A stretch of 38,461 nucleotides of DNA from Clostridia bacterium (lineage in GTDB: Bacteria > Bacillota > Clostridia > Christensenellales > UMGS416), in assembly GCA_016938675.1 (NCBI GenBank), contig JAFGUF010000020.1:1-38461 (forward strand), written 5' to 3'. The notes beneath the pieces were generated by a model, which saw only the letters and a program-made list of their open reading frames with translations, was not told the DNA's origin and ran no database searches. The translations under genes were made by a program, and so were the position numbers. Shown piece by piece: positions 1 to 38,461 of this stretch. The first letter of the stretch is position 1, and each line of letters begins with the position of its first letter.

Positions 1-85
1 ATTTTCTTGTCTTGCTTTGTAGTTTTCAAGGTGCTTTTCCCTGTTAGCTTTCGCCTTCAAGCTCTGTCCCCTATCCGGCGACAGC
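1..85 (-). other. 5' leader of a leftward stable-RNA (probably rRNA) operon, partial
   Basis: Read on the minus strand, this segment follows the promoter at 92-120. It contains a short stem (TTAGCT pairing with AGCTAA) and then the string CACCTTGAAAACTACA, which resembles the leader and processing region just upstream of 16S rRNA in Clostridia. No coding frame is evident. The rRNA gene itself would lie left of position 1, so the identity is inferred from the leader and promoter alone. A tRNA operon is the main alternative. Confidence 0.6.
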
Positions 86-91
86 TAAATA

Positions 92-120
92 ATAATAGCA
101 CATGGCATATTGTATGTCAA
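92..120 (-). promoter_or_regulatory. Strong sigma-A promoter reading leftwards (probable rrn promoter)
   Basis: On the minus strand a perfect -35 TTGACA (115-120) is followed by exactly 17 bases and a -10 TATTAT (92-97). This near-consensus match faces the leader at the left edge and has no protein gene in front of it, as expected for an rRNA or tRNA operon promoter. Confidence 0.85.
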
Positions 121-347
121 CACCTTTTTATATATTTTTGTGCCTTTTCTTAAGATATTTTTTTCGTTTTTAGCTATATTTATTTTTTTAATTCTCTCAT
201 AATCTATTAATCATTTATAATCTGCAAAAAGCCGTAATTTAAAGCCTTTTTTGTGAAAATAATTCGTATTTTCTTGTTTTGAATTCATTGAATAAGCATG
301 CATATATAATAAATAATAAATATATACATCATCAGGAGGAACGATTA
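121..347. other. AT-rich intergenic region
   Basis: This stretch separates the leftward promoter from the zinc-ribbon gene. It is very AT-rich with many T tracts. A TATAAT at 305-310 on the plus strand could be the -10 element for the next gene, but I see no convincing -35 at the right distance. No structured RNA or reading frame is supported. Confidence 0.4.
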
Positions 348-629
348 ATGAAATGTACACAATGTAAAACCGTGCTGCCAATCGACAGCATTATCTGCAC
401 TAACTGCGGCAAGGTCAATGATGAGCCATCTACAGGGTACAAAGTTGCAATGTGGATATTCAGCATATTAGGAGGACTTATTGGCATTATTTTATCTGCT
501 GGAGTTGTCTTTGGTAAGTTGCCGGATGGAACAAAGAGATATTCTCAAAAAAGCAGGTCTTCTGCAACAATTGCTTTCGTCATTGCAGTTGTTGTTTTCG
601 CTCTCGGCATGCTAGCAAGGAATATGTAG
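348..629 (+). CDS. Small zinc-ribbon membrane protein
   Basis: This 93-residue protein of unknown function begins with a compact zinc ribbon (C3, C6, C17, C20: CTQC and CTNC). Two hydrophobic segments follow, at about residues 33-54 and 72-90, with a short basic loop between them. The zinc ribbon would sit outside the bilayer, most likely in the cytoplasm. I chose the ATG at 348 because AGGAGGA lies at 334-340, 7 nt upstream. An upstream in-frame ATG at 279 has no ribosome site, and its extra residues are a low-complexity Asn/Ile/His stretch. A hairpin terminator follows, so the gene is probably monocistronic. Proteins of this layout are common in Clostridia and mostly uncharacterised. Confidence 0.7.
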   Translation: MKCTQCKTVLPIDSIICTNCGKVNDEPSTGYKVAMWIFSILGGLIGIILSAGVVFGKLPDGTKRYSQKSRSSATIAFVIAVVVFALGMLARNM

Positions 630-651
630 CACTAACACTATATAAACTAGA

Positions 652-681
652 AGAGGCCGCAATACTCTGCAGCCTCTTTTT
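652..681 (+). terminator. Rho-independent terminator
   Basis: AGAGGCCGC (652-660) pairs with GCAGCCTCT (669-677) with one C-A mismatch, and a T tract follows. It ends the zinc-ribbon gene. The upstream side has few A residues, so it may act only weakly on the convergent coaBC transcript. Confidence 0.75.
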
Positions 682-718
682 ATTTATATATATTAACTAT
701 ATACGTATTTACTTGTTT

Positions 719-1897
719 TTATATCTCATCCAGTATTTTTTCCGCAACCTGCCTCTTTGTCATCTTGTCAAATTTTATTATATTTCCGTCAGGGAATATA
801 AATTTAACAATGTTTGTGTCCGTTCCAAAGCCGGCCCCTTCCAAGGTCACGTCATTTGCAACAACCATATCCGCATTCTTTGCTTTGCATTTTTCTACAG
901 CGTGTTTTTCCAAGTCATTGGTTTCTGCCGCGAATATTATTAGTTTTTGCCCGTTTTTTCTCTGACCTAAAGTTTTTGCAATATCTTCCGTACGTACAAG
1001 CTCAAGCACCATGTTAGAATCAGCTTTCTTTATCTTCTTCTCAGCTATATCTTTTGCCTTGTAGTCACACGGAGCTGCCGCCTTTATCACTGCGTATGCA
1101 TCATCATATTCTCGTAGTACGGCATCTAGCATTTCCTTCGTTGAACTTACTTCAACTACTTTCATGTTCGATGGCTTCGCAAGGCTCACTTTGCCGGTAA
1201 CCAGCACAACATCAGCTCCTCTGTCTCGAGCCGCCTTTGCTATTTCATATCCCATTTTTCCTGTTGATGGATTCGTTATATGCCTTACAGGGTCAATCTT
1301 TTCAATTGTTGGCCCTGCTGTTACTACAATCTTTTTTCCTTCGAGATCATTTTTAGATGATAGAATCCTTTCGCACTCTGCTGCTATCTGTTCCGGTTCA
1401 CTCATCCTGCCCGGTCCTATATCACCACATGCAAGCATTCCGCTTTCAGGGCCAATTATTTCAAACCCCAGCTCTTTCACCCTCTGAATGTTTTTCTGAA
1501 CTGCTTCATTTGCGTACATGTCGGCATTCATAGCAGGAGCCAGAAGCTTTTTCGATGTACATGCTAATATAGTAGTTGTCAGCATATCATCGGCTATCCC
1601 ATTAGCTATTTTGCCTATTACATTTGCTGTGGCGGGGGCAATAAGAAAAAGGTCCGCTTTATGGGCAAGCGAAATATGCTCCACTTCCCACGGAACTTCT
1701 CTGTTAAACATATCTGTAATTACCGGATTGTTTGAAATGGTCTCAAGGGTAAGCGGCGTAACAAATTCGCAAGCATTTTTGGTTAGAATCACATTGACTT
1801 CATAGCCCAACTTTTTAAGTCTGCTTATCACTTCAATAGTTTTATATGCTGCAATCCCGCCAGTTATACCTACGACAACGTTTTTAACACTGCCCAT
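719..1897 (-). CDS. coaBC: Bifunctional phosphopantothenoylcysteine decarboxylase / phosphopantothenate-cysteine ligase
   Basis: CoaBC carries out two consecutive steps of coenzyme A synthesis: it ligates cysteine to 4'-phosphopantothenate (CoaB), then decarboxylates the product to 4'-phosphopantetheine (CoaC, an FMN enzyme). The N-terminal half is the flavoprotein, with ITGGIAAYK at the start, the HISLAHKADLFLIAPATAN region containing the catalytic His, and the PAMNADMY substrate clamp. The C-terminal half begins near residue 188 with VVTAGPTIEKIDPVRHITN, typical of CoaB. At 392 residues it matches the family's usual length. The ATG at 1897 follows a GGAGGG site. It lies directly downstream of rpoZ, an order widely conserved in Bacillota, and probably shares the promoter at 2200-2229. 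Confidence 0.95.
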   Translation of the reverse strand: MGSVKNVVVGITGGIAAYKTIEVISRLKKLGYEVNVILTKNACEFVTPLTLETISNNPVITDMFNREVPWEVEHISLAHKADLFLIAPATANVIGKIANGIADDMLTTTILACTSKKLLAPAMNADMYANEAVQKNIQRVKELGFEIIGPESGMLACGDIGPGRMSEPEQIAAECERILSSKNDLEGKKIVVTAGPTIEKIDPVRHITNPSTGKMGYEIAKAARDRGADVVLVTGKVSLAKPSNMKVVEVSSTKEMLDAVLREYDDAYAVIKAAAPCDYKAKDIAEKKIKKADSNMVLELVRTEDIAKTLGQRKNGQKLIIFAAETNDLEKHAVEKCKAKNADMVVANDVTLEGAGFGTDTNIVKFIFPDGNIIKFDKMTKRQVAEKILDEI

Positions 1898-1931
1898 ACG
1901 GCCCTCCGATATAAGAATTTAATGCAATATA

Positions 1932-2117
1932 CTAATAATGGCTATGGTATACGACCGTACCTTTGTCTATCTCGTTTATAGCTATGGTCAACGGATTTTC
2001 CTTTTTAATGTCACCGTCTTTTATCAATTGTCTTGCACGTCTTGAAGCCACAATAACTAGTGTGTACTTGCAGTCAACTTTTTCTAACAGACTCTCAATG
2101 GTTGGCTGTTGATTCAT
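1932..2117 (-). CDS. rpoZ: DNA-directed RNA polymerase omega subunit
   Basis: This 61-residue protein matches RpoZ, the small subunit that helps assemble RNA polymerase around beta-prime. Its core motif (KYTLVIVASRRARQLI, then the NPLTIAINEI region) is characteristic. An in-frame GTG at 2129 would add four residues, but the ATG at 2117 is preferred: AGAGGTG (2127-2133) sits 9 nt upstream of it, and that GTG forms part of this ribosome site. The usual upstream partner gmk is absent here, so the gene starts its own transcript with coaBC downstream. Confidence 0.9.
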   Translation of the reverse strand: MNQQPTIESLLEKVDCKYTLVIVASRRARQLIKDGDIKKENPLTIAINEIDKGTVVYHSHY

Positions 2118-2199
2118 AATATTATTCACCTCTATATATAAACTTAAAAATTATATGCTTCTATCATTTAGATGTGCAAGACCCCGTTGCCTTTCTATA

Positions 2200-2229
2200 A
2201 TAATAACACTTTTTATGCTTGTACGTCAA
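2200..2229 (-). promoter_or_regulatory. Sigma-A promoter of rpoZ-coaBC
   Basis: On the minus strand TTGACG (2224-2229), an 18-nt spacer and TATTAT (2200-2205) form a good promoter. It predicts an untranslated leader of about 75 nt before rpoZ. The rest of the 2118-2474 gap holds only this promoter and the divergent one at 2376-2404. Confidence 0.7.
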
Positions 2230-2375
2230 ACTTGTGAATAATTGTTTACTTTTAAAGAAATTAACTATATTTATTTCATCAGTTTCTTCTTAATACTATA
2301 TTAACCTCATTTTTTTGCTCTACCAAGCTATTCTCACTACGATATATACATTAGCAAAACACTTTTTACTTATGC

Positions 2376-2404
2376 TTGACGTTTATCATTTATTACATTA
2401 CAAT
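2376..2404 (+). promoter_or_regulatory. Sigma-A promoter of the mreB-family gene
   Basis: TTGACG (2376-2381), a 17-nt spacer and TACAAT (2399-2404) lie about 70 nt upstream of the mreB-family start. The promoter diverges from the rpoZ-coaBC promoter about 150 bp away. Confidence 0.8.
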
Positions 2405-2474
2405 ATATCGTATAAAGTTATGTGATTTAATAAATAAATATCCAGTTTTAAATATATGCGATGGGGGAAAATCC

Positions 2475-3467
2475 ATGTTTGGAAGTCAAGATATCGGAAT
2501 TGATTTAGGCACTGCGAGTGTCTTAGTTTATGTTAAAGGCAAAGGCATAGTCCTTAAAGAGCCTTCAGTTGTTGCAGCCCATAAAAAAACAGGCCGCGTG
2601 CTTGCTGTAGGTGAGGATGCGCGCCGCATGCTCGGCAGAACTCCTGAGGACATCATAGCCATCCGCCCTCTTCGCGATGGCGTTATTTCCGATTATGAAA
2701 TGACTGAAAAGATGCTGCGCTATTTCTTAAACAAAGTTGTAGGCAAAAAGTTTTTCTTCAAACCTAAGGTCGTTGTCTGCGTTCCGACCGGTGTTACAGA
2801 GGTTGAAAAGCGTTCTGTTAGGGATGCGACCGAGGATGCCGGAGCACGGGAAGTTCTCCTTATTGAAGAGCCGATAGCTGCGGCCATCGGTGCAGGAATA
2901 GATATTTCCAAGCCTTATGGTTCTATGGTTGTTGACATCGGCGGCGGCACATGCGACATAGCGGTTATTTCACTTAATGGTATTGTTGTGTCCGATTCTA
3001 TCAAGGTAGCAGGCGATAAATTTGACGATGCAATAATAAAATATATGAAGAAAAAGCACAACCTCCTAATAGGAGAAAGAACAGCAGAGGAATTAAAAAT
3101 TAATATTGGTGCTACTTTCCCCCGGAAAGAGACTATATATATGGAAGTCACCGGAAGAAATCTGATATCCGGCCTTCCGAAAACGCTCAACATCGGTTCC
3201 GATGAAATGATAGAAGCTCTTGATGAACCTGTTCAGGAGATTCTTGAGGCCGTGCACAATGTTCTGGAGCGCACACCGCCGGAAATCGCTTCCGATATTT
3301 ATGACAGGGGCATAGTAATGACAGGCGGCGGCTCGCTGCTTTATGGCCTTGACATGAGAATACAGCAATACACTCGCGTTCCATGCTATGTAGCCGAGGA
3401 TGCAATCTCATGTGTGGCAATAGGTACAGGCCGGGCACTGGAAATTAGTTCTGCTGCAAAAAGGTAA
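2475..3467 (+). CDS. mreB: Rod-shape-determining protein, MreB/Mbl family
   Basis: This is a bacterial actin that polymerises on the inner membrane face and guides cell-wall synthesis along the cell. Its 330 residues carry the actin-fold ATP motifs: the first phosphate loop IGIDLGTASVLVYV near residue 6, DIGGGTCDIAV near 155, and the adenosine motif MTGGGSLLYGLD near 280. I chose the ATG at 2475, preceded by a GGGGG ribosome site; more upstream starts fall inside the promoter. mreC and mreD are not adjacent, so this may be an Mbl- or MreBH-type paralogue rather than the main mreB. A cyclase-fold gene follows after 6 bp and is probably co-transcribed. Confidence 0.9.
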   Translation: MFGSQDIGIDLGTASVLVYVKGKGIVLKEPSVVAAHKKTGRVLAVGEDARRMLGRTPEDIIAIRPLRDGVISDYEMTEKMLRYFLNKVVGKKFFFKPKVVVCVPTGVTEVEKRSVRDATEDAGAREVLLIEEPIAAAIGAGIDISKPYGSMVVDIGGGTCDIAVISLNGIVVSDSIKVAGDKFDDAIIKYMKKKHNLLIGERTAEELKINIGATFPRKETIYMEVTGRNLISGLPKTLNIGSDEMIEALDEPVQEILEAVHNVLERTPPEIASDIYDRGIVMTGGGSLLYGLDMRIQQYTRVPCYVAEDAISCVAIGTGRALEISSAAKR

Positions 3468-3473
3468 TATATT

Positions 3474-4388
3474 ATGCGATATCCGAATATGCTTCCGAAA
3501 ACTTTATTACTTAAAGCAGGTAATTATATTTATGATTTCGGAAGAGATATTGATATCGCTCTATATGAATATTATTTCAAAAAATCACATCCATCAAAAG
3601 TAATCAACGAGCTGATAAAATATTCTAATCTCGACGGCGGGTTCGGCAAAGGCCTGGAGCTTGATTTTATGTATCAGGGTTCCACGCCTTTATCCACTGC
3701 CATAGCTCTTGATATTTTCCGCAGGCTAAACATCTTTTCAAATAACCATCTTACTCTTGAAGCTCTTGAATACCTCTCATCGGTAAAAAATTACAGCGAC
3801 TCATGGGTATGCATTACAAGCGAAGTTAACAATTTCCCCAGAGCTTCCTGGTGGGAGTACAAGCCAATCCTGAAAGAAACATATACATTGAATCCCACTG
3901 CTGAAATTATTGGATACTTTTATCTTTTCGGCGGAGGAGTATATAGGAATACTGTCCATCAGATGCTGGAAAGGTGCTATTCTTATCTTCTGCATCCTGA
4001 AAACGGAAATGAGATGCACGAGTTGATATGCTTAATGCGAATGGTAAGGATGCTGCCGCCGAGCACAGCATCAAAATTTACCAGATTCCTGCGCCCTCGT
4101 CTAAACAATGCCCTGTGCTTTGATACAAAAAAATACGACACATACGTCTTTACACCGCTGCATGTTTTCGAGTCGCCCAGTGACCCGATGTATGAAATAT
4201 TCAGAAATCAAATTGAGGAAAATCTCGATTATATAATTGAGTCCCAGAATCCTGATGGCTCATGGAATGTGCCTTGGCACTGGGAAAGAGATGAGCACGT
4301 TTTTGACAAGCAGTTTCCGCTTATCGCTGCCCACATAACGCTCGAAAATATTATTCGCCTTAAGGCTTTTAGCAGGCTCTCTGTCTAG
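3474..4388 (+). CDS. Terpenoid-cyclase / prenyltransferase alpha-alpha-toroid-like protein
   Basis: This 304-residue protein of unknown function carries repeat motifs of the squalene-cyclase/prenyltransferase toroid fold: SNLDGGFGKGLELDF at about residues 51-65 and SQNPDGSWNVPWHW at about 257-270, the latter a QW-type repeat. The catalytic DxDD of class II terpene cyclases is not visible, so a binding or structural role is as likely as catalysis. There is no signal peptide or membrane segment. It starts 6 bp after the mreB-family stop, implying co-transcription and perhaps a cell-shape role. Its stop codon overlaps the stop of the convergent tyrA. The fold is supported by motifs; the function is not. 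Confidence 0.6.
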   Translation: MRYPNMLPKTLLLKAGNYIYDFGRDIDIALYEYYFKKSHPSKVINELIKYSNLDGGFGKGLELDFMYQGSTPLSTAIALDIFRRLNIFSNNHLTLEALEYLSSVKNYSDSWVCITSEVNNFPRASWWEYKPILKETYTLNPTAEIIGYFYLFGGGVYRNTVHQMLERCYSYLLHPENGNEMHELICLMRMVRMLPPSTASKFTRFLRPRLNNALCFDTKKYDTYVFTPLHVFESPSDPMYEIFRNQIEENLDYIIESQNPDGSWNVPWHWERDEHVFDKQFPLIAAHITLENIIRLKAFSRLSV

Positions 4389-5257
4389 CTTTTCTTTATT
4401 TCGTGCACGCTTTCTCTCATCTGTGCTGCCTTTTTCATTCTGTCTCTCATCTTCTCTGTATCCGAATCGCTTATTAATTCCTCCAGCTCCAGAAGCCCTT
4501 TGCGCAGAGCCGCTATTTCATCTACCAGCATATCCTTGTTTTCATTGAATAGCTCGCTCCACATTTCGTCGTTTATCATGGCAACTCTCGTTACATCCCT
4601 GAAGCTGCCTGCCGAGAATTCATCTACGTTTCTCTCCCCTGCACACAGCATGTAGGCAACAGCAAGTACGTGAGGCAATTGGCTTGTATATGCTATCAGC
4701 TCGTCATGGTTACGCGCGGAAGACTCCACTATCTGCCCTGCACCCAGTGCCATAGCAAACTCCTTAACCAAAGCTTTGCCTTCAGAATCTTTTTCATCAA
4801 CTATATATTTGCAGCCCAAAAACAGATCGCTTGTACTGCAGTCAAACCCTTTGTGTTCTCTGCCCGCCATCGGATGTCCGCCGACAAATAGCACACCTTC
4901 AGGGAGCAGCATTGGTATCGTATCAATAACTTCCCTCTTTACTCCACATATATCAGTCACTATGCAGCCATCCTTAAGGAATTTTCCGTTATCTCTTATG
5001 AATTTTATTGCCTGTGCGGGATATAATGATATTACAACTAAGTCGGCGTCAAAGAGCGCTTCTTGTGCGTTATCTGTTGCATAATCAGCCAACTTTAGAT
5101 TTTTAATTTTTTTCAGAACTTCAATGTCATTATCAAGTGCTGATATTTTCTTCGGCCTTTTTTCGCTTCCTGCCAATGACTTCAGGATAGAACCCCCCAT
5201 AAGCCCCGTACCCACAATAGCCATATTCGTCTCTTTAAGCTGCAAGCTTATTTTCAT
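4385..5257 (-). CDS. tyrA: Prephenate dehydrogenase
   Basis: This NAD(P)-dependent enzyme oxidatively decarboxylates prephenate to 4-hydroxyphenylpyruvate in tyrosine synthesis. The Rossmann motif GTGLMGGS lies near residue 17. GGHPMAGREHKGF near residue 126 and SFRDVTRVA near residue 218 match conserved active-site segments of the family. At 290 residues it is a single-domain form with no C-terminal ACT domain, so feedback by tyrosine through that domain is not expected. A GAGGG site lies 9 nt before the ATG. A TATAAT at 5319-5324 on the minus strand could be its -10, but the -35 is poor, so read-through from the ABC operon upstream is also possible. Confidence 0.88.
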   Translation of the reverse strand: MKISLQLKETNMAIVGTGLMGGSILKSLAGSEKRPKKISALDNDIEVLKKIKNLKLADYATDNAQEALFDADLVVISLYPAQAIKFIRDNGKFLKDGCIVTDICGVKREVIDTIPMLLPEGVLFVGGHPMAGREHKGFDCSTSDLFLGCKYIVDEKDSEGKALVKEFAMALGAGQIVESSARNHDELIAYTSQLPHVLAVAYMLCAGERNVDEFSAGSFRDVTRVAMINDEMWSELFNENKDMLVDEIAALRKGLLELEELISDSDTEKMRDRMKKAAQMRESVHEIKKS

Positions 5258-5355
5258 ATCAATCTGCCCTCTCTGCTTATCTTCATTGTTTTTTATTCGG
5301 AGTTTTTATTATTTTACATTATAGCTTCCAATGCCGCAAGCTAATACCATTTAAT

Positions 5356-6804
5356 TTATCTGCCAAGCACTCCCTGCCTTAGCAAAGCGTAGCTTTCAGT
5401 CAGTCTATCAATTTCATCTTTATTCACTAAATACCCTGCGCTTTCGCCGTTCTTTTTCGCAATATAATGTGATTGGCTGTACTCATAGAGCTTCACTTCG
5501 TATGAGCTGCGTATTGCTGAATTCAAATTAAAGTTTATGTATCCTGCCATCTCGCTATCATTTTCATAGTCTAAAATGATACCGTCAATTTTTATTGTAG
5601 TTATATCTTCATAAAACCATATTTTCTGCTCATCAAAATCAGACGAACTAATTAAAGCGTCATCTATGTTATCCATTTCAGCGCTAACAGATGCCCCTTG
5701 GCTGCCGTCAGCTAATGACACAACTGAATGCTCGATTCTCATATTGTCGCTTATGCTTGGCAGGCTTATATCTACACTGTCTACAGAATCAATGTTAATC
5801 AGGCAAAGGTTAGCGTCGGCAAGCATATAAGCAGAGTAATATAAAAACGGCACAGAATACTTGGTAATAATATATATGTTTTCATCACCTTCAAATTCCA
5901 GCGAGAAATAGTCCTCGTCACCATATTCACCAAATAGCAATTTTTCATATGCCCCTGACTTCCCGTAAATAGATATTTCATATGCAGGTGTTTCTAGGCC
6001 AAATCTTGATTTGTCCTCCTGTACATTGCCGACTATTCTTTCGCCGCTTACTTCCGTCAAATGAGTAATAAGGCCTTTGAAGTCATTACTTCCGTACAAA
6101 ACTGCGGTATCAATATCATGGTTAAATGGTTCGATAAATTCCCAATAGCAAAGCGATATATCGTTGTCCTGTTCTGTGGGCTGAATAGTATAGCATTCCT
6201 CAATGCCTTTCATTCTGCTTACTATTAATATTCTGTCTATGTCCGCATTCGATAGCTGCACACTGTTTAATACAAGCAGGTCCTCAAGCTTAATCTGGCC
6301 ATATGTGTAATATGCCTTATCAACTGTGAAAACTTTTTTAAAAACGGATGATTGCATATAGTATTCATTTGCCCTAGGCGCTTTATCCCCTATTATAAAA
6401 GACTGCTGAAGAACTCCGTCATGATGAGTCGTAATCTTTGCTGAAGGCGTTAGCATGCCGTATAAATTCGTCTCATCTTCCTCTTCGCTCACAACACTTT
6501 CGCCTGTTATATGCGTTAATGCGTACGTAAGCTCATTAACCACTTCCTGGTCGAGCTCTATGCCCTCAAAGCCCTCGGCGTACCATATTTCATTCTCATA
6601 TATCAGAGTAAGCAGCCCATATTCATTTTCTATCTCCATTTTCTGTACCGAGCCAACTGAATAATTACTTATATATATGATATCGCGCTGCAACGAAGCA
6701 TCCGGAGAATCTTTTTCCTGATTAATCATACGCAATATTGCAACAATCGCCAAAACTGTTACTATTAACACTGCAATCAGCATATTTCTTATCCACATGC
6801 GCAT
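5356..6804 (-). CDS. DUF4340-domain membrane-anchored protein of an ABC system
   Basis: This 482-residue protein has one N-terminal membrane anchor (about residues 8-25) and a large extracytoplasmic region with the look of DUF4340: repeated beta-rich units, each with a short tract such as YGLLTLIYENEIWYAEG and a later ETPAYEISIYGKSG segment. DUF4340 proteins commonly sit beside GldG-like ABC subunits, and here the start is only 3 nt past the stop of the GldG-like gene. The role is unknown. It is probably the outward-facing partner of the complex. There is no clear terminator after it before tyrA. Confidence 0.75.
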   Translation of the reverse strand: MRMWIRNMLIAVLIVTVLAIVAILRMINQEKDSPDASLQRDIIYISNYSVGSVQKMEIENEYGLLTLIYENEIWYAEGFEGIELDQEVVNELTYALTHITGESVVSEEEDETNLYGMLTPSAKITTHHDGVLQQSFIIGDKAPRANEYYMQSSVFKKVFTVDKAYYTYGQIKLEDLLVLNSVQLSNADIDRILIVSRMKGIEECYTIQPTEQDNDISLCYWEFIEPFNHDIDTAVLYGSNDFKGLITHLTEVSGERIVGNVQEDKSRFGLETPAYEISIYGKSGAYEKLLFGEYGDEDYFSLEFEGDENIYIITKYSVPFLYYSAYMLADANLCLINIDSVDSVDISLPSISDNMRIEHSVVSLADGSQGASVSAEMDNIDDALISSSDFDEQKIWFYEDITTIKIDGIILDYENDSEMAGYINFNLNSAIRSSYEVKLYEYSQSHYIAKKNGESAGYLVNKDEIDRLTESYALLRQGVLGR

Positions 6805-6807
6805 ATT

Positions 6808-8274
6808 CTATAGATTTTTCCTTCTAGCATAGATTGCAATTCCTGCGCCAAAAATCAATACGGGTATTACCGCACAAACAATAAATATTATCGTATAAGC
6901 CTGCTTAATAGTCTCAATCATCAATGGAGACTGCGAAAGAGGCTTTCCTGATATATTTATTTGCTCTTTGCTGTCTTCAAGCCATAATATGCAGCTTAGT
7001 AAAAGCTCTGTGTTTCTGAATACGCTCTGGCTGAATATTTCCTCACCCGAAAACATATCAGGCGAAGTGAGCACTATCAGTTTTGCGCTTTCTTCCTCGT
7101 TTATTTTTTCGGTCACCGCAGCCATCACAGTGAACCCACCGTGTTCAATTTCACCGTTTTGCGATTCTATATATGATGTAGCTGATGTTTTAAGTATAGG
7201 TTCTATCTTAATATTTGAATTGTTTATCTTTTCCGGAAGAGCAAGCGCTCCCGCATTTTTCCCAAGCAAAGTCTTATACCCGCCCTCTGCAAGCCTGTTT
7301 GTTATTTCGTGCTCCTGCATTTCAGGAATAATATATGAGTATATATATTCATTTTGGTTGGTAACTGCTATGTTTGCAGGGTCTGTTTCGCGAATGATGC
7401 CTTCTTGTATGTATATATTATATTTATTGATAAAATACATCAGATTTTCCATATTGTTTTTTACGGTATCTGTTGTGTCAAGAGCTATTATAATTCTTCC
7501 ACCAATATCTAGAAACTGCTTTAAAACATCTCTTTCTGTTGATGTCAGATCACCTTGCACATCTGTTATTATTACTATATCGCCATTTTGCAGGGGATTC
7601 TCTCCATTTATTATGCTTAGCATCTCTGCTTTATAATTTTCTTCTTCAAGCATATTTATTATTTGCAGATTCGCACTACTTCCCGGCGAGTGGTCATCCA
7701 GCAGCCATATTCTTTGCCCCGTTTGATTTACAATGGATTTAATTGCATTTGTTAGTGCACTTTCACCTGCAAACTCATCGTACACCGCGGATTCCTCATT
7801 ATATATATACAGCTCATCATATCCAATCACTTTGTATCTTTGCTCGGTGCTCCTTGTGTCTGCAGAATCTGATACTATTATACTGCCAGATAGTATTTCA
7901 TCTGCAGATAATGAATTGTAATAATCTACTGCTGCCGGATTTTTAACGATATCAATATTTATGGTGTGAACTAAATCAGAGGATGCTGCGTACTTATTAA
8001 TCAGTTCATCTGCGTTCTGATCAACACTGTCAGAAGTCCATGTTGTATATATAAAAACATCTGTTTTAAGTTCGCTAATCACCTGCTTTGTAGTTCCGGA
8101 CAATGAATATATCCTCTTTGATGTCATATCCGCACTCAAATCATAGTTGTTTGATATCTGGGTAATGATATAGTTTACTAAAAGCACAGCAATTAGCGTC
8201 ATAGCTATCATTATAGTGGAATAGACAGAAAATTTAAGTCCGTTACCTGCATTTTTATTTTTGTCTTTCATCAT
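6808..8274 (-). CDS. GldG-like ABC-type auxiliary membrane protein
   Basis: This protein of about 488 residues has an N-terminal membrane segment (about 18-38), a long extracytoplasmic domain resembling the GldG / ABC-transporter auxiliary domain (NYDLSADMTSKRIYSLS is a family-like opening), and a C-terminal membrane helix ending in a basic tail (YARRKNL). GldG partners the GldA ATPase and GldF permease in Bacteroidota gliding and appears in unrelated bacteria with no gliding role. I place the start at the ATG at 8274, about 5 nt after AAGGAGA. The ATG at 8280 directly abuts that ribosome site. The gene overlaps the permease gene end by 4 nt. Confidence 0.75.
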   Translation of the reverse strand: MMKDKNKNAGNGLKFSVYSTIMIAMTLIAVLLVNYIITQISNNYDLSADMTSKRIYSLSGTTKQVISELKTDVFIYTTWTSDSVDQNADELINKYAASSDLVHTINIDIVKNPAAVDYYNSLSADEILSGSIIVSDSADTRSTEQRYKVIGYDELYIYNEESAVYDEFAGESALTNAIKSIVNQTGQRIWLLDDHSPGSSANLQIINMLEEENYKAEMLSIINGENPLQNGDIVIITDVQGDLTSTERDVLKQFLDIGGRIIIALDTTDTVKNNMENLMYFINKYNIYIQEGIIRETDPANIAVTNQNEYIYSYIIPEMQEHEITNRLAEGGYKTLLGKNAGALALPEKINNSNIKIEPILKTSATSYIESQNGEIEHGGFTVMAAVTEKINEEESAKLIVLTSPDMFSGEEIFSQSVFRNTELLLSCILWLEDSKEQINISGKPLSQSPLMIETIKQAYTIIFIVCAVIPVLIFGAGIAIYARRKNL

Positions 8275-8975
8275 CTCCATCTCCTTTTTTCAACGGCAAG
8301 ATATGATGTGTAAACAAAAAAGCCGGCAAAGCTAATGTAATAGACAACATTGTCAACAGCAAGTTTGCCAAGAATAAAAGGCTCAAGCCTTGAGAAAAAC
8401 GAAAACCATGAAAGTATATTCCTTAGCCCTTCATTTGTTATCAGGCTAAGAGCAGCATCCGCAACCCATAAAAGCAGCATTGCAGCAGCAGTTAAGATAG
8501 CAGCAGTTATCTGGCTCTGCGTCAGTGAAGATATCAGCATACCAATAGCTATCATTACCAGCCCAAGTAGAAGAAAACCTATGTATGAGCATAAAAGTTC
8601 TCCAAATAGCGCTGTTCCGAATAGACTGATAGTTATCGGAAAAACAAGCGAGAGCCCAAGAGCAGCAATATATACAATTACGGCAGCAAAATATTTTCCC
8701 AAAATTATGCTGAATATCGGTACACCTGATGTCAAAAGCAGCTGGTCAGTCTTTTCCCTTTGTTCCTGAGAAATCATTCTCATTGTGAGCACAGGTATAA
8801 TAATGATAAATACGAAGGTCAGCGAACCAAGCGTAGATGAAAAATCCGAGCTTAGGCCAAGAATATTGGTAAGTGAAAAAAATATACCCGCTATCAGCAT
8901 AAATGTACCCGAGAATATATATGCTATAGGAGAAAGAAAATAACCTCTTATCTCTTTTTTAAGTACGGCTTTCAA
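8271..8975 (-). CDS. ABC-2-type permease, GldF-like
   Basis: This 234-residue membrane protein has about six hydrophobic helices and opens with LKKEIRGYFLSPIAYIFSG, a family-typical start for GldF/ABC-2 permeases. It also carries the RMISQEQREKTDQLLLTSGV cytoplasmic loop expected to contact the ATPase. It should form the membrane channel or mechanical unit with the upstream ATPase. Initiation is at a TTG (8975) that overlaps the ATPase stop by 4 nt, with AAGGAG 8 nt upstream. The rare start codon and overlap suggest translational coupling. Confidence 0.82.
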   Translation of the reverse strand: MKAVLKKEIRGYFLSPIAYIFSGTFMLIAGIFFSLTNILGLSSDFSSTLGSLTFVFIIIIPVLTMRMISQEQREKTDQLLLTSGVPIFSIILGKYFAAVIVYIAALGLSLVFPITISLFGTALFGELLCSYIGFLLLGLVMIAIGMLISSLTQSQITAAILTAAAMLLLWVADAALSLITNEGLRNILSWFSFFSRLEPFILGKLAVDNVVYYISFAGFFVYTSYLAVEKRRWR

Positions 8976-9922
8976 TTTAGTTTCTCCTTATCTTTGCCAA
9001 CTATATTCAAAAACACATCTTCCAATGTACTTACTTTTGATTTCATCTCAAGAATCTTTATGTTTTTCTTAGTCGCCAAGTCAAATACCTGCTCATTGAT
9101 ATCTCTATCTTTGCTATAAGTAATTGAATAGTCCGAAATTCCCTGCTCATTTTCCTCTCCGCATACAGTAGAATTCACTCCATCAATCTTTTTAAGCTCT
9201 TTTTCAAATGAACTATCTGCTCCCTTTACTCTTAAATTCATTTTCCCGGCGCTTCCATATATGTTAGTTAGATTTTCTAATGTATCGTACGCAGCAACTG
9301 CTCCTTTATCCATAATTATTATCTTTGAGCATATTTTATCTATTTCACTAAGAACGTGAGACGATATCAAAACGGTATGATTATTTGAAAGATTTTTAAT
9401 CAGCTCTCTTATTTCGACTATCTGCTTTGGGTCAAGGCCTATTGTGGGCTCATCCAGTATGAGTATTGGCGGATTTCCTATCAGCGCCTGCGCCATCCCC
9501 AGCCTTTGCGTATACCCCTTTGATAGATTTCCGCATAGCCTGCTGCGCACTTCAGATATCCCTGTAATGCTGCATATTTCATCTACATGCTTTTCTGCCA
9601 ATTCTGTGTCAACGCCTTTTAGCTCAGCACAGAAGAACAGGTATTCATCCACTGTCATATCTGTATATATGGGCGGCTTTTCAGGCAAATATCCAATTTT
9701 TGCTTTTGCTTGTCGCGGCTTTTTCTGTATGTCGTATCCTTCTATTTCTACGCTGCCGAAGTCCGCGGCAATATAGCCCGTTATTATATTCAACGTGGTT
9801 GTCTTTCCTGCGCCGTTTCTGCCCAAAAGCCCTGTTATTTCATTTTTTTTCACTTCAAAGCTTACGTTTTCTGCTCCCTTGCTTTTCCCGTAGTACTTTG
9901 AAATATTCTTTACTTTAATCAT
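8972..9922 (-). CDS. ABC transporter ATP-binding protein, GldA-like
   Basis: This 316-residue ATPase powers the ABC complex encoded by the next three genes. The Walker A motif GRNGAGKT is at residues 34-41, the signature is LSKGYTQRLGMAQAL, and Walker B plus the D-loop read LILDEPTIGLDP. The switch His is in SSHVLSE. The C-terminal extension after about residue 220 is typical of the GldA/CcmA-like subgroup. It is the first gene of a four-gene operon driven by the promoter at 9970-9999. The substrate cannot be told from sequence. Confidence 0.9.
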   Translation of the reverse strand: MIKVKNISKYYGKSKGAENVSFEVKKNEITGLLGRNGAGKTTTLNIITGYIAADFGSVEIEGYDIQKKPRQAKAKIGYLPEKPPIYTDMTVDEYLFFCAELKGVDTELAEKHVDEICSITGISEVRSRLCGNLSKGYTQRLGMAQALIGNPPILILDEPTIGLDPKQIVEIRELIKNLSNNHTVLISSHVLSEIDKICSKIIIMDKGAVAAYDTLENLTNIYGSAGKMNLRVKGADSSFEKELKKIDGVNSTVCGEENEQGISDYSITYSKDRDINEQVFDLATKKNIKILEMKSKVSTLEDVFLNIVGKDKEKLN

Positions 9923-9969
9923 TTACTTAATTATCCTGTGAATATTGTTTTTGCTATGTTTTGTGACTT

Positions 9970-9999
9970 ATTATATCATTATGCTTTGTGATTATGCAA
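9970..9999 (-). promoter_or_regulatory. Promoter of the GldA/F/G-DUF4340 operon
   Basis: On the minus strand TTGCAT (9994-9999), an 18-nt spacer and TATAAT (9970-9975) are present. The spacer ends in TGA, giving an extended -10 (TGnTATAAT). The predicted leader is about 40 nt. Confidence 0.65.
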
Positions 10000-10016
10000 A
10001 CCTCTATTTATTCCTT

Positions 10017-10045
10017 TTGCACCCCTATATAAAATATGCTATACT
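10017..10045 (+). promoter_or_regulatory. Promoter of the ftsB-like / tdk / chromate operon
   Basis: TTGCAC (10017-10022), a 17-nt spacer ending in TGC, and TATACT (10040-10045) combine a fair -35 with an extended -10. It points at the AGGAGGAGG ribosome site in front of the ftsB-like gene. Confidence 0.75.
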
Positions 10046-10091
10046 TATGCCGTAATAGTTTGTATCGAGGGCAGGAGGAGGTAATTTTATT

Positions 10092-10460
10092 ATGCAGGGA
10101 AGAAGAATACGTGAATCAGAAAAAATTATAAATGTGTCTCCTAGTGGAAAAAGAGCAAAAAATGTTAAGGATCATTTCAGTTCCATACCGAATAAACGCC
10201 GTTTTATCGTGTTTCTAGTTTGTTTCGGCATTATCGTGCTAATCACAGGAATCGGATTTGCCAGTTCGCTTAAAACCTTAGGTGAGCTTAGCGATCAGAA
10301 GTCTTTGCTTATGGATCAGAAAGAAGATCTCGAAATGACCAGTGAAATGCTTAAGGAAGAAGCTGAGTTTACAACGACGCGCGAGTTCGTTGAATATATG
10401 GCGCGCAAATTGCTTGGCTGGATAAACCCGAATGACAAAAAATACGTAATAGTTGATTAA
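10092..10460 (+). CDS. FtsB/DivIC-like septum formation initiator protein
   Basis: This 122-residue bitopic protein has a basic cytoplasmic N-terminus, one membrane helix (about 38-58), then a coiled-coil segment (about 60-95, LGELSDQKSLLMDQKEDLEMTSEML) and the short C-terminal motif EYMARKLLGWINPNDKKYVI. That is the layout of FtsB/DivIC/FtsL, which bridge the divisome and activate septal wall synthesis outside the membrane. A strong AGGAGGAGG site precedes the ATG. It leads an operon with thymidine kinase, which is not its usual neighbourhood. The role is inferred from architecture and the C-terminal motif. Confidence 0.7.
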   Translation: MQGRRIRESEKIINVSPSGKRAKNVKDHFSSIPNKRRFIVFLVCFGIIVLITGIGFASSLKTLGELSDQKSLLMDQKEDLEMTSEMLKEEAEFTTTREFVEYMARKLLGWINPNDKKYVIVD

Positions 10461-10476
10461 ATCCAAGGAGAATTAT

Positions 10477-11118
10477 ATGGCAAAACTATATTACAGATAT
10501 GCAGTTATGGGTGCAGGCAAATCAACACAGCTGCTTCAAATCGCATATGATTATGAAAAAAACAATAAACGTAAAATATTATGTCTTAAGCCCAAGACAG
10601 ACACAAAAGCTGAAGATTATATAGTCAGCCGTTTGGAAGACGGAATTATCAGGAGAAAGTGCGACTTTCTTGTGGAGCCTCAGAACGGATGGGTTTATGA
10701 TACAATCAAAAAGAAAATACTTGCGTCCCGCAAGGAAGGCAAGCCAATTGCTATAATATTAATAGATGAAAGCCAGTTTTTATCCAGAGAAAATATTTGG
10801 GATTTGGCCAGAATCGTCACATATCTGGATGTGCCCGTTATATGCTTTGGACTAAAGGTGGATGCATTCGGCAATCCTTTCCCCGGCAGCTCCCATCTTT
10901 TTGCGCTGGCACAGGATATTGAGGAAGTAACCACAAGAGCCATTTGCCGTCTATCTAAAAAGCCAAAAAAGGCTACTATGCAGCTTAGGTGTGTAAACGG
11001 CGAGCCGGTTTTCGAGGGAGACCAGATTGCAATAGAAAATGAACTTGATATTATCTATGAGCCAATATGCCTAGAAGAATATATGAGGCTCTATGATGAA
11101 TACATGAACAATAAGTAA
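10477..11118 (+). CDS. tdk: Thymidine kinase (type II family) with reduced zinc lasso
   Basis: This enzyme phosphorylates thymidine to dTMP in the salvage pathway. The 213-residue protein has the P-loop MGAGKST (11-17), the Walker-B-like DESQF (98-102) and the FGLKVDAFG nucleoside-binding segment (124-132), close to the E. coli-like branch. The ATG at 10477 has AAGGAG upstream; a longer in-frame start lies inside the preceding gene. The zinc-binding lasso region is unusual: only C157 (AICRLS) and C198 (PICLEE) remain where the family normally has paired CxC or CxxC ligands and a final CxxH/C. Either zinc is lost or it is bound differently. It sits 16 nt after the ftsB-like gene. Confidence 0.85.
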   Translation: MAKLYYRYAVMGAGKSTQLLQIAYDYEKNNKRKILCLKPKTDTKAEDYIVSRLEDGIIRRKCDFLVEPQNGWVYDTIKKKILASRKEGKPIAIILIDESQFLSRENIWDLARIVTYLDVPVICFGLKVDAFGNPFPGSSHLFALAQDIEEVTTRAICRLSKKPKKATMQLRCVNGEPVFEGDQIAIENELDIIYEPICLEEYMRLYDEYMNNK

Positions 11119-11122
11119 CTAA

Positions 11123-11725
11123 ATGGAACACGATAGAGAATTTATATCTTATAGGCAAAAACTAAAAGACCTTTTTTTGATTTCGCTTAAGCTCGGAGCT
11201 TTCACTTTCGGCGGTGGATATGCAATGTTCCCGCTGCTTGTACGCGAATATGCGCAGAACAAAAAATACTTCTCGGATGAGGAGATGCTTGATATTCTTG
11301 CGGTAGCTCAGTCTCTTCCTGGAATGATTGCAATCAACGCCTGCATATTGATAGGATACCGGCTGTGTTCGCTGCCCGGCGCTTTGGTTGCTGTTTTAGG
11401 CATGGCGCTTCCATCATTGATAGTTATGTCTGTAATCTCATTTTTTTATGTCCGTTTCAGCACCAATGAATATGTAATATCTGCACTTAAGGGCATAAGA
11501 GTCGCTGTCATTGCGCTCTTGATACAGGCAGTAATCAAGCTTGGCAAGCAGGGCGTAAAGGGAGCATTCGGCTGGATAGTTGCAGTGAGTGCATTTCTTT
11601 TTTCCGTTTTTTCAGGCGTTCACCTTATATTCATTATAATTGCCGGCGGTCTAGCAGGGATACTTTACAGCTATCTTATAAACAAAGAAAATACTGCGCC
11701 GGATAATTCAGGAGAAACTAAGTAA
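11123..11725 (+). CDS. Chromate transporter (CHR) family protein, first half of a pair
   Basis: This 200-residue membrane protein is a single CHR domain with the signature FTFGGGYAMFPLL near residue 28 and LPGMIAINACI near residue 72. Long ChrA proteins hold two such domains with inverted topology. Here the two halves are separate genes, a short-chain pair that should form a heterodimer. ChrA proteins export chromate using the proton gradient, but many such clostridial pairs have no tested substrate. It starts 4 nt after tdk with no obvious ribosome site, suggesting coupled translation. Confidence 0.82.
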   Translation: MEHDREFISYRQKLKDLFLISLKLGAFTFGGGYAMFPLLVREYAQNKKYFSDEEMLDILAVAQSLPGMIAINACILIGYRLCSLPGALVAVLGMALPSLIVMSVISFFYVRFSTNEYVISALKGIRVAVIALLIQAVIKLGKQGVKGAFGWIVAVSAFLFSVFSGVHLIFIIIAGGLAGILYSYLINKENTAPDNSGETK

Positions 11726-11726
11726 T

Positions 11727-12308
11727 ATGCTTTTTAGGATGATGTGGGCTTTTTTCAAAATAGGCCTTTTTACAATTGGCGGCGGCTATGCAATGATTCC
11801 TCTGATTTCTGAGGAAATGATCAGCAACGGATGGATGACATCTTCCGAGGTAACCGACCTTATTGCAATAGCAAAAATGACCCCTGGGCCATTTGCCGTA
11901 AATACAGCTACTTTCGCTGGTATGAAACTTTATGGCTTCGCCGGCGCCCTGCTTTGCACTCTCGGAGTAATTCTTCCATCGTTATTAATTACTTTGATTG
12001 TTGCGAAGTTTTTCTTTGACTTTCAGGATGGGAAAATTGTCAAGTCTCTTCTCTCCGGTATAAGGCCCACCGTGGTTGCCCTTATTGCAGGTGCAGTTGT
12101 GTCAGTTTCAGCTATTACATTATTCCACGTTGAACGCCTGGAACTTATACTGAGATCTTTTGGAAACATTGAAGCCTTTTCCATTGTTATTCTTGCCCTT
12201 TCACTGGTGCTTCTGCTATGGAAAAAGGTCCATCCTATTCTAGTTATAGCGCTTGCAGGCATTTCAGGAATAGTTTTTTACAGCCTGATTCCAGCCTTTA
12301 TTCCATAA
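11727..12308 (+). CDS. Chromate transporter (CHR) family protein, second half of a pair
   Basis: This 193-residue CHR half-protein has the motif FTIGGGYAMIPLISEEM near residue 16, MTPGPFAVNTATFAG near residue 49 and about five to six membrane helices. The conserved Gly-Gly-Gly and Pro-Gly-Pro elements match the other domain of two-domain ChrA. It begins one nucleotide after the partner's stop, with AGGAG 11 nt upstream inside that gene. It is the last gene of the operon from 10092. The only nearby hairpin (12311-12339) has its T tract on the other strand. Confidence 0.82.
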   Translation: MLFRMMWAFFKIGLFTIGGGYAMIPLISEEMISNGWMTSSEVTDLIAIAKMTPGPFAVNTATFAGMKLYGFAGALLCTLGVILPSLLITLIVAKFFFDFQDGKIVKSLLSGIRPTVVALIAGAVVSVSAITLFHVERLELILRSFGNIEAFSIVILALSLVLLLWKKVHPILVIALAGISGIVFYSLIPAFIP

Positions 12309-12310
12309 AT

Positions 12311-12339
12311 ATAAAAATTCTCCCCGTTAAGAGGAGAAT
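12311..12339 (-). terminator. Terminator of the leftward exported-protein genes
   Basis: ATTCTCC (12317-12323) and GGAGAAT (12333-12339) form a 7-bp stem. On the minus strand TTTTAT follows, so it suits the leftward transcript from 13544-12372 better than the rightward chromate operon. Confidence 0.6.
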
Positions 12340-12371
12340 GATATAACATAATTATTCTATTAAAAAGGCTT

Positions 12372-12914
12372 TTATTCAGCGGCCAATTCAGAAACTGTAA
12401 TATCTGCACTGCCGATAATCTCATAGAAATATGCCTTGAGTGCTGCGGCGTCCTCAGTAAGCAACGGCGCATAATCTGAATCATCTTCTACTACATTCCC
12501 GGTTGATACATTTATAACTGTTTTCGCGACCCTCTCTCCATCAAAATAATAAAGATATGTGAATTCATCTGAAACATAATTATATGCGTACACTTCTCTC
12601 TCCAGGTCATTTTCAAAAATGCGCAGAAAACTGTTCTGATCGGCTGCAAACATTTCCATCACTTCTGCATCTTCCTGCATAACGTTTCTCGAGAAAACCC
12701 CTGAAACTGCATAGAAACCTACTGTCGTCAGTTTTTCGCCTACTCCTGCACTATACGTTTTAGCCGAAGAATCGTCTCCGTCCGCTTTAATAACTTCAAA
12801 TGTTTCAATAGCTTCATCGTCAAGGCTGCGTACTCCGCTGTTGCTGCATCCTGATAAAACTCCTGATGCCAGTATAAAAACTGCAGCTATAATATATAAG
12901 TATTTTTTGCTCAT
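12372..12914 (-). CDS. Putative lipoprotein of unknown function
   Basis: This 180-residue protein has a lipoprotein signal with lipobox GVLSGC (Cys22). The mature part is acidic with mixed alpha/beta character. I recognise no family. Conspicuous segments are TTVGFYAVSGVFSRNVMQ and DEFTYLYYFDGERVAKTVINVSTG, suggesting a single compact extracytoplasmic domain. The ATG follows AGGAGA. It lies downstream of the coiled-coil exported protein on the same strand, with a perfect hairpin between them, so the two may be co-transcribed with different dosage. Confidence 0.65.
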   Translation of the reverse strand: MSKKYLYIIAAVFILASGVLSGCSNSGVRSLDDEAIETFEVIKADGDDSSAKTYSAGVGEKLTTVGFYAVSGVFSRNVMQEDAEVMEMFAADQNSFLRIFENDLEREVYAYNYVSDEFTYLYYFDGERVAKTVINVSTGNVVEDDSDYAPLLTEDAAALKAYFYEIIGSADITVSELAAE

Positions 12915-12939
12915 TTATTCTCTCCTATGTAAGTAAACA

Positions 12940-12969
12940 GCACGATGGGCCTTTAAGGACCCATCGTGC
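12940..12969 (-). repeat. Perfect 10-bp inverted repeat between two exported-protein genes
   Basis: GCACGATGGG (12940-12949) and CCCATCGTGC (12960-12969) are exact complements around a 10-nt loop. On the minus strand only TGTTTACTT follows, which is a poor U tract. It may be a partial terminator, an mRNA-stabilising stem at the 3' end of the upstream gene, or an operator for the lipoprotein gene. Confidence 0.6.
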
Positions 12970-13001
12970 GATATATCTTTTTAATTTATTTTGAAGATAG
13001 A

Positions 13002-13544
13002 TTATTCTTCTCCGGCTAGGTCATCGAATACTTCTTCGATAACTTCATCTACTACTTCAACTTCAGGAACCGGCCTCTGTGCAGGCGTTACATAGCTTGG
13101 TGACAATTGGAATTTTGCATCCTGGCCTTCTTTTCTAATCTGCAGGACATATCCTTGAGCATCCTTAACTTGAGTTCTCAGCTGCTCTAGCTGCTCTGCA
13201 TATAGTGCCTGTTCTTCCTCTGGCAGATTCTCAATTTCCTGTCTCAACACACGGAGCTGCTCTTTATATTCAGCTACAAGCTGACGCTGTTCTTTAATCT
13301 GCTCTTTTGTTGCCAGGCGAAGTTCAGTGCGCTCGAGTTTGTTCGCTTCAAAGTCAGATTTCCACTCTTCTCTTTGCTCTTCTCTTTCAGCCTTTTCCAC
13401 TTCTCGTGCTTCTTTCTTTTCAGCAAGCTCTTCTTTCTTTTCTTGCTGCTTGTCTGCGTTCTTGCCCGGGTCAGCCAATGCTGCTCCAGCAAAAACGCTG
13501 GAAAGCACCGCTAAAATTAACAATACTACTAATATCTTTTTCAT
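13002..13544 (-). CDS. Secreted Lys/Glu-rich coiled-coil protein
   Basis: This 180-residue protein has a clear signal peptide with predicted cleavage after AGAALA (about residue 24). A highly charged helical region follows at about 30-140, rich in Glu, Lys, Arg and Gln with heptad-like spacing. A proline-containing linker (TPAQRPVPEVEVV) then leads to an acidic tail (VIEEVFDDLAGEE). There is no lipobox, anchor or enzymatic motif. It may be a periplasmic-space scaffold or spacer. A TATAAT upstream on the minus strand could be its promoter, but the -35 is not convincing. AAAGGTAG precedes the ATG. Confidence 0.65.
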   Translation of the reverse strand: MKKILVVLLILAVLSSVFAGAALADPGKNADKQQEKKEELAEKKEAREVEKAEREEQREEWKSDFEANKLERTELRLATKEQIKEQRQLVAEYKEQLRVLRQEIENLPEEEQALYAEQLEQLRTQVKDAQGYVLQIRKEGQDAKFQLSPSYVTPAQRPVPEVEVVDEVIEEVFDDLAGEE

Positions 13545-13673
13545 TTTTAACTACCTTTCTGGCGAAAACCCTTTTGTCTTTCCATTACCATATTATAATA
13601 CAGATAAATATTGTGAGAAAGATGAAAAAAATAAGTGAAATTGTGTAATAAATTAATTCATTTTTTCCTCATA

Positions 13674-13682
13674 TGCTATAAT
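13674..13682 (+). promoter_or_regulatory. Extended -10 promoter of the two-component operon
   Basis: TGCTATAAT at 13674-13682 is a perfect extended -10. The matching -35 area has no good hexamer. It precedes the GTG start of the response regulator by about 30 nt. Confidence 0.5.
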
Positions 13683-13714
13683 AATATCATATATTTACAG
13701 GGGGAAAAGACAAA

Positions 13715-14371
13715 GTGTATAGTATTTTTGTGGTTGATGATGAAATAGAACTTTTAGAAGTTATAAAATCCTATTTGGAGAAAGAAGAATATAAAGTTAC
13801 TACATTCTCTGATGCGAAGTCAGCGCTTGCAGCCGTAGATGACGATGTTGATTTATGGCTGCTTGATATAATGCTTGGCGCAGGAGCCAGCGGGTATGAT
13901 ATAATACGCAAAATAAACAGCAGCAACCCTAAGCCCGTCATTTTTATGTCCGCAAGAGACCAGGAATTCGACAGAATACTAGGCCTTGAAATGGGCAGTG
14001 AAGATTATATTACCAAACCATTTTCAATGAGGGAGATGATCCTTCGCGTAAACAACATAATAAAGCGTTATGCAGGCAGCCAAAGCGAAGCGCTCATTAA
14101 GTACGGACGTTATGAAATAAATGAAGAAAAGCGACTGGTAACTGATGGTGAAATAAAAATTTCTCTTACTTCAAAGGAGCTTGATCTTGTTCTTACCCTG
14201 CTTTCAAATAAAGGCCAGTCATTTACAAGAGACAGTTTGCTTAATAAAATCTGGGGCAACGATTATTATGGCTCCGACAGGGTGGTAGACGATTTGGTTA
14301 AACGGATTAGAAAAAAAATGCCCGACCTAAATATTGAGACTATATATGGATACGGCTACAGGCTAACATGA
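13715..14371 (+). CDS. OmpR/PhoB-family response regulator
   Basis: This 218-residue regulator has an N-terminal receiver domain with acidic pair D8/D9, phosphoacceptor D51 (LLDIMLG), the S79 switch and K101 (TKPF). It is followed by a winged-helix DNA-binding domain (LTSKELDLVLTLL near residue 150 and a C-terminal YGYGYRLT). It initiates at GTG 13715 after GGGGGA. Its stop overlaps the start of the histidine kinase by 4 nt (ATGA), giving a tightly coupled pair. The target genes are unknown; the adjacent exported proteins upstream (13544-12372) are divergently placed candidates. Confidence 0.92.
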   Translation: MYSIFVVDDEIELLEVIKSYLEKEEYKVTTFSDAKSALAAVDDDVDLWLLDIMLGAGASGYDIIRKINSSNPKPVIFMSARDQEFDRILGLEMGSEDYITKPFSMREMILRVNNIIKRYAGSQSEALIKYGRYEINEEKRLVTDGEIKISLTSKELDLVLTLLSNKGQSFTRDSLLNKIWGNDYYGSDRVVDDLVKRIRKKMPDLNIETIYGYGYRLT

Positions 14372-15669
14372 TGAAAAAAATGCATCTCTCCTTTCAAATA
14401 GGAATAATATTTGTAATAGCTTTTATACTGGCTGGTTTTCTTCTGGCCTTGAATGTTGTCAGCCAGCTGGATGAAATATATGAAAAAAATGTATACGACC
14501 AGCTTGAGTCGGCTGCAAAGGAACTTGCAGCCTCTGACAATTCAGCATCTTCTAATATACCCTCCAAATTCGTATATATTTTATACTCCGTCAAATCAAA
14601 TATATACTCTGTATCAGAAAATTCAGCGCAATTAATTAATGACGAACAGGCAGCTCTTTTAGTTAATAAGGCTGTCATACAGCCAAATAGCATATCCAGA
14701 TATAAAAACCTCATTAACGGAAAACAGGTATATTATGTTATTTTGAATTATGAGAGGAGTTTTTTCGGAGTAAACTCAAATAATATATTCATTGTTCTTA
14801 CTGATGAAGAAATGAAAAAAAATATGGTAACTGAAACAGCGGTGCAGATTTTAGTCGTCTGCTTTGCTACCTTCCTTCTTGGTTACCTTCTGATTTATTT
14901 ATGGATTGGCAAACTTGTGCGAGACACAAGAAAGATAGCAAAATCACTCAAGGATACAGGCAAGAACCATTATAAGAATAAAGTAACTACAACCAGGAAC
15001 GATGAAATAGGTGAGCTGGTTGCCAGTATCGAATCAATGCGCGAAAAGATAATAGAAGGTGAAAAGCACAAACAGGAAATTATACAAGGTGTAAGCCACG
15101 ACCTTAAGACCCCTATTGCAATTATTCAGTCCTATGCTGAAGCGCTGCAGGACAATATTTACACGGCGGAAGAGGTGTCCCGAGTCACATTGAACCAATG
15201 TGATAGGCTTAATAAAAAGGTTAAAAAGCTGCTTACACTGACTAGAATAGAATATCTTGATATGAGCGATGTCAGCTTCGGCAGCACAGATATGGCAGTA
15301 CTCATTGAAAACAATGCTAAAATATACAGCAGCAAAGCCTCTATAAGCATCGAAACCAACATCCAGCCTGCTCTGTTTACAGGTGATGAGGATTCCTGGC
15401 AGATTGTTCTTGAAAACCTGCTGGATAATGCCATTCGCTATGCTCAGACAAAAATTATACTCAGTCTTGATGAAAAAGAGTTCTCCGTATACAACGACGG
15501 TTCAAAAATACCGGAAGATAGAATAGAGAGCATATTCAATGCCTACGAAAAAGGAAGCGACGGGAATTACGGGCTTGGGCTTTCAATCGTAAAAAGAACA
15601 CTAAACCTATTTGGATACAGCATAAAAGCCGAAAACACAGACAATGGGGTCAAATTCACGATTTCATAG
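14368..15669 (+). CDS. Sensor histidine kinase
   Basis: This 433-residue membrane kinase has two membrane helices (about 8-30 and 158-180) enclosing an extracytoplasmic sensor of about 125 residues. A HAMP-like linker and a HisKA domain follow, with H244 in GVSHDLKTP, then a HATPase domain (N-box ENLLDNAIRYA near 349-359, G-box YGLGLSIVKRTL near 405). It should sense an envelope or external signal and phosphorylate the partner regulator. The sensor domain has no family I recognise. It ends 14 bp from a convergent gene with no terminator in between. Confidence 0.92.
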   Translation: MMKKMHLSFQIGIIFVIAFILAGFLLALNVVSQLDEIYEKNVYDQLESAAKELAASDNSASSNIPSKFVYILYSVKSNIYSVSENSAQLINDEQAALLVNKAVIQPNSISRYKNLINGKQVYYVILNYERSFFGVNSNNIFIVLTDEEMKKNMVTETAVQILVVCFATFLLGYLLIYLWIGKLVRDTRKIAKSLKDTGKNHYKNKVTTTRNDEIGELVASIESMREKIIEGEKHKQEIIQGVSHDLKTPIAIIQSYAEALQDNIYTAEEVSRVTLNQCDRLNKKVKKLLTLTRIEYLDMSDVSFGSTDMAVLIENNAKIYSSKASISIETNIQPALFTGDEDSWQIVLENLLDNAIRYAQTKIILSLDEKEFSVYNDGSKIPEDRIESIFNAYEKGSDGNYGLGLSIVKRTLNLFGYSIKAENTDNGVKFTIS

Positions 15670-15683
15670 ATTGGCATCTTCAA

Positions 15684-16562
15684 TTATCTGTGAAGTTTTT
15701 TAGATATAGCTGCGTAAAGCTCATTGCTCTTTGATATTGCTGTTATTGTGGCCGTAAGGGGAATCGTTACCACAGCTACTATGAGTGACCACGTAAATCC
15801 TATTGATGAATGCACGCTGTAATGCAGTGTAGCGTCAATAATTAAGCACATCAGTGTTGATGATACAAGAAGCACACTTACCATTGTCCACGCTCCTTTT
15901 GACGATGATTTTATTATAAAATATGATATCAAAGAAATAACAACAAAGCTTATAATTACGGGCAGTCCCAGCTTTAATATTGCTATTTTCTGCTCTGCAA
16001 AGCTCAAAGATATAAAAACAATAATGACCGTAGACAGAATATAATATATCGTAATTGGAAATACTTTTCTAATTTTATCAGTAAGAAATATTCCGGCTAT
16101 TATGATCCAAAGAAACAGCACGCTTACAGCAACATACCTTGCCCATATAAAGTTGCCGGATATGATGTAATTAAGCAGCATTATATATACTATTAAGGCA
16201 ATGCAATCATAGGTAAAAAGCCTGAAAAAAGAATTTTTCTTGCGGAAAAACGGATATGCTACGCTAAACCATAAAAGGGCAAGTGAAAGCGTAGGAATCA
16301 ATGACCAGTTGATGCCCTTGCCAGTGATCCAATCAATGAAAAGAACAACAAATGAGTATACAAAGGCCTGTATGCTAAGTATTATTCCCGTCATATACCG
16401 CCGGACCGGTGAAGCTTCCCCTTCGTTTACCACAGGATAATCCGGGTAGTCAGTATTTGCAGCAAATTCATAAGTATTAGGGTTTATTACTTCGGTGCCG
16501 CACAATGGGCATTTTTTATGATAATCAGAGAGCTTTACTCCGCACTGTACACAATATGACAT
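15684..16562 (-). CDS. DUF6320-like zinc-ribbon polytopic membrane protein
   Basis: This 292-residue protein starts with a zinc ribbon (CVQCGVKL and CPLCGTEV, four Cys at about 5, 8, 18 and 21), has a soluble linker, and then about eight hydrophobic helices. The layout matches DUF6320 proteins of Clostridia. It follows the condensation-fold acyltransferase gene by 40 nt on the same strand, a pairing I recall as recurrent in Clostridia, so the two probably act together. The function is unknown; a membrane platform or regulator for the acyltransferase is an inference. GAGGAAA precedes the start. Confidence 0.7.
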   Translation of the reverse strand: MSYCVQCGVKLSDYHKKCPLCGTEVINPNTYEFAANTDYPDYPVVNEGEASPVRRYMTGIILSIQAFVYSFVVLFIDWITGKGINWSLIPTLSLALLWFSVAYPFFRKKNSFFRLFTYDCIALIVYIMLLNYIISGNFIWARYVAVSVLFLWIIIAGIFLTDKIRKVFPITIYYILSTVIIVFISLSFAEQKIAILKLGLPVIISFVVISLISYFIIKSSSKGAWTMVSVLLVSSTLMCLIIDATLHYSVHSSIGFTWSLIVAVVTIPLTATITAISKSNELYAAISKKLHR

Positions 16563-16602
16563 TTTTTATTTCCTCAATCTTTATGTTGGTTTTAATTCTT
16601 AA

Positions 16603-17901
16603 TCAATAATTACTCTTTATTTCCACCGCAGCTCCCATTTCCACAAGCTTTTTGAATACATACTCCGCTATAAAGCTGCTCTTTATGGTCTTTTCGAAAG
16701 TAATCGCCGCTTTATCATTGAAGCTGACCATAGAGCATGTACATTTATTATGGATGGAAGGGCCGAGTACCATATTGAAATAATCTATATGTTCCTCCAT
16801 ATTTTCAGGAAGCTTTACTACTCCGAGATTTGAAAGCGTAACTGAAAATTGCGTTGAGCCTGCTGTATTGTTCATAAATCGAATTATAATATTTTTTAGA
16901 AACAGCGGCACATGCCTTACGAAAAAATTTGCAGCGATTGAGCAATTATCCTCAACCATTGTAAGCAAATGATCAGTCGTCAGATGCGCCTTCATAAAAT
17001 CTTTAACTTCATCAACAATGCTTTGAAAGTTCTTCGTTTCTCTTGGGTCAATATATGGTATAACGAAAAGCGAAAAATTCCTCATGCACTTTTTCGGATA
17101 AAACCTTCTCATGTTTACTGGCAGCTGAACTGAAATATTAAGATGCTTTTCTTTGTTTTTTACTTGCTTTGCCTGCACATGAATAAGCGCCTCAAGATAA
17201 AGGCTGACTATAAGCTGCGTTACCGTAGCCTCGTATCTAGCGCTAATTTCCTTAAGGCTCTTTGCCGATACCAGCCCAGTTACAACTTGAAAACTGCTGT
17301 GCGGGAGCATTTTGCCCTTCATTTTGAAATATGTCTTCTTTCCCATCAAGGAGCGTTTCTTTTCAGCAGGCAGCTCATCTTTATGCTCTTCAAGCACCTT
17401 CAGAAATGCATCTTCAGATTCCTCTTCAGCGGGAATTTCATTTTTATCTATTATATACTGACTGTCAATATCACTGATTTCATTTTTCTGCAAAAGATAT
17501 TCAGCAAGAATACACTTCAAAAATTCCATAGCACCGTAGCCGTCTGTAAGCACATGGAACATGTCAAGAGCGATTTTTTTATTGAAGTATTTTATCTTGT
17601 ATAAAAATCCGTTATTAAATATCGGTGTAATTCTTCTGCATGGAGACTGTGAGTCCTTCCAGATGATTGGCTCATTGTTGTTATGCTCCAGATAGCTCCA
17701 GAAAAGACCATGCTTCATGTGAACATTATAATATGGAAACCTGCCCCGGATATTTTTTAGTGCATGCAGCAACAAATCCGGATTCACTTGCTCTCTCAGC
17801 GTAACAGAAACCCTGAATATTGAAGGATTTCTTAATGATTCAAGCGCCGGATATATTTTTGCCGATGTGTCAAGCTTATACCATTTCTGCTTATCGTTCA
17901 T
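16603..17901 (-). CDS. Condensation-fold acyltransferase, alcohol-acetyltransferase-like
   Basis: This protein of about 432 residues belongs to the CoA-dependent acyltransferase / condensation-domain superfamily. The active-site motif HxxxDG appears as HVLTDG (His116 from the chosen start) in the context ALDMFHVLTDGYGA, followed by the C-terminal TLSNLGVVKLP segment of the second lobe. Family members join acyl groups to alcohols or amines or build lipopeptide-like products. No carrier domain is present. I prefer the ATG at 17901, where homology-like sequence (KWYKLDTSAKIYPAL) begins. An ATG at 17937 is also in frame, and neither has a clear ribosome site. TATAAT occurs just upstream of 17901. 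Confidence 0.7.
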   Translation of the reverse strand: MNDKQKWYKLDTSAKIYPALESLRNPSIFRVSVTLREQVNPDLLLHALKNIRGRFPYYNVHMKHGLFWSYLEHNNNEPIIWKDSQSPCRRITPIFNNGFLYKIKYFNKKIALDMFHVLTDGYGAMEFLKCILAEYLLQKNEISDIDSQYIIDKNEIPAEEESEDAFLKVLEEHKDELPAEKKRSLMGKKTYFKMKGKMLPHSSFQVVTGLVSAKSLKEISARYEATVTQLIVSLYLEALIHVQAKQVKNKEKHLNISVQLPVNMRRFYPKKCMRNFSLFVIPYIDPRETKNFQSIVDEVKDFMKAHLTTDHLLTMVEDNCSIAANFFVRHVPLFLKNIIIRFMNNTAGSTQFSVTLSNLGVVKLPENMEEHIDYFNMVLGPSIHNKCTCSMVSFNDKAAITFEKTIKSSFIAEYVFKKLVEMGAAVEIKSNY

Positions 17902-18027
17902 ATATCTATTATACACATAAATAATTCTGACTGCCATATATATATTGTATTTTATTTGTTAAGTTTTAATTTCCATCAATTCAAATTCATCTTTCATTTT
18001 ACAGACGGCCTCATTATTGATATAAAA

Positions 18028-18071
18028 AATATATTGTTTTTCAATATATTTTTCTTGACATGCAATATATT
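18028..18071. repeat. Triple CAATATATT operator-like repeat
   Basis: AATATATTG (18028-18036) and CAATATATT (18042-18050) form a perfect 9-bp inverted repeat around TTTTT. A third copy, CAATATATT at 18063-18071, lies inside the promoter spacer, exactly 21 bp after the second, so both sit on the same DNA face. This suggests repressor binding over the promoter. No obvious repressor gene is adjacent. Confidence 0.55.
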
Positions 18072-18083
18072 TTGCTATATGAT
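18055..18083 (+). promoter_or_regulatory. Strong sigma-A promoter of the radical SAM gene
   Basis: TTGACA (18055-18060), a 17-nt spacer and TATGAT (18078-18083). The predicted leader is about 45 nt with AAAGGAGAAAGT before the ATG. The spacer contains one copy of the CAATATATT repeat. Confidence 0.85.
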
Positions 18084-18133
18084 TATTGAAAAATACGCTT
18101 CAAACACTCCATTAACTGATAAAAGGAGAAAGT

Positions 18134-19479
18134 ATGAATATCTGGCTTATACGACCCAAGATGATACCCCGCCCTATGGATTCTTACTTCAAACTATGTA
18201 TGTCTCCGCCGCTTGCACTTATATTGATTAAGCAAATTACCCCCGCTAAACACAATGTGAATATAATTGATTATAATTTCAAAGTAAAGCATCCTAAAGA
18301 AAAGCCGGATATTGTTGCCATATCTGCAACAGTGGATACTGCTGACATCGCGATAGAGCTTGCCGGTAAATATAAGAAAATGGGCGCTAAGACAATAGTG
18401 GGCGGCGTACACGCAACCTGCTGCCCTGAGTATTTTTACAATGATTTTGACTGTGTATGTATCGGCCCCGCGGAGCTGACATGGCAAAGAATGCTTGACG
18501 ACTGCGAAGCCGGCCGCCTCAATAAAAAATATGAACCTCAAAGGCCTCTTACCCCTGAGGACATTCCGGTTACAAAAATTGAGAAACCAGATAAAGATAT
18601 CTTTTCAACAATATAGTAACAGCATCCAGAGGATGCAATTTTCGGTGTAGCTTCTGCTATAACAGCGCTTCTCACCAACCGTTGGTAAATAGAAATATAG
18701 AAGATGTTATTGCGGAGATTAAGGCTCTCAATGTCCGTCATGTTCTCTTCGTGGATGACAATTTTATTGCGAACATAAAATGGACCGAACAATTCTTGGA
18801 AGAAATAAGCGAAATGAATTCAATATGGTCTTGCGCGGTAAGTTTTAATATAATTAATCATATCGACTTGCTAGATAAAATGGCAAAGTACGGATGCAAA
18901 AGCCTCTTTATCGGGTTCGAGACGCTAAACCCCACCTCCATTAAAAGCATCTCAAAGGGACAAAATAAAATCGAAAGATACGGGGAACTGATAGACGAAA
19001 TCCACAAAAGAAATATGATGGTAAACGCCAGTATTATGATTGGGCTAGACGGGGATACTCCTCAAACAATTGATTCCACTTTAGACTGGCTGATTGATCA
19101 GAAAGTAGATACCTTAACAACACATATACTAACTCCCTACCCCGGTACTCCGCTGTATGCCGATATGTCCTCTGGTGGCCGGCTGCTGGATTCACCAATT
19201 TCTCAATATAATACTGCCACTGTTGTGTTTGAGCCAACCGGTATATCAAAAGAAGAGCTGCAAAAAAAATATTTGCAGGTATACAAAAGGTTCTATTCAT
19301 TCAAAAATATTATCCGTCGAATGCCACGTGGCAATGGCATCCACAAAGCCGAATACCTGCTTTTCAATTTTCTATACAGAAAGCTTGGAAAGCCTATATC
19401 GTATTTGGCATATAAGCTTAATCTTATGCCTGCAATCGGCAGCTTGGCTATAAGGCTTGCCTACAAAGCAAAATTTTAG
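18134..19479 (+). pseudogene. Radical SAM protein with B12-binding-like N-terminus, frameshifted
   Basis: Two reading frames form one protein. The first (160 residues, to the stop at 18614-18616) is a cobalamin-binding-like domain (IVGGVHATCCPEYF, FDCVCIGPAE). The second resumes at 18616 with SRGCNFRCSFCYNS, the CxxxCxxC cluster motif, and continues through a radical SAM barrel (GFETLNPTSIKSISKGQ, HILTPYPGTPLYADM) to 19479. The break lies at ACAATATAG: removing one TA restores TIVTASRGC and a protein of about 447 residues, normal for the family. The base-off DxHxxG motif is not seen, so B12 may not bind. It has a strong promoter and a terminator. A sequencing error, a recent pseudogene or recoding are all possible. 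Confidence 0.8.
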
Positions 19480-19495
19480 TCATTAAATATCTCGG

Positions 19496-19536
19496 ATAAA
19501 TACTAGGATGTATTTCACCTAGTATTTATCTTTTTA
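19496..19536 (+). terminator. Strong terminator after the radical SAM gene
   Basis: ATAAATACTAGG (19496-19507) pairs perfectly with CCTAGTATTTAT (19518-19529) around a 10-nt loop, followed by CTTTTTATT. The stop codon of the convergent glycosyltransferase (19526-19528) lies inside the stem. Confidence 0.85.
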
Positions 19537-21463
19537 TTGTTCCTAATCTGTAGACAATGAGATTTGCCTTTATATCACCATATCTTTCCGGCCGTACTAC
19601 AATAGAATTATTTCTAATCCATCTATATATTTCTGCATTTGCGTTGTTGTTATCATTCCCTAAAACGGCAAAGCGAACCTTTCCATCCTCAACCATCTGA
19701 ATAAATTCATCCAAAGTAAGCGGAGTATCTCCGCCGTTAAATCCACCAAGTGCCATAACTGCCTCTCCGGACTGCAAGATAAGCTCTGCACCCATGCTCA
19801 TTGAGCTCTCTGTCATTGCAAGATACTCCGCGCCGTCTCTATTTTTCTGCAGGAATTCTATCAAATCAGTGTAATCCGCCTGATCATCAAATTTATCTTT
19901 CTGGCTTAATAGCTCCGGCCCTGCTATGGGAAGCTGTGAGTTGTCATTGTACATCATCGGAGTAAACGACCAGAATGCAGGAAGCAATAGCAGCGTACAA
20001 AGCAGCACAGTGAATATTCTATTTCCCGCTTTCTTTATTGCAGCAATAATCATTATAATCAAGGCAACAGCAAACACCGCAGCTGCCGCAGCTGCAAGCC
20101 ATTTAAATTCCCAGTCATATATTGATTGAATATATAACTGCAAAGTTGCCACCGAAATAAAAGCCGCTATAATCCAGTGTCTTTTAGCTTTTAGAAGATA
20201 GTAAAATAATATACCTACTAATCCTGCCATAAAAGGCGCTATAGTAGCGAAATAGTACCTGTGTGATATTCCGCTGGAAAAGCTGAAATATAAAAATATA
20301 GGCAAAAAACTTAATGTGAAGAAAACCATAGCTATACTTTTGGGATTTGATTTTAGTTTCCCTTTGAATAGCAACACCATCATCAAAATAACCGCATAAA
20401 AAGCTGAAAGCATAAACCACGAAATCTGCCCCGCGTTTTGCACGTTAAACAGCCTGAAAATTCCCGAATCACCGGACTCCCCCATTGCTCCACCCGATCG
20501 CATCGGGCTTATCGGCTGGTTGTAGATGCCGCTTGGACGGCTGTTTTTGTATTGCGGATTGTTTTCATCAATCGGCGGTTTTGCCTGCTCTGTAGTGTCT
20601 AGGCCTGCATTTGGAGGATACGGCAGTGCATTGTTTTTATCCTCTCCTAAAGTTCTTAAGTTGATTATCCTGCTTATGCCATTGTACCCAAGAGCCAAAT
20701 CCAGGGCGCTGTTTTCATCACTGCTGCCTATATACGGCCTGCTCTCTTCCGGAACCATATCAACAGCCAATACCCATGAAAGCGAAATAACAGCCATTAT
20801 AACAACCGAAGCAAAGCACACCAGAATTTTCTTAAAGAATTTCTGCTTAGCAAAAATCAAATAAGTAAGAAATATAGCAGGAACAATCACATAGGCCTGC
20901 AGCATTTTCACATTGAAACCTAGCCCTATAAAAATGCCCGCAAATATAAGATTTTTTATGCTTGCCTTTTCTGCGGCCTGCAATGCCTGCTCAGATGCCA
21001 AAATCAGAAGCAATATCAATATTCCGTCAATAGTATTATTTCTTGATACAGCAACATATATAGGAGTAACTGCCAGAATCAACGCTGCTGCAAGCCCCGC
21101 ACCTTTTGAAAAGCGTTTCTTAACTATTCTATATATCAGGTATACTGATATAATGGAAGCTATTGCTTGCGGTAGAATTAGAATAGCTCCGCTAAAGCCG
21201 AATACTTTTGTGAAGAGTACCTGGATCCAAAAACCCAAAGGCGGTTTATCGATTGTGATAAATCCCACCGAATCAAGTGAATTAAATAAGAACGCATGCA
21301 TATTCTGCCCCATAGAATATACTCCAGCAGCATAATATTTGTTAGCAAAGCTTGCCGACCAGATATTCCAAATGTTTAGAAAAGCAGATAAAATCAGTAT
21401 CGCCGCTATTGGCAAACCTTCTCTTATATTATTCTTCTTCATTTTTTCAGCATTCGTTTCCAT
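19526..21463 (-). CDS. GT39/ArnT-type membrane glycosyltransferase, YkcB-like
   Basis: This 645-residue polytopic protein of the dolichyl-phosphate-mannose / ArnT class (GT-C fold) would transfer a sugar from a polyprenyl-phosphate donor outside the membrane. It has about twelve membrane helices. The first outer loop carries YYAAGVYSM and the ITIDKPP motif (residues 70-75), both typical. The soluble C-terminal domain includes ALGGFNGGDTPLTLDEF and a predicted sugar-sensing fold as in YkcB/YycA relatives. The acceptor is unknown; wall polymers or surface proteins are plausible. A GTGAGGTGAAG ribosome site precedes the ATG. No GT2 donor-synthesis gene adjoins it, unlike ykcC-ykcB of Bacillus. 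Confidence 0.82.
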   Translation of the reverse strand: METNAEKMKKNNIREGLPIAAILILSAFLNIWNIWSASFANKYYAAGVYSMGQNMHAFLFNSLDSVGFITIDKPPLGFWIQVLFTKVFGFSGAILILPQAIASIISVYLIYRIVKKRFSKGAGLAAALILAVTPIYVAVSRNNTIDGILILLLILASEQALQAAEKASIKNLIFAGIFIGLGFNVKMLQAYVIVPAIFLTYLIFAKQKFFKKILVCFASVVIMAVISLSWVLAVDMVPEESRPYIGSSDENSALDLALGYNGISRIINLRTLGEDKNNALPYPPNAGLDTTEQAKPPIDENNPQYKNSRPSGIYNQPISPMRSGGAMGESGDSGIFRLFNVQNAGQISWFMLSAFYAVILMMVLLFKGKLKSNPKSIAMVFFTLSFLPIFLYFSFSSGISHRYYFATIAPFMAGLVGILFYYLLKAKRHWIIAAFISVATLQLYIQSIYDWEFKWLAAAAAAVFAVALIIMIIAAIKKAGNRIFTVLLCTLLLLPAFWSFTPMMYNDNSQLPIAGPELLSQKDKFDDQADYTDLIEFLQKNRDGAEYLAMTESSMSMGAELILQSGEAVMALGGFNGGDTPLTLDEFIQMVEDGKVRFAVLGNDNNNANAEIYRWIRNNSIVVRPERYGDIKANLIVYRLGTIKR

Positions 21464-21536
21464 ATTATCTTCACCTCACCGATACAATATATTATTATAT
21501 AGATAACTAATTAAACTATAATATATTAATATATAT

Positions 21537-21571
21537 ATAATATCACTAAAATATAAATAATATCACTAAAA
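21537..21571 (+). repeat. Two 15-bp direct repeats in 20-bp register
   Basis: ATAATATCACTAAAA occurs at 21537-21551 and again at 21557-21571, exactly 20 bp apart, upstream of the metallo-hydrolase promoter. The near-two-turn spacing suggests a binding site for a dimeric regulator, but the region is AT-rich and chance duplication is possible. Confidence 0.5.
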
Positions 21572-21599
21572 AACAAAGCCTACAAATGATTTGAATATA

Positions 21600-21608
21600 T
21601 GATATAAT
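21600..21608 (+). promoter_or_regulatory. Extended -10 promoter, possibly giving a leaderless mRNA
   Basis: TGATATAAT at 21600-21608 is a full extended -10, with only 8 nt between TATAAT and the ATG at 21617. Transcription would start at or next to the ATG. No Shine-Dalgarno sequence is present. The -35 is poor. Confidence 0.5.
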
Positions 21609-21616
21609 TAGAAATC

Positions 21617-22456
21617 ATGAGCTATATAGTAAAAATAACAAATTTATTTGATGATTTAAAATCCAACAATGATCTCAAAAGCGGACACGGCCTTTCATTT
21701 TATATTAAAACAGCTGACAAGAGATACCTTTTTGATACGGGCAATGGAACTGATTTTATAAATAACGCAAACCAGCTAGGCATTAGCATAAAAGATGTGG
21801 ATGCGCTCTTTATTTCTCACAATCATTATGACCATATAGGCGGCCTTGAATTTTTTATTGAAATCAATAAAAAAGCCAAAATATATATAAAAAAGGATGC
21901 GATTTATAATACCTATACATATTCCCGCGGTTACCCTGAACCCATGGGTAAATATTACGAGGAACTAAGCCATTCTGACCGGGTTGTCCTTGTGGATGAT
22001 TTTATTAAGGTAGATGACTTTTACCTAGTTACCGATACTGTCGGCAAAGAGGAATATTTTGCAAAAGGCTCTCAATACTATATGGATAAAAACGGTGCGG
22101 AAACACCTGATGTATTCACCCATGAAATGTTCCTTGTATATGTAAACGATGGAAAGGCGAATATAATTTCAGCATGCAGCCACAGAGGCATAAGAAACAT
22201 TATAGAGACAGCAACGCAAAAATTTAATTTACCGATAAATATGATAATTGCTGGTATGCACCTGATGCTTTATGCAGGCAAAAGTATTAACTGCACAGAA
22301 GAATACTATTTCTCACTGGTGGATTACCTGCTGGAGCAGGAATTTTCAAAGCTCTATACTTGCCACTGCACAGGAAAATTTGCTTACGATTTGCTCAAAA
22401 GAGACTTGAAAGAGAAAATTGATTATTTCGGATTGGGAGAAACAATAGAAATATAG
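21617..22456 (+). CDS. Metallo-beta-lactamase-fold hydrolase
   Basis: This 279-residue protein has the metal motif HNHYDH (H68, H70, D72, H73) after TGNGTDF, a further His in CSHRG near 190, and GMHL near 213, in line with a dinuclear metal site. It resembles the subgroup annotated as dihydropterin/ribofuranosyl-aminobenzene phosphate synthase-like MBL proteins. The substrate is not known. It has no signal peptide, so it is cytoplasmic. It is flanked by its own promoter and a bidirectional terminator, hence a single-gene unit. The start lacks a ribosome site and lies 8 nt after a -10 element. Confidence 0.85.
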   Translation: MSYIVKITNLFDDLKSNNDLKSGHGLSFYIKTADKRYLFDTGNGTDFINNANQLGISIKDVDALFISHNHYDHIGGLEFFIEINKKAKIYIKKDAIYNTYTYSRGYPEPMGKYYEELSHSDRVVLVDDFIKVDDFYLVTDTVGKEEYFAKGSQYYMDKNGAETPDVFTHEMFLVYVNDGKANIISACSHRGIRNIIETATQKFNLPINMIIAGMHLMLYAGKSINCTEEYYFSLVDYLLEQEFSKLYTCHCTGKFAYDLLKRDLKEKIDYFGLGETIEI

Positions 22457-22492
22457 TTTCTGGCTAATGCATCCCTAAACAATCGTATAAAA

Positions 22493-22529
22493 AAGGCTGC
22501 CCGGCATTTTGCCACGCAGCCTTCTTTTT
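22493..22529. terminator. Bidirectional terminator
   Basis: AAGGCTGC (22493-22500) pairs with GCAGCCTT (22516-22523). T residues follow on the plus strand, and a run of at least six T residues follows on the minus strand. It serves both the metallo-hydrolase and the convergent von Willebrand lipoprotein gene. Confidence 0.85.
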
Positions 22530-22538
22530 ATATATTCA

Positions 22539-24185
22539 TTAGTCGTCCAATGTCTTCGCCATATCTGCCAGCTGTATAAACTGAGCCCTATAGCCGAATT
22601 CATCGTCGCCCTTTGATTCCTTCGCTCTTTCAATCAGCGAGTCATAGCTGGCGTCGGATGCATACTCGGAGTCCTTAAGCAGCAATGCAAATTCAGCAAC
22701 CGCCGAGGCAAACAGGAAATCATCGTCAGGATGGTATGTAAAGTTATCTACACCTGCCATTTTTGTGAACAGTTTGCTTTCGTCTTCATCCGGCAGTTTA
22801 TATCTTATTTTTACATACATCCATTCATCAATGTCAAATGCCGATACTTCTTCTTCCTTGTCTTCATTGTCCTGGAATATCAAATCGTCAATATTTGCTG
22901 AATTCTCCCCTGTTCCGGTAAGTATCAATTCATAGAAAACCGTTACGCTATGGCCAGCGCCTACTTCTCCCGCGTCTTTTTTGTCATCGTTGAAGTCCTC
23001 GGGGTTTAGCAGGCGGTTGTCATAGCCAATCAGCCTGTATTCCTTTATAGCTTCAGGATTAAATTCCACCTGGATTTTAACGTCCTTGGCTATTGTATAC
23101 AGAGTTGATGTCATATCGTCAATAAGCACTTTCTTTGCTTCCATCAGATTATCTATATAGGCATAGTTGCCGTTGCCCTTGTCGGCCAATGTCTCCATCA
23201 TATTGTCCTTTACGTTGCCTGTGCCGAATCCCAATACTGACAAGAACACGCCACCGTCTCTCTTTTCTTCAATTAATTTTTCCAGCTCTTCTGTGCTTGA
23301 CGGGCCGACATTGAAATCGCCGTCTGTGCAAAGTATAACTCTGTTGTTTCCGCCTTCGATGAAATTGTCCTCCGCTATTTCATATGCCAGCTCTATTCCT
23401 GCACCACCCGCTGTGCTTCCGCCTGCAGAAAGCTTATCAAGTGCCCTTTCTATTTTCTTTGTGTCGTCTCCGTCGCAGCCTTCCAGCACCACTCCTGATG
23501 CACCTGCGTACACAACTATTGATACTTTGTCATCCTCGCTTAGATTATCGCTCAATAGCTCCATTGCGCTCTTTACAAGCGGCAGCTTGTTTCTATCATT
23601 CATTGAGCCTGAAACATCCAGAAGAAATACTAGGTTGCTTGGGCCTGCTTCCCGCTTGCTGATAAATTCGCCCTGTATAGCAACTCTGGCAAGATATCTG
23701 TCTTCATTCCATGGGCATGTGCTTATTGTCACATATGCATCCAGCGGATGCTTCCCATCCGGCTGAGGATAATCATATGAAAAGTAATTGATGCATTCCT
23801 CAACACGTACTGCATCCACAGGTGGCAGCATTCCCTCAGACAAATATCTTCTGATATTACTGTATGAAGCCGTATCCACATCTATTGATAAAGTTGACAA
23901 CGGATCATCCATAGGCGTTGTAAATTCACTTTCGCGATATCCGTCGTATCCTTCGTTTGGATATACTGCTTCAGCCTCACTGTCTGTGTAGTCTTTTGAG
24001 TTCTGTGAAAACTGGAACTCGCCCAGCACTTCCTTCTCTTCTGCAGCTTCATCACGGCTTGTGTCAACGGATGGCTTGCTTTCTTCCATAGCCGGTGCTT
24101 CGCTTGTTGCGGTTTTGCTGCATCCGGATGCCACAGCTGATAAAATGAACATAACAGCGATTGTTACTATAAATAATTTTTTCAT
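22539..24185 (-). CDS. von Willebrand factor A lipoprotein, YfbK-like
   Basis: This 548-residue lipoprotein (lipobox VASGC, Cys22) has an acidic linker, a YfbK-type N-terminal domain (about 85-165, LSTLSIDVDTASYSNIRRYL), a VWA domain with the MIDAS motif DVSGSM at 190-195, and a C-terminal DUF3520-like region. The MIDAS motif binds a divalent metal and a partner protein, so it should act as an extracytoplasmic adhesion or scaffold protein. No MoxR ATPase neighbours it. The ATG follows AGAAGGTAGAGAG. An ECF-like promoter motif lies immediately upstream. Confidence 0.88.
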   Translation of the reverse strand: MKKLFIVTIAVMFILSAVASGCSKTATSEAPAMEESKPSVDTSRDEAAEEKEVLGEFQFSQNSKDYTDSEAEAVYPNEGYDGYRESEFTTPMDDPLSTLSIDVDTASYSNIRRYLSEGMLPPVDAVRVEECINYFSYDYPQPDGKHPLDAYVTISTCPWNEDRYLARVAIQGEFISKREAGPSNLVFLLDVSGSMNDRNKLPLVKSAMELLSDNLSEDDKVSIVVYAGASGVVLEGCDGDDTKKIERALDKLSAGGSTAGGAGIELAYEIAEDNFIEGGNNRVILCTDGDFNVGPSSTEELEKLIEEKRDGGVFLSVLGFGTGNVKDNMMETLADKGNGNYAYIDNLMEAKKVLIDDMTSTLYTIAKDVKIQVEFNPEAIKEYRLIGYDNRLLNPEDFNDDKKDAGEVGAGHSVTVFYELILTGTGENSANIDDLIFQDNEDKEEEVSAFDIDEWMYVKIRYKLPDEDESKLFTKMAGVDNFTYHPDDDFLFASAVAEFALLLKDSEYASDASYDSLIERAKESKGDDEFGYRAQFIQLADMAKTLDD

Positions 24186-24219
24186 ACTCTCTACCTTCTT
24201 TCATTTTCTTACATATTAA

Positions 24220-24245
24220 GACGCACAATCAAAATAAAAAGTTCC
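24220..24245 (-). promoter_or_regulatory. ECF-sigma-like promoter candidate for the VWA lipoprotein
   Basis: On the minus strand GGAAC (24241-24245) and CGTC (24220-24223) are separated by 17 nt, the pattern of extracytoplasmic-function sigma promoters. The predicted start about 10 nt further leaves a short leader with the ribosome site. There is no good sigma-A promoter here. The motif is short and may be chance. Confidence 0.35.
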
Positions 24246-24545
24246 TTGACTCACTGATTTTTAATAAAATTTCACTTAATTCTTCACACATTTTAACACA
24301 TTCACTTCCTTATATATCTATTTTTGGCTTCAGATGGGCGCAAAAATCGCTTTTATTCATAGTTTATTAACAGAAGTGTACTTTTTTTAACAGTTTATTG
24401 TTTATTTTTTCATTACCTCATTGTATAATAGTTTATGGGTTGAGATTTGGATATAGATATAAAAACTGAGAAGAGACTGAAGACAATACAAAATATATCC
24501 GAAGTGAGGGTGTTGACATTTTAAATGCACACCAATTTTTGAAAG
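24246..24545 (+). other. Intergenic region and structured 5' leader of the signal peptidase gene
   Basis: 24246-24420 is AT-rich with nothing I can assign. TATAAT at 24424-24429 may be the -10 of the cassette. The following 115 nt can fold: GGATATA (24449-24455) pairs with TATATCC (24494-24500), and GGTGT (24509-24513) pairs with ACACC (24529-24533) shortly before the start. The only purine run before the ATG is GAAAG, abutting it. It matches no riboswitch class I recognise. Confidence 0.4.
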
Positions 24546-25748
24546 ATGAATAATTTAACGCTAAACGAAAAAAAGGCTTTCTATGTCCTCGTCGGCATAT
24601 TTGTATTGTTTGTATTTGAATATACTTTGTTTGATTTGAGAGTAATCTCATCAAACCTAGAGGATATTATAAGTATATTCATACTCGGTGCGATAGGCAT
24701 GTATGTCTATATTCAGCCGCGAGCAATACAAAAAACCAGGAATCGCCTGGCAGGGTACTACATAGCATGGCTTTTAGTCTGCGGCGCTGTATACATGATT
24801 TTGTACTTTGGATGCGGTTTTATGTTTGGTTTCGGGATGAGCCCGTATAAAAGAAGCGCTACAGGCATAATAACAAATGTACTTATCTTCGGAAGCATAA
24901 TAGTACTAAAGGAATGGATAAGGAATTTTGTAATAAATAAATCGGAAAGGCACCTTGCGATAATATTCGGCGCAGCAATAGTGCTGATGTACACGGCAAT
25001 CGAAGTTAACATAATAGATTTGCTTAGTGCACGCTCCGTAGAAGAGTTTACAATAGGATTAAGCGAGAAATTGCTTCCTGTACTTGCTCTTAATATATTT
25101 ATGACATACGTTTGTTATGTGGCAGGCTTTCTTCCGGCAATGGCGTATATGCTTGTTGTAAATGTGCCAATCTGGTTTTTCAATAGCCTTCCCAATCTCG
25201 AATGGATTGTTGTGGCAGTGCTGGGTGTAGCTTTTCCTTTAATAGCATTAGTTGCTTTGATAGAAACAGTGCACCACACGACTACAAGGAAGTCGCTGAA
25301 AAGCAAGAAAATAAAGTCTGATCCAAAAACAGGAAACGTTCTCGTGTGGATATTTGTAGGAATTTTCTGTATAGTAGTTGCTTTCTTCACAGCTGGGCTG
25401 CTAAACGTCTTCCCCACGGTTCTCGTCTCCGGCAGTATGAGCCCCTCAATCAACAGAGGCGACGTGGTATTAATAAAAAAAATAAGTGAAGACGACGAAA
25501 TATATCTGAATGATGTTGTCATATACAACGCTGGGGAATTCGACGTTGTGCACAGAGTAGTTGAAATATACGAAGAAAAAGGAACTACGAAATATATAAC
25601 AAAAGGCGATGACAACGAGCTGCGCGATAAGCTAAGCATTGAAATGAAAAATATAGGCGGGGTTGTAATAGCGAGAATACCTTACCTAGGGCTGCCGAGG
25701 CTGCTGCTTGAATCAGGCGAATATGAGAGCGAAATCAACGGCGGATAA
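24546..25748 (+). CDS. sipW: ER-type (SipW-like) signal peptidase I with long polytopic N-terminus
   Basis: This 400-residue membrane protease should cleave signal peptides of the two exported proteins downstream. The catalytic Ser is S297 in VSGSMSP. The usual bacterial Lys is replaced by His336 in DVVHRVV, with Asp355/356 in KGDDN, which is the Ser-His-Asp arrangement of archaeal/ER and Bacillus SipW enzymes. About 250 residues precede the final pre-catalytic helix (near 268-290) and form roughly seven to eight extra membrane helices. SipW itself is about 190 residues, so this N-terminal membrane domain is unusual. A DUF5305 gene follows after 35 nt. Confidence 0.88.
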   Translation: MNNLTLNEKKAFYVLVGIFVLFVFEYTLFDLRVISSNLEDIISIFILGAIGMYVYIQPRAIQKTRNRLAGYYIAWLLVCGAVYMILYFGCGFMFGFGMSPYKRSATGIITNVLIFGSIIVLKEWIRNFVINKSERHLAIIFGAAIVLMYTAIEVNIIDLLSARSVEEFTIGLSEKLLPVLALNIFMTYVCYVAGFLPAMAYMLVVNVPIWFFNSLPNLEWIVVAVLGVAFPLIALVALIETVHHTTTRKSLKSKKIKSDPKTGNVLVWIFVGIFCIVVAFFTAGLLNVFPTVLVSGSMSPSINRGDVVLIKKISEDDEIYLNDVVIYNAGEFDVVHRVVEIYEEKGTTKYITKGDDNELRDKLSIEMKNIGGVVIARIPYLGLPRLLLESGEYESEINGG

Positions 25749-25783
25749 TAAAATAAAGAAGATGATATTTTAGGTGTGAAAAA

Positions 25784-26812
25784 ATGATAACCGGAAAAAG
25801 AACAAAAACCTTAATAGCGATTATACTGTGGCTTCTAGCGGGGCTTGCGTTCTTGTTCTCTCTTATGCAGGTGCTGTTCCCTGATGAGAAAACAGTGGAA
25901 AATGCGGTATTTGTAGCAGACACGGTTTCGAGCATTGACTATAGTATTCGGCTTAAGGACACACCCATATATGACAGGGCAAAGGACGCTGACCCGGCTA
26001 AATATTATGTGCTTCCTTTTACAGATTACATAACTGTAGACTGTAAGTATACATATAACGGCCAGAATGCGGCTAATATTTCAGTAAGCAGCTACGTTAC
26101 GGCTTTTCTCGTGTCATACATTGATGAAGGAAACGAAGAAGTAATCGTCTGGAAGAAGGAATACGCTCTTTCGGCGCTTGAGACAAACGAATCAACAGAG
26201 AGTGAAATATCCGGAGAGAAGCAAATTCGCATTGAATTAGACGAATATACTTCATTGATTGACCAGATATACGACACCTACAGTTTTAAAACTAACTACT
26301 ATTTGATGGTTTTATACAGTACGGAGTTCACTGCTGATTATGCCGGCAAAACTGTAAGTAAAATACAGCAGCCTTATATAAGAATTGACTTGGACGAGCT
26401 GCTTTACGGAATACAAGAGAATAATCTATCCAAGGGCAAGCTGGAAATAACGCAGCAATCAATTGTTGATGGGGAAATCAGCTGGGATGCCGTCATATTG
26501 GGAGGAATCATTTTTCTCTTCCTTGCGGCCTTGGCAATATTGGTTCCAAAAAAGATGCTATCCTCGGCTGACACCTTAGGCGAAGCAAGGCAGATAAGGC
26601 AGATAAATATTAAATATGGAGATAGGATAGTCCATATCAAGGAAAAGCCTGCTCTAGACCATAAGGCAATTATGGTGGCAGAGATGGAAGACGTAGTAAA
26701 GATTGCTGATGAAATCGGCCAGCCGATATTCAGCATCGGAGTTGATACAGAAGTATACTATTACGTAGTTAACAATAACACTATGTATTATGTAGTAGTT
26801 AAGAATGTATAA
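25784..26812 (+). CDS. DUF5305-family membrane protein of the SipW cassette
   Basis: This 342-residue protein has an N-terminal membrane helix (about 9-30), an extracytoplasmic beta-rich domain of about 200 residues (it contains SIDYSIRLKDTPIYD and later an ITQQSIVDGEISW segment), a second helix (about 232-252), and a cytoplasmic C-terminal domain of about 90 residues. This layout fits DUF5305, a family of unknown function often found beside ER-type signal peptidases in Firmicutes and archaea. It could hold or guide substrates near the peptidase. The start follows TAGGTG. The cytoplasmic tail could regulate the complex; that is inference. Confidence 0.75.
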   Translation: MITGKRTKTLIAIILWLLAGLAFLFSLMQVLFPDEKTVENAVFVADTVSSIDYSIRLKDTPIYDRAKDADPAKYYVLPFTDYITVDCKYTYNGQNAANISVSSYVTAFLVSYIDEGNEEVIVWKKEYALSALETNESTESEISGEKQIRIELDEYTSLIDQIYDTYSFKTNYYLMVLYSTEFTADYAGKTVSKIQQPYIRIDLDELLYGIQENNLSKGKLEITQQSIVDGEISWDAVILGGIIFLFLAALAILVPKKMLSSADTLGEARQIRQINIKYGDRIVHIKEKPALDHKAIMVAEMEDVVKIADEIGQPIFSIGVDTEVYYYVVNNNTMYYVVVKNV

Positions 26813-26835
26813 AGGCGCAGAATTAGGATAAGGAA

Positions 26836-27450
26836 ATGAAAAAAGTAGCAGTAATTTTAATATTATTAGTTGTCCTGCTCTCCATGGGCAGTGCCTATGC
26901 AAGGTGGACAGATTCCACATCTGTTACTATTACTGCGCGCAACGCAATTATAGTGGCAGGGATTACAGGAAGAAGTTCAGGCACAAACAAGATTAACTAC
27001 ACTGACCAGGGCGGAGCACCAAGTACTTCTAACCCTTATCTCAATATTACGGAGACTATATCTCAGTTTAAGTTTAAGCATGGCGGTGCGAACAACTATT
27101 ACGTTACATACACAATTACTAATACTGGGCAGGTTCCGGTTACTCTGGACGGGCTCTCAATATTAAACAAGTCTGTAGATTATTCATCCCCTGTTTATAC
27201 AGACACAATAAGAATAGAATATTCACTAAGCAATCCTTTTGCGGGATATAGTGCGAATATATTGGTCACGGATTTTGATTCCCACACGGGTGTAAGCTTT
27301 CCAAACAGCCAGAATAATATACTGGGCGTTGGCGAATACTGCACACTGGTAGTTACATATGACCGGCTAGAAACCGGTGATAAAGGCATCGATAAAACGG
27401 AACTAACAATAACGATTACCACACAGGTATCATGTTCTGTTTCAAGATAA
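26836..27450 (+). CDS. SipW-dependent exported protein, TasA/CalY-like (first copy)
   Basis: This 204-residue exported protein carries a SipW-type signal: MKK, a long Val/Leu core, and MGSAYA at the cleavage site (after about residue 22), followed by RWTDS. The mature part is beta-rich, with VTYTITNTGQVPVTLDGLSI typical of immunoglobulin-like TasA/camelysin folds. Such proteins form surface or biofilm fibres in Bacillus. Its ribosome site (AGGATAAGGA) lies close to the ATG and looks weaker than that of the next gene. One cysteine (Cys201, SCSVSR) lies near the C-terminus. Confidence 0.8.
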   Translation: MKKVAVILILLVVLLSMGSAYARWTDSTSVTITARNAIIVAGITGRSSGTNKINYTDQGGAPSTSNPYLNITETISQFKFKHGGANNYYVTYTITNTGQVPVTLDGLSILNKSVDYSSPVYTDTIRIEYSLSNPFAGYSANILVTDFDSHTGVSFPNSQNNILGVGEYCTLVVTYDRLETGDKGIDKTELTITITTQVSCSVSR

Positions 27451-27480
27451 AAATCATTTAATTTACTTTAGGAGGCGAAA

Positions 27481-28116
27481 ATGAAAAAAAGGAACGTTGT
27501 AGTAGTTGTATTGGTTATTGCCCTGCTTTTAATGGGCAGTGCATATGCACTTTGGACAGATTCAGTAACAGTTAATGTTACAGCACAGTCAGCCACAATG
27601 GATGTATTGATTAATTATAGGTCAGTTTCAGTTGCACCCACTGGCTCACTTCCGGTAGTAACAGATATTGGAACACCAAGCCCCGCAGTTATAGACGCTG
27701 CAAATACTACTGATGCAGTCCAAGAAACAATCACTAACTTCATCCCCGGCGACACAGTTACTCTTACCTACAGAATTATCAACGACGGAACCATTGATGT
27801 ATTATTGACAGGATTCAATATCTCATTCGCAGGTACATCAGTACAGGATCTGCAGGCTGATACACACCTGACATGGACAATGACAGGATTCGTAGGCGGC
27901 TTAGCAACTGACACAGCAACAGGAAGCGGACAGCTAAATGCAATCGCAACAACTGTAGACGTAGAAGCTTCAGGAGCCGTAATCGAAATTCCGGCAGGCA
28001 CAGCTGATTATTGTGAGCTTACACTTGTTTTCTACATTAATGACAGCACCGGAATACCTTATTCAACAGTAAAAGAAACTGTATTCACAGTAGAACCTGT
28101 TTTCAGACAGAACTAA
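27481..28116 (+). CDS. SipW-dependent exported protein, TasA/CalY-like (second copy)
   Basis: This 211-residue paralogue has almost the same signal peptide (MGSAYA then LWTDSVTVNVTAQSA). The beta-rich mature part includes DTVTLTYRIINDGTIDVLLTGFNIS, aligning in style with the first copy, but the remainder diverges. It lacks the C-terminal cysteine of the first copy but has one in DYCELTLVF, matching EYCTLVVTY there. TTAGGAGG gives it a strong ribosome site, suggesting it is the more abundant fibre component. It ends the cassette at a strong terminator. Confidence 0.8.
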   Translation: MKKRNVVVVVLVIALLLMGSAYALWTDSVTVNVTAQSATMDVLINYRSVSVAPTGSLPVVTDIGTPSPAVIDAANTTDAVQETITNFIPGDTVTLTYRIINDGTIDVLLTGFNISFAGTSVQDLQADTHLTWTMTGFVGGLATDTATGSGQLNAIATTVDVEASGAVIEIPAGTADYCELTLVFYINDSTGIPYSTVKETVFTVEPVFRQN

Positions 28117-28142
28117 TAAAAATATAACTACATTAATCTATC

Positions 28143-28173
28143 AAAAGAAACATCAGGTATGTTTCTTTTTTTT
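28143..28173 (+). terminator. Terminator of the SipW cassette
   Basis: AAAAGAAACAT (28143-28153) pairs perfectly with ATGTTTCTTTT (28159-28169) around CAGGT, followed by more T residues. Confidence 0.85.
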
Positions 28174-28274
28174 ATGTTCTTTTACACATATCATACTTGT
28201 AACTTTGTCACATTATCTATTATAAAAATAGTGTATTATTCAAAACAATACTTGAGGAAAGAGAGGAATGCAAA

Positions 28275-28694
28275 ATGAAAAAAACATTATATATAGTATT
28301 ATTGGCTGCCCTTACCTTTAGCGCCTGCTCCGCTCCATCAGAAAGCATTACATCTGATTCATCAAATGAGCAGACTGTACAAACGGTAGAAATAATTAAC
28401 GATACTCCGGAAGCATTTGAAAACAATATGGTTGGTGAATATCTCCTTCTGGACGTACGTACACAGGAAGAATATAACGATGGGCACATAGACGGCTCAC
28501 TGCTTATACCCGTTACAGAGCTTGAGGCAAGGCTGGTTGAGATTGAACAGTATAAGGATACTCCGGTGCTTGTTTACTGCAGAAGCGGAAACAGAAGCCT
28601 TGTAGCGGCTGAAATACTAATTGATAACGGATTCACTAATGTCCATAATTTGCTTACGGGCTATAATGGCTGGACAATTTACAAAAACAACTGA
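28275..28694 (+). CDS. Rhodanese-like lipoprotein
   Basis: This 139-residue lipoprotein (lipobox TFSAC, Cys18) carries a single rhodanese domain with LLLDVRTQEEYNDGHIDGS and the active-site loop CRSGNRS (Cys102). Rhodaneses carry sulfur as a persulfide on this Cys. Being surface-anchored, it may act in sulfur or redox chemistry outside the membrane. The following ferredoxin gene starts 11 nt later with its own GAGAGGT site and shares the terminator at 28917-28945, so the two form a small operon. Confidence 0.88.
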   Translation: MKKTLYIVLLAALTFSACSAPSESITSDSSNEQTVQTVEIINDTPEAFENNMVGEYLLLDVRTQEEYNDGHIDGSLLIPVTELEARLVEIEQYKDTPVLVYCRSGNRSLVAAEILIDNGFTNVHNLLTGYNGWTIYKNN

Positions 28695-28705
28695 GAGGTA
28701 TATAA

Positions 28706-28894
28706 ATGAGTGTAAAAATAATTGATTATCGATGCCCGCAGAACCATAGATGCCCATCCGTAATGGTTTGCCCGGTGAACGCCCTATCTCAGGTTGGCGA
28801 TTCCGCCCCAGTAGTTGACAATGATAAATGCGTCGACTGCGGCAAGTGCATATGGTACTGCCCTACCGGAGCAATAGCAATGGATCGCGGTTAA
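28706..28894 (+). CDS. Small 4Fe-4S ferredoxin-like protein
   Basis: This 62-residue protein has seven cysteines: C10, C16 and C22 in an unusual wide spacing, and C42, C45, C48 and C52 in the standard CxxCxxCxxxCP pattern. At least one 4Fe-4S cluster is expected. A second would need a non-standard ligand, because the first half has only three Cys plus nearby His14. Similar mini-ferredoxins occur in anaerobes. Its pairing with a rhodanese lipoprotein suggests an electron or sulfur transfer link, but it has no signal peptide and stays in the cytoplasm. Confidence 0.85.
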   Translation: MSVKIIDYRCPQNHRCPSVMVCPVNALSQVGDSAPVVDNDKCVDCGKCIWYCPTGAIAMDRG

Positions 28895-28916
28895 CCCTAA
28901 TAAATTATCTAATCAC

Positions 28917-28945
28917 AAATGTCTGTTATAGCAGGCATTTTTTTA
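28917..28945 (+). terminator. Terminator of the rhodanese-ferredoxin operon
   Basis: AAATGTCTG (28917-28925) pairs with CAGGCATTT (28932-28940) including one G-U pair, followed by a run of T residues. Confidence 0.8.
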
Positions 28946-29089
28946 TAGTTCTTTTGTATGATACCGCCTCATACTTTCATACTAGAACAAATATTAAATA
29001 TTTTCACTCCATTGAATAATATATTTATCAGCTAATATCAAATATCATATATACATATATAAAACTTACTGGACATACAAGGAGAAAAA

Positions 29090-32000
29090 ATGGACAAAAA
29101 AATAAAGGATATCTTGAGCCATAAGGTTCTTATCTTGCTGCTTTCCGTGCTGCTTCTGGCATTCGGAGTATACAGCTACATACAAATAACTAAGCAGGAA
29201 ATGCCGGACATTGAGGCAATATACGGATTCGTCCAAATCACTGCGCCCGGAATGAGCCCGGAAGAAATCAAAACAAATGTCGCAGAGCCTGTCCACGATG
29301 TTATAAATGAGTATTCGAATGTAAAGGGATACACCACTACGCTAATGGACAATGTCTGCATAATTTTTATTGAAATGAATTTGGACGATACGGAGTCTCA
29401 GGAAACTCTTGAAGAAATAAAGACAAAGGTGCTCTACCTTGAGCTGCCTGAAAATGTAACCGATATTAATTTCATAACCGACATAAAGGAATCCCAAGCT
29501 ATTTATGCAGTTCATAGTTCATCCTTAAATGAACTTGAGCTTAAAAACATTGCACAAAGCCTATCAGAAGAGATTTCCACAGTAACAAATGTAATGCGAG
29601 TAAATGTTGATTCGGCTTACTCGCAGGAAATTGTTGTGAATGTAGATTACAAGCTGCTCAATGACCTCCCTCTTACAATGATGGATGTCTATAACATTAT
29701 TCTTGCAAATGCTGCAGAAATACCTCTTGGAATCACTGAATTTAATGGCGAGTCTTCAAGCATTATTGTAAACAGCAATTTCGATTCTCTGCAAAGCATT
29801 GAAGACATTGTGCTGTTTTCAAATGAGTATGCAACATACAAATTATCAGATATCGCGGAAGTTTCCCTTGAGAATACAGATAACAAGAAAACGTACGAAT
29901 TTGATTCCGAACCTGCAGCATTTGTAGAAGTTTTCTTCCTTGAAAACATTGATTTTACAGTAATCGGCGATGAACTCCAGTCAACTGTTGACAAATTTTC
30001 CGCTTCGCTTGGCGAGGATGTGCAGATTACTGCAATGACATTTTCGCCGAATTATGTAAAAGAACAGGTGAACCAGGTAATCATAAATCTTGCTGAATGC
30101 ATAGCTATAGTTATGCTGGTTGTTTTGGTCGGCCTCGGATTAAGAAACGCGATAGCCATCGCAATTACAATCCCGGTAATAGTTATGACCACAGTTACCG
30201 TTCTATATCTTTTAGGCCAAAAGCTTGAGCTCATAAGTATAGCCGGGCTTATCGTGTCTATAGGAATACTAGTAGATAACTCAATTGTTATATCAGATGC
30301 CGCTCAGCATTATATAGATATGGGTTTCAAAAAAAATGTCTCCTGCCATAAGGCAGTAAAAGATAACGCCATACCTGTACTCTCATCCACGCTTACTACA
30401 GTTGCGGCATTTGTTCCCCTGCTAACTCTGCCGGGAATCGCAGGCGATGTTGCATTCTCTCTTCCGCTTACGGTGCTCACTGCAATAGCGCTTTCATATG
30501 TGGTTGCAATGACGCTCACCCCTACTCTTGCAAAAATTCTCTTCAAAAAGAGAAAAATGAGCTCACCTAGGCATACTACCAAAAACCGTACCCTAGAAAA
30601 AATATTCAAGTTTATGTTTAAGCTTTCAGTGTTCCCTGTAGTCATTGCTTTCGGAGTACTGGCTCTGCTTTCATATCTTGTGATAGATAAGCTCAACATT
30701 GATATTCTGCCCAAGACCGAGGCAAGTATAGTATATGTAGACTATACTTACCAAGAAAGCGACAATGAGCAAAGCTACGAATTCGCAAAAGAAATAGAAA
30801 AAGTCGTATCCGAGCAGCCGGATGTAAAAAACTACGCCTTTTCTCAGGGCGGCGACCTGCCTAAGTTTTACATCACATTAGGCAGCGTAAGCACTTTGCC
30901 TGAAAACGGCCGTTTCTTCATAGAATACGACTGCGATACTCAGGATTTGGTAGACTATATGGGCATGCTGGAAACCGATCTGGAGCCTCTTCTCGAAAAG
31001 GGTGAAATATCTGTTAACCGACTGGAGCTTTCTCAGCCTTCGGCCCCGGTTCAGATAATACTGACATCGCAGGATTATGATAATCTTATAAATTTATCAA
31101 ACAATATATATGCTGAGGTAAGTCAGCTGGATTCATTCAAGGATGGCCAGCTAAACGCACCGGAGCTAAAAACTGACCTGGTACTAAAGCTGGATAAAGA
31201 CAGCCTTGCACTAAACCAGCTTACAACCATTGAAGTCCAGCAGCAGATATCCACCAGCGTAAACGGACTCAAAAGCCCGCTTTATAAAGAAGATGATTCG
31301 CAGCTTAATGTAAAGGTAAAGACATCTGTTGAAAACTATGACGATATACTCAACCTGAATATTAAAAATTCTCAGGGCACGGCTGTTAAGCTAAGCGATA
31401 TTGCTCATTTTGAAGAGATACAGAAGCTCGAATATATAAGCCAGTATAACGGAGTGCCCTCAGTTACTATAGATGCATATATGGCAGAGGGATACAGCAC
31501 ATATGATTTAGAAAATGATATTATGAAAGCAATAGAAAAGCACGACGACGGAAGCATAAAAATATATAAAAGAGGCGACAACGAACTGACAAATCAAATC
31601 CTCGGCTCAATATTTGTTGCATTCATAATTGCGCTTATCGTAATATATCTGATAATGTACTTCCAGTTCAAGTCGTTTGTGCAGCCGCTTATCATACTTA
31701 TGTCAATACCACTTTCATTCATTGGCTCGCTTTCAGCGCTGCTTGCTATGAACGAAAGTATCACGCTTACGGCGCTCTTAGGGCTTGTATCACTGGTAGG
31801 AATAGTCGTAAATAACGGCATACTGCTCGTTGAATATATCAACCGCAGCGTAAAGGAAGGCAACAGTGTGGAAGACAGCTGCGTACTCTCAGTAAGCAGA
31901 AGGCTGCGCCCCATACTGCTTGCCAGTCTGACGACAATACTCGGCATTGTGCCTCTTGCGTTATTCGGCGGAGACTTTTTCCGGCCGCTCGCGGTTACAT

Positions 32001-32107
32001 TTATGGGCGGAATGCTTACCTCAGCACTTCTGGTATTGTTTATTATTCCGCAGCTTTACTACATTACAAAAAGGAACAAAAAGCAAGCAGAGGAGCCAGA
32101 AGATTAA
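29090..32107 (+). CDS. RND-family efflux permease
   Basis: This 1005-residue inner-membrane proton-driven transporter has the RND repeat layout: TM1 near 12-30, a large extracytoplasmic loop (about 35-330), TM2-6, a second loop (about 560-830), then TM8-12. The proton-relay region reads SIGILVDNSIVISDAAQ in TM4 (one Asp, where AcrB has two), and VGIVVNNGILLVEYINR in the second half. There is no membrane-fusion protein or outer-membrane channel gene beside it, as for SwrC-like single-gene systems of Gram-positives. Likely substrates are lipids, peptides or biocides. AAGGAG precedes the ATG. The LuxR-type gene downstream may regulate it. Confidence 0.88.
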   Translation: MDKKIKDILSHKVLILLLSVLLLAFGVYSYIQITKQEMPDIEAIYGFVQITAPGMSPEEIKTNVAEPVHDVINEYSNVKGYTTTLMDNVCIIFIEMNLDDTESQETLEEIKTKVLYLELPENVTDINFITDIKESQAIYAVHSSSLNELELKNIAQSLSEEISTVTNVMRVNVDSAYSQEIVVNVDYKLLNDLPLTMMDVYNIILANAAEIPLGITEFNGESSSIIVNSNFDSLQSIEDIVLFSNEYATYKLSDIAEVSLENTDNKKTYEFDSEPAAFVEVFFLENIDFTVIGDELQSTVDKFSASLGEDVQITAMTFSPNYVKEQVNQVIINLAECIAIVMLVVLVGLGLRNAIAIAITIPVIVMTTVTVLYLLGQKLELISIAGLIVSIGILVDNSIVISDAAQHYIDMGFKKNVSCHKAVKDNAIPVLSSTLTTVAAFVPLLTLPGIAGDVAFSLPLTVLTAIALSYVVAMTLTPTLAKILFKKRKMSSPRHTTKNRTLEKIFKFMFKLSVFPVVIAFGVLALLSYLVIDKLNIDILPKTEASIVYVDYTYQESDNEQSYEFAKEIEKVVSEQPDVKNYAFSQGGDLPKFYITLGSVSTLPENGRFFIEYDCDTQDLVDYMGMLETDLEPLLEKGEISVNRLELSQPSAPVQIILTSQDYDNLINLSNNIYAEVSQLDSFKDGQLNAPELKTDLVLKLDKDSLALNQLTTIEVQQQISTSVNGLKSPLYKEDDSQLNVKVKTSVENYDDILNLNIKNSQGTAVKLSDIAHFEEIQKLEYISQYNGVPSVTIDAYMAEGYSTYDLENDIMKAIEKHDDGSIKIYKRGDNELTNQILGSIFVAFIIALIVIYLIMYFQFKSFVQPLIILMSIPLSFIGSLSALLAMNESITLTALLGLVSLVGIVVNNGILLVEYINRSVKEGNSVEDSCVLSVSRRLRPILLASLTTILGIVPLALFGGDFFRPLAVTFMGGMLTSALLVLFIIPQLYYITKRNKKQAEEPED

Positions 32108-32121
32108 AATATAGTCCCAGC

Positions 32122-32141
32122 GTATAGAATTGTATAGAATT
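32122..32141 (+). repeat. Tandem 10-bp direct repeat
   Basis: GTATAGAATT occurs twice without a gap at 32122-32131 and 32132-32141, just upstream of the inverted repeat and extended -10. It covers the region where a -35 would be and could be an activator site. Confidence 0.5.
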
Positions 32142-32174
32142 ACCTGCTATAATAAGGTATACTTTATAGCAGGT
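32142..32174. promoter_or_regulatory. Palindromic operator over the promoter of the LuxR-type gene
   Basis: ACCTGCTATAA (32142-32152) and TTATAGCAGGT (32164-32174) are an exact 11-bp inverted repeat. The left arm contains the extended -10 TGCTATAAT (32145-32153) and the right arm contains the ribosome site AGGT just before the ATG at 32181. It can act as a DNA operator or, if transcribed from upstream, as an RNA hairpin hiding the ribosome site. No T tract follows, so it is not a terminator. Confidence 0.6.
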
Positions 32175-32180
32175 GACTCT

Positions 32181-33104
32181 ATGATAAAAATATTATTGAT
32201 ACTTATAGCTCACATGATAACCTTTTCAATATCCATGCTTCCCGGCATTATGGTAGTATTTTATAAAAGGCTGAATTTAGGGTATAAATATGATTATCAG
32301 TCAATGCTGCGACTGGTTACAACTGCTGTCATACTTATAATCATATCTGTCTATAAAGTTATATACATAGCAGTCTATTCTCATTCGGTTTCTCCTGAAA
32401 TAAACTCGAATATTTCGCTTTTTTTCGCCCTCACCCTGCTGGTATGCACATTTTTAAGCACATACTTCATAGTAGACAGAGCAATTATTCATTTCAAGAG
32501 AAAGCCTCGCAGGCTGATACTTAACGTCACTGCCGGAATAACGATACTGCTGGCCATATTTACTATCTTTAAATTGGTTTCCAGGTCTGTCGGCAGTCAC
32601 TTCAATTATATTGATTTTGCAATTCATTATATGTTCCCCGTTTTAACAGGCGTGCTTTCCTTCGCAGGAATTATTTCCCTTGTTTTTTACAAGCGTGCTA
32701 GCAAACAGGGAATTATATATTCCTATATATTTGTTCTTAGCATACCATTTATAGTTCTGGATTTGATTTTCGCAGATAAAAGCCAATACCTGCTTACATG
32801 TATCCCCTATATTGCTTTTACGGTAGCTGTATTCATTGACGTATTCAGCGGCAGCGAAAGGCTGAGCACCGGAATCAATGAAAAAGAGGACTCCTTGGCG
32901 GGGAAATACGATCTTACGGAAAGGGAACTGGAGGTCTATCAGCTTGCATCAAAAGGGCTATCAAATCAGGAAATAAGCGAGCAGTTATTCGTGAGCGTCC
33001 ACACAGTGAAAACCCACCTTCAGCATATCTTTACAAAGCTGAACATTAATACAAAATATCAGCTGATTAATTTCTCTAAAGAAAATGAAAAAGATGAAGA
33101 CTAG
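32181..33104 (+). CDS. Membrane-anchored LuxR-type regulator
   Basis: This 307-residue protein has seven or so hydrophobic helices in its first 230 residues (starting ILLILIAHMITFSIS) and a C-terminal LuxR/GerE helix-turn-helix (LTERELEVYQLASKGLSNQEISEQLFVSVHTVKTHLQHIFTKL, about 250-290). It should sense a membrane or external signal and bind DNA directly from the membrane. An upstream in-frame ATG at 32130 lies before the promoter, so ATG 32181 with AGGTGA upstream is preferred. It follows the RND gene by 73 bp. Its stop codon directly abuts the stop of the convergent lrp gene. Confidence 0.82.
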   Translation: MIKILLILIAHMITFSISMLPGIMVVFYKRLNLGYKYDYQSMLRLVTTAVILIIISVYKVIYIAVYSHSVSPEINSNISLFFALTLLVCTFLSTYFIVDRAIIHFKRKPRRLILNVTAGITILLAIFTIFKLVSRSVGSHFNYIDFAIHYMFPVLTGVLSFAGIISLVFYKRASKQGIIYSYIFVLSIPFIVLDLIFADKSQYLLTCIPYIAFTVAVFIDVFSGSERLSTGINEKEDSLAGKYDLTERELEVYQLASKGLSNQEISEQLFVSVHTVKTHLQHIFTKLNINTKYQLINFSKENEKDED

Positions 33105-33542
33105 CTAGTCGAACATATATGTGCTCTTGCCTACTCTTGTAGTAGAAAGTATAATAAGCGTCTCTGTTGTTCCGTACTTTCTTAAGACATCTATTGTCTC
33201 TTCAAGCTCTGTTGTGTGCGACACCAGCACCTTCACAGACAGCGTATAGCGCCCTGTAATATGCTCATAGTTTATTACATTTGGATTGCTGTTTAATACG
33301 CCGACTATCTGCTCTTTAGTCCCTCTAAGCTGAATCAGGTTTATCCTTGCCATAATGTTTTTATCCATCTTCTTGGCATTGATAATTGTGCTGTAGCCCT
33401 CGATTATGCCTATGCTTTCCAGCTTGTTTATCCTTGCTGTTACAGCCGGTGAACTCAGGTGAACCTCTTCAGCAATATACTTGTTCGAGACCCTTGCATT
33501 CCTCTGCAGTATGTCCAGTATCATTTCATCAATAGCGTCCAT
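33105..33542 (-). CDS. Lrp/AsnC-family transcriptional regulator
   Basis: This 145-residue regulator has an N-terminal winged-helix domain (DEMILDILQRNARVSNKYIAEEVHLSSPAVTARINKLE) and a C-terminal RAM/ligand-binding domain (VINYEHITGRYTLSVKVLV). The family responds to amino acids and assembles as octamers. I chose the ATG at 33542, which has AGGT 7 nt upstream; a GTG five codons earlier has no ribosome site. It is transcribed away from manA, and the target may be a neighbour or distant amino-acid genes. Confidence 0.87.
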   Translation of the reverse strand: MDAIDEMILDILQRNARVSNKYIAEEVHLSSPAVTARINKLESIGIIEGYSTIINAKKMDKNIMARINLIQLRGTKEQIVGVLNSNPNVINYEHITGRYTLSVKVLVSHTTELEETIDVLRKYGTTETLIILSTTRVGKSTYMFD

Positions 33543-33746
33543 ATTTTGTACCTGCACTTATTATTATTAAGCTATATATTTAATTGATATTAATTTTGTA
33601 AAGTATATATATGAATTATAAATTATTTTAACTATATTTTCAATAAATACTTTATCTTTTTTAAATAAAATATATAATGAAAAAGCAAAGATATGGAGCA
33701 CATGCATATCTAATTGTATAATTTTTACTCTCTAAAATATTTTTTT
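33543..33746. other. AT-rich intergenic region with a possible small transcript
   Basis: Between lrp and manA lie about 315 bp without a gene. TATAAT occurs at 33673-33678 and 33717-33722 on the plus strand, and an orphan terminator closes the region at 33747. That combination allows a short plus-strand RNA, but neither -10 has a clear -35, and no reading frame with a ribosome site is present. Confidence 0.3.
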
Positions 33747-33776
33747 AAGCGCTATATATTAGCGCTTTCTTTTTTG
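33747..33776 (+). terminator. Orphan plus-strand terminator
   Basis: AAGCGCTA (33747-33754) and TAGCGCTT (33760-33767) flank TATAT, followed by TCTTTTTTG. No plus-strand gene ends here: the lrp gene reads the other way and the RND/LuxR genes end 640 bp earlier. Confidence 0.75.
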
Positions 33777-33786
33777 CCTCGGCTTT

Positions 33787-33815
33787 TTGCATTGGCATAT
33801 ACTAATATATATGAT
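33787..33815 (+). promoter_or_regulatory. Promoter of the manA operon
   Basis: TTGCAT (33787-33792), a 17-nt spacer and TATGAT (33810-33815), with manA starting about 40 nt downstream. Confidence 0.65.
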
Positions 33816-33857
33816 AAAATAGCGTGGTAAATATTTATGTAATGAAAGGCGGCCTAA

Positions 33858-34781
33858 ATGTCAGGCGAAAATTATCCCGTTTTGCTGAAGCCTGTATTCT
33901 TCACTCATTTATGGGGAGGGACTCTTCTTAAGGAAAAGCTGAATAAAAATTACCCGAATGATAACGTCGGCGAAAGCTGGGAAGTATCCGCCCACATAAG
34001 AGGCTGCTCTTTTATAGCTTCAGGCACGCACTCGGGGATGCCATTTGATCGGTACTATTCCGAAGTACTAAAAAAAAACACGCCCTACCCTTTGCTTATC
34101 AAACTTATCGGACCGTCTGAGGACTTGTCAGTTCAGGTGCATCCAGATGATGCATACGCAAAAGAGCACGAGAATTCCCTCGGGAAAACAGAGGCTTGGT
34201 ATATTATCTCAGCACCCGATAATGCCAGTATAGTTTCAGGCGTCACATGCACCAAAGAGGAGCTTGCAGAGGCTGTCAAAAATGAAAGCATCGGCAAAAT
34301 TCTATCATATGATAGTTGCTCAGCGGGAGATGTGGTGGAAATAAATCCCGGCACAGTCCATGCCCTTTTAAAGGACACCATTGTTTATGAAGTGCAGCAG
34401 AATTCCGATATAACCTACCGCATATACGATTGGGACAGAGTGGACAAAACAACAAAGCAGCCCAGAAAATTAAATGTCAGCGAAGCGTTGGATGTTATAA
34501 AGTATAATAACCGGTGCCTAATAACAGAATCCGGCAGCTCAGAATTCCAAACTCTTGTTGACAATCATTACTTTACTCTGGCTAAAATATGCGTTAATGA
34601 TAAATATAATCATGTTGAAAATCAATACGGCGCCTACACAATTATTGAAGGCAGTGCGGAAATCATAGTTAATGACTCAGTACTGTTTAAAATAAATAAA
34701 GGCGACAGCTTTTATGCGCCGTTTGGAAATAATTTTATAATTCACGGAAAAGGAGTAATGCTGCGGTCCAGCGAAAAGTGA
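33858..34781 (+). CDS. manA: Mannose-6-phosphate isomerase, class I
   Basis: This zinc enzyme interconverts mannose-6-phosphate and fructose-6-phosphate. The zinc ligands are visible: QVHPDD (Q93, H95), GKTEAW (E112) and INPGTVHAL (H168). The catalytic Arg region WDRVDKTTKQPRKLNVSEAL lies near 195-212. At 307 residues it is the short Bacillus-like form. It overlaps the phosphohexomutase by 4 nt, so the two supply sugar phosphates together, probably for surface glycans or storage. Confidence 0.93.
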   Translation: MSGENYPVLLKPVFFTHLWGGTLLKEKLNKNYPNDNVGESWEVSAHIRGCSFIASGTHSGMPFDRYYSEVLKKNTPYPLLIKLIGPSEDLSVQVHPDDAYAKEHENSLGKTEAWYIISAPDNASIVSGVTCTKEELAEAVKNESIGKILSYDSCSAGDVVEINPGTVHALLKDTIVYEVQQNSDITYRIYDWDRVDKTTKQPRKLNVSEALDVIKYNNRCLITESGSSEFQTLVDNHYFTLAKICVNDKYNHVENQYGAYTIIEGSAEIIVNDSVLFKINKGDSFYAPFGNNFIIHGKGVMLRSSEK

Positions 34782-36457
34782 CCCGGCGTATAAAATCTAT
34801 GTGCAGAGAACTCTATGAAAAATGGCTGAAAAGCGACCGGCTGAGTGAGCAGGAAAAAAAGACATTAAGCTTAATGACAGAAGAAGAAATTAAAGACAGT
34901 TTCTATAAGGAAATTGAGTTCGGAACAGGCGGAATAAGGGGAATAATCGGTCTGGGAACAAACAGGCTCAATATTTATAACATGAGAAGAATTAATTTCG
35001 GTTTAGGGCAATACCTCATGGATAAATTCCCGGACGCAAAAGAGCGAGGAATAGTAATAGCCCACGATAATCGCCATATGTCAGATGAATTTACATTGGA
35101 AAGTGCAAAAGTGCTTAACACTTTCGGAATCAAAGTATATCTTTTTAAGGCTCTTGCATCAACACCGCAGTTATCATTCGCTGTAAGGCATCTTAATGCC
35201 GTAGGAGGCATCGTGATAACAGCCAGCCATAATCCGCCGCAGTACAACGGATACAAGCTCTACAACGATTTAGGCTGCCAGCTGATACCAAGCGAATCCG
35301 ACAAAGTAATTGAGTACGTTGACGCCCAAATCGACGCACTGGACATATCAATGCCTGCTACAATTAAAGAAAATATCGTATATCTGGATGACGAGATAGA
35401 CACAGCATTCCTTGAATCTGTTACAAAAATCGCGATAAATAAGGCTGAAAATCCATCGGATCTGAAGATAGTTTTTTCTCCTCAACACGGCACAAGCTAT
35501 AAGCTCGCAAAAAAGATGCTGGAAGATGAAAAATATAACCTAATCCTTGTTAAGGAGCAGTGCACTCCTGACCCTGATTTTTCGAATACGAAATCACCAA
35601 ATCCAGAAGAGCCCGCAGCCTTTGAGCTATCAATTGAGTACGCACTGAGAGAAGAAGCTGACATTTGCATATCTACAGACCCCGACGCAGACCGCGTAGG
35701 TATTGCATGCAAGAATGAAGACGGCGGCTATACCCTGCTTTCCGGCAACCAAACCGGAGCGCTGTTTCTAGACTATATTATAAAAAACTCCGGAGCTGAT
35801 TTGAAAAATTCCTATGCAGCTTCTACCGTTGTTACCTCGGATATCGGCAAGCAAATATGCAAAGTCAACAATGTCCATATGGATTTTGTTCTCACAGGCT
35901 TTAAGTTTATTGGCGACCTGATACATAACTATGAAACAAATCAACCGGAAAAGAAATTCATTTTCGGCTACGAGGAAAGCTACGGCTATCTATTCTCTGA
36001 TGAAGTAAGGGATAAAGACGCGCTGCAGGCGGTATTCATGGCCTGCGAAATGGCATCCTATTATAAATCAAAAGGAATATGCCTGCTTACCCGTCTTGAG
36101 CAGATTTACGAAGAATACGGATACTATCTTGATAAGCTGTACACATTCGTTATGCCCGGTGCGGAAGGAATGGATAAAATAGATGAAATAATGCACGGAT
36201 TAAGAGCCAATTCCCCTGCGGCAATGGGCGGCATAGATGTTGCTCAAATGCAGGATTTCGGCCAGGGCATCATGGGGCTGCCTAGTGCCAATGTTATAAA
36301 ATTCTATCTATCTGATGAGAGTTTTGTTGCGTTCCGCCCTTCCGGTACGGAGCCTAAGTTCAAGGTGTACTGCTGCATAAAATCAGAAAACAAAAAGTTA
36401 GCTGAACAAAAGCTTGCAGAAATTACGAAAGACATTGAGAAAATAATGCACCAATAA
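34778..36457 (+). CDS. Phosphoglucomutase/phosphomannomutase (alpha-D-phosphohexomutase)
   Basis: This 559-residue enzyme shifts phosphate between C1 and C6 of hexoses. The four domain motifs are present: TASHNPP with catalytic Ser150, the metal loop DPDADR (301-306), the sugar loop GYEESYG (397-403) and the C-terminal phosphate loop RPSGTEPKFK near 520. The length fits the PgcA-type glucose/mannose mutases. I use the GTG at 34778, which overlaps the manA stop (GTGA) and suggests coupling; an ATG at 34799 is also possible, and neither has a good ribosome site. Confidence 0.92.
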   Translation: MTRRIKSMCRELYEKWLKSDRLSEQEKKTLSLMTEEEIKDSFYKEIEFGTGGIRGIIGLGTNRLNIYNMRRINFGLGQYLMDKFPDAKERGIVIAHDNRHMSDEFTLESAKVLNTFGIKVYLFKALASTPQLSFAVRHLNAVGGIVITASHNPPQYNGYKLYNDLGCQLIPSESDKVIEYVDAQIDALDISMPATIKENIVYLDDEIDTAFLESVTKIAINKAENPSDLKIVFSPQHGTSYKLAKKMLEDEKYNLILVKEQCTPDPDFSNTKSPNPEEPAAFELSIEYALREEADICISTDPDADRVGIACKNEDGGYTLLSGNQTGALFLDYIIKNSGADLKNSYAASTVVTSDIGKQICKVNNVHMDFVLTGFKFIGDLIHNYETNQPEKKFIFGYEESYGYLFSDEVRDKDALQAVFMACEMASYYKSKGICLLTRLEQIYEEYGYYLDKLYTFVMPGAEGMDKIDEIMHGLRANSPAAMGGIDVAQMQDFGQGIMGLPSANVIKFYLSDESFVAFRPSGTEPKFKVYCCIKSENKKLAEQKLAEITKDIEKIMHQ

Positions 36458-36469
36458 GGAGCGAAATAC

Positions 36470-36958
36470 ATGAAAACAAAAACAATTGTCATCATTATTT
36501 TGTGCGCACTAGTGATATTTGCCGCACGAAATTATATAAAGGATTTTGTTACAGATATACTTGATAACGGCGGAATAGACTATACTGAGCAGCAGCAGTC
36601 AGCAATAGACAGCTTCAAGGAAGGCGCAGGAAACGTATTTAATCTGATGAAAGAAGGGCTTTTTACCTTGGATGAACTTGTTGACTTAGGTATTCTTGAA
36701 AAGGATCACCCGCTCGAAAGCCTAGGCGAACTCATTGACAAGGATAACAGGTTTTCAATGTCAGATGTAGATATAACTAAGCTTCACTTGGAGCACCTAT
36801 CAAGTGAACAGATATCTTTGCTTGGCCAGGTAATATCAGGAGATATGACCATGACGAAGCTGATTTCCAGCGGAAAATTCACATTCAGCGATTTTCAGAA
36901 GATGGGGCTTTTTGAAATTATAATTGAAAGCATTAACAAATCAGAAAGCACAGATTAA
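36470..36958 (+). CDS. Membrane-anchored protein of unknown function
   Basis: This 162-residue protein has a single N-terminal membrane helix (about 5-19, IVIIILCALVIFAAR) and a helical outer domain. There are repeated short helical units (LFTLDELVDLGIL near 63 and KFTFSDFQKMGLFEI near 139) that look like two related motifs of the form F-T/S-x-D-x(2,3)-LG. I recognise no family. It lies 12 nt after the phosphohexomutase gene with AAGGAG upstream, so it belongs to the manA operon. Confidence 0.6.
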   Translation: MKTKTIVIIILCALVIFAARNYIKDFVTDILDNGGIDYTEQQQSAIDSFKEGAGNVFNLMKEGLFTLDELVDLGILEKDHPLESLGELIDKDNRFSMSDVDITKLHLEHLSSEQISLLGQVISGDMTMTKLISSGKFTFSDFQKMGLFEIIIESINKSESTD

Positions 36959-36978
36959 AGTTTTGCGGAGGCATTAGT

Positions 36979-37686
36979 ATGAAATTGCTTAGGTTTTTCA
37001 TTGTACTGTCATTGGTATTTCTGTTTCCATCCTGCTCTGGACAAGATGAAAGCTCAGTGAGCCATGAAGAAAATACTGACGTTTCAGCCACAGCTACTGA
37101 TACGCAGGAAAAAGCCTCTCCGCAGATGACCAGCATGCCCCTGCTCTCACGAAGCGATTATCATTACACGGTTCTCCGGAATGACGAACTCATTTCCGAT
37201 GACACAAATCCGTCTTTGCCCGGATTTGTGGATATTGTATCCTTCAAAAAGATTATTACCGATACTGAAATAACTTTGTTTATTGAAATGCGTGAACTGC
37301 CGGAGACATTTAGAATTAATCAGACGGACGCGCACTCTGATATTCTAGAGTACAGCTGGCGAGTAAACTTCGACGCGGATTATGACGATACCATATCTTA
37401 CGATATATCTCTCGTCCATCAAAAATTCCGCGACAGGCAAAAGCCTGAAAATAATGTGGAAATTACAGATCCTGCTTTTCAGACTGTCGGCATACAGCAC
37501 CAGGTGAATACCGGGCAAAATATTGCCGAAGGAAGCATCGAAATCGAAGGTAACACCATCATTATGAAATTTGATACAGATATATATCCGGATCTGAAAA
37601 TCATTAATGAGAATACGCCAGTGTTTATATTTATTGAATATAACAGCGATAACGTATATTTATATGACCTTATCCCTCGGCAGTAG
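36979..37686 (+). CDS. Putative lipoprotein of unknown function
   Basis: This 235-residue protein has a lipoprotein signal with lipobox FPSC (Cys19), a Ser/Thr-rich linker, and an outer domain of about 185 residues rich in beta strands (VDIVSFKKIITDTEITLFIEMRELPETF, NTIIMKFDTDIYPDLKIINENTPVFIFIEY). This resembles a single beta-sandwich, but no family is recognised. GCGGAGG precedes the ATG. It is the last gene before a bidirectional terminator, so it closes the operon from manA. Confidence 0.62.
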   Translation: MKLLRFFIVLSLVFLFPSCSGQDESSVSHEENTDVSATATDTQEKASPQMTSMPLLSRSDYHYTVLRNDELISDDTNPSLPGFVDIVSFKKIITDTEITLFIEMRELPETFRINQTDAHSDILEYSWRVNFDADYDDTISYDISLVHQKFRDRQKPENNVEITDPAFQTVGIQHQVNTGQNIAEGSIEIEGNTIIMKFDTDIYPDLKIINENTPVFIFIEYNSDNVYLYDLIPRQ

Positions 37687-37705
37687 CAAATTGCATCGAA
37701 TACAA

Positions 37706-37738
37706 AAAAGGCCCGACAAGTAATCTGTCAGGCCTTTT
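37706..37738. terminator. Bidirectional terminator
   Basis: AAAAGGCCCGACA (37706-37718) pairs with TGTCAGGCCTTTT (37726-37738) with one C-A mismatch. T residues end both strands, serving the manA operon and the convergent pduL gene. Confidence 0.85.
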
Positions 37739-37761
37739 ATCTTCTTCTCTTTTTAACTTCT

Positions 37762-38340
37762 TTACGCTTCTACTATTTTGCCCTGGCATCCGGCTCTTCC
37801 GATAAGAGCTGCATTTGCCTCGTCAGTATCAACATGCATTGAAAGCGCGAAGCTGTCCTTCACCCTTACAACAACATCCTTAAAGATAACCGGCCTAGAA
37901 GTATCCACCTCAACCGAGACTATCTGCTTGTCTACTACACCTAAGTTTTCAGCATCGGCGGGCGTCATGTGTATATGCCTTTTTGCTACAATCAGGCCTT
38001 CTTTCAGCTCCAGCTCTGCTTTCGGTCCTTTCAGGATTATCGGAGTTGAATTCAGCGTGTCTCCGCTCTCTCTGACAGGGGCTACTGCGCCTAGTGCATA
38101 GCAGTCTGTCATAGATACTTCTGCCTGTGAACTTGGCCTAAGCGGGCCAAGGATAACTACCTTGTCAATTGTCTTCTTCGGGCCGACTATTGCAACCCTT
38201 TCTTCACATACAAATTGTCCTGGTTGTGATAAGTCTCTTACCGGTGTCAGTTCATATCCCTCGCCAAACAGAATGTCTAATGTCTTTCTATCTAAATGCA
38301 CGTGCCTGGCTGAAACTTCTACTAAAAAAGTTTTACTCAT
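37762..38340 (-). CDS. pduL: Phosphate propanoyltransferase (PduL-type phosphotransacylase)
   Basis: This enzyme interconverts acyl-CoA and acyl phosphate. Zinc ligands are visible as HVHL (H13, H15), RHIHM (H122, H124) and SMHVDTDEANA (H169). The 192-residue protein starts almost directly at the first catalytic strand, so it lacks the N-terminal encapsulation peptide of microcompartment PduL and should be cytosolic. No shell genes are nearby. It likely serves acetate/propionate energy metabolism with an acetate kinase elsewhere. CAGGAGAG precedes the ATG. It follows rplS on the same strand after a 33-bp gap without a terminator. Confidence 0.92.
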   Translation of the reverse strand: MSKTFLVEVSARHVHLDRKTLDILFGEGYELTPVRDLSQPGQFVCEERVAIVGPKKTIDKVVILGPLRPSSQAEVSMTDCYALGAVAPVRESGDTLNSTPIILKGPKAELELKEGLIVAKRHIHMTPADAENLGVVDKQIVSVEVDTSRPVIFKDVVVRVKDSFALSMHVDTDEANAALIGRAGCQGKIVEA

Positions 38341-38373
38341 ATTTCTCTCCTGGTCTCTGTTGTTTTAAGAGCT

Positions 38374-38461
38374 CTATTTACGGATTCTTTCCTTAACCTT
38401 GGCAGCCTTGCCTGAACGCTCACGCAGATAATACAGCTTAGCTCTGCGAACCTTACCAAGC
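38374..38461 (-). CDS. rplS: 50S ribosomal protein L19, C-terminal end (partial)
   Basis: The last 28 codons run off the right edge. Translation gives a lysine/arginine-rich tail (KVRRAKLYYLRERSGKAAKV then KERIRK) that matches the C-terminus of L19, the protein at the 30S-50S interface. The TAG stop is at 38374-38376. The usual upstream partners (rpsP, rimM, trmD) would lie outside the window to the right. Confidence 0.85.
   Translation of the reverse strand, partial: LGKVRRAKLYYLRERSGKAAKVKERIRK

Follow-up and report, generated by a model that had tools for sequence, protein, structure and literature searches.

A compact SipW-type secretion operon with a DUF5305 membrane protein and two putative fibre subunits in a Clostridia bacterium

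The occurrence of an ER-type signal peptidase next to a DUF5305 membrane protein and two small exported proteins raises the question of whether these proteins act together in the assembly of surface fibres, and what part DUF5305 would play in it. The genes are located in a 38,461-nucleotide stretch of a Clostridia bacterium genome, the whole of which is referred to as the window. In the initial annotation they were described as a self-contained cassette, closed by a strong terminator, in which DUF5305 takes the place of the missing tapA. The gene set itself was confirmed by open reading frames and family scores: at positions 24546-28116 of the plus strand, four open reading frames are arranged head-to-tail, with intergenic gaps of 35, 23 and 30 bp (Table 1). 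For the strong terminator, support is moderate only. A hairpin followed by a T run is present, and the 71-nt stretch containing it folds with a z of -2.6, 6 of 200 shuffles being equally good. The hairpin is absent from the output of a terminator scan, which demands at least three G-C pairs. The GC content of the cassette (0.404) is close to that of the window (0.394); therefore, composition gives horizontal transfer no backing.

The self-contained character of the cassette is doubtful. Related loci usually carry additional genes, often those of a two-component system and of further exported proteins, and the window locus therefore looks like a reduced form. Histidine kinases (12), LuxR-type regulators (9), SLH proteins (5) and sortases (3) were annotated among 121 neighbours, hand-picked as likely cluster members from 224 listed proteins, so that these tallies describe occurrence and not frequency.

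Table 1. Features of the operon in the window and regions of the two membrane proteins
Feature	Position	Strand	Description
Extended SipW	24546-25748	+	400 aa; ER-type signal peptidase; N-terminal multi-TM region ~1-260, last hydrophobic segment 260-296, then SEC11-like ER-type catalytic domain
DUF5305 membrane protein	25784-26812	+	342 aa; PF17231 match; TM segments 6-33 and 230-262 on either side of a predicted beta-sandwich ectodomain (44-227), then a conserved domain in the cytosol (263-342)
Exported protein 1 (P0003)	26836-27450	+	204 aa; predicted cut after Ala22 (SAYA/RWTDS); putative TasA/AbpX-type subunit
Exported protein 2 (P0004)	27481-28116	+	211 aa; predicted cut after Ala23 (SAYA/LWTDS); putative TasA/AbpX-type subunit
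A/T-rich hairpin then T run, terminator-like	28144-28168	+	10-bp stem, -7.3 kcal/mol

The extended SipW peptidase and its pairing with DUF5305

The assignment of the first protein to the ER-type signal peptidases was borne out. It reaches 80.2 bits against TIGR02228 (sigpep_I_arch; cut-off 51.85), and 59.4 bits against the Bacillus SipW equivalog NF046067, under the cut-off of 190. The catalytic residues are assigned as Ser297, His336 and Asp355/Asp361, the first two being matched in an alignment to SEC11C and SEC11A. Ser297 and His336, the latter in place of Lys, are invariant in all 39 aligned extended homologues, Asp355 is kept in 38, and position 361 is Asp in 36 of them, the other 3 having Glu. 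A canonical SPase I is encoded elsewhere in the genome (156.4 bits), which makes the ER-type enzyme a second signal peptidase. The N-terminal halves of 17 members share no Pfam family besides the peptidase ones, apart from one weak match of a single member, and a search of viral contigs with the SipW alignment returned no relative. Judged by sequence, the extended SipW is a distinct SipW branch of ~400 aa with a large unnamed membrane extension.

The pairing of this peptidase with DUF5305 is conserved in related genomes, most often with exported proteins of the same kind nearby; a lack of such conservation, named in the initial annotation as a refutation, was thus not borne out. Full-length extended SipW (~400 aa, with the multi-TM extension) was found at 40 of 59 DUF5305 loci, always on the same strand (40/40) and immediately upstream of DUF5305 in 32. 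The tree distances of the two proteins are correlated (r 0.90, 39 pairs, uncorrected for species phylogeny). L063, being below cut-off, was left out of the counts, whereas L047, near-identical to L046, was set aside for the tree and for the residue counts but kept elsewhere. L081 (287.9 bits) lies under the 300-bit line; since it covers profile positions 10-381, it was taken as full-length, and a further comparison applied a line of 280 bits. In the reciprocal search of 391 class genomes, DUF5305 accompanies 18 of 19 extended SipWs, on the same strand and no more than 3.4 kb away, and the nineteenth lies at a contig end. DUF5305 scored over the cut-off in all 19 class genomes having extended SipW and in 2 of the 74 whose SipW matches are short only. 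Moreover, at four named loci found via SipW alone, two of them repeating loci already counted, DUF5305 is directly downstream. An S26 peptidase was not found at 9 of the 59 DUF5305 loci; five of these are too close to the contig end upstream, L041, L056 and L062 have room on both sides, and L106 has none in 3.1 kb upstream. DUF5305 is thus a real and regular partner of extended SipW.

The distribution of DUF5305 is patchy: no match over the cut-off was obtained in seven sampled members of the family or in 53 other genomes of the same order. None was present in 14 control genomes, four archaea included. Three weak matches, in frames of more than 1000 aa and below the cut-off, were dropped.

Possible roles of DUF5305

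The DUF5305 protein matches PF17231 with 87.9 bits (gathering cut-off 29). Its sequence has no convincing match to a solved structure in the PDB, where only a chance-level similarity to mCherry appeared, and its model displays only a common Ig-like arrangement. TasA and archaeal bundling pilus (ABP) proteins were not among the matches listed for the model, which excludes nothing. A viral structure library contained nothing useful, tblastn against plasmids gave no match, and a search for 'DUF5305' in one literature collection without subscription papers found no paper.

The claim that DUF5305 stands in for tapA was not supported. The best genome-wide match to TIGR04087 reaches 15.3 bits with internal stops (cut-off 80), so that TapA by another name was rejected, and DUF5305 itself, which crosses the membrane twice and has a cytosolic domain, is no TapA look-alike. 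According to PMC10151520, TapA is not conserved even within Bacillus; B. cereus, as described in PMC13082335, is without TapA and needs CapP, and the C. perfringens operon, sipW-bsaABCRSD, is likewise without tapA (PMC7395162). Therefore, the missing tapA is unremarkable.

DUF5305 most likely binds extended SipW in the membrane. As an alternative, it could form the membrane base of the fibre, its ectodomain accepting the first subunit's donor strand and so anchoring the fibre, without direct contact with SipW. An external beta-sandwich anchored by two TM segments and the surface genes at other loci, such as those for SLH proteins and sortases, are consistent with this role. However, the presence of DUF5305 tracks extended SipW and not short SipW, and no similarity of the ectodomain to TasA or AbpX was seen in the comparisons made, although the latter excludes nothing; the base role thus appears rather unlikely. 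It is still less probable that DUF5305 is a sensor or regulator, reading export or fibre load with its ectodomain and signalling through its cytosolic domain to the two-component system present at many loci. In favour of this role, conservation of the cytosolic domain (mean 1.90 bits) matches that of the ectodomain (1.88 bits), and histidine kinases and LuxR-type regulators are frequent among the chosen neighbours. However, the window cassette keeps DUF5305 without a kinase or regulator, and several extended-SipW loci are without a response regulator in the fetched stretch, as judged by a motif search which misses some.

Exported proteins and fibre formation

The matching MGSAYA-x-WTDS signal peptides claimed for the two exported proteins are indeed present ('MGSAYARWTDS' in P0003, 'MGSAYALWTDS' in P0004), and the proteins are paralogues (BLASTP E 6e-9). 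With at most one mismatch allowed, the 2.62-Mb genome contains the MGSAYA DNA pattern at two places, both of them in the cassette, and a reversed control contains none. P0004 scores over the cut-off of PF12389 (Peptidase_M73, TasA/camelysin; 23.8 bits, cut-off 22.5), while P0003 is unlisted there at E up to 1 and is below every Pfam and NCBIfam cut-off. In the SipW-substrate model TIGR04088, P0004 reaches 16.0 bits, under 19, and P0003 is silent.

A profile (A5) was built from P0004, P0003 and seven relatives (n=9), hand-picked as motif bearers. In the PDB it matches AbpX (9sj2, E 2.7e-13; 9rhp, E 4.7e-8), the closest solved relatives by sequence; TasA appears at E 0.13-0.14. Residue 1 of AbpX (QWSETLSLS) aligns directly after the predicted cut. 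In 9rhp this segment, 15 residues long, is located at the C terminus, as in a donor-strand-complemented construct, by our own reading. Y22, A23 and W25 are invariant in all nine aligned proteins. The cut site, Y-A/x-W, resembles that of TasA in that both P2 and P2' are aromatic. The P0004 model (pLDDT 68, middling) has the TasA fibre 8aur as its top Foldseek match (E 2.5e-4), with structural matches tying with carbohydrate-binding modules; a VIA Z of 7.9 (rmsd 3.2 over 138) is equalled by unrelated beta-sandwiches. AbpA (7ueg), which is among the listed folds, is counted with the closest solved relatives. AbpA and AbpX, which we take to be donor-strand exchange pili, are archaeal, whereas the present proteins are bacterial. 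The profile match groups P0003 and P0004 with TasA/archaeal-bundling-pilus subunits, and the proteins probably polymerise into surface fibres; a fibre or biofilm function of the cassette is suggested by homology. It is improbable that they are simply secreted as monomers, such as camelysin-like proteins, and form no fibre: the sole over-cut-off Pfam family of P0004 is Peptidase_M73 ('camelysin metallo-endopeptidase') and the model folds also resemble carbohydrate-binding modules, but the AbpX match covers the N-terminal donor segment, and in B. cereus both TasA and CalY assemble into filaments (PMC13082335).

The concentration of the strict motif G..Y-A-x-W within 4 kb is strong in the class set, with 33 of 214 ORFs as against 1 of 174 farther away; in the phylum set, where the fetched stretches end ~6 kb out, it is weak (36/235 and 5/77, p 0.052). 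L064 and L067, which duplicate L043 and L050, did not enter the motif count, while L065 and L066 were added to it. No strict motif protein lies within 4 kb at 8 of 40 extended-SipW loci (L051, L052, L053, L055, L057, L086, L089 and L098), and some of the loci without it show Y-A-x-F or Y-A-x-L instead. The A5 loci also encode an exported protein without the Trp, e.g. at 12933-13604 of L064.

Proposed mechanism and its meaning

With the computed gene set, catalytic residues, AbpX/TasA homology and SipW-DUF5305 pairing in hand, the locus is probably best read as a compact operon which secretes surface fibres built by donor-strand exchange, and in which DUF5305 would bind SipW and link cleavage with fibre initiation or anchoring. 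Extended SipW would cut both exported proteins at Y-A/x-W, a site resembling that of TasA, which canonical SPase I processes poorly. TasA carries W at P2 with F at P2', and it is a poor substrate of E. coli LepB (PMC10269814). Cleavage would release the N-terminal xWTDS... segment as a donor strand slotting into the next subunit, and P0003 and P0004 would thereby polymerise. The external beta-sandwich of DUF5305 would sit beside the active site. More tentatively, and with less than an even chance, extended SipW and DUF5305 could constitute a dedicated two-subunit signal peptidase complex which cuts pilin-like substrates and passes the freed donor strand directly to the growing fibre, as a general fibre assembly platform in anaerobic Bacillota. 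Eukaryotic SEC11 acts with accessory subunits, and the proposed machine would be analogous.

The operon shares with B. subtilis tapA-sipW-tasA a dedicated ER-type SPase and TasA-type substrates with an aromatic-flanked cut site, but differs in having no TapA, a SipW with a large multi-TM extension, DUF5305 and two subunits. PMC7395162 describes the sipW-bsaABCRSD operon of C. perfringens, likewise from an anaerobe, with sipW first, a secreted polymer protein and, like many relatives of the window locus, a two-component system; the 1.4-kb sipW-bsaA mRNA suggests that SipW is short there, unlike here. The sipW-tasA/calY/capP system of B. cereus also produces TapA-less, SipW-dependent fibres from two subunits, but there CapP, which is chaperone-like, is secreted and processed by SipW (PMC13082335), whereas DUF5305 is a two-TM membrane protein.

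Summarizing, an ER-type second peptidase, TasA/ABP-type exported proteins and a DUF5305 conserved beside the peptidase were retained from the original interpretation, whereas the replacement of tapA was not. DUF5305, a family of unknown function, gains a specific, testable partner and pathway, a distinct SipW branch with a large unnamed membrane extension becomes defined, and putative fibre subunits of anaerobic Bacillota are linked to archaeal bundling pili. The results suggest a possible physical coupling between the removal of signal peptides and the assembly of fibres. If the peptidase-complex reading is true, DUF5305 and the ER-type peptidase would represent an unrecognised general fibre platform, parallel to TapA and CapP.

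The cassette and its peptidase

The initial annotation had described a head-to-tail set of an ER-type peptidase, a DUF5305 protein and two MGSAYA-x-WTDS proteins, and this arrangement was confirmed as four forward-strand ORFs, the peptidase and the DUF5305 protein scoring over their family cut-offs. A DNA pattern for the MGSAYA-x-WTDS motif found two sites in the 2.62-Mb genome, both in the exported proteins P0003 and P0004. The strong terminator it had described was only moderately supported: the closing hairpin 3' of the cassette is real, but it is A/T-rich and absent from the terminator scan listing. The flanking genes resemble unrelated lipoproteins, and the LuxR-type membrane protein downstream (see table) is, as far as seen, unrelated to the cassette.

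The best solved relatives of P0001, the SipW peptidase, are SEC11C and SEC11A, and Ser297 and His336 are unchanged in 39/39 aligned extended SipW homologues. A canonical SPase I is encoded on another contig of the same genome (156.4 bits), where P0001 is the only TIGR02228 match; therefore, the cassette enzyme is a second, specialised peptidase. In the extended form, the region before the catalytic Ser is about 290 residues long and contains several hydrophobic segments; G91, R126, P178 and P216 of this region are likewise unchanged in 39/39, and a Pfam scan of 17 extended SipWs revealed no common family besides the peptidase ones.

Features of the cassette, its surroundings and related loci
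Feature	Location	Strand	Description
Four-ORF cassette	24546-28116	+	intergenic gaps 35, 23, 30 bp
P0001, ER-type signal peptidase	cassette	+	400 aa; TIGR02228 80.2 bits (cut-off 51.85)
P0002, DUF5305 protein	cassette	+	342 aa; 87.9 bits (cut-off 29)
P0003, P0004, exported proteins	cassette	+	paralogues; MGSAYA-x-WTDS in both
P0005, orphan third paralogue	own genome G000:C23:107515-108102 (L114/L116)	-	31% identity to P0004 over 183 aligned columns
Membrane protein	32130-33104	+	C-terminal LuxR-type helix-turn-helix region by eye; 3' of RND-type transporter gene
AT-rich tandem repeat arrays	21518-21571; 33560-33644		short, intergenic; periods 20 and 29
Probable PilT-like ATPase gene	L043 11937-12968; L049 3545-4606; L050 3486-4544		upstream of the kinase-SipW-DUF5305 block of a putative non-type-IV fibre locus
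DUF5305 ORF	L105, around 3902-4669		598 aa; family profile matches in two pieces; adjoins extended SipW

Pairing of SipW and DUF5305 across genomes

DUF5305 exceeded the cut-off in 25 of 391 genomes of the class sample (28 places) and in 32 of 398 of the phylum sample, own genome included (31 further places); the 59 neighbourhoods, fetched or the window itself, were scored with a SipW profile. Whether DUF5305 is kept beside the peptidase in relatives was a test set in advance, and the pairing was upheld: full-length SipW (about 370-430 aa) occurred at 40/59 loci, always on the strand of DUF5305, immediately upstream of it in 32 and at most 100 bp away in 29, with a largest gap of 4029 bp. Another S26-type peptidase was present at nine loci (L054, L058-L061, L107-L109, L111), which we label type II, and a partial one at L100. 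No S26 peptidase was found at the remaining nine, five of which lie on contigs that stop less than about 720 bp upstream (L038, L045, L094, L096, L110), while L106 has 3.1 kb upstream and 0.2 kb downstream; L041, L056 and L062 lack it despite room on both sides. In some type II loci the peptidase is about 370-380 aa long and has its catalytic Ser close to the N terminus, and a response regulator is often present. These loci suggest pairing of DUF5305 with more than one architecture of ER-type peptidase.

In the reciprocal search of the class sample (E<=1e-10), SipW matches were found in 93/391 genomes, 19 with the full-length extended form; the other matches listed all begin at profile position 213 at least. 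For 18 of the 19 extended SipWs, a same-strand DUF5305 gene is no more than 3.4 kb away; the last (L068) is on a 4.6-kb contig ending about 0.76 kb past the gene, and its genome (G268) carries a type II DUF5305 on another contig. At genome level, DUF5305 exceeded the cut-off in 19/19 extended-SipW genomes versus 6/372 others (Fisher p 2e-27), including 2/74 genomes with short SipW only (G312, G408; both type II). SipW and DUF5305 patristic distances correlated (r 0.90, 39 pairs, 0/2000 permutations as high), kinship of species being ignored. When four SipWs were compared with named genome contigs, DUF5305 was directly downstream at all four loci found, two being L043 and L050 again and two new (Desulfotomaculum MAG, Bacillota MAG). 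Around the own genome DUF5305 is scarce: of 61 genomes searched (itself, seven family members and 53 from the order), it alone exceeded the DUF5305 cut-off.

Of 224 proteins near extended-SipW loci, 121 were picked by us for annotation, and their Pfam families included histidine kinases (12), LuxR-type regulators (9), SLH proteins (5), sortases (3) and T2SSE/PilT-type ATPases (3). In both trees the cassette is nearest to L043, L049 and L050, which share the order probable PilT-like ATPase, probable sensor kinase, SipW, DUF5305, four exported/membrane proteins and an opposite-strand regulator, the ATPase and kinase calls resting on position, size and the family tally. With only four genes against these larger sets, the window's cassette appears to be a reduced form.

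Exported proteins and the putative cut-site motif

A profile of P0003, P0004 and seven relatives matched AbpX in the PDB (9sj2, E 2.7e-13; 9rhp, E 4.7e-8) and TasA weakly (E 0.13-0.14), and the first residue past the predicted cut is aligned with AbpX residue 1. The N-terminal 15 residues of 9rhp are repeated at its C terminus, which we read as a donor-strand-complemented construct; ABPx is described as forming donor-strand-exchanged fibres of Pyrodictium abyssi (PMC11952670), and we infer that 9sj2 is this protein. The AlphaFold model of P0004 is a beta-sandwich (pLDDT 68.4, pTM 0.60), and its confidence is very low over residues 29-38, which lie within the putative donor region. Among 350,542 PDB chains, the top Foldseek match of this model was the TasA fibre (E 2.5e-4). 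In VIA, TasA (Z 7.9, rmsd 3.2, 138 aligned) and AbpA (Z 7.8, 4.5, 150) tied with unrelated carbohydrate-binding modules such as TmCBM27 (Z 8.0, 3.7, 129). Therefore, the sequence match, not the fold, bears the fibre-subunit argument.

The nine aligned proteins all keep the Tyr, the Ala and the Trp of Y-A-x-W, which, if cleavage follows Ala, would place aromatics at P2 and P2'. One study (PMC10269814) gives W at P2 and F at P2' for TasA, an aromatic P2' in 0/143 verified E. coli LepB substrates, and better LepB processing of a TasA fusion once its P2 Trp was replaced, although Trp does occur at P2 in 8/143. The motif is common, not universal, at extended-SipW loci: in 32/40, DUF5305 has a strict G..Y-A-x-W protein no more than 4 kb away, Y-A-x-F or Y-A-x-L takes that place in some of the other eight, and the closest relatives have one exported protein without the Trp. 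P0005 has an ordinary signal peptide end without Y-A-x-W, and neither SipW nor DUF5305 was found in its neighbourhood; its 3' gene is presumably an MBOAT-like O-acyltransferase, named from sequence. The lack of the motif in P0005 agrees with a tie between Y-A-x-W and P0001.

DUF5305 and the proposed mechanism

DUF5305 was modelled as an external beta-sandwich with a TM at each end and a C-terminal cytosolic domain (pLDDT 72.7, pTM 0.49), the ectodomain and cytosolic domain being about equally conserved. The ectodomain matched RbmA (Z 9.6, rmsd 3.3, 112 aligned) and factor XIII (Z 9.1, 3.3, 116), with the TMEM106B luminal domain first in Foldseek (E 1.1e-4); these predicted-fold matches indicate a common Ig-like arrangement, not ancestry. 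Sec11 is reported to be joined by SPCS1, SPCS2 and SPCS3 in the eukaryotic signal peptidase complex (PMC13385932), which SipW with DUF5305 would resemble by analogy only; comparing the DUF5305 sequence with those of solved structures gave no link to SPCS1, SPCS2 or SPCS3.

DUF5305 had been regarded as taking the place of tapA. However, TapA is described as not conserved within Bacillus (PMC10151520), B. cereus as lacking it and requiring the secreted chaperone-like CapP (PMC13082335), and the C. perfringens operon as sipW-bsaABCRSD (PMC7395162); therefore, a TapA-less SipW system was already known. The word DUF5305 occurred in no paper of the one library searched, and priority is uncertain, since a 2022 paper on archaeal bundling pili may report a comparable gene next to archaeal SipW.

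Four steps of the mechanism are shown by computation, namely the gene set, the catalytic residues, the homology and the pairing. Most likely, P0001 would cleave P0003 and P0004 after the Ala of Y-A-x-W, cleavage would free the donor strand so that the subunits polymerise, and DUF5305, through putative contact and coupling, would hold or present nascent subunits at the peptidase.
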